From Candidatus Thorarchaeota archaeon (lineage in GTDB: Archaea; Asgardarchaeota; Thorarchaeia; Thorarchaeales; Thorarchaeaceae): 64,000 bases of DNA. The position numbers and the translations under genes are program-made. Location of the stretch: the NCBI GenBank assembly GCA_016840825.1, contig JAEORN010000106.1:6559-70558 (forward strand), read 5' to 3'. Each line of letters starts with the position of its first letter. Positions within the stretch are counted from its first letter, which is position 1. Positions 1-64,000 of this stretch are shown one piece after another. The notes beneath the pieces are model-generated. The model searched no databases. It was given only the letters and a program-made list of their open reading frames with translations, and was not told where the DNA came from.

Positions 1-811
1 TATCAAGATGCATGTCTACCATAGGATCAGGATCATCACTAGGAATGAGTGGATGGTTGGGTTGATGCACCACACCTACTTCATCAAAATCAACGCCATG
101 AGCAAGGAGCTGCTCTATACCTGAATCATTCGTACGATCACCTACCCCCACGAGTGCGAAGTCATTTAGCGGAATGAAATCGCCTCCTTCAAAGGTTCCT
201 GGTTCCTCAACTGAATGCACGACTGGTGCATCAAGGGCTTTCCAGAGTAGTTCTGTAATATGTGGCTCTCTTCTTCGTTGAGGTTTACTCATCCTGGATA
301 GAAATATTCCTTTGTCCGTTACTGCCTGCTGATCGCGCATGAAATAGAGATTTGAAAGGGGTTCACGCTCGGTCACGTTCAGATGGATCATTCGTGTCCC
401 AGTTTCACTCTCAAGTTCTATCTCTGGATTAAGCATCAAGATGTCAAGAAAGTGCTTCGAGTCCAAGATTTCTTTGTTCTTCTCCATTTCTGAGGAAGCA
501 AGAGCAATTTCATCATCTTTTCCTGTTACCTTAATGGCATCATATGCATCTTCGATAAGCATCCTTCTGGTTTCAGGATCTGATTCAGCTGCATCAATGA
601 TGGAGTCTTCCAATCTATAGACTTTGAGATGGAATTCGTGTTTAAGAACATGTTCTAGTCGTTCATGTTCTCTTATCGCGCCTTCTCTGCTGAATGCCCT
701 TTCATAAAGAGATGCGTATGGTTCAAGCAAACCAAAGAACATCTCCATACCCGGTCTATGAATCGCAACAGATCGCAACCTGTCCCATTCTGCTCGTATC
801 TTCGTCTTCAC
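1..811 (-). CDS. arcA: Arginine deiminase (3' part cut by window edge)
   Basis: Hydrolyses L-arginine to citrulline and ammonia, the first step of the arginine deiminase route. My translation of the minus strand shows an N-terminus with RAEWDRLRSV and HRPGMEMFFGLL, then NLYFMRDQQ (the FTRDP-like substrate motif), FEGGDF and finally MVDMHLD, the start of the catalytic His-Asp block. The reading frame is open to base 1, so the C-terminus with the catalytic Cys lies outside the window. I chose GTG at 811 because GAGGGG (824-819) sits 7 nt upstream and the product then begins MKTKIRAEW, as in archaeal relatives. An in-frame ATG at 826 would overlap the OTC stop. It is the last visible gene of the operon and lies immediately downstream of ornithine carbamoyltransferase. 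The family call is firm; the start is less so. Confidence 0.9.
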   Translation of the reverse strand, partial: MKTKIRAEWDRLRSVAIHRPGMEMFFGLLEPYASLYERAFSREGAIREHERLEHVLKHEFHLKVYRLEDSIIDAAESDPETRRMLIEDAYDAIKVTGKDDEIALASSEMEKNKEILDSKHFLDILMLNPEIELESETGTRMIHLNVTEREPLSNLYFMRDQQAVTDKGIFLSRMSKPQRRREPHITELLWKALDAPVVHSVEEPGTFEGGDFIPLNDFALVGVGDRTNDSGIEQLLAHGVDFDEVGVVHQPNHPLIPSDDPDPMVDMHLD

Positions 812-812
812 T

Positions 813-1739
813 TCATTTCCCCTCATAGATATATGACAGGAGACCAATGGCTCCATACAGCTTGTTCTCAGCTTGGTGCCATACAACAGAATGCTCTCCT
901 TCGATTACTTCGTCCGTGATTTCCAACCCCCGATGTGCAGGCAAGCAATGCATCACTATGACATCATCTGCTGCTATGTTTACAAGACCTGCATTGATTT
1001 GAAAGCCTTCGAAGTCCTTTAGTCTCTTCTCTCTTTCTTTCTCTTCGCCCATACTGACCCATACATCTGTATAGAGAATATCTGCGTCAGTCGCTGCATC
1101 GCTGGGACTGTGAGTGATCAAAACTTCTGAATCATTGATTTCAGCAATGCCTTGTGCCTTTGACACGATTGTGCTATTTGGCTCATATCCTCTCGGGCAA
1201 GCGATTGATATATTCATACCAGACAATGCCGCCCCCAGCATCAGTGAATTGGCAACATTGTTACCATCTCCAATAAAGGCTATAGAGAGTCCTTTGAGGG
1301 TTCCTTTCGCCTCTTTGATAGTTAGAAGGTCAGATAGGATTTGCGTTGGATGTTCCAAATCACTTAGACCATTAATGACAGGAACTCCAGAGAAATCTGC
1401 TAGGTGTGTTACTGTGTTGTGATCATACACCCTAGCAATTAGACCATCAAGATAACATCCAAGAATACGAGCAGTATCCTTGATCGGTTCGCCTCTACTT
1501 AGCTGCAACTCGGAAGCAGCCATGTAGATTGGCTGGCCTCCTAATTTCAATATTGCAGTCTGAAAGCTTGTACGTGTCCTAGTAGAGGGCTTCTCAAAGA
1601 GAAGACCCACTACCTTTCCATCAAGGGCACGCACGCTCTCACCATGTTTCAGGAGATTCTTCAGTTCTTCAGACCTATCGAGAACGACTGAAAGGTCTTC
1701 TCTGGAGATGTCCCCGACCGATAATACAGAGCGTGTCAT
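813..1739 (-). CDS. argF: Ornithine carbamoyltransferase
   Basis: Interconverts ornithine plus carbamoyl phosphate and citrulline. Beside arginine deiminase the likely direction is catabolic, giving carbamoyl phosphate for ATP synthesis by carbamate kinase (not in the window). The 308-residue protein has the usual family length and all signature motifs: STRTRTSF (carbamoyl phosphate binding, about residue 52), HPTQ (about 131), DVWVSMGEE and MHCLPAHRG (ornithine-binding HCLP). The ATG is preceded by a strong AGGAGGT Shine-Dalgarno, and the permease stop is only 11 nt upstream. Sequence alone does not separate the anabolic (argF) from the catabolic (arcB) role; the operon favours the latter. 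Confidence 0.95.
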   Translation of the reverse strand: MTRSVLSVGDISREDLSVVLDRSEELKNLLKHGESVRALDGKVVGLLFEKPSTRTRTSFQTAILKLGGQPIYMAASELQLSRGEPIKDTARILGCYLDGLIARVYDHNTVTHLADFSGVPVINGLSDLEHPTQILSDLLTIKEAKGTLKGLSIAFIGDGNNVANSLMLGAALSGMNISIACPRGYEPNSTIVSKAQGIAEINDSEVLITHSPSDAATDADILYTDVWVSMGEEKEREKRLKDFEGFQINAGLVNIAADDVIVMHCLPAHRGLEITDEVIEGEHSVVWHQAENKLYGAIGLLSYIYEGK

Positions 1740-1750
1740 GTCAATACCTC

Positions 1751-3331
1751 CTAGTTAGAGATTACCTCTGATGCAGTATTCTCCCTGTACGCCCATCCAA
1801 AGATCAAGATAGCGAAGACTGTCAGGATGACCATATCATAGGGCATCGGGATTAGACCGAGAGGTGAGATAGGCAGGAAGTTCTCATAGATGAAATTCAC
1901 ATCACCTACGTAGGACATGATCATGATCACCACTAGGTAGACCAGAATCCAAAGATTCCTCCTAAACTCGAATTTCTTTCCCTTTACAGTGAAGTAAAGA
2001 GGATATCCAATCAACATTAGAAGCCCTCCTACAATCGTCCAAGGCCAAGATGCCCAGTACACTAGAAGTGTTGCCATAATGAATCCCAGACCTGTTACAA
2101 TTACAGGAAATGGTAGAGCGAATGGACGCTTTACATCAGGTTTAGTCTTTCTCAAGATTGGTACAGATAGTGCTGCTGCAGCATATGGCACAAGTGCAGT
2201 AATCGATGCAATCAATGCAACTGCTGGGAAGTTCGGAATCATCACCTGTACTATTGTTGTAAGTATCGAGGCGAACAATAGCGAGTAGAAGGGTGTTCCG
2301 TACTTGTGATGCACCTTGTCCATTGGTCCCCAGAAGAGATGATCTTTTGACATTGCAAAAGGTATTCTTCCCTGTAGCAATACCCAGTCACCTCCAGAAC
2401 CTGCAGTAGATATTAGTGCACCAATTGTGGCGACTGCGGCTAGGATTGGCAGACTTGCTGCTTGTGCAACATCTGATAGTGGTGAACCTAGATCTCCGAT
2501 GCTACCCCAATCTCCTGGGGTAATACCTAATCCGGCCCAATCAATCATTCCAACAAATGCCATAGCGATTAGAACATAGACAGCAATTACGATTCCCATT
2601 GTAAGAAGCATTGCTTTTGGAATGGTCTTTTGTGGATTCTCAATCTCTTCACTAGGAACTACAACCGATTCGAATCCGGTGAATGACCAGAATTCAAATG
2701 CCATAGCTAGTGTGACTCCAGTAAACCCGAATGGCAATAGTGGGATGAAGTTCACACCATTGAAAAGTGAAAGTCCTACAGCTGCGAAGATCAAGAGCGG
2801 AATGATTTTCCCTACTGTGGTCAACAGGCTATATAGCCCTCCCCACTTCACTCCGACGATATTGATAACCGTGAATATCCACAGAGCTATTACAGCAATC
2901 AGTATTCCAACTGGCGTCAAGGTAGCACCTACCGCTAATCCTGGCACATAGAATCCAAGATAGGTTACGAATATGTCGATAATTGCTGCGGTTCCTACAA
3001 ATGAATATAGGAAATATCCCCATCCCATGATGAATCCACCTGTATCACCAAGCGCAAGCTTTGGCAATGAGTATGGTCCACCACTCAGTGGAAATGCTGA
3101 CCCTAATTCCGCGTATGATAGTGCGAGCAGTGTTGTTACGATTCCGGTCAGAACTATCGCGAGGACAAGTGCTGGTCCGGCAACGGATCCCATTACAGCT
3201 GGCATAGCAAACATGCCTGACCCAATTATACTTCCGACTCCAAGTGCAACAAGAGTTGTTAGATTAAGATCTTTCTTTAATTCTCCCTGTTTACTCTCCT
3301 TTCCCTCGGCAGCCGAGTTTGTTGTTTCCAA
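1751..3331 (-). CDS. APC-family amino acid permease, probably arginine/ornithine
   Basis: A polytopic inner-membrane transporter of 526 residues with about 12-13 hydrophobic helices. The first helix has GSIIGSGMFAMPAVMG, the unwound substrate-binding glycine motif of the APC superfamily, followed by ELGSAFPLSGGPYS. The start is TTG at 3331. A strong GGAGGA (3343-3338) lies inside the end of the upstream ATPase gene, whose stop ends at 3334, so the two are translationally coupled. Placement between a proton pump and the two arginine deiminase enzymes suggests import of arginine or exchange with ornithine. Substrate is inferred from context, not from residues. Confidence 0.85.
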   Translation of the reverse strand: METTNSAAEGKESKQGELKKDLNLTTLVALGVGSIIGSGMFAMPAVMGSVAGPALVLAIVLTGIVTTLLALSYAELGSAFPLSGGPYSLPKLALGDTGGFIMGWGYFLYSFVGTAAIIDIFVTYLGFYVPGLAVGATLTPVGILIAVIALWIFTVINIVGVKWGGLYSLLTTVGKIIPLLIFAAVGLSLFNGVNFIPLLPFGFTGVTLAMAFEFWSFTGFESVVVPSEEIENPQKTIPKAMLLTMGIVIAVYVLIAMAFVGMIDWAGLGITPGDWGSIGDLGSPLSDVAQAASLPILAAVATIGALISTAGSGGDWVLLQGRIPFAMSKDHLFWGPMDKVHHKYGTPFYSLLFASILTTIVQVMIPNFPAVALIASITALVPYAAAALSVPILRKTKPDVKRPFALPFPVIVTGLGFIMATLLVYWASWPWTIVGGLLMLIGYPLYFTVKGKKFEFRRNLWILVYLVVIMIMSYVGDVNFIYENFLPISPLGLIPMPYDMVILTVFAILIFGWAYRENTASEVISN

Positions 3332-3333
3332 AT

Positions 3334-5805
3334 TTATTCCTCCAAATTATTTTCTTCAAATAACTCAAGACCCCCATGCCTGTAGAAGAGGGTCTTCAGC
3401 AGATCAGTTACTAAGAACAACACTATCGCATATCCCCACACGAATAAGGCTAGGCCCCATCCCATTGCGGGAAGTAGGAATCCATATACCGTGATTAGTG
3501 TTGCAATTAGTTGTGTACCGATGATCGCGATGATCACTGGCATCGCGGGCTTAACTGACCAAAATGGTCCACGAGTTCGAGCAACCAGTAGCGTAAGATG
3601 TCCAGCTACGGATAGCTTCAGATAGATGAAGGATTGGAGTATCTCCTTACTAAGATGAAACACTTGATCTCCAATCAAGAAAATTCCAAATGACGATACA
3701 ACGCCTATGATACCAAGGAATGTAGCTACACCAAGCAGCATCTTTGCATTCCAGCGCTCTGGCTTATTCGAGTGTCGTGTATTATCATAAGCAATGGTCA
3801 TTATTGGTAAGTCATTCAATAAGGCTAACAGGACAATCATGACTGCAGTCACAGGATAGAACTGAAATATCATGATAGAAAGCGTGATGAACAAAAGCAC
3901 TCGAATCGTTTCTGCGATTCTGTAAATTGCATAATTACTCATTCTCTGGAATATCTGACGGCTTTGTTTGATCGCATCGACTATCACTGATAATCCGGGT
4001 TTCGTCAGTACTATATCTGCGGCTGACTTTGCAACATCTGTTGCACCAGCTACAGCAATTCCAACATCTGCTTTCTTTAATGCAGGCGCGTCATTTACAC
4101 CATCACCGGTCATTCCGACAATGTGTCCCATTTCCTGCAAAGTGCAGACAATTCGATGCTTGTGTTCTGGATAGACCTCTGCGAAGCCATCGGCCTTTTC
4201 AGCAATTTCTGCTACTTCATCATCCTTAAGACTATTAAATGAAGCAGGAAGTACCAGGTTCGATCCTAATCCAACAGTCTTTGCCATCTCTTTTCCTATT
4301 GCTATATGATCGCCTGTTATCATTTTGACATTGATTCCCATTCTTTGAGCTCTCTTGATTGTCTGGGCTGAATCATCTCGTGCAGGATCGAATAAGGACA
4401 AGAGACCAAGGAATCTCCATTTTCCATCACTTCCTGTCTTTGCCACACCAAGAGATCGCAAGCCTCTGGTTGCGAATTCATCGACATCTTTCTCAATAGT
4501 TTGGCGAAAATTCTCTGAGTCATCAACTAGATCGGCTATGACCTGTGGTGCTCCCTTTGACACCTTAAATGCATCACCAGATTGAGAAGTGACCGAAGCT
4601 TCGGTTCTCTTTGAAACTGGATCAAATGGTTTGAAGTCTGTTATAATCCAATGATCAATTTCACTCGTTTGCACTAGCTGCTTGGCTCTCTGAATAATCG
4701 CATCATCAATTGGATCTTTATTTTCTTCCCGGGAAGAAAGAAGCCCATTTAGTAGGACTTCTGCATCATCACTAGCGTCATAGAGGATGATATCACCCAC
4801 AGTGAGTTTGTTTTCAGTGATGGTTCCTGTCTTGTCAGAACAAAGAATATCCACACCAGCCATCTCTTCGATGGATGAGAGCTTGCTGACGATCGCTTCT
4901 TTCTTTGCCAGCGCTAATGCACCGACTGCCATCGTCACAGATAGGACAGCTGGTAAAGCTACTGGAATCGCTGCAACAATAAGGACAAGCACAAAGGTTA
5001 TGGTTTCAATGACTCCGTCGCCTCTAAGAAATCCATTAACGAGAACCATGGCTGCAAGAATGGCAGCAAGAACTATGAGATAGTCTCCAATTCGAATAAT
5101 GATTTTCTCAAAATGACTCTGATTGTGAACCTCTTCAACCAGCCTTGCTGTTTGTCCGAAATATGTGTTCATACCGGTGTTAAGAACGAGAGCTTTCATC
5201 TCTCCCATCTTAATGCCTGAACCCTGAAACGCAATATCATTAATGCCCTTGTCAACAGGCAACGATTCACCAGTCAGCGCTGATTGATCAACTGAAAGAT
5301 ATTCACCGTCTATCAGCTTTAGGTCCGCAGGCACTGTATCTCCTGGACGTACACGTACTATATCTCCTGGTACGAGTTCTATCGCGTCAACCTGCGTCCA
5401 CTTTCCGTTCCTAAAGACTCGCGCAGATGGAGCAAGTCTATTCTTAAGCTTCTCAATCGCATCCCCTGCTTTGCTCTCTTGCCAGAATCCTACTATTGCA
5501 TTCATGGCAAGCATCAAACTAATGATTGCCACATCTTCCCAATGAGATACAACTATGGATAGGACTATGGCAAGTTCAATCATGAAAGGTATAGGTCCCC
5601 AGAAATAGCGAAGGAATTTGACGAGTGGATGTTCCTTCTTCTCTGAAATCGCATTAAGACCAAATCGCTCTCTTCTAGCTTCGACTTCTTGATTGGAAAG
5701 TCCCTTTGGATTTGAAGCAAGACGTTGGTATAGCTCATCAATGCTTACGGTTTCTGAATCCCGCGTTGAAGTAAGGTTGATATCCACGCTTGTCACTATT
5801 ATCAT
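3334..5805 (-). CDS. P3A-type plasma-membrane H+-ATPase
   Basis: ATP-driven cation pump of 823 residues, most similar in motif pattern to plant and fungal plasma-membrane proton ATPases. Visible motifs are TGES (178-181, actuator), PVALP in M4 (281-285), DKTGT with phosphorylated Asp324, MVTGDH, and GMTGDGVNDAPALKKAD at the hinge. In M6 the segment LLALLNDLPIMTIAYDN keeps the Asp that carries the proton in the plant enzymes. There are about 10 membrane helices. It is first in the operon with the APC permease and arginine deiminase genes, so it may maintain ion gradient or pH during arginine catabolism, which releases ammonia. H+ rather than another cation is inferred from the M6 Asp. Confidence 0.88.
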   Translation of the reverse strand: MIIVTSVDINLTSTRDSETVSIDELYQRLASNPKGLSNQEVEARRERFGLNAISEKKEHPLVKFLRYFWGPIPFMIELAIVLSIVVSHWEDVAIISLMLAMNAIVGFWQESKAGDAIEKLKNRLAPSARVFRNGKWTQVDAIELVPGDIVRVRPGDTVPADLKLIDGEYLSVDQSALTGESLPVDKGINDIAFQGSGIKMGEMKALVLNTGMNTYFGQTARLVEEVHNQSHFEKIIIRIGDYLIVLAAILAAMVLVNGFLRGDGVIETITFVLVLIVAAIPVALPAVLSVTMAVGALALAKKEAIVSKLSSIEEMAGVDILCSDKTGTITENKLTVGDIILYDASDDAEVLLNGLLSSREENKDPIDDAIIQRAKQLVQTSEIDHWIITDFKPFDPVSKRTEASVTSQSGDAFKVSKGAPQVIADLVDDSENFRQTIEKDVDEFATRGLRSLGVAKTGSDGKWRFLGLLSLFDPARDDSAQTIKRAQRMGINVKMITGDHIAIGKEMAKTVGLGSNLVLPASFNSLKDDEVAEIAEKADGFAEVYPEHKHRIVCTLQEMGHIVGMTGDGVNDAPALKKADVGIAVAGATDVAKSAADIVLTKPGLSVIVDAIKQSRQIFQRMSNYAIYRIAETIRVLLFITLSIMIFQFYPVTAVMIVLLALLNDLPIMTIAYDNTRHSNKPERWNAKMLLGVATFLGIIGVVSSFGIFLIGDQVFHLSKEILQSFIYLKLSVAGHLTLLVARTRGPFWSVKPAMPVIIAIIGTQLIATLITVYGFLLPAMGWGLALFVWGYAIVLFLVTDLLKTLFYRHGGLELFEENNLEE

Positions 5806-5840
5806 CTTCCTATATTGCTTGAAAGGAACTAGAAGGGAGT

Positions 5841-5850
5841 TTTATTAAGC
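5841..5850. promoter_or_regulatory. Shared TATA element of divergent promoter
   Basis: TTTATTAAGC reads as a TATA box on both strands between the ATPase operon (minus) and the TrmB-like gene (plus). On the plus strand a purine-rich AAGGGAG precedes it like a BRE. Expected transcription starts are near 5872 (plus) and near 5818 (minus), the latter leaving only a very short leader before the ATPase ATG at 5805. Confidence 0.5.
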
Positions 5851-5857
5851 GAAAGTA

Positions 5858-5879
5858 ACTGTAGCTTCCCAGCTACAGT
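5858..5879. promoter_or_regulatory. Perfect 22-bp palindrome, candidate operator
   Basis: ACTGTAGCT, spacer TCCC, then AGCTACAGT: 9-bp arms with no mismatch in the divergent intergenic region. It covers the predicted start of transcription of the TrmB-like regulator and lies just upstream of the TATA element on the operon side. That is the arrangement expected for autorepression combined with activation of the arginine operon. Function is inferred. Confidence 0.6.
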
Positions 5880-5904
5880 AGAGAGGATATTGCGAGGTTT
5901 CACC

Positions 5905-7293
5905 ATGCCTGATAGATTTGGTATCAATGTCGATGTTCTGGTAGACTTGGGATTGACTCAGAATCAAGCAAAGATTTACCTGTCAGCTGCAAAGATCGGT
6001 CCTACAACAATCTCTGATATTGCAGAGCACTCCGGTGTCAGGAGAGAAGAAATCTACCGTCTACTCCCCGATCTTGAGAAAATTGGCCTTATTGAGAGAC
6101 TCATGGGAAAGCCTATGCGCATTCGAACACCAGATGTGAAAGCAGCAATGTCAACTCTCATACGACATGAACGCGCAAAAGCGAGGGAACGAATTTCCGA
6201 TTTCGTGGATAAAACTGTAGAGATTGAAGAGTACCTTTCAAAGACAGGATTGGATGTTAGTACGGATTCCGAGAAAGATGGTGATTTTGCACTCCTTGAG
6301 GAACCTGACTCCGTGAGAACACGATTGCACGAAATGATCAAGGGTGCTCAAGAGCGAATTGATGTTATTTACTCCCGACATAACCTGGTTTGGTTTCTTT
6401 CTACTCAAAGCCAACTCTTAGTTGATGCCATATCTAAAGGATTGAAGATCCGTCTTCTATCCAATCCAACATCTGGCAAGGATAGGATTCCCAAGATTAT
6501 CAACCGGCGATTCTCAGACACATCTCAAATTGAATTGAAGTATATGACAGGTATTTTTGCTAATTATGTCAGTGTTGACAAAAAATCTGCAATGGTCGTG
6601 ACTTCCACCCCCAATCAACCACACGCTCATAATCTATACACAACAAATCAGAATCTCGTATTGCTGGTCCAACGCATGTTTGAAGAAAGTTGGAGTCGTT
6701 CCTCTCACTGGAAGACTGTAGAGGGAATCTCAATATCTGAAAGCTTTGAGGGTTCTCCTGAGAGAGTTGAGGTGTCACAAAGTATTCTCTTTACATACAC
6801 ACATGAAAACCGCAAGCAAAGTGTCATTTCGAATTTTGTCAATCAAAGTCTTACAAGAGGTGACTTTGTCTTGTATGTCTGTTCTGAATTACAGCTTGAA
6901 GGAGTCAAGTCTTTTCTGACCAAAGGCGGAATTAACGTTTCAGAAAGAGAACATGATGGCACTCTACGCATTATCACTGCTGACGAATTCCTGACAAAAG
7001 GGAACAAGTTCTCTATAGAGAAGGCGATAGACACTTGGGATGAGATATACTTTCTTGCACATGAGAATGATAAAGGTACGACCTCGGTTTTTGATATGCA
7101 GCACTTCTTTGACAACAAGTTGACTGATACAATTCTCGATTTCGAAAGAGAACTCCATAAAATGCTAGATTCTAGGATGCGGGTAATTTGCGTCTACAGA
7201 AACCAGTCCCTACTTGAAATGGATGACCCAATAGGTTTCTATAGCAAAATAGTGGTCCATCACGATAAGATATTCTCTGAGGAACGAGAATAG
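5905..7293 (+). CDS. TrmB-family regulator with MEDS-like sensor domain
   Basis: Transcription regulator of 462 residues. The N-terminal winged helix contains GLTQNQAKIYLSAAKIGP, GVRREEIYRLLPDLEKIGL and a following basic wing, typical of TrmB. A coiled segment follows, then a PLD-like TrmB middle domain with RIDVIYSRHNLVWFL. The last third begins ILFTYTHENRKQSVISNF and continues GDFVLYVCSELQLEGV, GTLRIITADEF and a long MRVICVYR strand, resembling the MEDS (DcmR-type) sensory domain. An in-frame TTG at 5890 exists, but GAGGT 5 nt before ATG 5905 supports the later start. It is divergent from the proton ATPase and arginine deiminase operon and probably controls it through the palindrome at 5858-5879. 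The effector is unknown. Confidence 0.8.
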   Translation: MPDRFGINVDVLVDLGLTQNQAKIYLSAAKIGPTTISDIAEHSGVRREEIYRLLPDLEKIGLIERLMGKPMRIRTPDVKAAMSTLIRHERAKARERISDFVDKTVEIEEYLSKTGLDVSTDSEKDGDFALLEEPDSVRTRLHEMIKGAQERIDVIYSRHNLVWFLSTQSQLLVDAISKGLKIRLLSNPTSGKDRIPKIINRRFSDTSQIELKYMTGIFANYVSVDKKSAMVVTSTPNQPHAHNLYTTNQNLVLLVQRMFEESWSRSSHWKTVEGISISESFEGSPERVEVSQSILFTYTHENRKQSVISNFVNQSLTRGDFVLYVCSELQLEGVKSFLTKGGINVSEREHDGTLRIITADEFLTKGNKFSIEKAIDTWDEIYFLAHENDKGTTSVFDMQHFFDNKLTDTILDFERELHKMLDSRMRVICVYRNQSLLEMDDPIGFYSKIVVHHDKIFSEERE

Positions 7294-7300
7294 ACCCCTG

Positions 7301-7930
7301 TCAACCTATCAGAATCATTACGATGGAACGTACTATCAGCACATAGACTAGATGAATCACAATGATGAGGAGTGTTGAAAGGATAAATCTCATGGCCATA
7401 CTGGAGTCCTCTCCCTTCATCATAAAAAATTGGAAGAAGAGCACGAAGAGAAATGCTGCACCCGCCCATCCAAATGGCACAATTGCTGGCATCTCGTAGA
7501 ATACTTGTATCGCCTCTGCAGGCCATATCCACCATTGAGTCTGAGTTGCACCAGCTGGAGTTTCTACTACTATTGATAATGTCCCAGCTATAATTGCTGT
7601 AATAAGAGGAATGCCCCAACTTGTATCGGTCAGCCTTGGGATGAATGCTTCAGCTATCTTCTCTGCAAAGCATAGAGACGCATAGAAAGATGCGCTCCAA
7701 CCAAATCCCATCATCACTGGTGCCGCGCCAATGTATAATGGATGATCAGGATACGTATACATGTTCGGAATCAAGGCGACAATATTCTCTCTTACTATTC
7801 CAAATATAAAACCTCCAGCGAAGAATGCTATGGTTGACCATCTCCCGCGATATTCCCAGCAATGTATGATACATGGAATGCAGCCTAGCATCACAGCAAG
7901 GGTAACTATCTCACTGAACAGTTTCCTCAC
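7301..7930 (-). CDS. Polytopic membrane protein, possibly DUF422/CruF-like
   Basis: A 209-residue protein with about six hydrophobic helices. The stretch RENIVALIPNMYTYPDHPLY followed by IGAAPVMMGFGWSASFYAS recalls the pattern of carotenoid 1,2-hydratase/DUF422 membrane proteins, where a Glu and a G-x-Y-x-Y segment precede a proline-tryptophan helix. I hold this lightly. It is the last gene of a three-gene membrane-protein operon and overlaps the preceding small gene by 20 nt. It runs convergently into the TrmB-like gene with only 7 nt between. Confidence 0.7.
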   Translation of the reverse strand: MRKLFSEIVTLAVMLGCIPCIIHCWEYRGRWSTIAFFAGGFIFGIVRENIVALIPNMYTYPDHPLYIGAAPVMMGFGWSASFYASLCFAEKIAEAFIPRLTDTSWGIPLITAIIAGTLSIVVETPAGATQTQWWIWPAEAIQVFYEMPAIVPFGWAGAAFLFVLFFQFFMMKGEDSSMAMRFILSTLLIIVIHLVYVLIVRSIVMILIG

Positions 7931-8123
7931 CTCGTGTTCTTACGACTGCGAATAACCAGACTACAATCACACCAAGAATGGGGATGAATGAAATCATTCT
8001 CCCAAAATCTCCGATAATGACGATATTCGTAATTGCCATTGATATCAAAACAATAAGAATTGCTGTGAGAGGAAGAGCATCCTTCAATACATCCATTGTG
8101 TGCATCACCATCCCATATATCAT
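7911..8123 (-). CDS. Small two-helix membrane protein
   Basis: A 70-residue protein with two clear hydrophobic helices separated by a short GDFGRM turn, ending in a basic and polar tail (RTRGEETVQ). It lies between two larger membrane-protein genes on the same strand, overlapping the downstream gene by 20 nt and 12 nt from the upstream one. This operon position supports its being real despite the size. Alternative starts at the second or third Met are possible. No function recognised. Confidence 0.6.
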   Translation of the reverse strand: MIYGMVMHTMDVLKDALPLTAILIVLISMAITNIVIIGDFGRMISFIPILGVIVVWLFAVVRTRGEETVQ

Positions 8124-8135
8124 GACAAACGCAGT

Positions 8136-9128
8136 CTAAAGCCTTCTTGTCAACACGCGTATGAGTGCTATGAAGAATAATATTGGTCCTGCTATGACCA
8201 TCCCAAGGTAGAGGAATATTCCTAGAATTCCAGCTATCGGTGAGAGAAACACCCAGATAATTGACATTGCAAATATAATAAGGAAACCAGTAATGATATG
8301 TGCGCTACTGAATCCTGTCATATCCCCGTATGTATCCGGCGCGATTTCCTTCTCTTTGCTAAAGTAGAACATTGCTATCACGAGTAAGTAAAACAAGACT
8401 GTAAGTGCAAGGGTCAGAGGAGGTGCTATTCTCTCAGGCAAAATTACAATGAACAAGAATACGTAAAGAAACAGAGTATATGATATGACAATACCTAAGC
8501 CCCTTTTACCCAACCTGAGAGATTCCAAATTAAAGCCCTGTGGATGCCTATACATCGTTACTCCAAGAGATATGAAGAGAATTAGTCCGTTTGAGATGAT
8601 GGAGATGAGAGTCGCGCCAAGATCATATGCAAACCTTGTAGGGATGAATATGGATGAGATGAGCACGATTGAAATCACTACGATTATTCGCTTCTTTGTG
8701 ATTGCGAACTCATGCTGGTTCGAGCCGAGGATTTGGAATACAAACAGTGGGATGATGAACGAGAATATCGCGTGCCAGAACAAGGCGATAACCAAGAACT
8801 CTCCAATGGCAAATCCTAGGAATTGACCGAATTGCGGGTCCTGGTCCATATATCCCGCCCAGATGACCTTAGTCATCCAAGACTCATAGAGTCCATAGAT
8901 TATTCCCAAGATATACAGGTGTGTCACTGTTGTCTTTCTATACCTAAGAGCAATGTTCCATAGGATTAATCCGTGTCCCCAGTAGAGAGGCAGAACCACA
9001 AAGAGTCCCCATAAGTCCCACATCCATAAAGGTGATGAGCCTGAGAACACCTCCGCACAAATCACTGAAAGAATTCCAAAGAGGATGATGGGCGATAGAT
9101 TTGAAGTTCTCGCTCTTTCTTCCTCCAT
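8136..9128 (-). CDS. Polytopic membrane protein of unknown function
   Basis: About 330 residues and eight to ten hydrophobic helices with a short acidic and basic N-terminus (MEEERARTSN). A GTG four codons upstream (9140) is an alternative start. Polar residues cluster in loops, for example KVIWAGYMDQDPQFGQ after the second or third helix. I recognise no family. It is the first gene of the three-gene membrane operon and is divergent from the FGGY kinase about 110 bp away. Confidence 0.7.
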   Translation of the reverse strand: MEEERARTSNLSPIILFGILSVICAEVFSGSSPLWMWDLWGLFVVLPLYWGHGLILWNIALRYRKTTVTHLYILGIIYGLYESWMTKVIWAGYMDQDPQFGQFLGFAIGEFLVIALFWHAIFSFIIPLFVFQILGSNQHEFAITKKRIIVVISIVLISSIFIPTRFAYDLGATLISIISNGLILFISLGVTMYRHPQGFNLESLRLGKRGLGIVISYTLFLYVFLFIVILPERIAPPLTLALTVLFYLLVIAMFYFSKEKEIAPDTYGDMTGFSSAHIITGFLIIFAMSIIWVFLSPIAGILGIFLYLGMVIAGPILFFIALIRVLTRRL

Positions 9129-9239
9129 TATGACAACCACTATCTTTGAATGTTACTTCCCCTTTTGGCGTTTCGGTTATTTGAATACATCTCGAAGCCT
9201 TCTTATCCTCGATTGATTGAGGCATACTTAGTGGTCCTA

Positions 9240-10760
9240 ATGGTAGAGATGGTTGTAGCGATTGATGCTGGAACATCCGGAGTGCGTTCAATCTTCTTTG
9301 ATACAGAAGGGAATGTTCTCTCCATGACCTATCGAGAATTCAATAGCTCATATCCGAGTCCCTCATGGGTGGAACAGAATGCAAATCTATGGTGGGAAAC
9401 AGCATGCGCATCTCTAAAACATTCTATCAAGTCTGACAATATCCAAACGAAGGATATCATCGCTGTATGCATTACGAATCAAAGGGAAACTATTGTGCCT
9501 GTAGATATCCGGGGCAATCCACTACGACCCGCAATCGTATGGCAGGATAGAAGGACAACCAATCAATGTGAATGGATAGCTTCCGAAATCTCTCCTAAGA
9601 CCATTTACTCGATAACTGGACTTACCATCGATCCATATTTCTCAGCTCCCAAGATTCTCTGGATGAAGCAAAATGAGCCTGAGATTTTCAAGAAGGCGCA
9701 CATGTTCCTTCTTGTTCATGATTATCTGGTTTACAAGTTGACTGGTGAATTTGTAACGGATTTTTCTAACGCAAGTCGTACCATGCTACTGGATCTAAAG
9801 AAATCTGTCTGGTCGAACAAATTGCTGGAGGAGTTTAAGATTCCTTCTGAAAAGCTGCCAAGACTTGTAGAGTCTGGCACACTTATTGGTGAGATTTCGA
9901 ATGAAGCTGGCAAAGAAACAAAGCTACGGCCAGGAACTCCAGTGATAGCTGGTGGTGGTGATCAGCAATGTGCTGCATTAGGCGTTGGAGTTGTGAGAGA
10001 AGGTGCTATCAAAGCAACGACCGGTACTGGGACTTTCATACTTGCTTACTCTGGGAATCCTCGATTGGACCCTGAGCGTCGTGTGCTTTGTAGTAGACAT
10101 GTGGTGCCAAACGCATACGTCGTTGAGGCGAGCATGTTCACAACAGGATCTGCTCTTCGCTGGTTGAGAGATCATATTGCCACGGAGGAGCGCCATGTTG
10201 CAGGAGATAGGGGTATTGACCCCTATGAGGTCATCACTGAAGCAGCTGAGACTATACCTGCTGGATCTGAGGGTGTCATTCATCTTCCTCATTTTGTCGG
10301 TGCAGGTGCGCCACATTGGAATCCTCACGCTCGCGGTATATTTGCTGGTCTATCTCTGGGTCATACTCGTCGTCATCTCATGCGATCTGTTCTTGAGGGG
10401 GTGTCCTATGATATCCGCTCGAATCTGGAGGTCATGAAGAAACTCGGTCTTCCTACTGAAGAAGTCAGAGTTACTGGCGGCGCAGCTCGGAGTGACATTT
10501 GGATGCAGATACAGGCTGATGTACTTGGGATTCCTATCATCCGTACGAATCTTGAAGAAGCTACTGCACTTGGAGCAGCGATTCTCGCATGCAAAGGTGT
10601 AGGAGTATTCAGTTCTGTGTCTAGGGCAGCGGATGAGATGGTCGCTCAAAAGGATGTGCTCTATCCTGATGTTGCTAATAGAGAGGTCTATGATGCTGGA
10701 TTTGCTAAATTCACAGAACTCTATCGTGCAATCGCAGGTATCAAATGGGACTCTACTTAG
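9240..10760 (+). CDS. FGGY-family carbohydrate kinase
   Basis: ATP-dependent sugar or polyol kinase of about 506 residues. The actin-like fold is visible as the N-terminal phosphate loop (AIDAGTSGVRSIFFD), ITNQRETIVPVD, IVWQDRRT, the central GGGDQQCAALGVG, TGTGTF and the C-terminal ADP loop VTGGAARSDIWMQIQADV. ITNQRET and IVWQDRRT are closer to glycerol kinase, while the spacing suits both glycerol kinase and xylulokinase, so the substrate is undecided. A longer reading from TTG 9150 exists; I prefer ATG 9240 (or 9249) because the family begins right at this point. Its 3' end overlaps the convergent LarA-like gene by 8 nt. Confidence 0.85.
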   Translation: MVEMVVAIDAGTSGVRSIFFDTEGNVLSMTYREFNSSYPSPSWVEQNANLWWETACASLKHSIKSDNIQTKDIIAVCITNQRETIVPVDIRGNPLRPAIVWQDRRTTNQCEWIASEISPKTIYSITGLTIDPYFSAPKILWMKQNEPEIFKKAHMFLLVHDYLVYKLTGEFVTDFSNASRTMLLDLKKSVWSNKLLEEFKIPSEKLPRLVESGTLIGEISNEAGKETKLRPGTPVIAGGGDQQCAALGVGVVREGAIKATTGTGTFILAYSGNPRLDPERRVLCSRHVVPNAYVVEASMFTTGSALRWLRDHIATEERHVAGDRGIDPYEVITEAAETIPAGSEGVIHLPHFVGAGAPHWNPHARGIFAGLSLGHTRRHLMRSVLEGVSYDIRSNLEVMKKLGLPTEEVRVTGGAARSDIWMQIQADVLGIPIIRTNLEEATALGAAILACKGVGVFSSVSRAADEMVAQKDVLYPDVANREVYDAGFAKFTELYRAIAGIKWDST

Positions 10761-12039
10761 CATAAACCGCAAGCTTGTTTCCTTTGTCTAGTACAAGTAT
10801 ACGCGCCTTGGGATCTTTAGATATCCAACCATCAACTACTTTCTGGATATTATCCACTTTTTCCATATGTACTGACTCAACAGTCATCTTGTCTAGGGAT
10901 GTGTACATCTTGATCATTGATATCCGTTTCATCAATTCTGCGAACTTGTATGCTTTATGCTCGTAGAGGTGATATTTTGAACTGATGGATGCAATTACAT
11001 CATCTAGCGGTGCAGTCAGCTTGTTATAGAAATTCTCAATGGCTGAGTCCGGTGCTACACCATCTCGACATTCAGCAATAAATAACACTTCACCTCCATC
11101 TCTTACAGCATTCTTTGTAAGCTCCATAGCGCGTTGCGCATGATAGAGACTTTTGTCTTGCGGATAGCCACCCGGTGAAACAATAATGAATCTTTCAGGA
11201 GTGACAGTGAAACTTGCAGTTTCATCAAGAAGCTCAATTCCTGCTGTTGTGACGGTTTCGATGTTTCCTGCATCCGCCCAGACAAGCTTTGGTCCATTGG
11301 AGATGACTGCCAGAGTGAAGACCTTAGCATTCTTGGTAACCATTTCCATTGCTTCTCTCATATCATCTGCAAGGGGATTATTCCTCTTGGTTTCATCTGG
11401 ATGATATGGATGCCTCCCAAATGTTGAATTAGGGTCTAGAGCCATTGAATGATTTCCCTCGATGCTTGGAAATGCACAAATCCCTGGTAGGAAATCTTTC
11501 AAGGCATTTGAATAGCCTGCGAAATAATGAGCTTTCATATCTGCAATTGGAACGTAAAGGTCGTGATTTGCTGCAAGAGAGCTAATTATAACTGGTGTTC
11601 CTCGACTTGTCTTTCCGAGATTTATGATATCTGAGTCTTGACAATCATTGATTTTAACCAAGAAATTCTGAATCTTGTTGTCTGTAGCAATCCTCTCAAT
11701 CATATCAACAATCTCTAGATTCTCTGGATGATCCACTTCATGAGAGCCAGTTGTTATCATGAATGTGATACTATTGGCATGCTTCAACCTCGGAATAACT
11801 GCATTGAGTAGCTCCCAATGAGGTTCATCCCGAGTATGATCCTCTACAAGAACACAGACGCTCTTACTCTTGGAGAGATTCTCAAGTGACGGCCCGTGAG
11901 GGTTGTTTAATACCCTGTTGAGTTCTTCTTGAACATTAGGAATGGTTCTTACTTCCTTTGGGATAATCCTGCCTGCATAATTCTTCTCTGGGATATCTAT
12001 AGGAACTTTGGTTTCGCCATATGTCACTTCGATTCTCAT
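10753..12039 (-). CDS. LarA-family (nickel-pincer) racemase-like protein
   Basis: About 428 residues of the lactate racemase LarA family (formerly DUF2088). Visible are VEDHTRDEP near residue 80, MITTGSHE (cf. ATGTHR), and HYFAGYSNALKDFLPG. In the last, the His and the Lys that bind substrate and tether the Ni-pincer cofactor are kept, though the usual GG before the Lys reads NA. GNHSMAL supplies a further His. LarA catalyses hydride-transfer racemisation or epimerisation of 2-hydroxyacids. The larB, larC and larE cofactor genes are not in the window. ATG 12039 has GAGGAA upstream and fits the family N-terminus better than the GTG/ATG at 12072. Substrate unknown. Confidence 0.8.
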   Translation of the reverse strand: MRIEVTYGETKVPIDIPEKNYAGRIIPKEVRTIPNVQEELNRVLNNPHGPSLENLSKSKSVCVLVEDHTRDEPHWELLNAVIPRLKHANSITFMITTGSHEVDHPENLEIVDMIERIATDNKIQNFLVKINDCQDSDIINLGKTSRGTPVIISSLAANHDLYVPIADMKAHYFAGYSNALKDFLPGICAFPSIEGNHSMALDPNSTFGRHPYHPDETKRNNPLADDMREAMEMVTKNAKVFTLAVISNGPKLVWADAGNIETVTTAGIELLDETASFTVTPERFIIVSPGGYPQDKSLYHAQRAMELTKNAVRDGGEVLFIAECRDGVAPDSAIENFYNKLTAPLDDVIASISSKYHLYEHKAYKFAELMKRISMIKMYTSLDKMTVESVHMEKVDNIQKVVDGWISKDPKARILVLDKGNKLAVYAK

Positions 12040-12136
12040 ATTCTGTTCCTCTAAACTGACTTGAACATTCACAAAGAAAAGGATTACACTATGTCCTAGA
12101 GAACACTGATAAAAGCTAGAGTTGTATCAAAGTGAC

Positions 12137-12454
12137 ATGAGTTCCCAGAATCAAGACCAAAGCATGGGTGGCATGGGGAAGTGGTTGGCAATTGGCAGTG
12201 AGCTACCCTGCTCAGTTATTGCTTTGCTGCTAGTTGGCCAAGTTTTTGGTCAATCAGTCCTTGGACCAACTGGCGCAACAACAGGAGCATTGCTAGGAGC
12301 TGTTCTGGGTTTCTTTCTCGGAATCTATGGGGTGTATGCCACTGTCAAATACTATGACAGAATGGAGGTCCAATCTCAACTAAGACGAACCTATATGCCT
12401 CCAGAAGAAGAAATATTCGAGGATGTCAAATTTGACATCCCCGACGAAGACTAG
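12137..12454 (+). CDS. AtpZ/AtpI-like small membrane protein
   Basis: A 105-residue protein with a polar Gly/Met/Gln N-terminus, two hydrophobic helices and an acidic C-terminal tail (EEEIFEDVKFDIPDED). The pattern GSELPCSVIALLLVGQVFG then GLFLGIYGVYATVK-type second helix resembles AtpZ/AtpI proteins that accompany bacterial F-type ATP synthases. Here it lies about 740 bp before the archaeal ATPase subunit C gene, which supports an ATPase-assembly or ion-channel role by context only. ATG 12137 chosen over TTG 12122. Confidence 0.6.
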   Translation: MSSQNQDQSMGGMGKWLAIGSELPCSVIALLLVGQVFGQSVLGPTGATTGALLGAVLGFFLGIYGVYATVKYYDRMEVQSQLRRTYMPPEEEIFEDVKFDIPDED

Positions 12455-12457
12455 TGT

Positions 12458-13045
12458 CTACTTTAGGAATTCTGAATCATCTGCATCTAGAACTTCGATG
12501 ATGATTTTTGTTGAGGACCGTCCTACTCCTGCTATGATTATTTGAATGAGTAGTGCAATGAAGAAGGCTCCTAATGCATAGGAGAATAATAGCAGAAGAA
12601 TCGAATCACCTATCATCGGAATCAGGAATCGATTGTGTATTATCCACCAGATGTAAATGCCGATTATTCCCATAATGAAGACTAAGATTCCATATGCATA
12701 GACTACCAGTTTCACCCTCGGACTATCAAGTCTTACCTGTTCTATTCCTGGTCCGATTACTGCATTTCCTATTCTTCTCGAGAATCTTAGAAAGACGCTA
12801 AGAGCTGCCAAGAATATCATTACTGCTAAGGCACAAGCTATGAGGAATAGAAGAAACTGAAGGTCTTGGTCTAGCTCGGGAAAGATATCCCCGATGTAGT
12901 ATCCCGCGAGTGAGCCAATCATAACGATTACTGCTACGATTTGAACTACGAATGTCAACGTTGCTGAAGTTCTGAAGAGACTACCTATATCGAAGAGGTC
13001 AACTTTCTGGGTTTGCCTAAATTCATCATCTGACATAATTCCCAA
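12458..13045 (-). CDS. Four-helix membrane protein of unknown function
   Basis: A 195-residue protein with four strongly hydrophobic helices (roughly residues 30-50, 60-85, 112-134, 145-170), a polar N-terminus and a C-terminal cytosolic strand segment (KIIIEVLDADDSEFLK). The second Met (MSDDEFRQ) is a plausible alternative start. It converges on the AtpZ-like gene with a 3-nt gap and is divergent from the ATPase genes. No family recognised. Confidence 0.6.
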   Translation of the reverse strand: MGIMSDDEFRQTQKVDLFDIGSLFRTSATLTFVVQIVAVIVMIGSLAGYYIGDIFPELDQDLQFLLFLIACALAVMIFLAALSVFLRFSRRIGNAVIGPGIEQVRLDSPRVKLVVYAYGILVFIMGIIGIYIWWIIHNRFLIPMIGDSILLLLFSYALGAFFIALLIQIIIAGVGRSSTKIIIEVLDADDSEFLK

Positions 13046-13120
13046 CCACTTTTTCTAATGATTATCACGTTTATGAATCTTCGTCAAACCATACTCAGAC
13101 AAGTTGATGCTCCTTCGTTA

Positions 13121-13130
13121 TCCTTATATC
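13121..13130 (+). promoter_or_regulatory. TATA box for ATPase C-K genes
   Basis: TCCTTATATC lies about 65 bp before the subunit C start, placing transcription start near 13150. The same CTTATAT core recurs before other genes here (21285-21293 on minus, 39286-39296). In the leader, CGTCAA-TCCCC-TTGACG (13158-13174) forms a 6-bp stem, followed by GGTGAG (13184-13189) as the Shine-Dalgarno. Confidence 0.45.
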
Positions 13131-13194
13131 AGGTATCACCCGTGTGCAACATCACTGCGTCAATCCCCTTGACGGACGCGAACGGTGAGCAACT

Positions 13195-14259
13195 ATGAGC
13201 TCGAAAGCAGCGAACGAGTATGGATTTGTCAATGCAAGAATTCGTGGTATGATGTCCCGATTTCTCAAACTAGACACCTATGAAGCGCTGCTTCAAACGC
13301 GTTCATATGATGATTTCATCAAGTTGCTGGCTGGTACCTATTATGGTCCGATCGTCAGTAAGGCATACCCTTCAGGGCAACCAACTCCTGACGAACTGGC
13401 ACTTGTTCTCTCAGAGGATTTTGCGAATGTCAGCTATAGTCTGACTAAGTCTCTTTCTGGGAAAGTAAGTGCATTCGCTGAAGCATATATGAAAATGTTC
13501 CTAGCCGAGAGCATCAAATCGATGATTCGAGGCATTCATGTTGGGCTCGATAAAGAAGAGATACTTCGTTTTGCTGTCCCTACTTCACCTGAGCAAGCTG
13601 AGGAGTTTGAGCATTTAGCAGACTCTCGCTCAGTGCAGGGATTCATCGATGAGCTCCCATATTGGGATCTGAAGATCTCTCTTCTTACAAAAGTCCATGT
13701 CTATGAGGAATATGATTCAACAGCTCCGTTAGAGGTTGCGACCGAGAATTGGTATTTGAAGAATCTAATGAAAGCGCTAAATGGCTTCACAGTGGATGAT
13801 CAAAAACGAGTCTTAGATATCGTAGAAGCAAGAGTGGACCTAAGAAATGTTTTGACTATGCTTCGTGCGCTAGCTCTTCAGCTAGAATCTAGAGCAATCG
13901 ATATGTCCCTCGTTGAGTTCACAGGAAGATCAAAAGCATTGTTGGAAACCATAAGATCCAAACCCAATTGGCGCGAAGTCATCTCTGCTCTTGATAGCAC
14001 TCGCTATCGAGAACTTGCTGGACGAATAGCGAGGCTCTATGAGGAAGAGCAGAACCTTGTTTCTGCAGAGCTTGCAATAGAAGACTATATCGCACAGCGT
14101 GTAAAGCAGAAAATGTCTGCGTATCCCTTCCAATTGGGGTCAGTCATTGGATTTTTTAACCTGAAATTCTATGAAGTCCGCAACATACGGTCGATTGCCG
14201 TGGGGATTGAACGAGGCGAGTCTGCCGAAAACATCAGACGAATGATCACTCTATGGTGA
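13195..14259 (+). CDS. atpC: A/V-type ATPase subunit C (d)
   Basis: The funnel-shaped cytosolic subunit that couples the central stalk to the membrane rotor ring. The 354-residue, mainly helical protein carries the family pattern: N-terminal YGFVNARIRGMMSRFL, then repeated YxxLLxTRSYDDFIKLL, VEARVDLRNVLTMLRAL in the middle and a C-terminal FNLKFYEVRNIRSIAVGIE with arginine-rich end. Length matches archaeal subunit C. It is followed after 18 nt by the proteolipid gene. The Shine-Dalgarno GGTGAG is well placed. Confidence 0.92.
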   Translation: MSSKAANEYGFVNARIRGMMSRFLKLDTYEALLQTRSYDDFIKLLAGTYYGPIVSKAYPSGQPTPDELALVLSEDFANVSYSLTKSLSGKVSAFAEAYMKMFLAESIKSMIRGIHVGLDKEEILRFAVPTSPEQAEEFEHLADSRSVQGFIDELPYWDLKISLLTKVHVYEEYDSTAPLEVATENWYLKNLMKALNGFTVDDQKRVLDIVEARVDLRNVLTMLRALALQLESRAIDMSLVEFTGRSKALLETIRSKPNWREVISALDSTRYRELAGRIARLYEEEQNLVSAELAIEDYIAQRVKQKMSAYPFQLGSVIGFFNLKFYEVRNIRSIAVGIERGESAENIRRMITLW

Positions 14260-14277
14260 TAAAAAGGAGATAACCCG

Positions 14278-14664
14278 ATGAAAATAGATACACGAACAAG
14301 CAGTTTCATGTTGTTCATATTGGGTGCAGTCCTGTTCTCACTAGTAATGTCCATATTAGCCCTACCTGCATCTGCGGTAGGAGTTGCTCCCGGGTCAGGG
14401 TTCTCAGCACTTCAAACTGAATCTTCTGGTTGGGCGATAATGGGTCTCGCAGTTGGTGCAGGCCTAGCCATTGGACTAGCTGGAATTGGCGGTGGCCTGG
14501 GCATGGGAACTGCATCTGCAGCAGCACTTGGTGCTATCACTGAGAAACCCGAGACCTTTGGTAAATCAATTCTATATGTTGTATTTATCGAAGCTATCGC
14601 AATCTACGGATTCGTCATTGCTTTCCTTCTAGTTGGATATATCCCTCAATTGATAGGTCACTAA
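14278..14664 (+). CDS. atpK: A/V-type ATPase proteolipid subunit K (c)
   Basis: Membrane rotor subunit that carries the translocated ion. The 128-residue protein starts with a hydrophobic segment ending PASAVG that may be a cleaved leader. Two helices follow: glycine-rich GLAVGAGLAIGLAGIGGGLG and IEAIAIYGFVIAFLL, the latter holding the ion-binding Glu (FIEAIAIYG). It is a single hairpin, so the ring is the small-subunit kind. Glycines and no obvious extra Na+-ligands leave H+ versus Na+ open. Downstream is a hairpin and T-rich run shared with the converging E-H genes. Confidence 0.92.
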   Translation: MKIDTRTSSFMLFILGAVLFSLVMSILALPASAVGVAPGSGFSALQTESSGWAIMGLAVGAGLAIGLAGIGGGLGMGTASAAALGAITEKPETFGKSILYVVFIEAIAIYGFVIAFLLVGYIPQLIGH

Positions 14665-14682
14665 AGGATTCAGTGTACGAGA

Positions 14683-14735
14683 GAAGATGAGGATGGATCA
14701 AACCATCTCTCTATCTTCTTGACTCTATTTTATTC
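14683..14735. terminator. Candidate bidirectional hairpin terminator
   Basis: GAAGAT (14683-14688) pairs with ATCTTC (14713-14718) and GATGG (14692-14696) with CCATC (14703-14707), with an internal loop between. A T-rich stretch (CTATTTTATT) follows on the plus strand. It lies between the converging atpK and atpE genes, whose 65-nt gap is unusually wide for a convergent pair in this window. Confidence 0.4.
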
Positions 14736-15344
14736 CTCAAAAAGAATGGTTGAAACTTCGTCCCTGATTTTATTCTCTAGTCTTTCCATTCTAGCTTCGA
14801 ACGTATTATCGACCCATTTGGTTCCCTCTTGATTTCGAATAATGAGTCCGCCAGAAGCTCTAATATTATCTTTCGCGATAGCGACACTGACTTTCCTACC
14901 TAACTCGTCAGAAATTGCCTTAGCAATACTTGTTGCATTCACAACTTTTTCTTGTCCTTTTGGCAATACGAGCTCAAAGGAATCCTCATGCAAGGCCGCC
15001 GCACCTGCTATTGCAAGCTTTGTGAGCACCTCATCGTATTTGCTACTCTTTGCTTGTTTTCTAAGATCTTCTTCAGCAGTAGCTAGAATTTCTTTGACCA
15101 CGTTCTCCTTCGCGTCGAGAATCTTGTATTTGGCTTTCAGCTTCGCACTCGCTTGCTGTCTTGCCAACTCAGCATCACTTTCTATCTTCGCTTTACTCAT
15201 GATCTGCTGTTCGACAGTCTGCGCCTTTGTCTTTGCATCCTTCAGCATCTGATCTTTTTGGAGTTCAGCTTCCCTCATGATGCCTTTGATTTTCTCCTCA
15301 GTCTTGGTTTCAATGATATTGATAATGTTGGAGATACCGCTCAT
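14730..15344 (-). CDS. atpE: A/V-type ATPase subunit E (peripheral stalk)
   Basis: Stator subunit that pairs with subunit H and holds the A3B3 head. The 204-residue protein has an N-terminal coiled coil rich in Lys, Glu and Ala (to about residue 95) and a C-terminal globular domain with SFELVLPKGQEKVV, ASGGLIIRNQEGTKWVDNTFEARMERL-type ending (split here: GGLIIRNQEGTKWVDNTF then EARMERL), the family signature. GGAGGA inside the end of the upstream H gene drives its start 3 nt after that stop. Confidence 0.9.
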   Translation of the reverse strand: MSGISNIINIIETKTEEKIKGIMREAELQKDQMLKDAKTKAQTVEQQIMSKAKIESDAELARQQASAKLKAKYKILDAKENVVKEILATAEEDLRKQAKSSKYDEVLTKLAIAGAAALHEDSFELVLPKGQEKVVNATSIAKAISDELGRKVSVAIAKDNIRASGGLIIRNQEGTKWVDNTFEARMERLENKIRDEVSTILFEE

Positions 15345-15347
15345 TTT

Positions 15348-15671
15348 CTATTCCTCCTCAAGTAATAGCTTCATAGCAGCTTTGATGGCATCCTTCCTCT
15401 TCTTCTCTGAGGCAGCAATCATTTGCTCGATTTTAGAATCTGTGTCCTTGTGGATTTTGCTTTCGAGCTTCTTAGCTTCACCAGATATTCCTTCAAGAAT
15501 CCTTGTCGATTCTCTCTTTGCGGATTCTTCAGCCTGCTGAATGATCATCTTCGATTCACGGTCGGCTTGATCTCTAATATCCCGTGCCCGTTTCTCGGCT
15601 TCTTCTATCTTCTCACGAGCTGCCATTTCTGCAGCGTGAATCTGTTCAACTCCGTCTTGGGTCGATTCCAT
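15348..15671 (-). CDS. atpH: A/V-type ATPase subunit H (peripheral stalk coiled coil)
   Basis: A 107-residue, almost entirely charged helical protein (ESTQDGVEQIHAAEMAAREK onward) with a continuous coiled-coil heptad pattern, as in archaeal AhaH, the partner of subunit E. It is immediately upstream of subunit E with a 3-nt gap. GAGGG precedes the ATG. The two genes point away from the plus-strand subunit I gene. Confidence 0.8.
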   Translation of the reverse strand: MESTQDGVEQIHAAEMAAREKIEEAEKRARDIRDQADRESKMIIQQAEESAKRESTRILEGISGEAKKLESKIHKDTDSKIEQMIAASEKKRKDAIKAAMKLLLEEE

Positions 15672-15861
15672 TGTTTATCCCTCTAAAGATGGAGACTATT
15701 GTCTTCGTACTACATTCACTGATAAAGATTGAGCTTGCGCTGTTCAATACGCCAAGTCATAACGCTTATCTGTGTATGTACTTGTCTTTGGGTTCAACGT
15801 CTACGCTCAGGTTGAATGCCTTGATATATGCTACGGCGTCATTATTACGGTGAAATTGGCC

Positions 15862-18045
15862 ATGATTCTGAGAATGAGTCCCTCAAAAATGCTTGTCGCC
15901 AAAGTTGTTTCGCACCGAGACCTTGAACGGAAGATGATTCTTGCGTTGGAGGAGTTCAGCCTTTTCGAACCGATTGATGTTCGACATCAAGCCGGGATTC
16001 TGGAGGTCAAGCGAACTCGAGATGAAGAAACAGTTTTTGCAGCCTCGGATAGGATACAAGTTATTCTAGAATCCCTTGATATTGAGACCTCGAGAGGAAT
16101 AGGAAAGCGTGCAACAGTTGATGATCGTGAAATCAGCGATTCCATCGATTTTGTTTCTAAAGTAATTCAATCAGTTGAGCCTGAAATCCTTGAAACAGAC
16201 AAGGAGCTAGCCGCTCTTTCACTAGAGTTGGATCGACAAAAGGGTATCTATGATATTGCCTTGTCATTGGAACCTTTAGGTCTGAATCTTGAGATGATTG
16301 GCACATCTGAGTATACCTACACAACAGCAGGCCGAATAGAATCTGGTCGCCTAAGTAAATTGGAATGGAGTCTTAACGAGATAACCGAGGGTGCTTTTGT
16401 CTTCAGAGCTGTTCCTGGGAGAAAGGCCAAGAATATGATGATAGCGAGTGTTAGCATCCCTATAGAGAGAAAGGATGCCGCAGATCGTATATTCACAGCC
16501 ATCGGTTTTGAAACCTTTAGCGTTCCTGAAAACTACAAAGGTAGTCCTCACCAAATTGCAGAGGAAGCTATGACCCAAATTGCTCAACTTGAGAAGGAAA
16601 TTGAACAGCTAAAGAACAGAAAAGCTCTCATTGCTAAAGAATGGGGCCCACAATTGCTTGCTGCTTGGGAAGTCCTAGAGATTGAGAAAACACGAACGAA
16701 TTTCAAAGGATTCTTGGTCTATACTGAATCATCCGTGAAAGCTTGGGGCTGGGTTCCTGAGGGCACACAAGAAACGCTTCGCTCACTACTCTCAGAATAT
16801 GTTGGCACTGCATACGATTTACAGTTTGATGAACCCGATTTTGCAGAAACAGACTCGCCAACCTATCTGGATAATCCAAGCATCATGAGTGCTACCGAAG
16901 ACGTGGTTTCTGCATATGGTGTTCCATCTAAGAGTGATCTTGATCCAACAAAAATCATGTGGCTGTCATTTCCAATTATCTTTGGACTTGTCTTTGCAGA
17001 TATTGGTCAGGGACTTCTAATCATGCTCATCGGATTCGCTGCGATTAGAGCGAAACGAAGAGGCGATGATTGGGGGCAGATTCTAGGCTATATCCAAAAC
17101 GGTGGATGGGGCCTAGTGATGATGGGTCTATTTGCCATTATAGGCGGCTTTCTATTTGGTAGTTTCTTTGGCTCTGAAACTGTCATTGAGGCGCAATGGG
17201 ATATCTTTGTCCATTATTTCCCTGATGGGAGTCAGAATACATATCGTGCAGCGCATATGCTGAAACTCTCCATAGAAGTTGGCATTATCCATATTTCATT
17301 AGGAATCATTCTGGACATTTATAATAAAATCAAGCATCACAAGCGAGATGGTGCACTCACAAGCCTCTTCTATCTTTGGCTATACCTTGGATTTGTGAAT
17401 CTGCTATTTGGTGTGAGCTATAACAGCATCAATCAATGGTTCAGCCCAGATGGGGCAGTCAATCTTTGGCTACCAATCGTAGGTATTGGCTATGGGACCG
17501 GTAATAACGGAATTTACCCGACACTTCCTATTGCACCTATGACATTCACAATTCTAGGTCTTTTCGTACCTCTGATTCTTATGGCATTGCTGTCGTTCAT
17601 GCACGGAATGGATGGTGCAGTTCACTTTATCGAATCAGCTCTTGGTATGATCAGTCACACTGTCAGCTATGCGCGTATCTTTGCATTGAACACGGTGCAT
17701 GTGATTCTTAGCGGAGTATTCTTTTCTTTCACAGCTGGCCTTTTGGTACTTAACTTCCCTCCTGTTGCTATAGGTGAGATTGTTTTGATACCGGAAACAA
17801 TTCCGTACCATGGAGTGGATATGGTTCCCGGAATGTCCCTGGTTGGAGCTTTGATTGGAACATTCATCGTCGGCATCCTGGAAGGTCTCTTAGCATTCAT
17901 GCATACTTTGCGTTTGCACTTTGTTGAGTGGTTTAGCAAATTCTATCATGCTGGTGGTATTGCATTTGCACCATTCACTGCTAAGAGAATATTCACTATG
18001 CTACCAAGTGCTATAGCTGAGAGTGCAATGGCAACTAATGTGTAA
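15862..18045 (+). CDS. atpI: A/V-type ATPase subunit I (a)
   Basis: Membrane stator subunit forming the ion half-channels. The roughly 727-residue protein has an N-terminal cytosolic arm with two coiled-coil stretches (for example IAQLEKEIEQLKNRKALI) and a C-terminal domain with about eight helices, including PTKIMWLSFPIIFGLVFADIG and ISHTVSYARIFAL. The Arg of SYARIFAL is the essential channel arginine. A long reading from 15772 is open, but the family start corresponds to ATG 15862 or 15874 (MSPSKMLVAKVV). Catalytic A and B and rotor D and F subunits are not within the window. Confidence 0.93.
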   Translation: MILRMSPSKMLVAKVVSHRDLERKMILALEEFSLFEPIDVRHQAGILEVKRTRDEETVFAASDRIQVILESLDIETSRGIGKRATVDDREISDSIDFVSKVIQSVEPEILETDKELAALSLELDRQKGIYDIALSLEPLGLNLEMIGTSEYTYTTAGRIESGRLSKLEWSLNEITEGAFVFRAVPGRKAKNMMIASVSIPIERKDAADRIFTAIGFETFSVPENYKGSPHQIAEEAMTQIAQLEKEIEQLKNRKALIAKEWGPQLLAAWEVLEIEKTRTNFKGFLVYTESSVKAWGWVPEGTQETLRSLLSEYVGTAYDLQFDEPDFAETDSPTYLDNPSIMSATEDVVSAYGVPSKSDLDPTKIMWLSFPIIFGLVFADIGQGLLIMLIGFAAIRAKRRGDDWGQILGYIQNGGWGLVMMGLFAIIGGFLFGSFFGSETVIEAQWDIFVHYFPDGSQNTYRAAHMLKLSIEVGIIHISLGIILDIYNKIKHHKRDGALTSLFYLWLYLGFVNLLFGVSYNSINQWFSPDGAVNLWLPIVGIGYGTGNNGIYPTLPIAPMTFTILGLFVPLILMALLSFMHGMDGAVHFIESALGMISHTVSYARIFALNTVHVILSGVFFSFTAGLLVLNFPPVAIGEIVLIPETIPYHGVDMVPGMSLVGALIGTFIVGILEGLLAFMHTLRLHFVEWFSKFYHAGGIAFAPFTAKRIFTMLPSAIAESAMATNV

Positions 18046-18046
18046 T

Positions 18047-20371
18047 TCATTGACCAGGCCCGCCTAAGTAGAGAGCTATTAACTCAGACTCTCCCTTATA
18101 GGTGGGTTCTTGGTCCCTACTCACTCGTTGACGATTATCCCATGTGCTTCTTGCTAATAGGTCTGCAGTCTTTGCCTTTCCATCTACATTCTGAGCTGCC
18201 TGCATATCTCCTACCTGTTGGAATATTTGGGCCGCAACATTATAGCTACCAACAGCTTCTCTGAATTGGTCCTTCGCATCATCAAAGAATCTACCAGCTT
18301 TGGATTTGTCTCCCTTCTTCGCGAGGTATTCTCCTAGGAAATCATTCTTTGCTCCTTCTAGCCTGAACAAATCTCCTTTGAACTTCAATACAACTCCATT
18401 CAGCTGCTGTACTTGAGACTCGACATTATTCTTTGCCCTAATGAGTAGTCCTTGAACATTATTCAGCTCATTTGAAGCTGATTCGAATGAAGCTATCGCA
18501 TGTCTTATCCTGAGAATTGTAGCATCATGTGCCTTGATCGCTTCCTCTATGTTCTCATTCTCGTCATCGAACTGCAGAATCTCATCTTCTAATCGAGCGA
18601 ATGAATTTGCCCTTTCTATCTGCGCTCTAAATGCCCACTGTTCCGACTGCCTAGCAAAAACCTGAGCTTCAGATGCAAATGCGGTTGCCAAAGCCAGTTT
18701 TCCTAGGTCCTGCAACTCATCAGCAGTTTCAGACGTGCCAATAATTCGATAGTATGTTGCAGCTTCTTTGGCATGAAGATTCTCAAGTATCCTAGACATG
18801 ATGAACTTGACTCCATGCTGCAATTGAGAACTCAACTTGAATTGAATGACATACTTGACATTATTTAGTAGTGCGAGTGTCTTGTTTCTCAAATGCACGA
18901 CGTCGTTATCTTCCGCTCCGAGGCTGAGTAGAATTCCCAAGCTGATCAGTGCTTCTCTGATCGATTCCAATGCTTCTGAAGGGTCTTCACCCAACTTCTC
19001 TGAAGCAGTATCCAGAGACTTGTTGACATCTTGAATCAAGCCTTCCTTTCTTAGATCCTGTGCAAAAGAAATCTGTTCTGCGACACTCCTGACATCCGAT
19101 GGTTTCTTCTTTAGTAGCTCTTCTACAAATGAGAAGATTTTCAGATTCTCTCGAATAGCTGCTGTTAATTCTCTGGTCTTTGAGAGCTTCTCCGCTTTCT
19201 TCAAATCTTTGAATATCTCTCCCAGTATAGAGAAGGACTCGGTAGAATTATTGACCTGTAACAATTCTGACAATGTTTGAACCGAGGCTTCTGCTTTACA
19301 GAATAATGCCTGGGCTTTCTTCTGCTCTTTATCTAATCTCGATTGATCTGCATTGCCTTGGAGTAGAACTATCTCAGCAAATAGCTTCTCGGCTCGCCCA
19401 AAAGCATCTGATGCAGTTAGATAGAGCTTTGAAGCATCCTCGAGATTGCCTGCCCTCATTTGAGCATCAGCAATGTCATTGTAGGTCATACCAAGATAGA
19501 CCTCGCTTAGACCCGCGGTATTGTGTTTCCAGGCCTTGAATTGTGCTAGTTTCTGTTTATCTAGGGACTTGGCCTGATCGAAATGTGGAAGAGCTTCATT
19601 GTAAAGGTCAGTTGCTTGCTCAAAGATAAAAGAACTCAGAATGTCTCTCCATATTAATTCATCAAAGGGATTGAATGCTTGTCTGAATGTGCTTTCTTGA
19701 TTGATTAGCTCATTAACGAACTCATCATAGAATTCAGCTTCTGCGCTCTTGTTTTTCCCTAGGATTTCTAAAAGCTCTTTGCTATCTATATCCAATGCTT
19801 CCTCTATCAACCCATAAGCCTTGTATCCTAGAGCGACCCTTCGTAGCTTTTGAGTTCCATCCACTGTTGAGGGAATTGCTGAAAATGGCTTCTCTAGCAT
19901 CGTATACACTTTGGCAAGATGTCTTGAGGCGTTATTCTTCTTATCTTCATGTTCATGTGCGATGAATGGGCCGCTTGCTGCCGCTGCTTGATGCAGCCAA
20001 GCAAGTACTCTTGACATCCATATCTCTGCTAGATTACTTTGAGCTTGTGACTGTATCTCCTTCATCGCTTCTTCTAGCTGCTCTCGAGTTTCTCCATCTG
20101 CGGTTGCTAGCCTGTTCCGAATGTATGCGAGGTCAAACTCTTCACCCATTATCTCCTCACTGAATGATGCCACTTCATCATATAGTGTAGTGAAAGAGTC
20201 ATGCATGACTAATCTCTTTGTTTCTAATCCTTCTTTATCATCAATGTCATGCAGGGCAAAGTCTCTCACTGCTTCTTGCGCCTCTGCATTGAGTTCGAAT
20301 AACCGACTCGTATAAACAACAACGTCAGGAGCACTTTTCGTGCTCTTGCCGCGTTTTGCGGTATTACTCAA
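18047..20371 (-). CDS. Large all-helical repeat protein, function unknown
   Basis: A 774-residue soluble protein predicted helical nearly throughout, with a basic Ser/Lys N-terminal tail (SNTAKRGKSTKSAP). Repeating patterns of about 34-40 residues resemble TPR-like helical hairpins, e.g. YNDIADAQMRAGNLEDASKL and AKKGDKSKAGRFFDDAKDQF. Other parts are long coiled coils. I recognise no named family. It converges with atpI with a 1-nt gap. A winged-helix regulator gene is directly upstream, and a 12-bp palindrome sits in its leader. It may be a scaffold, but nothing in the sequence fixes a role. Confidence 0.75.
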   Translation of the reverse strand: MSNTAKRGKSTKSAPDVVVYTSRLFELNAEAQEAVRDFALHDIDDKEGLETKRLVMHDSFTTLYDEVASFSEEIMGEEFDLAYIRNRLATADGETREQLEEAMKEIQSQAQSNLAEIWMSRVLAWLHQAAAASGPFIAHEHEDKKNNASRHLAKVYTMLEKPFSAIPSTVDGTQKLRRVALGYKAYGLIEEALDIDSKELLEILGKNKSAEAEFYDEFVNELINQESTFRQAFNPFDELIWRDILSSFIFEQATDLYNEALPHFDQAKSLDKQKLAQFKAWKHNTAGLSEVYLGMTYNDIADAQMRAGNLEDASKLYLTASDAFGRAEKLFAEIVLLQGNADQSRLDKEQKKAQALFCKAEASVQTLSELLQVNNSTESFSILGEIFKDLKKAEKLSKTRELTAAIRENLKIFSFVEELLKKKPSDVRSVAEQISFAQDLRKEGLIQDVNKSLDTASEKLGEDPSEALESIREALISLGILLSLGAEDNDVVHLRNKTLALLNNVKYVIQFKLSSQLQHGVKFIMSRILENLHAKEAATYYRIIGTSETADELQDLGKLALATAFASEAQVFARQSEQWAFRAQIERANSFARLEDEILQFDDENENIEEAIKAHDATILRIRHAIASFESASNELNNVQGLLIRAKNNVESQVQQLNGVVLKFKGDLFRLEGAKNDFLGEYLAKKGDKSKAGRFFDDAKDQFREAVGSYNVAAQIFQQVGDMQAAQNVDGKAKTADLLARSTWDNRQRVSRDQEPTYKGESELIALYLGGPGQ

Positions 20372-20388
20372 GATAGCACTCTCAAATC

Positions 20389-20400
20389 CTGATTAATCAG
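20389..20400. promoter_or_regulatory. 12-bp palindrome at predicted transcription start
   Basis: CTGATTAATCAG is a perfect palindrome upstream of the 774-residue protein gene. On the minus strand AGTATAAGG (20420-20412) could be the TATA box, placing transcription start on or next to the palindrome. The neighbouring winged-helix regulator is an obvious candidate ligand. Confidence 0.4.
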
Positions 20401-20467
20401 AAATTACACTACCTTATACTTAAGAATACCTGAGATTGTGCAGATGTACGAATACTTGTATTCAGAA

Positions 20468-20833
20468 TCATTCCACTGATCTGAATTTAATTTCTCTACC
20501 ATCACGGTATTTGACAAGATGCCCGTCATCAGCCAGCTTGTTCAACACCTCACTGGTTCTAGAACGCGACTTGCCCCATTTCTTTGCAGCCTCTGCTGCA
20601 CTCAACCCATCATTGATTTTTTCTAGCATACCCATCAATCGTATCCAGCTAGCATCATAGTCCAAGCAATTCTCATTATTAGGGAATATTCTGTATGTAT
20701 CATTGGCCACATCCGTTTTATCACTGGTCACGGTGGTCTTTAGATCATCAATTGTTCTCGTGAGTTTTGTGACCGTATCACGAAGCACCCGTATCTCTTT
20801 ACGAAGCTTTTCAAGTTCCTCATCCTTATTCAC
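20468..20833 (-). CDS. Coiled-coil winged-helix transcription regulator
   Basis: A 121-residue protein with an N-terminal coiled coil (ELEKLRKEIRVLRDTVTKL) that probably dimerises it and a C-terminal winged helix (AAEAAKKWGKSRSRTSEVLN, then a KLADDGHLVKYRDGREIKF wing). GTG start with AGGAGG 7 nt upstream. It lies between a small unknown gene (11-nt gap) and the large helical-protein gene on the same strand. Target unknown. Confidence 0.75.
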   Translation of the reverse strand: MNKDEELEKLRKEIRVLRDTVTKLTRTIDDLKTTVTSDKTDVANDTYRIFPNNENCLDYDASWIRLMGMLEKINDGLSAAEAAKKWGKSRSRTSEVLNKLADDGHLVKYRDGREIKFRSVE

Positions 20834-20844
20834 GGCAATTCCTC

Positions 20845-21213
20845 CTATCCAGCGTAGTCTTTCTTGAATTCGATATATGCACGCTTCTTCTTCTCTTTGT
20901 CCGATATTTGTTTGGCACCATTCTCTTCAGTGACTTTTACATCCTCGGGTGGTTGGTAAGTTTCCAAATTGCTTTCTGTATCAAGCACCCCTTGTTCACT
21001 TTCTGCTTTTGCTTCATTAATAATGGATGCTGCTTGAGACTTCATCTCCTGTGTTGCCCCATTTTCTTTCAGGACCTTTTCCATTGGGTTTCTAAGATGA
21101 ATTGTTTCTACGCAGTCTAAACAACCATATACCTCTTCTTTTGCATGTAGGACATCTTCAAGAATTTCTTTGGTTTCCTTAGAACATTTCCCCTTCTTAT
21201 GCTTGTAAGTCAT
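20845..21213 (-). CDS. Small charged protein with a CxxC, unknown
   Basis: A 122-residue, highly charged protein. The N-terminal part has KGKCSKET and YGCLDCVETIHLRNPMEK; the CxxC plus nearby Cys and His might bind a metal. The rest is Glu/Lys-rich and likely disordered, ending KKKRAYIEFKKDYAG. It shares strand and probably transcript with the winged-helix gene. No function recognised. Confidence 0.6.
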   Translation of the reverse strand: MTYKHKKGKCSKETKEILEDVLHAKEEVYGCLDCVETIHLRNPMEKVLKENGATQEMKSQAASIINEAKAESEQGVLDTESNLETYQPPEDVKVTEENGAKQISDKEKKKRAYIEFKKDYAG

Positions 21214-21241
21214 TTATCATAATCCCGCCGTCATGTATCGA

Positions 21242-21293
21242 CAACAATCGTCAACAATCAACGGCATATATTCGGCAAAATTTCGATATAAGG
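21242..21293. promoter_or_regulatory. Promoter with 10-bp-spaced direct repeats
   Basis: CAACAATC occurs at 21242-21249 and 21252-21259, exactly 10 bp (one helical turn) apart. Nearby are two TATA-like elements for the minus-strand gene: CCTTATATC (21293-21285) and ATATATGCC (near 21271-21263). The repeats lie downstream of the TATA elements, where a repressor could act. Confidence 0.35.
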
Positions 21294-21308
21294 TTTTGTA
21301 CTTGACTG

Positions 21309-22091
21309 TCACTCCTCGGTAGCTAATGCTCTTGCGAAGGTTATGTATCCTGTATGAGCCACCATCCATGTCGTTGGTCTTGTTTTTCCCTCTCTAACCA
21401 TGATCTCTCTCTCTAGAATCTCCAGTGTCTTGATCATTCCCCACTTTCCGCTTTCATGCATTGCGCTGCAGGTCTTCATAACTTGTTCAATGGTTGGACT
21501 ATAGCTCACAATAAAGTGACTTGGCTTTAGTACTCGATGTGCTTCGTCTACTAATAGCCAAGGTGTAGCAAGATCAAATACGACTGCGTCGAGATTTTCC
21601 TCAATAATTCCTTCCAAGATGTCCCGATTATGCATCGTAATTCGATTCATGTCTGCATATCGTTCGAGATTCTTCTTTGCACCATTGTACATATCCTCAC
21701 GAATCTCATAAGTGTAGACTTGTCCTACAGGTCCAACTGCATTTGATAGAACCCATGTCAAGGAGCCCGACCCTGTACCCGATTCGACGACTCGGGATCC
21801 AGCGTAAATACCAGCTTCATTAATGATTGTCGCAGCATCCTTGGGATAGATGATTTGTGTGTTCCTACCCATTGAGATCTGTATATCGTTTTGACTAGGT
21901 CGGTGGATCTGAAATATAGTGCCTGAGTGGCTTTTCACTCGAATTCCATATGGATGACCAATAATATCGTCAAAGGCAATTATTCCCTTATTTGAATGGA
22001 ATTGCTCTCCAGCTTTTACTTTTCTGATCCAGTTTCTCTTTGCATCAAGAAAGATATAGACAACAGATCCATCGACGATAGTATTTGACAT
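21309..22091 (-). CDS. trmI: tRNA (adenine-N1) methyltransferase, TrmI/Trm61 family
   Basis: SAM-dependent methylation of A57/A58 in the tRNA T-loop. The 260-residue protein has a small N-terminal beta domain and a class I methyltransferase fold: VVESGTGSGSLTWVLSNAVG (SAM loop), VYTYEIREDMYNGAKKNLE (acidic ribose contact), and LDAVVFDLATPW where archaeal and eukaryotic relatives have the catalytic D-x-P-x-P/W segment. ATG 22091 lacks a clear Shine-Dalgarno, suggesting a leaderless message. It is divergent from the HerA-like gene with a gap of about 30 nt. Confidence 0.9.
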   Translation of the reverse strand: MSNTIVDGSVVYIFLDAKRNWIRKVKAGEQFHSNKGIIAFDDIIGHPYGIRVKSHSGTIFQIHRPSQNDIQISMGRNTQIIYPKDAATIINEAGIYAGSRVVESGTGSGSLTWVLSNAVGPVGQVYTYEIREDMYNGAKKNLERYADMNRITMHNRDILEGIIEENLDAVVFDLATPWLLVDEAHRVLKPSHFIVSYSPTIEQVMKTCSAMHESGKWGMIKTLEILEREIMVREGKTRPTTWMVAHTGYITFARALATEE

Positions 22092-22123
22092 AGTCAAGGT
22101 TCTTTCTCATTCCGTTTTGAGTC

Positions 22124-24412
22124 TTGCTAAGGGTCTTGATTGAAAACGCGCCGGGCACCAAAGCTTTATTCGATTTCGACCATCATCGAATTGGAGGGTG
22201 CCCATTGGACGAACGCGATATACCACCAGAAATAGACGAGGACTCAGATTCGGAATTTGATGAAGTTGATGAAGATGTTCCTGAGGATGATGAAGAACCT
22301 CCTGAGCTTCTCAAGAAGATTTCAAAGAGTGTGCTAGAATACCATCCTCTGGTAGATACACCTCTCGAAATGCTTGTTGACGAGGAGTTAGGAGTAATCC
22401 TTGGAAGGACTGCGTCGTTTCATAAGAAATACTCACATTTTGGTGTCGGACTGATTGGTGCTGTTTCAGAAACTTCTGATGATGTATTGACATCGCTATT
22501 TGGTACTCCTGTTTACCTTGATCTCATGAGCCCACATGTTCTCTTTGTGGCAGGAAAAAGAGGTTCCGGAAAGAGTTACACTTTGGGTATAATCGCTGAG
22601 GAATTAGCTCTAGCAATGGAGCGCCAAGAGATAGAGGTTGCAGGAGTAGTAATAGACACTGTAGATGTCTTTCGTCAAATGACCGATCCAAACATTGGTC
22701 AAGAGTCGCTTTTGAAGAAATGGGGTCTTGAAACCAGAGGGTTGGCTGCTGCTATATACATTCCCCGGAGTACCTATCTAAGTTTGCCAGATGAGGTCAA
22801 AAAGAAAGAACATTTGTATCCTCTCGCAATCAGTCCAAGGGAATTAACCAATAGCGATTGGGGGTATGTCCTTGAAAAAGGTGGGCAGCTCAGTACTACA
22901 ATGGATAATCTGATTGGTGATGTTCTCGAGTCTGTTCGCAAGGGTTACTTTCTTGAGAATGGAGAGAAGGTGCCTCTAAAACGAGATTTCAGCATCAAAG
23001 ACATGATTCGATGCATTGAGGGCAATCCGCGGATTGTCGAACTCTATCAGATGTCAACTCGAACAGCACTTATTCAGCGTCTAAAAAGTGCAGATAGGCT
23101 AGGAGTATTCTATGTTGGTGGTACGAGTGCTCAAGATTTAGCAGTAGGTGGCCAGATTACTATCATTGATGTCGCGCCCTTGGGTTCCGAAGCTGAAGCT
23201 GTTCTTGCTATACTAACCAACATGCTCTGTAGACAAGTACTGACTTATCGAATGGCATGGACTGACGATGGAACTAGTGCACGTGAGGAGCTTCCTCCTA
23301 CTTGGTTAATTATTGATGAAGCTCATACCCTAGTGCCACGTTCTGGTAGCACTCCTGCAAAGGACGCCATAATCGGATATGCGAAACTTGGTAGAAGATT
23401 TGGATGCAGTTTGGTTCTCTGTACGCAGCAACCTTCCGCTGTGTCGGATGATGCCATATCTCAAGCTGATCTGATCATATCTCATTCCTTGTCACATGAC
23501 GGTGATATCCGTGCTTTACAGCAAAGAGCACCTGCAGTCATGCTGGAAATGTTCCGTGATAAGGTCTTCATAAGTAGTCTTCCTCGAGGTGCTGCACTTG
23601 TGTTTGACCAAGTCACAGAGAATAAACGTGGATTCATTATGCAAGTAAGACCACGAATCTCTCAACATGGAGGGTCTGATCGTCTTTCTGGATTGTTTGA
23701 AGCTGCACGTTTGATTTCTCCGGACAGACGGTTTGAAGATGAACAATTCGCTGAGGAGGAGGAATTGGTAGAAGAAGATGAGTCAGTTGATGAACTACCT
23801 GATGTTCCTAGGCCACCACTCCAGCTAAGTAAAGATGATTGGAAGATACTTGATGGATGGATGAAATCCTATGTTGAGAAGATGTTTCAAGAAAAAAGAC
23901 AAGACTATCAGATCATAGATGCACCCGCTCCTCGTACTGAGATAGAAAAACCCTCTATTTCAGTAGATGAAATTGAGCTTCCAGATGCTGAGGATATTGA
24001 TATCGATTTTGACTTTGAATCATTTCAAGTCAAGTCTTTTCCCATACTGAGTAGATCTCTTCTAGAGAAGGCAATGCGGCGAAAGGTTCTCTATGATTCT
24101 GAATCGCACGAGTTCCTATTTGATTCCGAAGTCAAACATCGTGAAACAGAGTCTATCCAAGCTGTTGGTGTAGATCCTATTCGTTTGCTAAAGAAAGTAC
24201 TTGCAGTCCTAATTGCTTCAGGTATGAAGATTATCAGAGGTCATTCTGAGGATGGTTTCTCATACATCTTTCTCAGAAAGGATGGTTTGAGAGCATCCAT
24301 CTCTCTTGGCGTCAGTCTGGATGCTGTTTCAGTCCCTCTGGTCATTGTTGGAGATAATCAAAAGCAGGTTATTGCATTAATGGATAAAATCAGAGTAGCC
24401 CAAGGAAGATAA
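22124..24412 (+). CDS. HerA-like P-loop ATPase with acidic N-terminal region
   Basis: FtsK/HerA-class ATPase of 762 residues. Walker A is GKRGSGKS (144-151) within VLFVAGKRGSGKSYTLG; Walker B LIIDEAH lies near residue 400; LVLCTQQPSAVSDDAISQAD gives sensor residues. Before the ATPase is a HAS-barrel-like segment (GVILGRTASF) and a strikingly acidic stretch (residues 29-60). After it come another acidic linker and a 150-residue C-terminal domain not seen in standard HerA. No nurA or rad50/mre11 is adjacent. Start TTG 22124 is the best available. HerA proteins pump or unwind duplex DNA; the exact task here is unknown. Confidence 0.82.
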   Translation: MLRVLIENAPGTKALFDFDHHRIGGCPLDERDIPPEIDEDSDSEFDEVDEDVPEDDEEPPELLKKISKSVLEYHPLVDTPLEMLVDEELGVILGRTASFHKKYSHFGVGLIGAVSETSDDVLTSLFGTPVYLDLMSPHVLFVAGKRGSGKSYTLGIIAEELALAMERQEIEVAGVVIDTVDVFRQMTDPNIGQESLLKKWGLETRGLAAAIYIPRSTYLSLPDEVKKKEHLYPLAISPRELTNSDWGYVLEKGGQLSTTMDNLIGDVLESVRKGYFLENGEKVPLKRDFSIKDMIRCIEGNPRIVELYQMSTRTALIQRLKSADRLGVFYVGGTSAQDLAVGGQITIIDVAPLGSEAEAVLAILTNMLCRQVLTYRMAWTDDGTSAREELPPTWLIIDEAHTLVPRSGSTPAKDAIIGYAKLGRRFGCSLVLCTQQPSAVSDDAISQADLIISHSLSHDGDIRALQQRAPAVMLEMFRDKVFISSLPRGAALVFDQVTENKRGFIMQVRPRISQHGGSDRLSGLFEAARLISPDRRFEDEQFAEEEELVEEDESVDELPDVPRPPLQLSKDDWKILDGWMKSYVEKMFQEKRQDYQIIDAPAPRTEIEKPSISVDEIELPDAEDIDIDFDFESFQVKSFPILSRSLLEKAMRRKVLYDSESHEFLFDSEVKHRETESIQAVGVDPIRLLKKVLAVLIASGMKIIRGHSEDGFSYIFLRKDGLRASISLGVSLDAVSVPLVIVGDNQKQVIALMDKIRVAQGR

Positions 24413-24477
24413 TTCTCTGAATTTTACTCCATGAATGTCCTTATAAGGTGTCACGGAAGGAACGTGTTTGACTAACA

Positions 24478-24834
24478 ATGAGCAGATCTGACATCCGTCC
24501 TCCAGTGAATCTACGAATCTCTTCAATGACAGACCTAGCACGAATGCTGGTTTCATGGTCCCAAAGAGATCGACCTGCAAGCATGTTATACTTCGAGTTT
24601 GAGGGCAAACACATCTATGGCACCTTGATATCGAATCACGGGTATTATGAGATGTATGGATTGCCTTTGTGGATTTATACTGAAGCTGACGAACCCCCAA
24701 AGGGCAATTTCCTTTCCTACAAAGCCAGGCCAAAGGAAAGTGTTGAGTTCGTTGATACGATTGACTCTGAACCTATGGTAGTTCACCTTCCCATAATCAG
24801 ACTTGCAGAGAAGCTAGAAATCCTCTCAATGTAG
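24478..24834 (+). CDS. Small conserved-looking protein after HerA-like gene
   Basis: A 118-residue protein, beta-rich by appearance, with MLYFEFEGKHIYGTLIS, YEMYGLPLWIYTEAD and VVHLPIIRLAEKLEIL. It starts 65 nt after the HerA-like ATPase on the same strand and could be co-transcribed. No motif or family recognised. Confidence 0.65.
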   Translation: MSRSDIRPPVNLRISSMTDLARMLVSWSQRDRPASMLYFEFEGKHIYGTLISNHGYYEMYGLPLWIYTEADEPPKGNFLSYKARPKESVEFVDTIDSEPMVVHLPIIRLAEKLEILSM

Positions 24835-24846
24835 TTTGACATACCT

Positions 24847-25287
24847 CTACCTATTCATGGTAGACCAGAACGTTTGTGAATCATCTCGAAGCCAACTCAT
24901 GAAATCATGAGCAATAAGGTCATGGTCAAAAGCCAAATCTCCTGGCTTTAGTTCATTGAGGGGATACCATTTTGCAGCAGCTGCATCATCTCCACCTTGA
25001 GGTTCTCCATATATCGGACGAGCTATGAATACTATGCTAATATGATGATTTCTAGGATCTCTTTCAGGTGATGAATACACTCCAAGTAGTCTAGTTATTT
25101 CAATCGTCATCCCTGTTTCTTCTAATGCTTCTCGTGCCGCGGCATGTTCTGCAGTTTCGCCATAGTCAATAAATCCTCCTGGAAGGACCCATTTGCCTTT
25201 GAATGGCTCACGCCCTCTCTTTACCAAGACAATGCGTTTGCCATCAGTGATGATAATATCCACCGTTGGTTTTGGGTTCTTGTACAT
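24847..25287 (-). CDS. Nudix hydrolase (ADP-ribose/NDP-sugar pyrophosphatase type)
   Basis: Hydrolyses a nucleoside diphosphate linked to another group. The complete Nudix box is present: GGFIDYGETAEHAAAREALE followed by ETGM, with all catalytic Glu residues. Preceding KPTVDIIITDGKRIVLVKRG is the typical first strand pair. The reading frame opens at 25332, but ATG 25287 directly after the upstream stop (TAA G ATG) gives the 146-residue family length. It is coupled to the membrane-protein gene. Substrate not determinable. Confidence 0.88.
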   Translation of the reverse strand: MYKNPKPTVDIIITDGKRIVLVKRGREPFKGKWVLPGGFIDYGETAEHAAAREALEETGMTIEITRLLGVYSSPERDPRNHHISIVFIARPIYGEPQGGDDAAAAKWYPLNELKPGDLAFDHDLIAHDFMSWLRDDSQTFWSTMNR

Positions 25288-25288
25288 C

Positions 25289-26335
25289 TTAGTACATCTC
25301 CCGAGGAGAAGCTCTGATATAGTTCGCAGCAAAGATGCTTGCGAATAACAAGAACGCCATCCACACTGTAAGCGTAACTATCAACACGTCTAGTTTGAAG
25401 AAAATCTCAACAATAAGGAAAAGACCCACAATGATGATATTGACCGGGCCTCCAATCGTAGTGTCATTAGCTACCCCTAGTCTTCTCTTTATCAGAATCA
25501 TGAACGCGACGATTGCCAATGAAATCCAATTGATGTAGTTAAAGAATAACCATGACATATCTGCGAAAGGTATTGTGAAACCAAATGGGGTAGGTATTGG
25601 TGGAAGGTATACAACAAGGAATATGATGAAGAGTACTATCTCCCCAAATCTGATCCATCGGGTTGGAGTCTTTGTGTAGACTGTACCATAGACTCCTTTG
25701 TCATACTCTTGTGCTCCAAAATAAATGAAGTAAATTGGAGCTCCAAAACTAAGGGCATTGACTAGACATTGGGCAAATCCATAGACAACTCTAAACCAGA
25801 AGGCACTCCAAGATGCGAGGATTTGGTCCCATACTGATAGATATCCAGGAATGAACTGCCATGCGACTACTGTTGGTAGGATACAAAGAGAAAGTGCTAC
25901 TAACGCTCCCAAGGCCGATGCAGCTTTTCCTCCACCCATCTTTCCAACTCCAATCGTATGAAAGACATGATAGGCAACCCAGAGGCCTGATAGGATCGCT
26001 AATGGAGTTATTATCATGGGCAGTACGAAGAAGCCGATGACAAATGCCGCGTTACTCCCATAGAAGATACGCCACCTAAGTGGTACTGCATCTATTGTGT
26101 CATCCATGTGATAGAATGTGTTAGATAATCGATATCTCGAATAGTAAATGAGTCCCACCCATGTTAATGAGAAAACAGTTGGTACCAGCATATAGTGAAA
26201 TAGCACATCGTACGAAGGGTCTCCAAATGGCATCATTTGGAATGGGAGTAAAAGCATCAAAAGGAAGAAATAGATTGGTCCTATTAACGCCATAAACACA
26301 ACCATCAATCTAGTATACAGCCAGTCCGGAGACAT
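25289..26335 (-). CDS. Polytopic membrane protein of unknown function
   Basis: A 348-residue protein with about nine hydrophobic helices. Loops contain YYSRYRLSNTFYHMDDTIDA and GAQEYDKGVYGTVYTKTPTR. No transporter signature recognised. Its stop is separated by one base from the Nudix ATG, so the two are co-translated. It is divergent from pyrF. Confidence 0.7.
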   Translation of the reverse strand: MSPDWLYTRLMVVFMALIGPIYFFLLMLLLPFQMMPFGDPSYDVLFHYMLVPTVFSLTWVGLIYYSRYRLSNTFYHMDDTIDAVPLRWRIFYGSNAAFVIGFFVLPMIITPLAILSGLWVAYHVFHTIGVGKMGGGKAASALGALVALSLCILPTVVAWQFIPGYLSVWDQILASWSAFWFRVVYGFAQCLVNALSFGAPIYFIYFGAQEYDKGVYGTVYTKTPTRWIRFGEIVLFIIFLVVYLPPIPTPFGFTIPFADMSWLFFNYINWISLAIVAFMILIKRRLGVANDTTIGGPVNIIIVGLFLIVEIFFKLDVLIVTLTVWMAFLLFASIFAANYIRASPREMY

Positions 26336-26418
26336 ATCCTCACCACTTTTGCTAGCTATCGCATCTCATATAAAGTATGAGCGCATAATTTTTTACCGCG
26401 TATTAGGTGTTGAGGAAT

Positions 26419-27201
26419 ATGTATAAACGAAAATTAGCTGCAGCCAGCTTTGTTCGTAAAAGCAAGCTGATTATAGGACTAGATCTTGTTGCAGATATGT
26501 CCAAAGGAGCAGCTGAAAGAACGAATGAAAAGAGTAGACTTGAGAAACATGCCCTTCAGGTGGTTGAGGCAACTGCAGAGTACGCTGTTGCGTTCAAGAT
26601 CAATCGCCAACTTGTCCTTCCTATAGGTCTCTTTGATGGTATTCCGAGAATACTTGACAAGATTCATGATCTGGGACTGACCGCAATTATGGACTGCAAA
26701 ATTAATGATATTGGCAACACCAATGAGCATATTGCTCGATACTACTATGATGCAGGATTTGATGCAGTGATAGCTAATCCCTTTGTAGGTTGGGAGGGTG
26801 GTCTTGATTCGGTCTTTAAACTCGCTCAAGATTTGCAAAAAGGCATCATAACTCTCTGCTATATGTCACATCCAGCAGCTGATGAAGGATATGGTCTCTA
26901 TGCGTCTGAGAATCCAAAAGGAAAAGATGCAGAGGCACTCTATCTGACTTTTGCAAAACGCGCAAGAAAATGGGATACTGATGGAGTCATTGTCGGGGCA
27001 ACCTACCCGGAAAAAATCAAAGAGGTTCGAACTATTATTGGGGACGATATCCCAATTATTAGTCCTGGCGTAGGAGCACAGGGTGCAAGTGCAAAGGATG
27101 CTCTAAAGTCAGGTGCATCCTATGTCATAGTGGCACGTTCGATTGCGACAGCGGATGATCCTGCTGCCGCTGCGCGGAAATTTGTTGAAGAGATGAAGTA
27201 A
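26419..27201 (+). CDS. pyrF: Orotidine 5'-phosphate decarboxylase
   Basis: Last step of UMP synthesis. The 260-residue TIM-barrel protein has GLDLVADMSKG at strand one, the catalytic DxKxxD motif in AIMDCKINDIGNT, ANPFVGWEG, VIVGATYPE and the phosphate-binding SPGVGAQGAS plus VARSI. It is of the longer bacterial/eukaryotic-like type rather than the roughly 215-residue archaeal type. GAGGA before ATG 26419 decides the start over GTG 26407. It stands alone, with no other pyr genes around. Confidence 0.92.
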   Translation: MYKRKLAAASFVRKSKLIIGLDLVADMSKGAAERTNEKSRLEKHALQVVEATAEYAVAFKINRQLVLPIGLFDGIPRILDKIHDLGLTAIMDCKINDIGNTNEHIARYYYDAGFDAVIANPFVGWEGGLDSVFKLAQDLQKGIITLCYMSHPAADEGYGLYASENPKGKDAEALYLTFAKRARKWDTDGVIVGATYPEKIKEVRTIIGDDIPIISPGVGAQGASAKDALKSGASYVIVARSIATADDPAAAARKFVEEMK

Positions 27202-27372
27202 CGTACAGAAGTGTGTATCAGACCTCATTTCAGAGCGTTAGAAACCGTGTTTCCTTGGAAAAGGATATAGGCAGACATTTCAAGGTTCTACATGGGTCAT
27301 GTGCACTTATGTACATCCGACTGACTAACAATCCGGACTGTTACTGACTTAATGTCAATGGAGTAAATCCTA

Positions 27373-28641
27373 ATGGCTAATAATCGTGGATATAGTTTCT
27401 CTAGTTGGACTTCGTTCATAGAAGAATCACAGATTCGTGCTTTACTGAAGTATACAGTCAAGTACTATTTTGCCGGGGGCAAACCAGGAATAATGCCTAC
27501 AGATACTTTTGCGAAGATTATGCAGGATCTTGGCGCAAGATATCTAGAGGATCCAAAGCTTGCTCTCGATGATTTTAACTATGGTCCTACAGGAGGACAT
27601 TCTTGGTTTCTGAAAACCCTTGCTAAACGAATGTGCGAGGTAAGGGATATTCCCATAGATTGCGAAACTGGATGGGACAATGTATCAATAACAAACGGTT
27701 CTCAACAAGCAATCTATGCTCTTCTAGACACACTCTTGGATCCTGGTGACATTATTATCACTCCCTCTCCTGCATATCTTGGATTTCTTGTACCGGCTGT
27801 CAAACTGGGGGCAAGGGTAATCACCGTACCTACAGATTTGGAGGGTATCATACCTGAATATGTTGAGAAGGCTGTATACGTTTCTAAGAGGAAGTTTGGT
27901 AAGATACCTGACCTTGTCTATGTTGTACCAGATTCTGATAATCCTAAAGGGACAACACTCTCTCAAAAGCGACGCCAAGCACTATTTGATATCTGTGAGA
28001 GTCACAATATTCTCTTGATTGAGGACTCTGCCTACGCTGAGATTCAGTTCAAGAAGAATCCTAAGCCGATTAAGGCCCTAGACAAGGATAACCATCGAGT
28101 AGCATATCTTGGAACAACAAGTAAGGAAGCAGCAGTTCTCAGAGTTGGCTACTCTGTACTTCCACCCATTGTTCGAGACCAGGTTCTAAAGGACAAGGGT
28201 TACCTGGATCTTTGTACCTCTACCCTAGTGCAGAGGATTCTTGATGAGTACTACAGGAATTATATTGATGAAGCAATGAAACGAGCAATTCCCCTCTATA
28301 AGCAACGATATGAGGCAATGGCCAAAGCAATGGATGCATCTTTCCCTGCTGGTGATAGGACGGATCCAACTGGCGGTTTCTTCATATGGTGGCAGAGTGA
28401 AAATCCTGCTTTCGATAGTAAGAAGTTCATGGAAGAAGTAGCAATACCTAACGATTTACTCTATGTTCCGGGAGGTCCATTCTATCCAATCACTGGTTTT
28501 GCATTGACAGAGAATGGAAATGACATCATACCATCCAAACCGGAACAAAACACGATGCGTCTAGGGTTCTCTTATGCAGAACCTGATATCATCTCTGAAG
28601 GAATCGAGCGCTTGGGCAAGTTACTCTCAGAAAACATCTAG
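27373..28641 (+). CDS. Class I/II PLP aminotransferase (2-aminoadipate/aromatic type)
   Basis: PLP-dependent transaminase of 422 residues. Visible are FNYGPTGGHSWFLKTLAKRM (substrate-arm region), ITNGSQQAIYALLDTLLDPG, VVPDSDNPKGTTLS (in place of YxxPxxQNPTG), IEDSAYAEI and LGTTSKEAAVLRVGY holding the PLP lysine. The order resembles LysN/ARO8-type 2-aminoadipate aminotransferases. In an amino-acid fermenter it could make 2-oxoacids for ferredoxin oxidoreductases. A 171-bp gap with no feature I recognise precedes it, and a clean hairpin terminator follows. Confidence 0.88.
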   Translation: MANNRGYSFSSWTSFIEESQIRALLKYTVKYYFAGGKPGIMPTDTFAKIMQDLGARYLEDPKLALDDFNYGPTGGHSWFLKTLAKRMCEVRDIPIDCETGWDNVSITNGSQQAIYALLDTLLDPGDIIITPSPAYLGFLVPAVKLGARVITVPTDLEGIIPEYVEKAVYVSKRKFGKIPDLVYVVPDSDNPKGTTLSQKRRQALFDICESHNILLIEDSAYAEIQFKKNPKPIKALDKDNHRVAYLGTTSKEAAVLRVGYSVLPPIVRDQVLKDKGYLDLCTSTLVQRILDEYYRNYIDEAMKRAIPLYKQRYEAMAKAMDASFPAGDRTDPTGGFFIWWQSENPAFDSKKFMEEVAIPNDLLYVPGGPFYPITGFALTENGNDIIPSKPEQNTMRLGFSYAEPDIISEGIERLGKLLSENI

Positions 28642-28651
28642 ATTGCATGAG

Positions 28652-28684
28652 AAGACCTCAATGCTCTTAGTTGAGGTCTTTTCA
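28652..28684. terminator. Perfect 10-bp hairpin, bidirectional terminator
   Basis: AAGACCTCAA (28652-28661), 9-nt loop, TTGAGGTCTT (28671-28680), then TTTTC overlapping the end of the stem. It lies in the 40-nt gap between the converging aminotransferase and bshC-like genes and is the cleanest stem-loop in the window. Confidence 0.65.
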
Positions 28685-30397
28685 CACGATAAAATTCACG
28701 AAATACGTAGCTCCGTGCTTCATTCCCTGCACATATGCCCGTTGATATGGTCCAAATAGGTCTGCGAAGCCAGTATTAATCGCCCAATCAATCCACACCC
28801 AAGATGACTCTTGTGATAATTTGCCTTCTGCATATTGTCCGTATACCCAGCTCAGATACCTCTCGATATCCATTTTTAGTTGCAGATTCTCTTCAGAGGA
28901 TTGTCCTTCTTTCTCGATTGATGCAGTAAGTTGCTCAAGAGATACGTTCAAAGCTCTGTACGTATCCTTGATAACATCTGAGAGGGCATGAAGTTGCTCA
29001 TTCATCTCATCTATTCTACCCTTACTTCGAAATCTGGAAATCTTCCCGAGAGCTTTGAACATCTCTCCGCTATGTAGAATCAGATATTCCTTATCTTGCA
29101 GTTCTTTTGCAAGATTCTCATTCCATGGAGTATTATAATAGACCCTTGGGTATTTGACATATAGTGGGAATGGATAGTTCAATTCCTTGGCTACAGGGAT
29201 TACTTGGGCATAATATGCAGTTTCTCCAGGTCCCCCTGCATGTACAAGTACAGGTAGTGATGTGTCAATGATCATCTGCCTTGTGTCAACTCGAGGCGAT
29301 AGATGATGAAAGATCTCGGACAGATCCGGTGTTGTTGGATCAATCTCTATCTCAATATTCTCTCCACAGCTAGGACATTTCCCATGCAGGACTGCAGTTC
29401 TACCTTTATCAACATATGATAGCTCGGTCCTGCTTCGATTACAGACTTCATTGATGCACTCATAGTAAAATGGGACATAGTCGTCTGATCTAGAACCTAT
29501 CCCTGTTTCATAACCACTTCCTTCAATTATCTCTGATGCTTCACCGTGAATCTGTACTAGTTTCATTCGACTATCTTTCTGAAGAAGAAGTTCCATCCCG
29601 TAAGACCAAATTTCTCTGATTTCACTATCTGATGCCGAGAGAAGCGGTATTCCAAGATCTCCTTGGGAATTCAGCAAATGACCGATTATTCGAGTCGCCC
29701 ATTGTCCAAGAGTATGTGTATTCACAAAAGCATTCCTTATCAAAGATAATGCTGATTCTAGTCGTTCTTCGAAGAGGAATCGAGTATTTCCTTCAAGATT
29801 CTTGAACATTGGTCTATATCCTGCTCTGATATCCTCCTCTACTTTTTCATACCATGCATACTCAGGAAGTGGGATAACACTTACCGGTGAGTATTCAAAT
29901 CCTTCCGGAATAGGAATCGAAATTAGATTACCGCCTGATCCCATGATTGGTGTTCTCATATGGGTCAGTTCATTTTGGACGATATCATAATCTGCAACAC
30001 AGAAGAATGGAGCAAGTGGATGCTCCTCAGTTGAGTTGAAGGATGCGATACGTTCTGCAGTTGCCGCTTTGTTCAGGATGAAAGTTGGTCCTCCAAGAAC
30101 CGCTGATTGATGTGCTGATTCTATCGCACCAAGATGAAGATTCTTGATACTTTCCTTTACCTTTGGAGTCAGAATTCCAAGTCCCTTATTGATGCGATGT
30201 AGAGCACTCTTGAGTTTCTTCATCTTTTGGTCGGAGTGCCAGCCAGTACGCTCATATTCAACGAGAATCCCAAGCATTCTCTCATTATTACCTCCAAAAA
30301 CTTTGGGAGGGCTAGAATACAATCGTTCTGCCAAGTCTTGATTTGTATCCTTCCAAATGAAATCTTCGTATACTGAAACTACACTTGACTTGGACAT
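28682..30397 (-). CDS. bshC: BshC-like putative cysteine-adding enzyme
   Basis: In bacteria BshC adds cysteine to glucosaminyl-malate, completing bacillithiol. This 571-residue protein has the family core: SAVLGGPTFILNKAATAERI (cf. GQQ-GLFGGP-YKAxTAI), PLAPFFCVADYDIVQNELTH (cf. PVFWxAxEDHDxxE), LPVLVHAGGPGETAYYAQV and a C-terminal coiled coil. Unlike the bacterial enzymes I know, it carries C-x4-C and CPSCG about 21 residues apart near residues 310-340, a probable zinc ribbon. ATG 30397 follows the bshA-like stop by 6 nt with AGGTGAGGT as ribosome site, so the two are co-translated. The Cys-ligase role is inferred; family membership is fairly strong. Confidence 0.82.
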   Translation of the reverse strand: MSKSSVVSVYEDFIWKDTNQDLAERLYSSPPKVFGGNNERMLGILVEYERTGWHSDQKMKKLKSALHRINKGLGILTPKVKESIKNLHLGAIESAHQSAVLGGPTFILNKAATAERIASFNSTEEHPLAPFFCVADYDIVQNELTHMRTPIMGSGGNLISIPIPEGFEYSPVSVIPLPEYAWYEKVEEDIRAGYRPMFKNLEGNTRFLFEERLESALSLIRNAFVNTHTLGQWATRIIGHLLNSQGDLGIPLLSASDSEIREIWSYGMELLLQKDSRMKLVQIHGEASEIIEGSGYETGIGSRSDDYVPFYYECINEVCNRSRTELSYVDKGRTAVLHGKCPSCGENIEIEIDPTTPDLSEIFHHLSPRVDTRQMIIDTSLPVLVHAGGPGETAYYAQVIPVAKELNYPFPLYVKYPRVYYNTPWNENLAKELQDKEYLILHSGEMFKALGKISRFRSKGRIDEMNEQLHALSDVIKDTYRALNVSLEQLTASIEKEGQSSEENLQLKMDIERYLSWVYGQYAEGKLSQESSWVWIDWAINTGFADLFGPYQRAYVQGMKHGATYFVNFIV

Positions 30398-30403
30398 TCA
30401 ACC

Positions 30404-31570
30404 TCACCTTGACTCAAGGACTGTTTCGAATAATTTCTCATATTGTGTCACAATTTTATCTGCTGAGAAACTCTCTTCCACTCTTTTCCTACCAGATAAT
30501 GCGTACTTCTTTCTAAGAGAGTCATCCTCCAACATGTCGATGACTGCTTGTGCGAATTCATCACCCTCAAAACCCTTTGTTACCATACCGTCAATTCCCG
30601 GTCTAACAAGCTCTGGTATCCCTCCTGCAGGTGTTGTCACTACTGGTAATCTACAGGACATCGCTTCGAGTAGAACCAGAGGCATTCCCTCTTCTGTGGA
30701 ATTTAAGAGGAATAGGTCCGCAGAGCACATGATTTGCTGCATGTTTGTCTTGATACCCAGTAGATGGATGTTGTTGCAAAGATCCATCTCCTCGATCTTT
30801 CGCTCGACCTCGATTCTTGTTGGTCCATCCCCTGCAATGATTAGCCTAGCTTTAGGATAATGATCAACGACAATCCGCATCAGCTCAACAAGTTCTACGA
30901 CTCGTTTTACTTTCCGGAAATTCGAGGCATGCAAGAGAATCTTCTCATCTGGAGCGATCTCCTCCAATTCCTTCTCAGTCCTAAGGGATACGCAGCCACT
31001 CTCAACAGTCAATCTCGTACCATCAAGATGTGAGAACTTCTCAATGTTGATAAAGTTCGGAATAACATGTAGCTCTCTTTCAATTCCAAGATCTTCTTGT
31101 GCTCGTCTACAAAGGTACTCAGAAACGCATGTCACAGCATCAGCCTTTTCTACCGTATGTTTCACAACTGGCTGGTACGCAGGATCAAGACCTAGGGTGT
31201 GTACATCGGAGCCATGGAGTGTCACTACATAAGGTGTTCCAGTGATCTCTCTTGCCATATATGCTGCCATTGCATGTGGAATCGCATAATGGGAATGAAT
31301 AAGGTCCAATTTGGAATCATTGATTACCTTTACCATCTTTGAGGTCAAAGCCATCGTATATGGAGGACCAATGCTATTGAATAAGGGGTAGTCGAATCTA
31401 TCGACTAAGTCTACATAGACTCCTCGTGTCTGCTCCCACATTAAAGAGAAGGGCCGCTGATATGTGATGAAGTGAATGATATGCTCTCTGGAAGCAAGAT
31501 GCTGACCAAGTCTAGTAGCTAGATATCCAGACCCACCAACAGTGGGGTATAAGTTGACACCAATTCTCAC
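30404..31570 (-). CDS. bshA: BshA-like GlcNAc-malate synthase (GT4 glycosyltransferase)
   Basis: BshA transfers GlcNAc from UDP-GlcNAc to L-malate. The 388-residue GT4 protein matches BshA closely at the N-terminus: MRIGVNLYPTVGGSGYLATR, HIIHFITYQRPF, PPYTMALTSKMVKVI and LIHSHYAIPHAMAAYMARE, the last being particularly characteristic. Further motifs are TLHGSDVHTLG, HVIPNFINIEKF, LLHASNFRKVKR (phosphate site) and STEEGMPLVLLEAMSC (EX7E). GTG start with AGGTCG upstream. It is directly upstream of bshC. A general GT4 role is possible, but motif pattern plus neighbours favour BshA. Confidence 0.87.
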   Translation of the reverse strand: MRIGVNLYPTVGGSGYLATRLGQHLASREHIIHFITYQRPFSLMWEQTRGVYVDLVDRFDYPLFNSIGPPYTMALTSKMVKVINDSKLDLIHSHYAIPHAMAAYMAREITGTPYVVTLHGSDVHTLGLDPAYQPVVKHTVEKADAVTCVSEYLCRRAQEDLGIERELHVIPNFINIEKFSHLDGTRLTVESGCVSLRTEKELEEIAPDEKILLHASNFRKVKRVVELVELMRIVVDHYPKARLIIAGDGPTRIEVERKIEEMDLCNNIHLLGIKTNMQQIMCSADLFLLNSTEEGMPLVLLEAMSCRLPVVTTPAGGIPELVRPGIDGMVTKGFEGDEFAQAVIDMLEDDSLRKKYALSGRKRVEESFSADKIVTQYEKLFETVLESR

Positions 31571-31680
31571 GCTAAACGACCTTTAGGACATTGATAGAAT
31601 AATTCCCTTTAAGGGAAATGGTTTGGGCTACATTCCCACTAAGTCCATATCAATTCACAGTACAAACTCATTACTTTGCT

Positions 31681-32415
31681 TCATGAAGGGCCAAAAGCTA
31701 GTTCCTCGACCTTATCTTTCGCTTTCTTAGCCTCTTCCATCCTACCTTGCTTCTCTAAAAGAATTGCTAAACCTGCCCAAGCTAATGAATTAGATGGTTT
31801 CAGCTCAACCGCCTTTCTATATGATGTTTCACTCTCAACATGCTTCTCTTGTCTAGCAAGTACAGTCGCAAGATTATACCATGATTCTGAAGACCTAGGT
31901 GCAAGCTCTATTGCTTTCCTGAATGCTATCTCAGCATCTTCAAGTTTGTCCAATTCAGCACGTATCAACCCTAGATTATGCCAGGCAATAGGATGGCGTG
32001 AATTCAATTCAATAGATTGCAGACAAATAACCTCTGCTCTTTCTACCTGACCTAATCTTTGGAGTACAAGAGCTAGATCCATCATAACGTTCGAGTCTTT
32101 TGGATCGAGCTCCAATGTCCTCTTAAATGCATGAGCACATTCTTCGTATAATCCTAGAGCATTCAAGGTCTTTCCTAAATTGGACCAAGCTATTACGAAA
32201 TCTGACTTGAGTTCGACAGCCTTTCGAAGTGCTTCAGCAGATTCCTTGAACCTTCGCTGTATGCCAAGTACCACTCCAAGTTCATTCCATACTTCTGCAT
32301 GTGTTTGGTCATGCTGAAGGATTCCCCGAAAGACTACCTCCGCCTCCTCCCACCGTGATTGTTCCAGAAGTTTTATCCCTTTATCTATGCTGACTGAGAT
32401 CTCATCGTCCCTCAT
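31681..32415 (-). CDS. TPR-repeat protein
   Basis: About 244 residues made of six or seven 34-residue tetratricopeptide repeats, e.g. AEVWNELGVVLGIQRRFKES, VIAWSNLGKTLNALGLYEEC, PIAWHNLGLIRAELDKLEDA. The C-terminus is charged. A protein-interaction scaffold. It sits between bshA (110 bp downstream, same strand) and bshB (divergent), so it may belong to the same functional group, though TPR proteins are common and this is only positional. Start at MRDDEIS preferred. Confidence 0.8.
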   Translation of the reverse strand: MRDDEISVSIDKGIKLLEQSRWEEAEVVFRGILQHDQTHAEVWNELGVVLGIQRRFKESAEALRKAVELKSDFVIAWSNLGKTLNALGLYEECAHAFKRTLELDPKDSNVMMDLALVLQRLGQVERAEVICLQSIELNSRHPIAWHNLGLIRAELDKLEDAEIAFRKAIELAPRSSESWYNLATVLARQEKHVESETSYRKAVELKPSNSLAWAGLAILLEKQGRMEEAKKAKDKVEELAFGPS

Positions 32416-32527
32416 GATGGATGTCCACATCTTCGCTCAAACAAAATCCCAGTCATAAGGATTATGTTGTTCAAACTGTATATCACTTTGCCAAACGTTG
32501 ATTAGAATGTGCCCCACTGGATAGATT

Positions 32528-33196
32528 ATGCCTAAAGAGAATACTAACTCCATCTTGGTGATTTGTGCTCATCCAGATGATGAAACTCTTGGAGCTGGTG
32601 GAACTATCGCTGCACACACAGAAGAAGGTGTCCCTGTTGATGTGATGTGCCTTACATCAAATGATATCCGAAAATCAGAGCTTGAAGCGGCATGTGCAGA
32701 TTTGGGCGTTCGGGAAATATATGTTGGTCGACGTGATGATTTTGCCATTGACATGAGTCTGAGAACTGAAGTCGTGGACGCTATCCTCCATTCTCGCCCA
32801 AAAATTATCATCACACATTCCAAAGAAGACTATAATCAGAATCACGTGCTGTGCTCTGAGCTCGTCAGTCAAGCTGCAGAATGGGCATCCCACACCACTT
32901 TGTATGATGATGCGCACAAAGTAGATAGCATCTACCATATGGAGATCAATAGTCTTCTCTCGCGTCCTCAGGTTCTTGTGGATATCAGTTTAAGCTACCA
33001 AAGAGCTTTGAAAGCGTTAAACAATCATCAATCACAAATTGACAAAGCTGAAGGGTTCTATCTAAAGTTCTATGATGCCCGTACAAGACTCCGAGGAGTA
33101 CAAGCTTCATGTGCTCGTGCTGAAGCTTTCACCATAGAGATTCCATTCCATGCTGGACCATTCTATCCAGAGAACAGTGTAAAACGACTCATCTAA
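32528..33196 (+). CDS. bshB: BshB-like N-acetyl-glucosaminyl deacetylase (PIG-L family)
   Basis: Zinc-dependent deacetylase; in bacillithiol synthesis it removes acetyl from GlcNAc-malate. The 222-residue protein has VICAHPDDETLGAGGTI with the zinc His and Asp of HPDDE, a mid-chain HSKEDYNQNHVLC providing the third zinc ligand, and the C-terminal half typical of LmbE-like enzymes (SQIDKAEGFYLKFYDARTRL). The family also includes MshB, DPG deacetylases and PIG-L, so the specific substrate rests on bshA and bshC being within 4 kb. Its stop overlaps the convergent gene by 4 nt. Confidence 0.83.
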   Translation: MPKENTNSILVICAHPDDETLGAGGTIAAHTEEGVPVDVMCLTSNDIRKSELEAACADLGVREIYVGRRDDFAIDMSLRTEVVDAILHSRPKIIITHSKEDYNQNHVLCSELVSQAAEWASHTTLYDDAHKVDSIYHMEINSLLSRPQVLVDISLSYQRALKALNNHQSQIDKAEGFYLKFYDARTRLRGVQASCARAEAFTIEIPFHAGPFYPENSVKRLI

Positions 33197-33594
33197 TCAC
33201 TGCTTGTTTCTGTTGCACCATCAGATTTGTGTCTTCTAGCTGCAAGGAGTGCCTTGAGCTCTCCCATCATGCTCATTCCGCCTCCACCAGCTGGTTTGGG
33301 AGATGGAGCTTTCGCGATTGGAGCCATAGCCATGTCTGGTGATGCGTCTGCAGCAGCGGAAGGTGATAAGGTAGCTCCTGATGCGATTCTATTAGCTAAT
33401 GAGTCAATCCTTGAATCTAGAGCTGAAATCTGCCCTTCTATCTCATCTAGTCGCTTCTCTAGCAGTCCAAAGGCATCGATGAGCTTTCCTGTTATGATAC
33501 TAACAACTTCTCCAAGTTGTCTGAGCTTCTCTTCGGTAGGGTCCTTTAGGGCCCATTCGAATTCTTCCATAATGAAATCGTCGTCGTCGCCCAT
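33193..33594 (-). CDS. Coiled-coil protein with Gly/Pro linker and basic C-terminal helix
   Basis: A 133-residue protein: acidic N-terminus (MGDDDDFIMEEFEWAL), coiled coil (about residues 40-70, ending DSRIDSLANRIAS), an Ala/Pro/Gly linker, then GGGGMSMMGELKALLAARRH and an acidic tail. The layout of coiled coil, flexible linker and short amphipathic basic helix is reminiscent of eukaryotic actin-regulatory adaptors, but there is no recognisable WH2 consensus. It shares strand with the upstream phosphosugar mutase. Function unknown. Confidence 0.65.
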   Translation of the reverse strand: MGDDDDFIMEEFEWALKDPTEEKLRQLGEVVSIITGKLIDAFGLLEKRLDEIEGQISALDSRIDSLANRIASGATLSPSAAADASPDMAMAPIAKAPSPKPAGGGGMSMMGELKALLAARRHKSDGATETSSD

Positions 33595-33665
33595 TTAATT
33601 TGCCTCTGACTTGATGGAATTTCGCGTAAATTCGCTATAAAGATTACCTGCATGACATAAATAAT

Positions 33666-35042
33666 CTAATTCGAATTGATTATGTTCTCTACAATACCTT
33701 TGGTTCGTTCTAGAATAGAGTCTACCAATTCCTCAGTTGGGGCCTCACAGGTTATTCGTATTACTGGTTCAGTACCCGAGGGCCTTACCAAAACCCATCC
33801 CTGTGATAATGATATACCAAGACCATCCACAGTGATTATCTCTTTGACGTCATCCAAGTGCTTCGGGATTTCATCTTCCAAGATTGACATCACTGTTGCT
33901 TTCTTTTCATTGGATACCTTCACTTTTGCTTTCTTCAATGGGTAGATTGGAATCTCAGATATTAGTTCACCAAATGATTTGTTTGTCCTTGCCATCATCT
34001 CCAATAGTTTACATGATGCTAGGAATGGTTCTGGAGCATAGTGAAACTCAGGAAAGACAAACACTCCACATGCTTCTCCTCCATGAGTTGCCTTGCTTTG
34101 CTTTATTCTTAGTGAAACCTGAATATCCCCTACTGGAGTTCTTTCTGTTCTTCCGCCTGCCTTGGCGACAGCTTCATCCAAGACTTTGGAACTATCGACC
34201 GTTGTAACAATCAGTTTATTCGGGCTTGATTTAAGAAACTCAATCGCGAAGAGTGTGATTGTACGATCCCCTCTTACCACCTCTCCGGTTTCTGTTACGA
34301 ATACGACTCTATCTGAATCACCATCATGAGCTATTCCCAAATTTGCATTGGAATCCCTGACTAATTTGATCAAATCCCCAAGAGATTCCTCTTCTGGCTC
34401 CGATTTTCTTCCTGGAAAATGACCATCCAGTTGTCCATTTATGGTGATCACACTACAGCCTAATCTCTGCATCAAGTATGGGGTGAGAACGCATGCAGAT
34501 CCATTTCCAGGGTCTACAATGACCCGATAATTCTTCGATTTGATGAGGTTTGTATCACACTGCTCAAGCAATGACTCGATGTGAAGTTCTGCGGCGTTCT
34601 CTAGAGATGTTACGGATCCAATGGAGTCCCAGCTAGCGACATTGAACTCTTTGGAATAGAATATCTCTTCAATTCTCGCCTCGTTGTTGGGAGTAAATCC
34701 CATACTGTCATTGCCCCAGAATTTCACTCCTGTGTACTCTGGAGGATTATGTGATGCTGTGACCATAACGCCAGCACTAAATCCCAACCTTTTGGTTATG
34801 AACGCAAGTGTTGGAGTTGGAATAATACCAGCTCTTCTAACATTGACACCTGTTGAGATAATTCCTGCAGTGAGAGTGTCTGCAACCATTTGTCCCGTCG
34901 TTCTTACATCTCTCGCTAACAGAATGGTTCCTTTTCCTAGATAGGTGCCGACAGCTTTCCCAAGATCGAGTGCCATATCAAGGGTGAATTCATCTCCATA
35001 GAGCTTTCTGACCCCTGTCGTACCGAAGAGCTTGCCTGTCAT
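33666..35042 (-). CDS. glmM: Phosphoglucosamine/phosphomannomutase
   Basis: Moves phosphate between C6 and C1 of hexosamine or hexose. The 458-residue alpha-D-phosphohexomutase has the phosphoserine loop VTASHNPPEYTGVKFW, metal-binding DGDSDRVVFV, sugar-binding GGEACGVFVFPEF and phosphate-binding RPSGTEPVIRI. GGEACG with this spacing suits archaeal GlmM. It would supply GlcN-1-P toward UDP-GlcNAc, the substrate of the neighbouring BshA-like enzyme. ATG 35042 chosen over TTG 35051. Confidence 0.87.
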   Translation of the reverse strand: MTGKLFGTTGVRKLYGDEFTLDMALDLGKAVGTYLGKGTILLARDVRTTGQMVADTLTAGIISTGVNVRRAGIIPTPTLAFITKRLGFSAGVMVTASHNPPEYTGVKFWGNDSMGFTPNNEARIEEIFYSKEFNVASWDSIGSVTSLENAAELHIESLLEQCDTNLIKSKNYRVIVDPGNGSACVLTPYLMQRLGCSVITINGQLDGHFPGRKSEPEEESLGDLIKLVRDSNANLGIAHDGDSDRVVFVTETGEVVRGDRTITLFAIEFLKSSPNKLIVTTVDSSKVLDEAVAKAGGRTERTPVGDIQVSLRIKQSKATHGGEACGVFVFPEFHYAPEPFLASCKLLEMMARTNKSFGELISEIPIYPLKKAKVKVSNEKKATVMSILEDEIPKHLDDVKEIITVDGLGISLSQGWVLVRPSGTEPVIRITCEAPTEELVDSILERTKGIVENIINSN

Positions 35043-35141
35043 GATACTCAAATTGACTTCACTCCTTCGAATAGAAAAAGGTAACTAATGCAGAAAACTC
35101 CTATATGGAATTCAGCTAAGCACATCAAGAGGTTGTCAACC

Positions 35142-35921
35142 ATGCCAAACTTTGAGTTTCGCGGAGCAAAGATGTTCTATATAGATCTTGATGAACGCGC
35201 TGATAAATCAAAAGGAGAGACCCTTGTCTTTGTCCATGGTGCAGGTTCCTCACACATAGTTTGGGCGATCCAGCTGGTTAAATTTCGGAAAGAACACCGA
35301 GTAATCACTCTTGACCTATATGGTCATGGAGCATCCGAGAAAGTCGAGGGCCCGCCTGATGTACTCTGCGGATTTCCAGAACAAGTCGCTAGCATCATCG
35401 AGCATTTGAATCTCACTGATTTTATTCTCCTCGGTCATTCAATGGGTGGTGGTGTATTGATGTCGTATGTCTTGAACAAGGCATTTCCACAACCCAAGGC
35501 AATTGTCCTTGCCGATACATCTTCAAATCTTGATCTACGAAAACTCATCATTGGTCTAGTCATTGAAACCCTCGAAGACCACACTCCTGTGGAGGATTAC
35601 TCGCAGCTCGAGGAGGAACTTGAGAGATATATCCTTCCTGACTATCAGAAGATTGCAGGCTCTTTTGATCGTTCACTCTTACGGGATCTCGATGCCTGTG
35701 ATGACTTCAATATCACAGATAGGTTGCATGAGATTCACATTCCTACTCTAGTAGTCGTTGGTGAGGATGATGATATAATCAAACCTAAGGTCGCCAAGCG
35801 ACTAGCTGATTCAATCACCAACTCAACCTATGTCATTGCTCCCGGTGGCGATCACGTTCCAATGATCGAGGTATGGGAAACCTTCAACAAACACTTGAAG
35901 TCCTTTCTGGATTCCCTATAA
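35142..35921 (+). CDS. Alpha/beta-hydrolase
   Basis: About 259 residues of the alpha/beta-hydrolase fold. LVFVHGAGSSHIVW gives the oxyanion hole, LLGHSMGGGVLMSYV the nucleophile elbow with catalytic Ser, PTLVVVGEDDDIIKP the acid, and PGGDHVPMIEVWE the His. Such enzymes hydrolyse esters, amides or epoxides, and substrate cannot be read from this. The frame opens at ATG 35088, but GAGGTT before ATG 35142 fits a conventional start. It is divergent from the mutase. Confidence 0.85.
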   Translation: MPNFEFRGAKMFYIDLDERADKSKGETLVFVHGAGSSHIVWAIQLVKFRKEHRVITLDLYGHGASEKVEGPPDVLCGFPEQVASIIEHLNLTDFILLGHSMGGGVLMSYVLNKAFPQPKAIVLADTSSNLDLRKLIIGLVIETLEDHTPVEDYSQLEEELERYILPDYQKIAGSFDRSLLRDLDACDDFNITDRLHEIHIPTLVVVGEDDDIIKPKVAKRLADSITNSTYVIAPGGDHVPMIEVWETFNKHLKSFLDSL

Positions 35922-36021
35922 CATTGAGAGTCATTATCGTGGAATATTTCTAGTGACTTTTTCCTCATTACTAGGGATATTATCTCACAAGATATTTATC
36001 AGCACAATTCTTTTAGTCGAA

Positions 36022-36035
36022 CGAAAGCTTATTAG
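36022..36035 (+). promoter_or_regulatory. BRE/TATA promoter of small GTPase gene
   Basis: CGAAAG followed by CTTATTAG lies about 65 bp before the GTPase ATG, with transcription start expected near 36060. The rest of the 176-bp intergenic region is AT-rich and shows no other clear signal apart from a T-run near 35956 that could end the upstream transcript. Confidence 0.4.
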
Positions 36036-36097
36036 ACGGGTATCGCTCTATCGCAACAAGTGACCACTCACCTACTTGGAATACGAGATGAATCATA

Positions 36098-36646
36098 ATG
36101 AGTTCAAGCTATGACTTTCTGTTCAAGATAGTAGTTCTAGGTGAGGGTGCAGTCGGAAAGACCGCAGTCGTAACCCGATTCTCTCATGGATTCTTTAGAA
36201 CCGATTACAAGACAACTATTGGCTCTCAATTCGCTGTCAAGAACATAGATATCACAAGTGATGCCGGACAACGATACACTGTTAAACTGCAAATTTGGGA
36301 CGTTGCTGGCCAATCCCGCTTCCAGATACTCCGTCCTATGTACTACCGAGGCTCAAGTGGAGGCATTCTTGTCTTTGATGTCACTCGTCGTAGGACCTTC
36401 ATAGTCTTGGAAGAATGGCTTGATGAGCTAGAGAAAGCAGTTGGCAAGAAGATACCCCTCGTTCTGGTCGCAAACAAGACAGACCTACCTGATCGTGTTG
36501 TGGAGCCCGCTGAAGGAAGAGCATTCGCAGATAAGCATGAAATGCCGTATCTTGAGAGCTCTGCAAAGACGGGTGAAGGAATTGTCGATATCTTTGAAGA
36601 ACTAGCAAAGACACTCGTTGAAAAACGTTCTTCGAGCGACCAATAA
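36098..36646 (+). CDS. Rab/Ras-like small GTPase
   Basis: A 182-residue small GTPase with every G motif: GEGAVGKT (15-22), switch-I Thr in YKTTIGSQF (Thr40), WDVAGQSRF (68-75, with the catalytic Gln72), NKTD and ESSAK. The block GGILVFDVTRRRTF then EEWLDEL resembles Rab and Ras proteins closely. The C-terminus (KRSSSDQ) lacks any Cys, so prenylation as in eukaryotes is not possible. Eukaryote-like GTPases of this kind are a hallmark of Asgard archaea. It has its own promoter and is followed by a T-run. No GEF or GAP is evident nearby. Confidence 0.95.
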   Translation: MSSSYDFLFKIVVLGEGAVGKTAVVTRFSHGFFRTDYKTTIGSQFAVKNIDITSDAGQRYTVKLQIWDVAGQSRFQILRPMYYRGSSGGILVFDVTRRRTFIVLEEWLDELEKAVGKKIPLVLVANKTDLPDRVVEPAEGRAFADKHEMPYLESSAKTGEGIVDIFEELAKTLVEKRSSSDQ

Positions 36647-36648
36647 AA

Positions 36649-36664
36649 TTCCCTTCCTTTTTTC
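36649..36664 (+). terminator. T-rich archaeal terminator after GTPase gene
   Basis: CCCTTCC followed by six T residues (36658-36663) begins right after the GTPase stop. Archaeal polymerase can stop on such T-runs without a hairpin. Confidence 0.4.
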
Positions 36665-36700
36665 TGAGCATCATCCCCAATTCTTATCAGAGATTCATGT

Positions 36701-37306
36701 ATGAGGTCTCATGCAATGGTGGACAAGAACGAACTATACCCCGTGAACACACTTCCTCCGCTTGCATGGGCTTTAGCACTATACTTCAAGAAAGATAAGA
36801 AATACAGGCATAAGGGCATAGTAGAGCTAACATTTCCAGCTGGACAACACAAAGAGATGCTCAAATCGAAAGGAGAGCATACCATATCGGTGTGGTTCTC
36901 AGAGAAGAGAATCTATGTTCGCGCGAAATGTCACTATGACAAGGAATGTTCTTTCAACAGTGATCGAATTCAAGTGAGCAATCGCGAGGCATTAATGGGT
37001 CTAGGATGGGAAGGTACAGACTCGCGCAAATTCTTCAAGTCTATTACGACTTGGTTGCTAAGATTGAACTTCGATTATGTTCTTCTAATCCGCGCACTTG
37101 TAACAATATGTGATAGGTATGTGAAGATTCCGTTGACCACACAGTATGGTAAGACCTTTCAGAAGTTCGATGAATATAGAAAGAATCGCTGGCCTGAAGA
37201 TGCAAAGCCTAGCGACAAGGAACGCTTTCTTGAGGAGATTTTAGTTCGCGTTTCCTTTTGGATACAGTCAGCGGCAGAAGTGGATGCTTTGGTCGAAGCG
37301 GAATAG
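36701..37306 (+). CDS. Hypothetical protein downstream of GTPase
   Basis: A 201-residue basic protein with YPVNTLPPLAWALALYFKKD at the start, a beta-rich middle (VELTFPAGQHKEML, ISVWFSEKRIYVRAKCHYDK) and a helical C-terminus. A second ATG at 36716 (MVDKNELY) is possible. It lies 54 nt after the GTPase, but the T-run between them argues against tight co-transcription. No family recognised. Confidence 0.65.
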   Translation: MRSHAMVDKNELYPVNTLPPLAWALALYFKKDKKYRHKGIVELTFPAGQHKEMLKSKGEHTISVWFSEKRIYVRAKCHYDKECSFNSDRIQVSNREALMGLGWEGTDSRKFFKSITTWLLRLNFDYVLLIRALVTICDRYVKIPLTTQYGKTFQKFDEYRKNRWPEDAKPSDKERFLEEILVRVSFWIQSAAEVDALVEAE

Positions 37307-37392
37307 AACTGTCTGAATCAGCAATTTATCCCTCAATCGTAATGTCTAAAGCGGATGAGGTCTGCAGAAAGTAACTGTGGCTGTGCCAAGCG

Positions 37393-38520
37393 ATGAAGGT
37401 TGGAATCCTAGTCAATCCCATTGCAGGAATGGGTGGACGAGTCGGTCTAAAGGGAACTGATGGCGTTGTCAAACAGGCGATAGAGTTAGGGGCTGAACCA
37501 GTTGCGCCTGAACGGGCAAAGGAATTCATCAATTCACTTTGCTCTATGACAGCAATTATCAATCACTGTGAGTTGTACACCTGTCCTTCTCAGATGGGTG
37601 CTGATATCCTGCAAGGCCTTGCACCCAATTTCTCATCGATTCAAGTTCCAATTGGGCAAGAAACCAGTTCTGAAGATACGAAGAGATGTGTCAAAGAGCT
37701 CTACTCAAGAGGAGTCCGACTGCTTGTCTTTGTGGGTGGTGATGGTACAGCGAGAGATATCCTCGATACAGTCAATGAAAATGGCTTGGAAGATCTTCTC
37801 GTAATTGGTGTACCTTCTGGAGTCAAGATGTATAGTGGCATTTTCGTTGTGAATCCAAAGGATGCTGCAGAAGTTGTGAGGCTTGTTATTGAAGGCACTG
37901 CACTTTCAGCTGAATTTGAGATAATGGATGCAGATGAAGTCGCTTTTAGAGAGGACCGATTCATTATCAGACTCTATGGTTATTTGAAAGGACCTGCTGT
38001 TCCTGCTAGATTTCAAGGTGCAAAGCAAGCCAGCCCTGAGACCACGAATGAACATGAAGCTCAAGAGGCGATTGCAAAATACATCATTGAGGAGATGATA
38101 CCTGATGGTAGCTATATCCTTGGTCCAGGAACTACCGTGAAAATGATATCGGAGCTTCTTGGTGTGAAGAAAACAATTCTGGGTGTTGACCTTTATCAGA
38201 ATGGAGTTATTCTAAATGACGTCAACGAGAATACTCTTCTTTCTAAGGTATCAAATCCTACTAAGACATGGATTGTCGTATCACCTATCGGACATCAAGG
38301 AATACTCTTCGGGCGAGGAAATCAACAGATTAGTCCCAAGATTATTGATCTTGTAGGAAAAGAGAACATCAGAGTGATTTGCACTCCATCAAAGCTTCGT
38401 GGGATTGAAGGGGGAACCCTAAAAGTTGATACAGGTCAGGATCATACTGATCGAATGTTACGAGGATATATCCGAGTAATTACAGACTATAATGAGATAC
38501 GACTGGTTAAGGTCGAATGA
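37393..38520 (+). CDS. ATP-NAD kinase-like protein (COG3199 type)
   Basis: A 375-residue member of the NAD kinase/diacylglycerol kinase fold. KVGILVNPIAGMGGRVGLKG forms the first strand and loop, LLVFVGGDGTARDIL is the GGDGT catalytic motif, IGVPSGVKMYSGIFVVNP follows, and VKPGTT-like ILGPGTTVKMISELLG lies in the second domain. The length and the insert match COG3199 (AcoX-like) proteins rather than standard NAD kinases of about 280 residues. The phosphoryl acceptor is unproven. It is followed after 15 nt by the SAM hydroxide adenosyltransferase. Confidence 0.8.
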   Translation: MKVGILVNPIAGMGGRVGLKGTDGVVKQAIELGAEPVAPERAKEFINSLCSMTAIINHCELYTCPSQMGADILQGLAPNFSSIQVPIGQETSSEDTKRCVKELYSRGVRLLVFVGGDGTARDILDTVNENGLEDLLVIGVPSGVKMYSGIFVVNPKDAAEVVRLVIEGTALSAEFEIMDADEVAFREDRFIIRLYGYLKGPAVPARFQGAKQASPETTNEHEAQEAIAKYIIEEMIPDGSYILGPGTTVKMISELLGVKKTILGVDLYQNGVILNDVNENTLLSKVSNPTKTWIVVSPIGHQGILFGRGNQQISPKIIDLVGKENIRVICTPSKLRGIEGGTLKVDTGQDHTDRMLRGYIRVITDYNEIRLVKVE

Positions 38521-38535
38521 AACGGGTGGCATTAC

Positions 38536-39267
38536 TTGATTGTACTGATGACCGATTTTGGCGATTCTGAATATGTAGGTGTTATGAAAGGGGTAATATA
38601 CTCTCTATGTCCAACTGCTGAGATTGTTGATCTAACTCACTCGATTCCCTCACAATCAATCATTGAAGGAGCGTGGGTGCTCTACAGAAGCTACCAGTAT
38701 TTTCCGAAAGATTCTATCTTTGTTGGAGTTGTCGATCCAAGTGTTGGCACAACACGTGATTCAGTTCTAGTTAGGACCAAGAACTATACTTTCATTGGAC
38801 CAGACAATGGACTTCTTTATCCTGCTGCTTACGATGATGGGATTATCAGCGTGTCGTCGATTGTTGTTGATTCTTCTGCATCTCGAACATTTCATGGGCG
38901 GGATGTGTTCGCCAGGATGGCAGCATTCCTTATTCGCAATCAAGCTGATAGAATGTTGGGTGGATTCAAACCATCCTTGAGTGTTCCTCTCGAATTCAAA
39001 CTCCAAGATAGGACTGGGATGATTGTACGAATTGACAAGTTCGGGAATATCATTACAAACATTCCCCCCTTGAGGAAGGATGATTATATGCTTCGAACAA
39101 ATGACCTGCGATGGGATATCTCATGGCATCCTACCTATGATTCTGGTCCTGAGTTTGGTGTCTTTCTAGTCACAGGTAGCTATGGTACTTTAGAAATTGC
39201 GGCAAAGAACTCAAGTGCTGCTGAGGAAATCTCTCTAAAAGTCGGAGATTGTGTCACAATCGAGTAG
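38536..39267 (+). CDS. SAM hydroxide adenosyltransferase (DUF62)
   Basis: Splits S-adenosylmethionine to adenosine and methionine using hydroxide. The 243-residue protein has all family blocks: MTDFGDSEYVGVMKG, LTHSIPSQSIIEGAWVL, VGVVDPSVGTTRD, IGPDNGLLYPA and FHGRDVFARMAA. The start is TTG, with GGGTGG 7-8 nt upstream. It forms an operon with the COG3199 kinase, which is unusual enough to suggest linked nucleoside or cofactor metabolism. Confidence 0.9.
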   Translation: MIVLMTDFGDSEYVGVMKGVIYSLCPTAEIVDLTHSIPSQSIIEGAWVLYRSYQYFPKDSIFVGVVDPSVGTTRDSVLVRTKNYTFIGPDNGLLYPAAYDDGIISVSSIVVDSSASRTFHGRDVFARMAAFLIRNQADRMLGGFKPSLSVPLEFKLQDRTGMIVRIDKFGNIITNIPPLRKDDYMLRTNDLRWDISWHPTYDSGPEFGVFLVTGSYGTLEIAAKNSSAAEEISLKVGDCVTIE

Positions 39268-39285
39268 ATTCAAAGTTACGAAGCT

Positions 39286-39296
39286 ACTTATATTAT
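39286..39296 (+). promoter_or_regulatory. TATA box of ArsR-type gene
   Basis: ACTTATATTAT lies about 55 bp upstream of the regulator ATG, giving a predicted transcription start near 39318. Confidence 0.4.
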
Positions 39297-39346
39297 CGTT
39301 CTTCATCTATAAAATTCAGGAGTATCATTAGGAGTGCAAGAGGCAA

Positions 39347-39643
39347 ATGTCAAATGATAAGACGGTCATTTGGAGATCAGAATTCCACAAAGCCCTCAGT
39401 AATCCTGTAAGGCTCCAGATAGTTGATTTCTTGATAGATGGAGAACAATGTCAATGTGAGATCTTTCCAAGGATAGGACTTTCACAATCAACAGTTTCTG
39501 CATATCTTACTCAACTAGTGAAAGCTGGGATTCTTTCTGTACGTCGAGATGGTACAAGAAAGCTATACCGGATACATGATAACAGGCTCTTGAAGATGGT
39601 TCAGCAGATTAAGACATTCGCTTCAGACATAACATCATCATGA
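39347..39643 (+). CDS. ArsR-family winged-helix regulator
   Basis: A 98-residue dimeric repressor type protein: FHKALSNPVRLQIVDFLIDG, GEQCQCEIFPRIGLSQSTVS (recognition helix) and KAGILSVRRDGTRKLYRI (wing). CQCE is at the position of the CxC metal/thiol site (cf. ELCVCDL) of arsenite and cadmium sensors, so it may sense a metal(loid) or redox state. It converges with a Cys-rich protein gene 6 nt away. Confidence 0.85.
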   Translation: MSNDKTVIWRSEFHKALSNPVRLQIVDFLIDGEQCQCEIFPRIGLSQSTVSAYLTQLVKAGILSVRRDGTRKLYRIHDNRLLKMVQQIKTFASDITSS

Positions 39644-39649
39644 ATCCCA

Positions 39650-40378
39650 TTATTCCGGAAAGAAGCTGCACTCATGCATCGCGCAATCTCTATTCCTACT
39701 CCAATTCCTACAAGATTTTGCAGGTGGAATTTCTCCGATATCGATATCCATCTTCTCCTTGAGGAACTTCATCGCAGCTGTAAGACCATAGTATGTTGAT
39801 CTCTTACAGCAACGAACCAGTGAATCTTGTGCAAGTGTCAAAGCATCTACCGTCGCCTGATGAGCTTTGAACCTCTCTTCAGCTCGTTTTGGAGTTGAGC
39901 CCAAAAATATCGCTATTGCTATTCCAGCTCCAACGCAAGCTCCACAATTACCTGCATATCCACAAAAACCTCCGGGAATTACCGACCCTCTTCGTATACC
40001 CTCCAAAATCATATTTTCTGTAACGAATGTGCCGTCACTCCTCGTAATTCTTCTATTCCTGAGTGCTATCAAAATAGCCGCAGGTACGAGACTATGATGT
40101 TCAGGGCCATGAAAGCTAAATGACGGATGACTGAAAGCGTATTCCACTATCTCTCGTGGCTCGATTGAGAGCTCTCCATCTGCCATCCTCTGAAGAAGTC
40201 CAATTGCATCAGCTGAGTGGCATGTATCACAAACATAGTGTCCATCTGGGCAAGATATTGGAGCGATATGTCCCTCATTACAATACTGGCATAGTTGTTC
40301 AGTCGCTGAATCATTGTAGATAAGCGTCTTCCCGCATATCATGCAAGCATATCGCTGTTTCTCACTATTTTCGTTCAA
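39650..40378 (-). CDS. Cys-rich zinc-ribbon protein (DUF5714-like)
   Basis: A 242-residue protein with at least 16 Cys. The N-terminal zinc ribbons are CMICGKTL, CQYC and CDTC. The central helical domain has FHGPEHHSLVPAAILIAL and GFCGYAGNCGACVGAGIAIA, and the C-terminus has CCKRS, SCRNWSRNRDC and CSFF. The glycine- and Cys-rich loop could hold a metal or cluster. It matches my memory of DUF5714. Function unknown. Confidence 0.75.
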   Translation of the reverse strand: MNENSEKQRYACMICGKTLIYNDSATEQLCQYCNEGHIAPISCPDGHYVCDTCHSADAIGLLQRMADGELSIEPREIVEYAFSHPSFSFHGPEHHSLVPAAILIALRNRRITRSDGTFVTENMILEGIRRGSVIPGGFCGYAGNCGACVGAGIAIAIFLGSTPKRAEERFKAHQATVDALTLAQDSLVRCCKRSTYYGLTAAMKFLKEKMDIDIGEIPPAKSCRNWSRNRDCAMHECSFFPE

Positions 40379-40486
40379 ACGATTACCTCTTCGTTATTCT
40401 GGACAGTAGAGGTGCCTGTTTAAGGATTATTATGGATTCGTGCACCAGATGAACATACTTTTGAGGAGTAGTTCGAAAGTCAGATT

Positions 40487-41017
40487 ATGCATTATCGTTT
40501 GGTTGAAACTGCTTTTGGACACATGGCAATCGTCTTCAAAGAAAACAAGGCTATACGGCTTTTATTGCCAAATGACAAGTCCGTTCTCAGAAAAGAAATA
40601 ACTCTTCAGTATCCTGCCGCAAGTGAAGTGCGTGAGGGGATGGATGATCTGGCGACTATGGTTGCAGCATATTTCGAGGGAAATGAGATAGTCATCCCGA
40701 TGGACTATGTTGATACTCGGCTCGTTACCCCCTTTCAGCTCCGTGTGCTTCATGCTGAGAGATCAATACCAAGAGGTATGACAGCTTCATATTCTTGGCT
40801 AGCACGAACTGCTGAGACTAGGGCAATCCGGGCTGCGGGAAGTGCTCTTGCTAGAAATCCCTGGCCCATTGTTGTTCCTTGTCACAGAGCGGTAAGAGCA
40901 GATCGCTCAATTGGACATTATCAGGGTGGTAGTGAGATGAAACGAAGACTCCTGACCATGGAAGGTGTGGCCTTTGAGGTTTCTGGAAAAGTTGCTAGAG
41001 ACCATTTCTTGAAATAA
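40487..41017 (+). CDS. ogt: O6-alkylguanine-DNA alkyltransferase
   Basis: Suicide repair of O6-alkylguanine. The 176-residue protein has TPFQLRVLHAERSIPRG, the arginine-finger helix RAAGSALARNP, and PCHRAVRAD with acceptor Cys132. GHYQGGSEMKRRLLTMEG completes the active-site domain. The N-terminal domain is short and divergent. It is divergent from the DUF5714-like gene and followed after 75 bp by the FGGY kinase. Confidence 0.93.
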   Translation: MHYRLVETAFGHMAIVFKENKAIRLLLPNDKSVLRKEITLQYPAASEVREGMDDLATMVAAYFEGNEIVIPMDYVDTRLVTPFQLRVLHAERSIPRGMTASYSWLARTAETRAIRAAGSALARNPWPIVVPCHRAVRADRSIGHYQGGSEMKRRLLTMEGVAFEVSGKVARDHFLK

Positions 41018-41092
41018 TCAATGGTCATCTATGAAACGAAACGTATTTCATTTCCTCTCGTACATTGTATACAGTCTTTACGAGGTGGAGAT

Positions 41093-42670
41093 ATGACTGG
41101 ATATGTCCTGGCCCATGATGTAGGTACTGGTGGTAACAAAGCATCACTAGTTGATATCAATGGGAAACTTATAGCATCGAAAGAGTCCTTCTATCCTGTT
41201 CTATATCCAAATCCGGGTTGGGCTGAGCAGGATCCTGAAGCACACTGGTGGAATGCAGTCCGTGAAACATCTAGAGCAGTCCTATCAATGAGTAAGGTGG
41301 ACCCCAAAGATGTTCTAGCAATAACATTCTCAACACAAATGATGGGAACAATCCCTGTAGATTCCAATGGTGTGCCATTGATGAATTGTCTTACATGGTT
41401 GGACACTCGGGCATCCAAGCAGAACAAGGATATCATCGCAAATCCTATTCGGATGCTACGTATGCTACGCATAACAGGAGGAGTCCCGTCAGGAAAGGAC
41501 ATTATTGGAAAAATCGCCTGGATTATACAAGAACGCCCACAGGTAGCCGAAAAGACGCACAAGTATCTCGATTGTAAGGACTATCTCATTTACAAATGTA
41601 CGGGTGAGTATGTCACATCTTGGGATTGCGCAAATCTCACTTGGTTCATGAATACGCGAAAAGGACGAAATGAGTGGTCACAGACTATCCTAAATTGGAT
41701 AAATCTGGATATGGACAAGCTACCCCACCTTGCACCCTCAACCGAGGTGATAGGGAATCTTACTGCTGATGCTGCAAATGAGTTGGGGTTGACCACCGCT
41801 ACACATGTGGTCAATGGAGCTGGAGATATGCCTTCAGCAGGTGTTGGATCTGGAGCAGTACGCGATAAGGAAGTCCACATCTATGCTGGTTCGAGTGCAT
41901 GGATCGGTGCGCATGTTACTGACAGAAAGTTAGACATTTTCACATACACCGGATCGATAAGAAGTGCAATACCGGGTAAGTACATACTGATTGCAGAACA
42001 GGAATCTGCTGGTGCTTGTCTCAAGCATCTCAAAGAAAAGTGGCATTGTGAGCTCTGTATCAATGTTAGAGACCTCGCAAGTGCTGCGTGTGCAGATTGC
42101 AAATCAGGAGAACGGAATCCATTCACGACACTTGATACAATAGCAGATCGGGCACCTCCAGGATGTGAGAATCTCTTGTTCGCTCCATGGATGTTTGGAG
42201 AACGAAGTCCTATCGATGACCATAATGTCCGTGGGGGTTACTTCAATCTCTCATTAGCTCATGAGAAGAACCACATGGTCAGAGCAGTACTAGAAGGAGT
42301 AGCTCTCCATGCACGCTGGATGATGGAAGGAGTAGAAAAGAAGAGGATGCTTGGTAGGGTCTCTAATGTACATATGATTGGAGGATGTGTGAACTCGGAT
42401 GTTTGGACGCAGATTTATGCCGATGTGCTCCAAAAACCGGTTTATAGAATGATGAATCCTCTTGAAGCAGGGACGGTCGGTGTTGCACTTGTAGCCTTTG
42501 TCGGTCTAGATGAGATACACGACTTTGAGAAAGCGGCTGACAAGATTCAAGTAGAGCATGTTTTTGAACCAGATCCGGTGAATGCAGATATCTATGATCA
42601 CCACTTTGAGATGCTGAAAGAATTCTATAGTACCAACAAAAAACTTTGGAAGAAGATGAATCAACACTAA
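41093..42670 (+). CDS. FGGY-family carbohydrate kinase (xylulokinase-like)
   Basis: About 525 residues. HDVGTGGNKASLVDINGKL is the first phosphate loop, GWAEQDPEAHWWNAV is typical of xylulokinase, AGDMPSAGVGSGAV lies in the middle, and MIGGCVNSDVWTQIYADVL is the ADP loop. The long insert with CELCINVRDLASAACADCKS adds several Cys that are not usual in the family. GAGGTGGAG precedes ATG 41093, which decides the start over ATG 41021. Substrate unknown. It is the second FGGY kinase in the window, and the two are not close copies. Confidence 0.85.
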   Translation: MTGYVLAHDVGTGGNKASLVDINGKLIASKESFYPVLYPNPGWAEQDPEAHWWNAVRETSRAVLSMSKVDPKDVLAITFSTQMMGTIPVDSNGVPLMNCLTWLDTRASKQNKDIIANPIRMLRMLRITGGVPSGKDIIGKIAWIIQERPQVAEKTHKYLDCKDYLIYKCTGEYVTSWDCANLTWFMNTRKGRNEWSQTILNWINLDMDKLPHLAPSTEVIGNLTADAANELGLTTATHVVNGAGDMPSAGVGSGAVRDKEVHIYAGSSAWIGAHVTDRKLDIFTYTGSIRSAIPGKYILIAEQESAGACLKHLKEKWHCELCINVRDLASAACADCKSGERNPFTTLDTIADRAPPGCENLLFAPWMFGERSPIDDHNVRGGYFNLSLAHEKNHMVRAVLEGVALHARWMMEGVEKKRMLGRVSNVHMIGGCVNSDVWTQIYADVLQKPVYRMMNPLEAGTVGVALVAFVGLDEIHDFEKAADKIQVEHVFEPDPVNADIYDHHFEMLKEFYSTNKKLWKKMNQH

Positions 42671-42674
42671 TCTC

Positions 42675-43661
42675 TCAAAGTCCATACCTCTTAAGCACTC
42701 GCACTGCTCGCAAAGTAATCCACTTTGAAGGCTTTCCCTTTTCCTCTATATCGCAGAGCATCTTCCCATTGAATGTATTCTTCAAAACCCACTTTCCATT
42801 TGCTTCTCGTGACTCTAGAATCAAGTCGATTGATTCCCTCATTCTATCATCCTTCACACCAAGCTTCGTAAGAGTATCCAGAACCTCTAGTACATCCGAT
42901 TGATAGAAGAGAGGAAAACCAAAACGCTTCCAACCTGCCTTCTCCTTTCTGGTGCCATCAGGATTCCTCAGATACTTGAATACTTGATTCTCAAGGATAA
43001 TCTCAATCTCTTGTGTGATTATAGATTGAAGTTTCTTTGATCTTGCTTTTTCAGGGATTGATGCTAGAGCCCTTAGCATCTTGACTCTACCCATGAAGCA
43101 ATTTGCTGGGAAGACCTTTGATGAATCGATTGGAAATGCTCGACATTTCCATCCACCATCTTCCTCGGAATAGTAATCTTCTTGGAATGCAATGAGATGC
43201 TTAGTTCTCTCATCATCCAAGTATCCAAAGTGGATAAGATAGAATAGGATGTTCCCATCATAGCAACATCCATCCTTCACAACACTATCGTATCCTTTGT
43301 CTGTTTTTGGAAGCTCTATCAAGAAATGACCGGAGTTTCGCTGAAAAAGGAAAAGATGTTCGATAGCCTTTTCGAGCGCAGGGGTTCTTTTCGCTCCAAA
43401 TTCAGCGAGAATCAGAAGGTTATGTGTAGTTGCAGTATACTTTGGATTGTAGAAATCGTCTCGCTTTCCCCAATACCCCTCCGGATTCATTGTTCTCAAA
43501 ATAGTTTGAATGCATGAAGACTCCATTATGTGATCTTGAGTTTCAAGTACTTCATTATTAGATGGCTTCTTCCTTAGGATATCAATCAATGTCCAGTATC
43601 GAACACTTGGATTATCATTTTCTAAAAGCCATTCGACTATGCTATCATCTACCACGCTCAA
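42675..43661 (-). CDS. Alpha/alpha-toroid (terpenoid cyclase/prenyltransferase-fold) protein
   Basis: A 328-residue protein with repeats of the squalene-cyclase/prenyltransferase kind: NPEGYWGKRDDFYNPKYTAT, LFLFQRNSGHFLI, YYSEEDGGWKCRAFPID, SREANGKWVLKN. The QW-like elements suggest a toroidal barrel, but I see no DxDD cyclase motif. Cys residues (DGCCYDG, NCFMGR) occur in loops. It is 46 bp downstream of the RuBisCO-like gene on the same strand and may share its transcript. Confidence 0.7.
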   Translation of the reverse strand: MSVVDDSIVEWLLENDNPSVRYWTLIDILRKKPSNNEVLETQDHIMESSCIQTILRTMNPEGYWGKRDDFYNPKYTATTHNLLILAEFGAKRTPALEKAIEHLFLFQRNSGHFLIELPKTDKGYDSVVKDGCCYDGNILFYLIHFGYLDDERTKHLIAFQEDYYSEEDGGWKCRAFPIDSSKVFPANCFMGRVKMLRALASIPEKARSKKLQSIITQEIEIILENQVFKYLRNPDGTRKEKAGWKRFGFPLFYQSDVLEVLDTLTKLGVKDDRMRESIDLILESREANGKWVLKNTFNGKMLCDIEEKGKPSKWITLRAVRVLKRYGL

Positions 43662-43707
43662 GAGAGCACCTCACATTAGGTACATGCGAGGTGCCTTATG
43701 AATTCAA

Positions 43708-45018
43708 CTAGAGATCAAATCCGGTCTTCTTAGAACCCCATGCGTCCATGGCTACCTTTAGTTCCTCATGCCCCTCTTCCTTTGCATACTTACTTACAGG
43801 GATGCCTTGCATCTTGGCATCGATTGCTTGTCGAAAAGCGATCGCTCCAGCTCGTGGACCATTTGGATGTGCATGAATTCCGGCACCTGTGCCAATCACG
43901 ATATCCGGACCAAGGTCATCCATGACTTCTTCAACATGTCCTGGACTAATACCCCCACTTGGCATCGGAGCTGTTTGCTCGATGTTATGCAATGGCATGA
44001 CCATATGGTGTGCCATGAGTAGGAATCTTTCCTTGATCATTGGAGCCTTTCCGTAAGGGGCTGGAAATACGGTAATGTCTGAACCACAGATACGAGGTAA
44101 TTTGCCAATCACTAGATTTGTGCCTATTCCAATATCTGGTGCATAGGATATGGCTCCTGTGACATCCATGTGGGCTAGCAAGGGCACATTGAGAGATGGG
44201 TCCTCAGCTACATGCTGGAATGCAGAATAGCCAACCGCTAGGAAATTGATCATCAGACCATTTGCTCCAAGCTCGATGGCTTTCTCTGCATTCTCGAACA
44301 TGTTTGGAATGCTATCTGTGATATTGACAGTAAAGAGCGTCTTCTCGTTCTTCTCAGCATCCGCCCTGTCAATTGCCTCCATAAATAAAGGAATTCGCTC
44401 ATCAATAGTGTTGAAGCATGCATTTGCTAGTAGCTCATCATCCTTTATGATATCGGCTCCACCTGCTGCGGCTTCATAGCAAAGATCAGCTCCCATCTTA
44501 GCTGAGGTATATACACAGGGCTTGATCATGTTATTGACGAATGGACGGTCCTTTACGCCAAGCAGCTTCCGAAGACCTTTGATTCCAAATTTCGGTCCTT
44601 TGAATCCCTTGAGCCAACTCTTTGGGAAATTCATATCCAGACATTTTATGGGACCAAGTGAGATATTACCAATCACGGTGGAAAGAAGCATTGGTATCTG
44701 TTGACCAAAGTTCTCCCACGGGAACGCGACTTGAAGTATATACTGCCGCCTCTCGAGATCTTTTGGCAGGCTGTATTCGTATTGCGGGACCTCATAGACA
44801 CCAATGACCTTGGCTACATGTCGTTTTCGCACCTCGGCAGTTTCACCAGGTACTAGGGTCCATGTTCCTGTGCTCTGTTCTACTGCAGCAGCCTGTGCTA
44901 CCTCTCTTGCATTCATGAAGGGTGGTAGTCTAGCATAGTAGGTACAGATCACATATTTCTCATCATCAATTGCATCAGGTAATGCATCGGGAAGGGCATC
45001 TAATGGAAGACTCTTCAT
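43708..45018 (-). CDS. RuBisCO-like protein (form IV)
   Basis: A 436-residue RuBisCO large-chain homologue. Counting from ATG 45018, Lys166 of IKPCVY matches Lys175, and Lys192/Asp194/Glu195 of IIKDDE match the carbamylated Lys201 and the metal ligands. A His in LAHMDVTG occupies the His294 region, and PSGG the Ser379 loop. Several true-RuBisCO residues are changed: KPK becomes KPC (Lys177 lost), the Arg after His294 is Met, and the HSG and loop-6 area reads CGSDITVFPAPYGK. The ending AGIHAHPNGPRAGAIAFRQA is typical of RLPs. It probably acts as an enolase or isomerase on a sugar phosphate, not as a carboxylase. ATG 45018 preferred to TTG 45027. Confidence 0.85.
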   Translation of the reverse strand: MKSLPLDALPDALPDAIDDEKYVICTYYARLPPFMNAREVAQAAAVEQSTGTWTLVPGETAEVRKRHVAKVIGVYEVPQYEYSLPKDLERRQYILQVAFPWENFGQQIPMLLSTVIGNISLGPIKCLDMNFPKSWLKGFKGPKFGIKGLRKLLGVKDRPFVNNMIKPCVYTSAKMGADLCYEAAAGGADIIKDDELLANACFNTIDERIPLFMEAIDRADAEKNEKTLFTVNITDSIPNMFENAEKAIELGANGLMINFLAVGYSAFQHVAEDPSLNVPLLAHMDVTGAISYAPDIGIGTNLVIGKLPRICGSDITVFPAPYGKAPMIKERFLLMAHHMVMPLHNIEQTAPMPSGGISPGHVEEVMDDLGPDIVIGTGAGIHAHPNGPRAGAIAFRQAIDAKMQGIPVSKYAKEEGHEELKVAMDAWGSKKTGFDL

Positions 45019-45076
45019 TGAAATCAACCAAATCTATTGGTTACCTTCCCGTCTTATGTTCTTTTGCAGAGAAGTA

Positions 45077-46162
45077 TCAAACTTGCTTCCTTAGGAAAAT
45101 TGCTACTCCAAGAACAACAATCACCGCTCCTATACCAATAGCCGCAATTATCATTAGATCGTTAGGAGGTTCTGATTCATCGATGATCGAGGACCCCATG
45201 GAGATCACTTCAACTGTGTCATCCGATAGTGTGATCTGTATGTCTATATGGTAGCTACCTTGTTCAAGATCTGAGAAACTTCCTGTATAATTTCCGTCCG
45301 CATCATCATCAGTGAGAGTAACACTGCGCTTTGGCATTTCATACTCATCTTCCGGATAGACATATGCTATCATACTTTCAATATCTGTTTCATTCAACAT
45401 ATTCAAACAATCTGATGGATCACTACTCGATACCTGTAGCTCATAGGTTGCGGAAGCGTTCCACACTTTCGGAGTCACTGTGAAGTAGTTAAGACAGGAT
45501 ATCCCTTTAGCTGCTTTTACAATTGCTGAACAAACCTCAAAAGTAGGTGCCGTTGTATATCCTCCTCTGTAAGGTCCTCCCCCTCCGCCACCCGTGACTA
45601 TACCATTATCAGTTACTACAAGTGCTGTGTACATGACCGTTGCGCCTTGATTTCCCATCTCTGTGTTTGTTTGTGCGTAAAAGGCGACTTTCGTATGATT
45701 TACAATGCTGGATCTACAAAGGACTCTATTACCTATGCATGTTGCCCCAACGATTAATCCCATTTCATGAGCCATTGAAGTCAGATTCAGAACTCGATTC
45801 GAGCTAACAAGTCCAGACCAATGTCCTCCTGCAGGAACGTAAAGGACATCGTATTGTGACAAGTCTGAGAAGTTGAAGTCTGATAGAAGAATATCGGCTG
45901 TTGCTGGACGAGGATCTCGATTCGGACAAGATGCAACCTCATAGCTCAATGAATTCGCCATAGTGGTCACATTTACACCCCACGCTTCAAACTGTTCTTT
46001 GACCTCCCAGTAGTCCCAACCAAAACCAGTCGCAATAATCATCAACACATCAATATCCTCGATGGTAACAATACACTGAGATGATGCTGCTTGTGGCACA
46101 CCAAACATTGAGAGGCACAGTAATACTGTGACTCCTATCACCAACACAGACGATGCTCTCAT
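45077..46162 (-). CDS. Secreted, membrane-anchored DJ-1/PfpI-domain protein
   Basis: About 361 residues: a signal peptide (MRASSVLVIGVTVLLCLSMF), a DJ-1/PfpI domain (VLMIIATGFGWDYWEVKEQF, DVLYVPAGGHWSGLV, LIVGATCIGNRVL with the nucleophile-elbow Cys), a beta-sandwich-like domain (about 230-325) and a C-terminal helix followed by RKQV. The catalytic domain would therefore lie outside the cell. Several N-x-S/T sites fit surface glycosylation. The TATA element at 46187-46196 is about 29 bp from ATG 46162, implying a leaderless transcript and this start rather than 46171. Confidence 0.82.
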   Translation of the reverse strand: MRASSVLVIGVTVLLCLSMFGVPQAASSQCIVTIEDIDVLMIIATGFGWDYWEVKEQFEAWGVNVTTMANSLSYEVASCPNRDPRPATADILLSDFNFSDLSQYDVLYVPAGGHWSGLVSSNRVLNLTSMAHEMGLIVGATCIGNRVLCRSSIVNHTKVAFYAQTNTEMGNQGATVMYTALVVTDNGIVTGGGGGGPYRGGYTTAPTFEVCSAIVKAAKGISCLNYFTVTPKVWNASATYELQVSSSDPSDCLNMLNETDIESMIAYVYPEDEYEMPKRSVTLTDDDADGNYTGSFSDLEQGSYHIDIQITLSDDTVEVISMGSSIIDESEPPNDLMIIAAIGIGAVIVVLGVAIFLRKQV

Positions 46163-46186
46163 AACTAGCATGGATAGCGAATCCAG

Positions 46187-46196
46187 AATATATAGC
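46187..46196 (-). promoter_or_regulatory. TATA box of leaderless DJ-1-like gene
   Basis: GCTATATATT on the minus strand is centred about 29 bp before ATG 46162. TAGCGAAT occurs twice (about 46174-46181 and 46193-46200), flanking and overlapping it, and could be a binding site. Confidence 0.45.
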
Positions 46197-46345
46197 GAAT
46201 GTTTCGCGCTGCGCCAATCGAAAATCGTGCGAAAGCACAGTAAAGAAGACTGAAAAGGGAACCTATTTGCTCAAGAGCTGGCCTTATCTGTAATAAAGAA
46301 ATCCAAAAAAACACATCAACGTCCTGTCTTAGTAGGTGAAGGTGA

Positions 46346-47947
46346 ATGATTCCGATTAAGGATGTGGCATCAAAGGCTGGAATTCCTGAGAAATATCTAG
46401 AGCTCTATGGAAACTATATGGCAAAAATCACTCTTGATATCAAAAAGGAACTCGGTGCTCGGAAGGGTAAATTGATCTTAGTTACAGCCACGAATCCAAC
46501 GCCAGCGGGTGAAGGAAAGACAACGAATTCTATTGGTCTTTCAATGGCTTTGAATGCACTTGGATACAATGCAGCCGTAACATTAAGACAACCATCACTA
46601 GGCCCTGTATTTGGAGTAAAGGGTGGTGCTGCTGGTGGAGGTAGCTCTCGCGTTGAGCCATTTGAGAAAATTAACCTTCTATTCACCTCGGATTTTCCTG
46701 CAGTTTCATCAGCACATAATCTGCTTTCTGCTATGATCGATAACTACATTCAGCAGGAGAAAGATCCCGAAATCGATGTTAGACGAGTCTATTGGCCAAG
46801 GACTGTCGACATGAATGATCGGGCTCTTCGAAAGGTCATTGTAGGTCTGGGCGGACGATTCGATGGATTTCCACGTGAGGACAACTATGTTATCACAGCA
46901 GCTTCTGAGGTCATGGCGATTCTTGCCCTTGCAAAGGACTATCGAGATCTTAAGAAACGTCTTGGCGATATTCTCATTGCAAGGACACATGATTTGAAGG
47001 AGATGTATGCACGTGATCTGAAAGCAGAGGGAGCCATGGCTGTACTTCTGAGAGATGCACTCAAGCCCAATCTTGTACAAACCTCTGAGGGAACACCTGC
47101 AATCATCCATGCCGGTCCATTTGCGAATATAGCTCATGGTACAAATTCAATAGTTGCCACAGATCTTGCTTTACGGGTCTTTGATTATGTGGTGATTGAA
47201 GCAGGTTTCGGTGCTGATTTAGGCGCTGAGAAATTCTTCAACATCGTCACTCGTATTGGTGAGTTCACCGTTGATGTCGTTGTAGTGGTGACCACTATTC
47301 GTGCATTGAAATATCATGGCTCTGATGACCTTGCTGCTGGTTTTCCGAATTTGGAAAAGCATATGGAGAATATCAACAACTTTGGTGTTCCTGCAGTTGT
47401 TGCACTAAATCGATTCCCAGATGATACAGATGAGGAAATTGAAACTCTCCGAGGGTTCTGTAAGAATCGCGGATGGCAATTGGAGGTTTCGGAGGTATTT
47501 GCTAAGGGTGGTGAAGGCGGTAAGAATCTCGCACAAGCAGTGATTGATACCATAAAGGACCATCCCACTCCCAAAATCAAGTACACCTACGACCTAAAAG
47601 AGAAGTTGGAAACCAAAGTGTGCAAAGTTGCCCAGAATATCTATGGGTCTCTCGATGTAGAGTATGGCTCTGGAGCTCTTGGAATCTTGCGTTCCTTCGA
47701 GAAGCGAGGATATGGCAAGCTCCCCGTATGCATTGCAAAGACACAGTTCAGTTTGTCTGATAATAAAGGTTTGAAAGGTCGTCCTGAAGGTGATAAGGCT
47801 GAAGTCATGGGCGCCTTTGTAAGCAATGGTGCTGGATTCGTTGTTATCCAAATGGGTGATATCAATCTCATGCCCGGACTTCCTGAGGTCCCGGCAGCAG
47901 AGGGAATGGATATTGATGATGATGGAAATATCAGTGGAGTTTTCTAA
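46346..47947 (+). CDS. fhs: Formate-tetrahydrofolate ligase
   Basis: Interconverts formate, THF and ATP with 10-formyl-THF, ADP and phosphate. The 533-residue protein has the P-loop-like TATNPTPAGEGKTTNSIGLS, TLRQPSLGPVFGVKGGAAGG, FTSDFPAVSSAHNLLSAMID and PGLPEVPAAEGMDIDDDG near the end, all canonical. It is slightly shorter than the usual 555 or so. FolD follows after 16 nt, and a formiminotransferase-cyclodeaminase lies 3.6 kb on. Run backwards, it would make ATP from formimino-group breakdown. A THF enzyme in an archaeon is notable, since many archaea use methanopterin instead. Confidence 0.95.
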   Translation: MIPIKDVASKAGIPEKYLELYGNYMAKITLDIKKELGARKGKLILVTATNPTPAGEGKTTNSIGLSMALNALGYNAAVTLRQPSLGPVFGVKGGAAGGGSSRVEPFEKINLLFTSDFPAVSSAHNLLSAMIDNYIQQEKDPEIDVRRVYWPRTVDMNDRALRKVIVGLGGRFDGFPREDNYVITAASEVMAILALAKDYRDLKKRLGDILIARTHDLKEMYARDLKAEGAMAVLLRDALKPNLVQTSEGTPAIIHAGPFANIAHGTNSIVATDLALRVFDYVVIEAGFGADLGAEKFFNIVTRIGEFTVDVVVVVTTIRALKYHGSDDLAAGFPNLEKHMENINNFGVPAVVALNRFPDDTDEEIETLRGFCKNRGWQLEVSEVFAKGGEGGKNLAQAVIDTIKDHPTPKIKYTYDLKEKLETKVCKVAQNIYGSLDVEYGSGALGILRSFEKRGYGKLPVCIAKTQFSLSDNKGLKGRPEGDKAEVMGAFVSNGAGFVVIQMGDINLMPGLPEVPAAEGMDIDDDGNISGVF

Positions 47948-47963
47948 GAAGTAGGTGTATATG

Positions 47964-48845
47964 ATGAGTGATGATGAATCAAAACCGGTTCTAGAGGACC
48001 ATGTTATCATGGGAAAGCGATTATCCGCTCAGATTAGAAAGGAGGTTCAAGGTGAAGTAGAGACTTTGATAGCGAAATACAACCTCCCCCCAAAATTAGT
48101 CACGATTATCGTCGGTGATGACCCTGGCTCTGAGATGTATGTTCGCATGAAGCGTAAGGCATGCGAGAAAGCAGGTATACTATCTGATCACTATGACCTC
48201 GCTGAGAGTACGACTCAGGATGAGCTATTAGCTCTATTGGACAAATTGAACAAGGATAGGACGGTGCATGGAATCTTGGTTCAATTGCCTCTTCCTAAGC
48301 ATATTGATGAGAAGACCATCATTGGTGCACTCAATCCACTGAAGGATGTTGACGGTTTCTCTCCAATGAACGTCTATCGTCTTTTCTACGGTGGAGAGAA
48401 GCTGAGTGCAGCAACACCACATGGAATTGTGACGATGCTTGATTCCATAGGAATGAATGATCTATCTGGGAAGCATGCTGTCATTATTAATCGATCAAAC
48501 ATTGTCGGGAAACCACTCATCATGTTACTTCTTAATAGGAATGCGACGGTGACGGTCTGTCATTCCCGTACAGCAGACCTTCCTTCTTGGACGAGGATGG
48601 CTGATGTTTTAGTTACTGCTATAGGACGTAGAACTTCAGAAGAAGACCCCTTCTACATTACCGCAGATATGGTTAAGGAAGGTGCTGTGGTCATTGACGT
48701 GTCAACACCTAATGGAGATGTTGATTTTGAGGCAGTCAAGTCGAAGGTCAAGGGAATAACTCCTGTTCCTGGTGGAGTTGGACCAATGACGATTACAATG
48801 CTTCTAAGAAACGTAATTGATGCATACACATCTCAGATATCCTAG
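47964..48845 (+). CDS. folD: Methylene-THF dehydrogenase/methenyl-THF cyclohydrolase
   Basis: Bifunctional FolD of about 293 residues. SEMYVRMKRKACEKAGI carries the catalytic Lys (YxxxKxKAC), ILVQLPLPKHIDEKTI, DVDGFSPMNVYRL, NRSNIVGKPLIMLLLN and CHSRT are family blocks, and GVGPMTITMLLRN ends it. It connects methylene-, methenyl- and 10-formyl-THF, between the cyclodeaminase and formate-THF ligase reactions. AGGTG (47953-47957) is 6 nt before ATG 47964. Immediately downstream of fhs, so one operon. Confidence 0.94.
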   Translation: MSDDESKPVLEDHVIMGKRLSAQIRKEVQGEVETLIAKYNLPPKLVTIIVGDDPGSEMYVRMKRKACEKAGILSDHYDLAESTTQDELLALLDKLNKDRTVHGILVQLPLPKHIDEKTIIGALNPLKDVDGFSPMNVYRLFYGGEKLSAATPHGIVTMLDSIGMNDLSGKHAVIINRSNIVGKPLIMLLLNRNATVTVCHSRTADLPSWTRMADVLVTAIGRRTSEEDPFYITADMVKEGAVVIDVSTPNGDVDFEAVKSKVKGITPVPGGVGPMTITMLLRNVIDAYTSQIS

Positions 48846-48931
48846 GTGCAGCCACCTATCATGATTTATTAGAAAGTAACCCCATCTCCTATAGTTGGCT
48901 AATGTCCTTAGCTAGTAATGGGGTGCTGCTA

Positions 48932-49987
48932 ATGAAGGATTATGAAATCCATCCATTTGATGTATCGAAAGCATCAAGGGATGAATGGTCTAGATTTCAT
49001 CGCTTTCGTAGAATGAGAAATGCTGAGGTCTTTCCAGGAGATTCCGTGGAGGAGGACTCAACATATGAAGAATGGGCTGTTTTCATGCATACCGATAATG
49101 TAGTTACTTCCTACTATGCGATGTCGAAGAAGCAACCTGATGAAATTGTTGGATGGCTCCAAATGTCCTTTGCAAAAGAAACAAGTCCTTCGTACAAGGG
49201 GAATGAGTACTCTCTAAACGTTAGAAGTCTTGGAGTGCTAAAAGACCACCGAAGAAATGGAATAGGGACAGGTTTTCTAAAGATTGTCCATGATTTTGCT
49301 GTTGAGAATCACAAACGGACTATAATTGGTTACACAATCGAACCTGAGGGTAGAACGGTTGGACAGTTGATAGGTGGAAAGGAAGCACTCGATATGCGTG
49401 TGTATCGTCTCAATATGGATTCAGTGGATTGGAACATGATTAGTAAGTGGATTTCTGACGGACGCAAAAGGTCTCCTGATGCAACTCTAGAATTCTACGA
49501 GAAGATTCCTGAAGAAATTCTAGGAGCATATTGCAGGAAATATACCGAGTTCTATAACCAAATGCCCTTAGAGGATCTAGATGTCGGAGCAATTGTGCTT
49601 ACTCCTGAGAGTCGGAAACAACATGAGGAGTCCTATGCAAAGACTGGTGAGATTTGGCTGACAGGAATAATTCGAGAGAAGAATGGTGATATTTCTGGTC
49701 TTACAGATATCGTCTATGATCCAAGTGAGACCACTATTGTGAAACAAGCGCTTACGGGTATCGATCCAAGCTATCGTGGCTCCGGGAAAGGCAAGTGGAT
49801 TAAAGCTGCAATGCTGGAGAGAATTCGTGAAGAATTCCCTGATGTACGGATAATATCTTCAACTATAGCAAATACAAATGATGCAATGCTATCGATAAAC
49901 GAGCGTATGGGTTTCACACCTCACCGAGAAGTATACTATATTCAAATTGAAACAGAGAATCTTGGACTGTACCTTCAGGGGCGATAG
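48932..49987 (+). CDS. Tandem-GNAT acetyltransferase-like protein
   Basis: About 351 residues with two GNAT domains. The first has VRSLGVLKDHRRNGIGTGFL (acetyl-CoA loop), the second ALTGIDPSYRGSGKGKWIKA and SINERMGFTPHRE. The second loop reads RGSGKG, a good Q/RxxGxG/A match. The N-terminus EWSRFHRFRRMRNAEVFPGD may form a substrate lid. GGGGTG before ATG 48932 supports that start over 48902. It lies between folD and the 4-hydroxybutyryl-CoA dehydratase. Acceptor unknown. Confidence 0.83.
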   Translation: MKDYEIHPFDVSKASRDEWSRFHRFRRMRNAEVFPGDSVEEDSTYEEWAVFMHTDNVVTSYYAMSKKQPDEIVGWLQMSFAKETSPSYKGNEYSLNVRSLGVLKDHRRNGIGTGFLKIVHDFAVENHKRTIIGYTIEPEGRTVGQLIGGKEALDMRVYRLNMDSVDWNMISKWISDGRKRSPDATLEFYEKIPEEILGAYCRKYTEFYNQMPLEDLDVGAIVLTPESRKQHEESYAKTGEIWLTGIIREKNGDISGLTDIVYDPSETTIVKQALTGIDPSYRGSGKGKWIKAAMLERIREEFPDVRIISSTIANTNDAMLSINERMGFTPHREVYYIQIETENLGLYLQGR

Positions 49988-50066
49988 GCAATAATTAGTG
50001 CAATAACAATCGCAAAGAAAAACCACTTTAGGTTTCTATCTTCTTTCTCTTTGGAGACGATTACAT

Positions 50067-51530
50067 ATGACCATAATGACTGGATCTCAATATATCGAGA
50101 GTCTGAGGAAACGTGGACCATTGACAATATACTTACTTGGTGAGAAGATTGAGAATCCCGTTGATCACCCAATAATTCGTGCTTCCATTAATTCCGTTGC
50201 GCTTACCTACGATTTAGCAAATGTTCCTGAGTATCAAGAATTGATGACAACAAAATCTATGATTACAGGAAATAGAATCAACCGTTTCTGTCATCTTCAT
50301 CAAAGTACTGATGATTTGCAAGATAAAGTGAAGATGCAGAGAATTCTGGGCCAGAAGAGCGGAACCTGTTTTCAACGCTGTGTTGGAATGGACGCTTTGA
50401 ACGCTGTGTATCTCACAACATTCGAGATTGACGAGAAATTCGGGACTGATTATAATAAACGATTCGTGGAGTATGTGAAACAAGCTGAGGATAATGATTG
50501 GGTAATTGATGGATGCATGACCGACCCCAAAGGTGATAGAGGAAAACGTCCATCAGAACAGAAAGACCCGGATGTCTATGTTCGTGTCGTGGAGCGCAGA
50601 GAGGATGGAGTGGTTATCAGAGGAGCGAAAGCACATCAAACAGGTGCAGTTAACTCACATGAACATTTGATTATGCCAACTCTTGCAATGAGGAATGAGG
50701 ATAAGGACTTCACCATATGTTGTGCTGTGCCAGCGGATGCACCTGGAATAACGTATTACTATGGAAGGCAATCTTGTGATCTTCGTCGACTAGATGAGAG
50801 TGCTGGAGGTGATATTGATTGCGGAAATCCCGTCTATGGCGGACAGGAGTGTCTTGTAGTATTTGATGATGTCTTTGTGCCAACTGAACGGGTCTTCATG
50901 AACGGTGAAACAGACTTCTGTAGTCGTCTCGTTGATACCTTTGCTGCATATCATCGTCAGAGCTATGGTGGTTGCAAGGTTGGAGTTGGCGATGTCTTAA
51001 TAGGTGCAGCCGCGAGCATCGCAGAATACAATGGTGTTGAAAGCGCATCCCATATCAAGGACAAGATCACAGAGATGACTCATCTAAATGAAACTCTATA
51101 TTCCTGTGGAATTGCGTGTTCAGCTGCAGGTGAGAAAACTCCAGCTGGCAACTACCTGGTAGATATCCTTCTTGCTAATATCTGCAAGCAGAATGTCACT
51201 CGATTTCCGTATGAGATAGCTCGACTTCTTCAGGACATTGCAGGAGGTCTCTTTGTCACATGTCCAAGTGCCAAAGAAATGGAGAATCCAGCAACTCGCC
51301 AGATTATTGAGAAGTATCTCGCAGGAGCCTCTGGAGTAGAAACTGAAGATAGGATAAAGATGCTCCGTCTGATTGAGAACCTCACTCTGGGCAGAGCTGC
51401 GGTTGGTTACCTAACAGAATCTATGCACGGAGCAGGGTCTCCACAGGCTCAAAGAATCATGATTAACCGGATGTCCAACATAGAGGCGAAGAAAAAACTC
51501 GCAAAGGATTTGGCACAAATCGAGAACTGA
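50067..51530 (+). CDS. abfD: 4-Hydroxybutyryl-CoA dehydratase/vinylacetyl-CoA isomerase
   Basis: FAD and [4Fe-4S] enzyme converting 4-hydroxybutyryl-CoA to crotonyl-CoA. The 487-residue protein keeps all four cluster ligands known from the clostridial enzyme (Cys99, Cys103, His292, Cys299): Cys101 and Cys105 in GTCFQRCVG, and His296 and Cys303 in HRQSYGGCK, with identical spacing within each pair. The Lys after the last Cys and a His in GAKAHQTGA are also kept. Without these residues it would be an HpaB-type hydroxylase, so the call is specific. It may serve glutamate/GABA or succinate-semialdehyde fermentation, or run in an autotrophic cycle; the other cycle enzymes are not here. Confidence 0.92.
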   Translation: MTIMTGSQYIESLRKRGPLTIYLLGEKIENPVDHPIIRASINSVALTYDLANVPEYQELMTTKSMITGNRINRFCHLHQSTDDLQDKVKMQRILGQKSGTCFQRCVGMDALNAVYLTTFEIDEKFGTDYNKRFVEYVKQAEDNDWVIDGCMTDPKGDRGKRPSEQKDPDVYVRVVERREDGVVIRGAKAHQTGAVNSHEHLIMPTLAMRNEDKDFTICCAVPADAPGITYYYGRQSCDLRRLDESAGGDIDCGNPVYGGQECLVVFDDVFVPTERVFMNGETDFCSRLVDTFAAYHRQSYGGCKVGVGDVLIGAAASIAEYNGVESASHIKDKITEMTHLNETLYSCGIACSAAGEKTPAGNYLVDILLANICKQNVTRFPYEIARLLQDIAGGLFVTCPSAKEMENPATRQIIEKYLAGASGVETEDRIKMLRLIENLTLGRAAVGYLTESMHGAGSPQAQRIMINRMSNIEAKKKLAKDLAQIEN

Positions 51531-51564
51531 GAGCGGTAATGACCCATCCCAAACGCTTTTCAAT

Positions 51565-53160
51565 ATGGAACGTTCCGAGCGCACCTTGGTGGGTCTATTG
51601 AAGATCATTGAGTGTGTACCCAATTTCTCAGAAGGTCGTGACAAGAAGGTCATAGAAGCGTTATCTGATGCTATCAAGAGTGTTGAAGGTGTAAGGCTTC
51701 TCGATGTAGAGTTTGATCCTGATCACAATCGATCTGTCTTCACCTTTATTGGTGAACCCCAAAAGGTCAAAGAAGCTGCATTGAAGGCGGCAGAGCTTGC
51801 TGTAGAAAAGATTGACCTGACAAAGCACAGCGGTCAGCACCCCCGCATGGGAGCAGTAGATGTCGTCCCATTCATCCCACTCCACGGGACAACCATTGGG
51901 GAGTGTATTGAGATATCAAAGGAATTCGCTGAGGAGTTCTCCAAGAAATGCAATATTCCAGTGTATCTCTATTCAAAGGCTGCGACACGTCCTGAGAGGA
52001 TCGAACTCCCTAACATAAGAGAAGGCGAGTTCGAAGGACTTAGAGACCTTATTGGTAAGGACCCCGCGAAGGACCCTGATTATGGCCCGAACAAGATTCA
52101 TCCAACAGCCGGTGCAACTGCGACAGGCGCTCGCAATTTCCTCATCGCGATTAACTTCAATCTTAGCACAGACAATGTTAAGGTCGCTCAAGTGTGCGCC
52201 GATGCTGTTAGAGGTACGACAGGTGGATTCGTAAATGTCCAAGGAATTGGACTTGAATTGCCTGACAAGAAATGCGCTCAAGTTTCATGTAACTTGACAC
52301 ATCCGAAACGAACCAAGATTCATCAGGTATTAGAAGTGGTGCGCAACGAAGCTCGTCGCTTTGGGGCAACCGTTGTCGAGACGGAGATTGTTGGGATGGT
52401 ACCACTCTTCGCACTTATTGATGCCCTCAAGTACTATCTCCAGCCTGAGAAGCTCGAAGAGAGCATGATTTTAGATCTATACTACTTGGGAGGTTCTGAG
52501 GATCCTACAAAGAAGACTTTCACCGAGATGTCTGTGATAGAGTTTGGCGATGAGATTCGCAGGGCACGTGCAACTCCTGGAGGTGGAAGTGTCGCTGCAG
52601 CTATTGGCTCCTATGGTGCAGGATTAGTGTGTATGGTGACGGGTCTCTCACTCTCTGGTAGAAGATTTGCTGCAATCAAAGACGAGATGATCGAACACCG
52701 TCATGCTGCAGAGAACGACCGAGGCGTGCTAATGGGATTAGTAGAAACTGATTCAGCTGCGTTCGATGACGTAATGGCATTGTTCAAGCTCCCAGAGGAA
52801 ACTGATGCGGAGAAGAAAAAGAAAGCGGAGGCAATTGAGGAAGCCACCATAAAAGCGGCATCCATCCCATTGGAAACGATGCGTCACTCCTACAGCGCGA
52901 TGACTCACGCAAAAGTCGCTGCAGAGAAAGGAAATGCCAATGCAATTACCGATGCTGGAGTAGCAGCTCACGCACTGATGGCAGCCATTGAAGGTGCTGC
53001 ATTGAATGTGCGAATCAATCTTGGAAACATCAAGTCAAAGGACTTTGTTGAGAGGACTGCTGCAGAAGTTGAGAAGATCATCTCACAAGGCAGAAAGTTG
53101 AAGGAAGAGATTCTTGAAATCGTTGAGGCTCGAATGAAAGAACTTGCTGAAGGCGCGTAG
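51565..53160 (+). CDS. ftcd: Fused glutamate formiminotransferase / formimino-THF cyclodeaminase
   Basis: Bifunctional protein of 520-531 residues. The N-terminal transferase has KIIECVPNFSEGRDKKVIE, HNRSVFTFIGEP, and KHSGQHPRMGAVDVVPFIPL (catalytic His); its second half has IHPTAGATATGARNFLIAIN. The cyclodeaminase begins about residue 335 with ARATPGGGSVAAAIGSYGAG and continues to the helical bundle. It moves formimino from formiminoglutamate to THF and releases ammonia, giving methenyl-THF for FolD. The fusion matches the animal enzyme layout. ATG 51565 is given; TTG 51598 with GGTGGG upstream would start right at the family N-terminus. Confidence 0.93.
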   Translation: MERSERTLVGLLKIIECVPNFSEGRDKKVIEALSDAIKSVEGVRLLDVEFDPDHNRSVFTFIGEPQKVKEAALKAAELAVEKIDLTKHSGQHPRMGAVDVVPFIPLHGTTIGECIEISKEFAEEFSKKCNIPVYLYSKAATRPERIELPNIREGEFEGLRDLIGKDPAKDPDYGPNKIHPTAGATATGARNFLIAINFNLSTDNVKVAQVCADAVRGTTGGFVNVQGIGLELPDKKCAQVSCNLTHPKRTKIHQVLEVVRNEARRFGATVVETEIVGMVPLFALIDALKYYLQPEKLEESMILDLYYLGGSEDPTKKTFTEMSVIEFGDEIRRARATPGGGSVAAAIGSYGAGLVCMVTGLSLSGRRFAAIKDEMIEHRHAAENDRGVLMGLVETDSAAFDDVMALFKLPEETDAEKKKKAEAIEEATIKAASIPLETMRHSYSAMTHAKVAAEKGNANAITDAGVAAHALMAAIEGAALNVRINLGNIKSKDFVERTAAEVEKIISQGRKLKEEILEIVEARMKELAEGA

Positions 53161-53161
53161 A

Positions 53162-54250
53162 TCACTCACGTAGAACGGTCAGGGAAGCTCCCTGGCTAAT
53201 CTCCACCTTGTGTGGAATTCCTCCAGCAGACTGTATTGCTTCTGCAACCTCATCCTCACTACCCGGAGCGTAGGCGAGCATCGTACCGCCCCCTCCGCTG
53301 CCATTGACCTTACATCCTAGCGCTCCAGCTTTTAGAGACGCATCAATCATCATGTCTATCTTGGGAGTCGATCGAGCGAAATTATATCGAAGTAAGGCGT
53401 GATGCTCATTCATCAATTCTCCTAACTTCTGTTCATCTGGGTGCTTCATCTTCAACAACTCGAATGCCTTTGCAGTCAAGTCGCGATTCCTCAAGGATGC
53501 TTCTGCCATCATGACTCCCTTATTTGGTCTCGATCGCTGTAATCCGTAGACTCGTTGAACTTCTGTTGTCCTAGGATCGAATTCCGGTAGTTTTCCTCTA
53601 ATCTCCTTATACCCTGCTTCGACAGTCTTTCTGATTTGCTTAAGATCCCCCACTGTATCTTGCTTCTTCTGCTGGGAGTCCCCAATGACCAGACCTCTTA
53701 GTTCAGCTGGTAATCTGGTGACTTTCTGATCAGAGCCCATAGAAACATGAACGACACCTCCAAATGATGAGGCATAATGGTCCATCATCCCACCACTCTC
53801 ACCAAAACGTTCGACTTCAGCTTCGTATGCTAAGCGAACAATATCCACTGGTCTAAGTTCAGCTCCTCCGATATGGGTCGCAAGAATGATTGAGGCGACG
53901 GACAGGGCAGAAGATGAAGAGAGTCCTCCAGCAATGGGTATGTTTCCGGTGACACTCACGTCCCACCCACAAGATGGTATCATATCTTGATCGAGGGCAA
54001 CATTGAATGCACTCCGAACATAGTCTCTTTCATTTCTATATGCTAGCAGTGTATCAATCGGGAATTCGTCTATCGCTCCTAGATCTTTGTAGTTGATGAT
54101 GACAAGATCATCATCCCTGGGCTGTGCGACAATCTCGATTCCCAGATTGATAGCGGCAGGTATGACATCCAATCCCAAATAATCGCTATGCTCTCCGAAT
54201 AGGCATACTCTTCCCGGTGCATTCACTCGAAAGGGTCTGGTTGTTGTCAT
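53162..54250 (-). CDS. Galactokinase-like GHMP kinase
   Basis: A 362-residue GHMP-family small-molecule kinase. APGRVCLFGEHSDYLG is the galactokinase-type signature, IPIAGGLSSSSALSVASI the ATP loop, ESGGMMDHYASSFGGVVHV the middle, and VNGSGGGGTMLAYAP motif 3. The GEHSDY N-terminus favours a sugar over mevalonate or homoserine. GGGTAG precedes ATG 54250, so an upstream TTG/ATG (54271) is less likely. It is the last gene of an operon with a GNAT protein and lipoate ligase, and converges on ftcd with a 1-nt gap. Confidence 0.82.
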   Translation of the reverse strand: MTTTRPFRVNAPGRVCLFGEHSDYLGLDVIPAAINLGIEIVAQPRDDDLVIINYKDLGAIDEFPIDTLLAYRNERDYVRSAFNVALDQDMIPSCGWDVSVTGNIPIAGGLSSSSALSVASIILATHIGGAELRPVDIVRLAYEAEVERFGESGGMMDHYASSFGGVVHVSMGSDQKVTRLPAELRGLVIGDSQQKKQDTVGDLKQIRKTVEAGYKEIRGKLPEFDPRTTEVQRVYGLQRSRPNKGVMMAEASLRNRDLTAKAFELLKMKHPDEQKLGELMNEHHALLRYNFARSTPKIDMMIDASLKAGALGCKVNGSGGGGTMLAYAPGSEDEVAEAIQSAGGIPHKVEISQGASLTVLRE

Positions 54251-54336
54251 GATATCTACCCAGCGTTTCAAGAATGATTCCCATACAATGAAACGAGATG
54301 AAAAACGTTTGCTGGAATGAGTCCTTTTGTACTACT

Positions 54337-55320
54337 TCAGTCTTGGAGTTCAATGATCCACGCGTCCTGTGTTCGTTCAATGGAGAACCCGAATTTGTGA
54401 TACATATTGATTGCTTCTCTCTGAGTCATCCCACTGTCGATTAGGACTCTCTCGAATCCCAGAGCCTTTGCTCTCTCTAACAACGCAAGAAAAAGTCTAG
54501 AGCCTATCCCCTTTCTCTTGTATTTTGAGAGGGTTCCTGCAATCCCTATTTCTCCCGACCTCACATTGATGTCCATGGCGCACACGACTTGTCTGTTCAG
54601 CTCCGCGACAAGAACTTGGTGTCCATATTCACCATTCAGATATGACACGACCCACTCTTTTGTATGTGATAGTGGATTCCACCAGATATTCTCTTGAAGG
54701 ATTTTTCTGACAGATTCCGTATCATCTTGATTTGCATCTCGAATCATCAGACTCGCTATCTCCTGTAGTTTTGGCATGAATTGCTGTAGATTTTTCATTG
54801 CAAAGACGGAGCTGCATGCAAAAGACTGTGTATCTGAGAATGGATGATAGTAGAATACTTCATGCTTTGAGAATCCTGCCATTCTCAGCATTCCAGCTGC
54901 TGCAAAATTATCACTATAGGTATGACCTACGGCAACTTTAGGTCGAATCGACCATTGGTACTCAAGTGAATGGTCTACAAGCTTCGTACCAATGCCCTTC
55001 TGACGTGATAGAGGATGCACACCCAATCTGGCTTGTCCAAAATTCCAATCGGTTGATCTGAAATAGAGGGTGGGAATTGAGCCATTGCATACCTCATATT
55101 TCAAGATGCAATGGGCATAGCCAACGAATCCATCTTCCTCTGCAATGAAGATTCTTGACTCTATTGTTTCTTCATCAGCCAACCATGATCGAATATCCTC
55201 TTCGGTGAGATATCGATAGTGATACTGATGTCCAAGAAGGTCTATCCAGTAGGAGAAAATGGAATTGTGCAATTCAGTGAGGGCCTTTTCATCACCCGCA
55301 CTGAACTCACGAATTCGCAT
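54337..55320 (-). CDS. Tandem-GNAT acetyltransferase
   Basis: A 327-residue protein with two GNAT domains. ARLGVHPLSRQKGIGTKLVD is the first acetyl-CoA site and GIAGTLSKYKRKGIGSRLFL the second, and both keep Q/RxxGIG. YHKFGFSIERT is a typical GNAT ending. It begins 20 nt after the lipoate ligase stop. Together with 48932-49987 this makes two tandem-GNAT proteins within 7 kb, with little obvious sequence identity. Acceptors unknown. Confidence 0.85.
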   Translation of the reverse strand: MRIREFSAGDEKALTELHNSIFSYWIDLLGHQYHYRYLTEEDIRSWLADEETIESRIFIAEEDGFVGYAHCILKYEVCNGSIPTLYFRSTDWNFGQARLGVHPLSRQKGIGTKLVDHSLEYQWSIRPKVAVGHTYSDNFAAAGMLRMAGFSKHEVFYYHPFSDTQSFACSSVFAMKNLQQFMPKLQEIASLMIRDANQDDTESVRKILQENIWWNPLSHTKEWVVSYLNGEYGHQVLVAELNRQVVCAMDINVRSGEIGIAGTLSKYKRKGIGSRLFLALLERAKALGFERVLIDSGMTQREAINMYHKFGFSIERTQDAWIIELQD

Positions 55321-55340
55321 CTTGCTTCAACCACTTGTTC

Positions 55341-56438
55341 CTATTTCTGCTCAAGCGAGAGCTTGATGGCCGTTTCGAAGTCCTCCGGGGTAACACCGGG
55401 TGTATCAATATTATGCTCCTGATAGGTCTTCTTGATTCTTTCAAGAATCTCGCTCCCTTCGATCGATGCACCGATGAGATTCTCTTCAAGATTTCTTATA
55501 TTGTCAGCTGGATACATGAAGAAATCTCCTGATATGACGATCTCGGTAATTTTTTCATGATCGACGGTCTGTGTGACTCGAATGAGTCCACCTGGTGCTT
55601 TGTGATTGGCTGTACCCATGACTGCTGTAGCAGTGAGTCTTACAGTTCTGGCGTCAATTCGACCACCACTTCTCCAGTGCAACCATTCATCAGAAAGATA
55701 CTTGCCCTTCAATTCTGCCATCCGGCTCTTTTCCCAATCAGTTAGGCTTCCTTTTTTCAATTCTATATCAAGAGTTTCCTTGTACAAACGGAGAAGATCC
55801 TGTTTGACTTCATCTCGATCAGGCATCCTTCCAAGCTCTTTCTTGATAGTGGACATTCTCATACGTAAACCTTGGGAGAGCTTGTCCCTGAATTTCTCAT
55901 CCGGTACCTTGAGAACCTTAACCATCATGTCATATGGAAAATCGAAGATGAGATTGCCTACGAGAATTCGTGCATCTCCAACATCTGCTGCTCCGTTGCC
56001 AGATATCTTCTGTCCACTCGCAGTCTGAATATCATTCACAGGTCTGAACTCGCAATCGATACCTAGGTTCTGATAAGCTCGAACTGGAGCTTCCAAGAAC
56101 TTCCTATAGTACCTGTTAATATCAATGACGGAAACTGGACTGTCCTTCCTATGAACGATTTGATAGAACATCTGTTCTCCATCTAGATAGACACCGCCAC
56201 CCCCTACAACTCGACGAGTCACCACAACGTCGTTCTCTCGACAGAAGTTCATGTCGATATCTTTCTCTGTTTCTTGGAAATATCCAAGGCTTACTAGAGG
56301 AGATGCTGGCCAACAAATAATGAGAGTGTTCTCTGAAATTCCTTCAGTGATTCCTTGAGCGATTACGTCATAGATAATCTGCGTGTATAATGGTTCTATA
56401 GGCCCTAGGTCAAGAAGCCTCCAAGTTTCGAGTGGCAT
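55341..56438 (-). CDS. lplA: Lipoate-protein ligase A
   Basis: Attaches lipoate to carrier proteins such as glycine-cleavage H protein. The 365-residue protein has the catalytic domain blocks LIICWPASPLVSLGYFQE, VVTRRVVGGGGVYLDGEQMF (RRxxGGG) and SGQKISGNGAADVGDARIL, where the Lys binds lipoyl-AMP. A C-terminal accessory domain (KITEIVISGDFFMYPADNIR) is fused, as in E. coli LplA, whereas many archaea split it. A THF-linked glycine cleavage system would be a natural client given the nearby fhs-folD-ftcd genes. Confidence 0.9.
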   Translation of the reverse strand: MPLETWRLLDLGPIEPLYTQIIYDVIAQGITEGISENTLIICWPASPLVSLGYFQETEKDIDMNFCRENDVVVTRRVVGGGGVYLDGEQMFYQIVHRKDSPVSVIDINRYYRKFLEAPVRAYQNLGIDCEFRPVNDIQTASGQKISGNGAADVGDARILVGNLIFDFPYDMMVKVLKVPDEKFRDKLSQGLRMRMSTIKKELGRMPDRDEVKQDLLRLYKETLDIELKKGSLTDWEKSRMAELKGKYLSDEWLHWRSGGRIDARTVRLTATAVMGTANHKAPGGLIRVTQTVDHEKITEIVISGDFFMYPADNIRNLEENLIGASIEGSEILERIKKTYQEHNIDTPGVTPEDFETAIKLSLEQK

Positions 56439-56549
56439 GGGTCCCCGATTTCTTATCTCTATTAATCAATTTCGATTTGCCACTTTTGCAAAGGTAGCAG
56501 TAAAGCTAACGATTAAATCCTCTCAATCTTCACTCGAACATGAACTTCT

Positions 56550-57323
56550 ATGATTGAGGCTCTTGGACTAGTAAAGAAATTCAGCGACTTTACTGCAGTG
56601 GATATGCTATCGTTCACTGTTGGTGCTGGAGAGATCTTCGGACTTCTTGGACCTAATGGGTCTGGAAAGTCAACAACAATGAGGATGCTATTGGGATTGT
56701 TGCGTCCAACTGATGGTACAGCTCGAATTATGGGGAATGATATACGTACTAAGATAGTAGACGCGAAAAGAGTGATGGGCTATGTACCAGAGGAGCCTGT
56801 GTTACCTGAACGTCTCACAGGTTGGGAATACGTGAACTACGTAGCTGATATCTGGAAGATGCCTCGAGGTTCTGAGCGAGAGGAGGAGATTGAAGAACTC
56901 CTAACACTCTTGGATATCCGCGATGCAAGTGACGATCTCATTGAAACCTATTCAAAAGGGATGTCTCGAAAGATTGGCCTAGTTGCAGCCTTAATTCATA
57001 AACCAAAAGTATTGATTCTCGATGAGGTCCAAGCAGGAATAGATCCACGTGGTGCTGCTACAATCAAAGAGATACTCAATGGTCTCAGGAGCCGTGGTGC
57101 CACAATACTGATGTCCACACATGTTCTCGAGATTGCAGAACAGATGTGTGATAGGATAGGTATAATCAACAAGGGACAACTGATCGCTGAAGGAACGATG
57201 CAGGAGCTGCGAGTTAAAGCTAAGGGACAATCCAGTCTAGAGGATATCTTCCTTGAGTTAACCGGAGGTCCTGATATGCAACTAATAGCCAAGTTTCTTG
57301 AGGATGAAGGTGCATCGAATTGA
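56550..57323 (+). CDS. ABC transporter ATPase
   Basis: A 257-residue ATP-binding subunit: LLGPNGSGKSTTMRMLLG (Walker A), Q-loop region in VMGYVPEEPVLPERLTG, signature YSKGMSRKIGLVAALIHKP, LILDEVQAGIDPRG (Walker B, with Val-Gln where the usual Pro-Thr-x-Gly lies), and STHVLEIAEQM (H-loop). The type is that of DrrA/NatA exporters. Its stop codon TGA overlaps the permease TTG start (TTGA), a tight coupling. Substrate not known. Confidence 0.92.
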   Translation: MIEALGLVKKFSDFTAVDMLSFTVGAGEIFGLLGPNGSGKSTTMRMLLGLLRPTDGTARIMGNDIRTKIVDAKRVMGYVPEEPVLPERLTGWEYVNYVADIWKMPRGSEREEEIEELLTLLDIRDASDDLIETYSKGMSRKIGLVAALIHKPKVLILDEVQAGIDPRGAATIKEILNGLRSRGATILMSTHVLEIAEQMCDRIGIINKGQLIAEGTMQELRVKAKGQSSLEDIFLELTGGPDMQLIAKFLEDEGASN

Positions 57324-59035
57324 GCTTAGCTGACCTTTTGGTCCTGCTTAGACAGGACCTCGCCCAGACATTTCGTATGCGAGGTGGTAAGGGTAAAAGG
57401 ACAGAACAAAAGAATATCCTCAGAAGGCTACTAGGTCCCATTATCGCAGTCTTTGTTGGCATTGTCATAATATCAATGATTATGCTTCTAGGACCATTTC
57501 TCTGGCCGTTCATCGAGGCTTCCATATCCTCTGGAGATGGTCTCAGTTTTGGTGCTTTAGTCTTCAATGCGTTGATGCTTTTTGGATTCCTTGGCTCGAT
57601 AATGGTCGCAGCTACAACTGTAGGAAGTAGCGATCGAATGGAATACTTAATGACCATGCCAATCTCACTAAGAACCCTATTCCTTGAGAAGACTATCATC
57701 ATCATTCTCTATAATTCGGTCATGTGGTTAGTTATCGGTTTGCCATTGTTCATTGGATTTAGTATCATTTCTCCATATCCCTTTGCTTTCCTCTCAATTC
57801 CCATTTTTCTCGTTCTGCTTTTGATTCTCGTTGCTCTTGGTGTTTCCATAGGTAGCCTTCTCGGGCTTATCTTCTCAAGACTTCTTGCTGGACGAAGAAT
57901 GCTAAAACAGATTGGATATGCATTTATGTCCGCTATTGGGATATTAGCTGGTACACTATGGTACGTGTCAATTTACACAGACCCGTCAGGTGAATTCTTC
58001 AGTTTCTTCATCGAGATCGCGAACATGCTAGGACTATCATCAAACCTTACTCCTGGCTATACAGTCAGTGTCTTATCTCTAGGTATGCTTATTGGAGCAT
58101 CATTCTCCTTCTTTGACATCATAGCTCCACTCCTCTATGCTTCTGTGGCGTTTGCATTAGTATATGCTACCGGTGTCATTAGTGAAGAAGCCCATTACAG
58201 TGGATGGATGGCAAGCGGGTCAAAAAGATCCTCAAAGATAGAGATAGAGATTGGAGATCGACAGTGGAATCCCCAACCATTCAAGTGGTTTACGTTCAAT
58301 AATACTGTAAGCGTTTCTCTATGGTATAACATTGCATCAGTAAGAAGAGAGGCTCGTGTTTTCACTCAGTATCTATTAGGACCGATTCGCTATGTCATTT
58401 GGTTGATCCTTCCAGTGTTTGTTGCTGGTGAAACTGCACTTGGTTTTACAGGGTACTTCATCATCGCAGCGCTAATTCCCTTTGCAACTTCGTATGGATT
58501 ATTCTTTGCGGGGTATGAGACAGTATATGAAGGGAAGAATTTGATGACACTGCAGTTGGCTGCAACAAATATGCAAGACTATGTCAAAGGCAAGGCGCTA
58601 AGCGCAGTACCCTTCAGCCTAGGAGCGAGTGTGATCATGTCCGTTCTTATTGCGTTCATTTCTCCGGATTTAATCATCTACCTTCCAGCGATGATTCCTT
58701 GCATTGTCGTCCTTACATTGGCATCAGGTGCTGTCGCAGCGAATGCTGCCGCTATGGGTGGTGATTTCAAATCAGAACGAAATATCACACGACAAAGAGG
58801 TTCAGCTGTGAGAATGCCAATAACCGGTTGGTCCGTTTTACGAGCTCAATTCTTGCCAATGATGCTCGGATTTGTTGGAGTGTTTGGCATAGTATTGGTT
58901 GGCGGCTTCATAAATCCAATCTACTCCTACCTAGCAGCACCTGCTTTCATAGGACTCTGTTATGCCCTGTACAGGAACTATTCCCACAGTGCTGGAGTTA
59001 AGTTGGCCCAGATTGAGGCATCCAAGTATCTCTAG
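57320..59035 (+). CDS. ABC-2-type transporter permease
   Basis: A 571-residue membrane protein with about 12 helices in two halves and a soluble loop near residues 290-340. It starts from TTG overlapping the ATPase stop. RMEYLMTMPISLRTLFLEKT is the coupling-helix region common in ABC-2 exporters. With the ATPase it forms a complete homodimeric-type exporter. Its stop shares CTAG with the convergent acetoacetate-decarboxylase-like gene. Confidence 0.85.
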   Translation: MSLADLLVLLRQDLAQTFRMRGGKGKRTEQKNILRRLLGPIIAVFVGIVIISMIMLLGPFLWPFIEASISSGDGLSFGALVFNALMLFGFLGSIMVAATTVGSSDRMEYLMTMPISLRTLFLEKTIIIILYNSVMWLVIGLPLFIGFSIISPYPFAFLSIPIFLVLLLILVALGVSIGSLLGLIFSRLLAGRRMLKQIGYAFMSAIGILAGTLWYVSIYTDPSGEFFSFFIEIANMLGLSSNLTPGYTVSVLSLGMLIGASFSFFDIIAPLLYASVAFALVYATGVISEEAHYSGWMASGSKRSSKIEIEIGDRQWNPQPFKWFTFNNTVSVSLWYNIASVRREARVFTQYLLGPIRYVIWLILPVFVAGETALGFTGYFIIAALIPFATSYGLFFAGYETVYEGKNLMTLQLAATNMQDYVKGKALSAVPFSLGASVIMSVLIAFISPDLIIYLPAMIPCIVVLTLASGAVAANAAAMGGDFKSERNITRQRGSAVRMPITGWSVLRAQFLPMMLGFVGVFGIVLVGGFINPIYSYLAAPAFIGLCYALYRNYSHSAGVKLAQIEASKYL

Positions 59036-59751
59036 ACCTCGAACCTTGCTATCGCCTTACCCTCTGGGACAGTGATATCGCAATCGAAATAGAGTCCAAT
59101 CATTGTACTCTCAATCTTTACAGCATCGAAGCTATCTCTTGGACCATTTTTGATTTCAATATCGACATCTCCTGATCTTCCGTTTTTAATATCATAGACC
59201 AAATAGGCCGCATTCAACACTGCTACATCATAACTTTTCCCTGAAATATTCGGGATGAGCTTCAGATTGATATTAGGTCCACTATCAATCCACGCTCCTT
59301 CATCACCAAACGTGCATTTTGCCATGAGAATCGTGGTTTTATCTCTTTCAACTTTTGCTGTAAGAGTATCCGCTTTCCATTGCATAGTAATCTTTGCTAA
59401 TTTCCTAGGATAACCCCAGATTTCACGACCAGATGTAATAGCAACATCAGTATCTACATAATTATGTGAGAAATAGACTCCAACTTCTTCTTCTCCTGTG
59501 TCAGGATTATCAAACATACACTGAACCAGGAGTCCTGCTTCCGTGAAAGGTCCTGCTTCAATGCATGGCATCTTTCCAATCATAAGAGCAGCGAGAGGCA
59601 TTTGTGAAGGTCTTAGAGGATCTGGTAAGAGCGCTTCTATTGTTTCTTCCGGGGGGTAGAATAATGATAGAAAGAGTTCAGCATCCTTGTAATGATAGGG
59701 CGGCTTAGGGTATAATGGACTTACTATAGGAGTACTATATTTCTCAACCAA
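59032..59751 (-). CDS. Acetoacetate decarboxylase-family protein
   Basis: A 239-residue member of the ADC superfamily. SGREIWGYPRKLAKI holds the Schiff-base region; the bacterial decarboxylase has two adjacent Lys (PKK) and here the pair reads RK, so one is replaced. FYPPEETIEALLPDPLRPS and EVGVYFSHNYVDTDVAI are other family blocks. Whether acetoacetate is the substrate is open, since superfamily members with altered residues do aldol or hydratase chemistry. Start TTG with GGTGAT upstream. Confidence 0.8.
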   Translation of the reverse strand: MVEKYSTPIVSPLYPKPPYHYKDAELFLSLFYPPEETIEALLPDPLRPSQMPLAALMIGKMPCIEAGPFTEAGLLVQCMFDNPDTGEEEVGVYFSHNYVDTDVAITSGREIWGYPRKLAKITMQWKADTLTAKVERDKTTILMAKCTFGDEGAWIDSGPNINLKLIPNISGKSYDVAVLNAAYLVYDIKNGRSGDVDIEIKNGPRDSFDAVKIESTMIGLYFDCDITVPEGKAIARFEV

Positions 59752-59862
59752 ACGAAATCACCAACTCTCTCTCTGCTAGGCCACTATTGAATCTGTCGTG
59801 AAGTTGAAAATCGAACGATACTTGAGTTGGTTCTCCTATCAAATGGGAGGAGTCAAGAAGAA

Positions 59863-60846
59863 TTGGAGCTAGGATTTTCATGGCATCACTCAAAGCAGCC
59901 AAGGCATGCACGAGCTGATTTTCAAGATATGATTGACAACAACTGTAACGCAGTTCTTATAGCTGCATCTGAGGATGATCTAAATTACTGGTACCCTAAT
60001 CTCATTGAAATCATTGAGATTGCGAAAGACCTAGGTCTAAAGACCATCGTTAATTTCTGGGCCTTTGGTGGAGTCTTCGGAGGTGAACCTCCTTCTTCAT
60101 TTCTTCATCAGAATCATCTTCTTCGTCAAATCACAGCAGCATCAAAGGAATCTGTTCCCGCAGCATGCTTCAATAGATCAGATTTCAAGGAGTATCTCTT
60201 TGGAAATATGACTCAACTAATAGGCGATGCATCTCCTGATGGCGTCTTCTTAGATGAGCCACATTATTTTCCTTTGTTCGACGAAAGTGAGTTCACATGT
60301 GTTTGTGATGAATGCCAATCAAAATATGAAGCCAAATATGCTATGAAGATGCCAATGGAATATACGGAAACAATCAAGAAATTCCGTGAAGATTCGATGC
60401 ATGAGTTCCTTGTGGAATGCTGCAGAACCGTAAAGTCCGTGAGGCCTGAAACAGAAATCACAGTGTGTATCATACCTCTTGACCTCGTCGGCTTTGGAAC
60501 CCCCGATTGGGAACAGATTGCATCAATTTCAGAAGTAGATGTATTCTCAACAGATCCTTACTATCATGTCTTTGGGAGAGATAGGAAATGGGCTCTAGAT
60601 GCAGCCACTAGAACGATTGAAGTCGCAAAGAAATACAAAAAGAAGAGCCAACTTTGGATCCAAATGTTCAAAGTATCAAAAGGAGAGGAGCAGGAGATTG
60701 CATCACTAGTGTCCGAGTATGCTTCTTTTGGTGTTGACTCTCTCTTTGGTTGGTCATATCTAGCAAATCAAGGAACAACAATATCCTGCGATTCACCCGA
60801 GTTACTATGGCATCTAGTTTGTGAGGAATACCGAAAGATAAAGTGA
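59863..60846 (+). CDS. TIM-barrel, glycoside-hydrolase-like protein
   Basis: About 327 residues that read as a (beta/alpha)8 barrel. NNCNAVLIAASEDDL, GLKTIVNFWAFGGVFGGEPP, GVFLDEPHYFPLFD (an Asp-Glu pair at the end of a strand), TEITVCIIPLDLVGFG, VDVFSTDPYYHVFG and SQLWIQMFKV follow in order. CVCDECQSKYEAKY adds a CxCxxC, possibly a metal site. It looks like the putative glycosidases of the DUF4434/GH-like kind, but I cannot name a family. GGGAGGAG precedes TTG 59863; TTG 59827 is another possible start. No signal peptide. Confidence 0.7.
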   Translation: MELGFSWHHSKQPRHARADFQDMIDNNCNAVLIAASEDDLNYWYPNLIEIIEIAKDLGLKTIVNFWAFGGVFGGEPPSSFLHQNHLLRQITAASKESVPAACFNRSDFKEYLFGNMTQLIGDASPDGVFLDEPHYFPLFDESEFTCVCDECQSKYEAKYAMKMPMEYTETIKKFREDSMHEFLVECCRTVKSVRPETEITVCIIPLDLVGFGTPDWEQIASISEVDVFSTDPYYHVFGRDRKWALDAATRTIEVAKKYKKKSQLWIQMFKVSKGEEQEIASLVSEYASFGVDSLFGWSYLANQGTTISCDSPELLWHLVCEEYRKIK

Positions 60847-60866
60847 GGAGCATAGCTCCTCTCAAC

Positions 60867-61742
60867 TCATAGCTTTAGCTTTTTGAAGATAAACGGCCAT
60901 ACGAATATACCTACTAGGGTAACTAAACCGTATCTTGCGGCTCTAAGCAGGACATCTTCGGTTGGGATTATCGCCTTAAGCCCCACTAGAAGGACCATCA
61001 CAAGAATCAATCCTATTAGGACTCTAACGACCAGTTTCCATTTCTTCCCTCCTTCTGGTTCGACTGAGAAATCTACGAATCTTCTTTCAAGAGCAAGACC
61101 AATTGCTAGTCCGATCATAACTCCTCCAATAGCACCGAAGTCATCTCCCGGTGGTAGAGCGACGACATAGCTAAGTAGGATGAGTAGGACAAGGCCCAAA
61201 AGTGCCAATACACCGTAGAGGTAATCCTGTTTGACAGAGGATAGCTTATCGGTAATTGGTCGTTCAAGGATAAGGAAGACTATGACCGTCACGACTCCTA
61301 TTCCCCAACCGAGAAGCACATCTCCAAGATAATGAACTCCTAGGTAAACTCGAGAGATTCCAATAAGGATTGTTAGAACTATGGATATGGTTAGCATCCA
61401 CCAAGTCTTCACTTTGGCCCCAAACCACCCAAAGAGTGTGGCAGAGTTCTGTGCGTGTCCACTTGGAGTACTATAATTGGTTGCTTCAATATCCTCATAC
61501 CAATACGATGGATCTGGCCTTGGATTTGCAATAGCTAGCTTCAGTACGTAATTCAGTACCAATGAGGTTATCAAAACGAGTCCTACGATGACTGACTCTC
61601 TCTTTTTGAAAGCCCAGAATCCCATGAGTATCAACGCAATATAGAAAGTATCTGAACCAAGTTCAGTAATCAAACTAAATAGAGCTCCAGCCCATGGCAT
61701 TAGTTCCCTTAGAACCAAGGTGTAATTTGGATCGAAAAACAT
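60867..61742 (-). CDS. PAP2-family membrane phosphatase
   Basis: About 291 residues. Lipid or undecaprenyl/dolichyl phosphate phosphatase type: KLAIANPRPDPSYWYED (KxxxxxxRP), YSTPSGHAQNSATLF (SGH) and GISRVYLGVHYLGDVLLGW (SRxxxxxHxxxD) form the complete active site. Extra C-terminal helices extend beyond the usual domain, giving about nine in all. GAGAG before ATG 61742 favours it over ATG 61751. Could recycle the archaeal lipid carrier for glycosylation. Confidence 0.88.
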   Translation of the reverse strand: MFFDPNYTLVLRELMPWAGALFSLITELGSDTFYIALILMGFWAFKKRESVIVGLVLITSLVLNYVLKLAIANPRPDPSYWYEDIEATNYSTPSGHAQNSATLFGWFGAKVKTWWMLTISIVLTILIGISRVYLGVHYLGDVLLGWGIGVVTVIVFLILERPITDKLSSVKQDYLYGVLALLGLVLLILLSYVVALPPGDDFGAIGGVMIGLAIGLALERRFVDFSVEPEGGKKWKLVVRVLIGLILVMVLLVGLKAIIPTEDVLLRAARYGLVTLVGIFVWPFIFKKLKL

Positions 61743-61878
61743 TGCTAACATCTCTCTGAAACACGCAAATGTAGTGTATTGTAATGTATTGCTTGATGAA
61801 AAATGTATTCCCAGATTGTATGTCTATTAGCAAATCCTTTTACATGACTGGTTTTTTGGGGGCAGAGAGGGTCACACC

Positions 61879-63372
61879 ATGGTGCTAGAGGATCTTGAAC
61901 CAAAACTTGTATGGAACATATTTGAAAATGTATTCACAAAGACTCCTCGCTGCTCGAAGAAGGAAGAGAAAATTCGTGGCGTGTTGAAGGACTTTCTGAC
62001 CAGAGAGGCCAAAGATAGATCGATTAGTCTTGTGATCAAAGAGGATGATGTGGGGAACATACTCGTGAAGAAACAGGCCACACCTGGCATGGAATCAAAA
62101 CCAAGTATCCTGTTGCAAGGACATCTTGACATGGTCTGTGAAACGGATCGTACAGACGGTTTCAGCTTCGAAACAGATTCTATTCCTGTCCGAATTCAGG
62201 AGAACGGCGAATGGGTAGACGCTGATAGGACAACACTTGGCGCAGATAATGGAATTGGCATGTCATTGGCTCTAGCCCTATTATTAGACCCCGATATAGT
62301 TCATGGACCAATAGAAGTCCTAGCAACTGTTGATGAGGAAACCGGTTTGACAGGTGCTTTTGCACTTGAACCAGCAAAGATTGGTATTGAAAGCAAATTA
62401 CTGATCAACATTGACTCTGAGGATTTGGGTGTAATTACAATCGGATCTGCTGGAGGCGGCGATACGATTTTCTCTAAGAATCTTGAGAGAGTATCTTCAC
62501 CATCTGGATATCAGTTCTATACCCTCTCAATTGGCGGATTCTTTGGAGGACATTCAGGTGTCGATATACATCTTCCACGAGGGAATGCCAACAAGACAGC
62601 TGCAAGATTACTCTCCCGGTTAGCTGATGAAATGCCGGTCTTAATTTCGGAATGGAATGGTGGCGGGAAGAGAAATGCAATTCCTAGATCCTCTGTTGTT
62701 ACTTTTGGAATTAAAGTTGACAAGATAGATAGAGCACACGAAATTCTAAGCATTGAGAAAGCAACTATCGAATCCTACTACAAAAGCGAAGATCCACTAG
62801 AACCAGATCTCCTAATCGAATGGAGCAAGACTGATGTGAATCTATCATTCTCGGAAGCTGAATCGCAGAGGATTATTCGGACATTCCATGTACTTCCACA
62901 TGGTGCATTAAAGTTCTCCCCGGATGTGGAGGGCCTTGTTGAAACCTCCAACAATGTTGCTGTAATTACAACCTCGGAGTCTGGTATTAGATTACAGATG
63001 TCCACGAGGAGCAATTTGGATTCGGAGCTATCAAGCAAGAGAAGAGAAATCAAGTACATCGGAGAGGCCTTTGGATGGGACGTAGAACAGGATACAGCAT
63101 ATCCTGGATGGGCGCCTGATCCGAATAATCAATTCCTCCGATTCTTCAGAGAGAGATATCAAATCGCTTTAGGCTCTGAAATTAAGGTAGAAGCGATTCA
63201 TGCAGGACTTGAATGCGGAATCCTTGGTGCAGGAATTCCTGGTCTGAAGATGGTATCCATCGGTCCCACACAAAAGAATGCGCATTCACCTGATGAGAAA
63301 GTTCGGATAGCTGATATTGGGATTCTCTACGGCCTTCTCAAAGACGTCCTTCGAAACCTACCTAACATCTAG
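61879..63372 (+). CDS. pepD: M20-family Xaa-His dipeptidase (PepD/aminoacyl-histidine dipeptidase)
   Basis: Cytosolic zinc dipeptidase of 497 residues. LLQGHLDMVCETDRTDG (first metal His and catalytic Asp), LGADNGIGMSLALALLLD (bridging Asp), VDEETGLTGAFALEP (catalytic Glu plus ligand) and GGHSGVDIHLPRGNANKTAA (dimerisation domain) are all canonical, and the length matches PepD. It fits a peptide-degrading lifestyle, and histidine released would feed the formiminotransferase route. GAGAGGGT precedes the ATG. Confidence 0.93.
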   Translation: MVLEDLEPKLVWNIFENVFTKTPRCSKKEEKIRGVLKDFLTREAKDRSISLVIKEDDVGNILVKKQATPGMESKPSILLQGHLDMVCETDRTDGFSFETDSIPVRIQENGEWVDADRTTLGADNGIGMSLALALLLDPDIVHGPIEVLATVDEETGLTGAFALEPAKIGIESKLLINIDSEDLGVITIGSAGGGDTIFSKNLERVSSPSGYQFYTLSIGGFFGGHSGVDIHLPRGNANKTAARLLSRLADEMPVLISEWNGGGKRNAIPRSSVVTFGIKVDKIDRAHEILSIEKATIESYYKSEDPLEPDLLIEWSKTDVNLSFSEAESQRIIRTFHVLPHGALKFSPDVEGLVETSNNVAVITTSESGIRLQMSTRSNLDSELSSKRREIKYIGEAFGWDVEQDTAYPGWAPDPNNQFLRFFRERYQIALGSEIKVEAIHAGLECGILGAGIPGLKMVSIGPTQKNAHSPDEKVRIADIGILYGLLKDVLRNLPNI

Positions 63373-63375
63373 AAT

Positions 63376-64000
63376 CTATTGAAGGTCATCAAGACCAAGT
63401 TTTTCAAGAATTTCCTTTGGTGGCCTTCCTGTTTCTCTATCCCAACCTCTAAATTGATACCACGTTTCTAGCTGTTCCTCTAAGTTCGGGACATGTCCTT
63501 CAGTTCCGCCTTCAAGAGGACGTTGAATCAATTCAGGTAGCTTCTCATTCTTTGTATTATATCCCAATTTCAGATTCATCATTCGCATTAGGGTGAATAT
63601 CCTCTCACCTGTTTTCTTTAATTCCTCGATTGAGTAATCCCATCCGGTCACCAAGTGAAGAAGCTTTATCATTTCTCCACCTTTTATCGGAACAAAGTTA
63701 CAGATGCCCACAGAGTTCGTGAGGCTTCTGAAGTTCTGATGCTTGGCAACTATCTCAGCTTCATCGGCACCGCGATCTTGACTTTCAATCCCCATGTCCT
63801 CATTCGTCTGTCCCATCTGGACATTGTACATATCTGCAGCCATATGGCATGCTCCCCGTGGTGAGGTAGCATAACCGACTGCAAGCCCTGAGAATCCACG
63901 TGGATCATGCTGTGGAAATTCCATACCATGAGTTTGAACAGCAAGACTCTCCACTCCGAATTTTTTCCCAACAGCAACAGTTCCTTCTGCCAATATGTTC
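63376..64000 (-). CDS. Aldehyde:ferredoxin oxidoreductase, C-terminal part (5' end cut by window)
   Basis: Tungsten/molybdopterin enzyme that oxidises aldehydes to acids with ferredoxin. The visible 208 residues are the C-terminal domain: NILAEGTVAVGKKFGVESLA, HGMEFPQHDPRGFSGLAVGY, ATSPRGACHMAADMY (the RGACH segment is characteristic), VGICNFVPI and TLMRMMNLKLGYNTKNEKLP. The frame is open through base 64000, so the gene continues beyond the window. In amino-acid fermenters such enzymes handle aldehydes from 2-oxoacids. Substrate not determinable. Confidence 0.92.
   Translation of the reverse strand, partial: NILAEGTVAVGKKFGVESLAVQTHGMEFPQHDPRGFSGLAVGYATSPRGACHMAADMYNVQMGQTNEDMGIESQDRGADEAEIVAKHQNFRSLTNSVGICNFVPIKGGEMIKLLHLVTGWDYSIEELKKTGERIFTLMRMMNLKLGYNTKNEKLPELIQRPLEGGTEGHVPNLEEQLETWYQFRGWDRETGRPPKEILEKLGLDDLQ

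Follow-up and report, generated by a model that had tools for sequence, protein, structure and literature searches.

A conserved Asgard gene cluster predicted to encode a bacillithiol-type pathway, with an archaeal form of BshC

Introduction

The bacillithiol pathway of Bacillus and other bacteria uses three enzyme classes (BshA, BshB1/B2 and BshC), and the same three are encoded in the 64,000-nucleotide stretch of archaeal DNA analysed here, hereafter the window. The mycothiol pathway (MshA, MshB, MshC) is alike in its GlcNAc glycoside, its deacetylase and its cysteine ligase related to class I aminoacyl-tRNA synthetases; MshC derives from cysteinyl-tRNA synthetase. Class I synthetases act via an aminoacyl adenylate. 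This route is also believed to be that of MshC, according to the portion of PMC2922099 consulted, and the activities of BshA, the PIG-L deacetylase and BshC are known for the bacterial enzymes (excerpts of PMC7278568 and PMC6282198).

Published accounts, as far as the excerpts go, disagree on the low-molecular-weight thiol of Asgard archaea. PMC7278568 (2020) names BshA and BshC homologues in Asgard from InterPro matches (39 each in archaea, mostly Asgard), whereas PMC12719100 (2025), using BLAST from Chlorobaculum with thresholds of E 1e-20 and 25% identity, reports the complete pathway in no archaea; the excerpt of PMC6282198 does not use the word archaea. Archaeal bacillithiol genes are less novel than the sequence-only reading took them to be, given the excerpted 2020 paper, and the claim of a pathway is sound but anticipated in print. 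In its excerpt, the 2020 treatment is confined to matches for BshA, BshC and YpdA; unlike the analysis given here, it does not extend to BshB or the order of the genes, nor to the clade and structure of BshC. The archaeal form of BshC, its kinship with class I lysyl-tRNA synthetase (LysRS-I) and a GT2 variant of the cluster were not found in the portions of the literature searched. We conclude that the window cluster probably encodes a three-step bacillithiol-type pathway, and the conserved three-gene locus makes the identity of the Asgard thiol directly testable.

Gene organisation of the locus

The ORF map of the window places a bshC-like gene (28682..30397, minus strand, 571 aa) 6 nt from bshA (30404..31570, minus strand, 388 aa), and a PIG-L deacetylase gene (32528..33196, plus strand, 222 aa) 957 nt from the bshA start, an arrangement read correctly from the outset, as were the motifs cited for BshA and BshC, which are present in the sequences. 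The first product is an archaeal-type BshC, a predicted cysteine:GlcN-malate ligase with a four-cysteine zinc-ribbon-like insert and without the bacterial coiled-coil domain, the second a GT4 protein predicted to be N-acetylglucosaminyl-malate synthase, and the third, carrying an AHPDDE motif, a predicted BshB-equivalent (GlcNAc-malate deacetylase). The archaeal glmM gene (phosphoglucosamine mutase, 33666..35051, minus strand), a conserved neighbour, offers a route to UDP-GlcNAc; its earlier identification is upheld by TIGR03990 (515.5 bits vs cut-off 439 in the NCBIfam profile search), but the gene extends to 35051, with a TTG start, and not to 35042 as first read. Between PIG-L and glmM lies a small gene (33193..33594, minus strand) conserved in related loci, whose product has coiled-coil character by weak matches only and no family above cut-off in the NCBIfam and Pfam profile searches. 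A TPR protein gene (31681..32430, minus strand) between bshA and PIG-L, of which the first reading made no mention, falls outside the conserved set of genes, with no counterpart in the 36 related Asgard loci (L001-L036).

On the other side a conserved class I/II aminotransferase gene (27373..28641, plus strand; PF00155, 76.5 bits) is convergent with bshC. This tail-to-tail pair (27373-30397) also occurs in L101-L105, an Asgard group without full-score bshA whose named matches are mixed (Hodarchaeales/Hodarchaeota, Heimdallarchaeota, Hermodarchaeota and others). Elsewhere in the window, genes resembling those for arginine deiminase and ornithine carbamoyltransferase (left end, 2-1739) and one-carbon genes (46346-53157, with formate-tetrahydrofolate ligase-like and FolD-like genes near 46-49 kb) were recognised by eye only. 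The archaeal host proposed earlier agrees with the nearest named BshC proteins, mostly Thorarchaeota among the best 120 of 303 listed, and with the titles of the 36 related Asgard contigs (33 Thorarchaeota, two Lokiarchaeota and one only “archaeon”), which mark the contig as Thorarchaeota-type.

BshA and the PIG-L deacetylase

The window glycosyltransferase classifies as a BshA equivalog by TIGR03999 (NCBIfam; 373.2 bits vs cut-off 273.7, E 1.3e-111, profile positions 1-374 of 375; runner-up model 138.7 bits), with malate as its predicted acceptor, and for this protein alone the earlier view that the specific family and not just the fold is matched is confirmed. Its top PDB sequence matches are 2jjm (247.3 bits) and 5d00, named BshA (243.7 bits), and it aligns with named BshA along its whole length. 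A mycothiol reading was rejected on profile scores, the protein reaching 52.6 bits against the MshA equivalog cut-off of 462.5. The BshA tree (43 rows) splits three ways, into Thorarchaeota plus L094/095/110/111, other Asgard, and bacteria plus bacterial-like Asgard sequences; lacking an outgroup, it does not test whether the archaeal genes have one origin. In thirteen bacterial loci no bshA was visible, and L167, a duplicate of L040, was dropped beforehand.

The deacetylase belongs to PF02585 (78.5 bits vs cut-off 28.2). Its best NCBIfam model is BshB1 (TIGR04001, E 5.5e-25), at 88.4 bits below the cut-off of 182.5. Among PDB sequences it matches best 2ixd (LmbE-related protein) and 6p2t, which is named N-acetylglucosaminyl-malate deacetylase 1. 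Residues H17, D19, D20, D103 and H108 (L002 numbering), which we take to include the zinc ligands, are kept in all 51 rows with a PIG-L score of at least 250, some of which share a genome. A PF02585 search of 24 genomes found a single PIG-L, adjoining bshA, in each of four (G001, a record titled Thorarchaeota chromosome, and G185, G212 and G070) and 2 to 5 matches in the other 20. In the PIG-L tree (74 rows), 27 bsh-linked archaeal rows from BshA-bearing lineages, the window included, cluster with support of 94 (not starred), and neither bacterial BshB1 nor the 24 other Asgard PIG-Ls fall among them. For the BshB-like label given from the sequence, BshB1 is the best model, but the score falls short, and the protein sits apart from bacterial BshB1 in this quick tree.

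Identity of the archaeal-type BshC

The BshC-like protein scores 65.4 bits with TIGR03998 (NCBIfam, E 4.6e-18), below the equivalog cut-off of 265.8, and 57.5 bits with PF10079, above the Pfam gathering cut-off of 27; it is thus placed in the BshC superfamily, but the match to the specific family claimed for it is not borne out by the profile score. The fold comparison shows it to have the BshC fold, and nine strictly invariant residues are common to archaeal-type and bacterial BshC. Phycobilisome linkers, ranked ahead of BshC when the protein was run with phmmer against the PDB, were short weak matches and were set aside. Identity to bacterial-type BshC is 14-18% in one alignment and 16-19% in another; this low identity to the sequences aligned here (Chlorobaculum not among them) would explain why the search described in the excerpt of PMC12719100 missed the pathway.

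The insert carries cysteines C314, C319, C341 and C344 and is zinc-ribbon-like, with putative zinc binding judged solely from these residues. The C-terminal coiled coil (PF24850) is absent at E<=1 from the window protein and from seven other archaeal-type proteins scanned, and present in both bacterial-type proteins scanned. In the BshC tree (75 rows), a long starred branch lies between 40 archaeal-type rows and 35 rows comprising the bacterial sequences together with four bacterial-like Asgard ones, and the window protein falls within a starred Thorarchaeota clade. All three trees (BshC, PIG-L and BshA) are quick trees with SH-aLRT support only.

Distribution among Asgard archaea

A single-protein scan of genome contigs did not find the relatives of the locus, but an alignment query recovered 45 loci, 36 Asgard (L001-L036) and nine bacterial. 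To the extent that the contigs reach, and with the exception of L034, the Asgard loci repeat the order glmM, small gene, PIG-L (divergent), bshA, bshC, aminotransferase (convergent) and pyrF. bshA is visible in 33 of the 36, always on the same strand and within 60 nt upstream of bshC (-32 to +31 nt), and a divergent PIG-L lies within 800 nt in 31 of those 33; the two misses are L021, where the contig ends inside bshA, and L034, where bshA-bshC has 3.8 kb upstream and PIG-L is absent.

Across 227 Asgard-phylum genomes, PF10079 (BshC) matches occur in 104 (94 over cut-off) and BshA at E<=1e-60 in 93 (89 over cut-off). The two co-occur in 87 genomes, with BshC only in 17, BshA only in six and neither in 117 (Fisher p 3.5e-37, uncorrected for relatedness or incomplete genomes); the co-occurrence for which the first reading proposed surveying related genomes is therefore present. 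As 17 of the 104 BshC-bearing genomes are without BshA at that threshold, BshC can serve something else; in three of the 17 (G215, G026 and G214) the apparent lack seems to stem from breaks between contigs or a gap in the scaffold. G214 also shows a 1240-aa frame resembling a BshC fusion, which was discarded because it spans a stretch of N in the scaffold sequence.

Thorarchaeota share the arrangement of the window, whereas in several Asgard lineages, with some profile matches named Heimdallarchaeota or Kariarchaeaceae, PIG-L, bshA and bshC take other orientations. One group, in the G011-G033 range, has bshA and bshC as a tail-to-tail pair and, at another site, a PIG-L that falls in the same group of the tree. 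In all five fetched loci, the gene immediately before that PIG-L is thioredoxin-reductase-like and bears a CAVC motif (L149-L153; family tested in L150 only), a candidate disulfide reductase of the thiol. Three subgroups recur in all three trees (Thorarchaeota; L094/095/110/111; the tail-to-tail group with L084-L089/097/100), which, compared without a formal congruence test, would fit a shared history of the three genes within Asgard archaea.

Known enzymes of bacillithiol use are sparse. Bacilliredoxin (PF06491) was found in none of 30 Asgard relatives, and YpdA exceeded its cut-off in three of them, although its profile at E<=1e-15 has matches in 29 of the 30, nearly all below cut-off. None of the eight Thorarchaeota-type genomes among the 30 has YpdA over cut-off (G001-G003 being so classed by locus, G185, G194 and G212 by gene order, and G196 and G222 only by BshA/BshC scores and list place). 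The three genes above the NCBI cut-off (G042:C134:11344-12306, G037:C120:401-1363 and G044:C2:342363-343331) are in genomes that also hold archaeal-type BshC.

Proposed pathway and a related thiol

In the proposed pathway, BshA would link the GlcNAc of UDP-GlcNAc, whose supply the neighbouring GlmM may support, to L-malate, and the divergently transcribed PIG-L would take off the acetyl group. The archaeal-type BshC would then activate the carboxyl of cysteine with ATP, in the manner of class I aminoacyl-tRNA synthetases, and couple it to the amine of glucosamine; the product would be Cys-GlcN-malate (bacillithiol) or a closely similar compound. We infer these substrates, the adenylate step, the product and a redox role; the family or fold of each enzyme, the conserved linkage and the conserved BshC residues are computed. 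The full pathway first read from the window stands on its genes; although BshC and PIG-L fall below their equivalog cut-offs, the reading is rescued by the conserved synteny, the co-occurrence, the BshC fold match and the nine invariant residues. The E-values of the three profile matches and the kept gene order lie well outside what chance would give. The likeness to the bacterial pathway lies in the BshA equivalog, these BshC features and the PIG-L motif. The cluster differs from it in the distant BshC clade with its cysteine ribbon and missing coiled coil, in the PIG-L score below the BshB1 cut-off, and in the scarcity of YpdA and the lack of bacilliredoxin matches among the 30 genomes searched. 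Against the reading count the two failed cut-offs, the separation of PIG-L from BshB1 in the quick tree, the missing coiled coil, the YpdA and bacilliredoxin results, the BshC-bearing genomes without BshA and, among the loci, L034.

Divergence of the archaeal-type BshC and PIG-L is also what would be seen if the product were a related but different thiol, keeping the GlcNAc glycoside, deacetylation and cysteine ligation with an acceptor other than malate or a later modification. Other Asgard sets lean the same way: a GT2-type gene, PIG-L and bshC lie on one strand in six loci (L092, L093, L106, L107, L109 and L163; for example L093:6246-9571) from genomes without full-score BshA. The GT2-type gene was checked by profile in L093 and L107, is truncated at the contig edge in L092 and was read by eye in the others. 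Their six PIG-Ls, with four of the 24 other Asgard ones, fall near bacterial BshB1, and the one copy tested, from L093, is above the BshB1 cut-off (212.9 vs 182.5); a different cysteinyl-glucosamine thiol is a possible product. In L101-L105, bshC stands beside an aminotransferase with no bshA or BshB-like PIG-L in view. However, the window and those Thorarchaeota-type genomes whose gene is intact all have a full-score BshA as their glycosyltransferase, and the window protein aligns with named BshA in its N-terminal half as well, so that we regard a different thiol as unlikely for this locus and prefer the bacillithiol-type pathway.

Kinship with class I lysyl-tRNA synthetase and a possible origin of BshC

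The zinc-ribbon-like piece of archaeal-type BshC is like that of LysRS-I (PDB 1irx). Compared with the LysRS-I profile, archaeal BshC gives E 1.3e-5 with the ribbon, 0.036 with the ribbon cut out and 2.7e-5 for the ribbon alone; Thorarchaeota alone give 0.0032, the tail-to-tail group alone 0.11 and a joint archaeal and bacterial BshC profile 0.3. Since significance falls once the ribbon is removed, the sequence evidence comes chiefly from the ribbon, with the fold comparison supplying the remainder. LysRS-I has a gene of its own, present at full length in G001 and G185, both Thorarchaeota-type genomes. No BshC-LysRS link was found in the published literature searched, which included portions of PMC9437257 and PMC2922099. 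Another reading takes the BshC-like protein for a LysRS-I paralogue that puts an amino acid other than cysteine on a glucosamine-containing molecule (e.g. a cell-surface glycan), the cluster then serving glycan modification; we hold this to be very improbable beside the bacillithiol-type pathway.

In nine of the 227 Asgard-phylum genomes bshC is bacterial-like (258-280 bits) and has bshB and then bshA behind it, except that bshA lies outside the visible part of L051; these bshC genes (e.g. L112, L113, L115; L046-L054) group with bacteria in the BshC tree, and the sets look like lateral transfers. That the window genes are likewise decayed or repurposed leftovers of a bacterially acquired pathway is the least credible reading and already disfavoured, as they are full-length, their BshC falls in the archaeal clade, which is deeply split from the bacterial-like one, and neither the synteny nor the invariant residues have been lost.

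More tentatively, the archaeal-type protein may be the older form of BshC, having arisen in archaea by duplication of LysRS-I with the ribbon retained, and bacteria may have received and streamlined it, losing the ribbon and gaining the coiled coil; Asgard archaea would then produce a whole family of Cys-GlcN thiols, with one of its branches using GT2 and hence another aglycone. We consider this scenario possible, though doubtful. If the archaeal-type form is the older, archaea would have invented bacillithiol, in a parallel to the origin of MshC from cysteinyl-tRNA synthetase in mycothiol; kinship with LysRS-I would mean that BshC and MshC have parallel ancestries, and from the ribbon form one could perhaps tell the direction of pathway transfer between domains. 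A protein named Bathyarchaeota (P0226) is an archaeal-type BshC with the cysteine ribbon, and the family may extend past Asgard.
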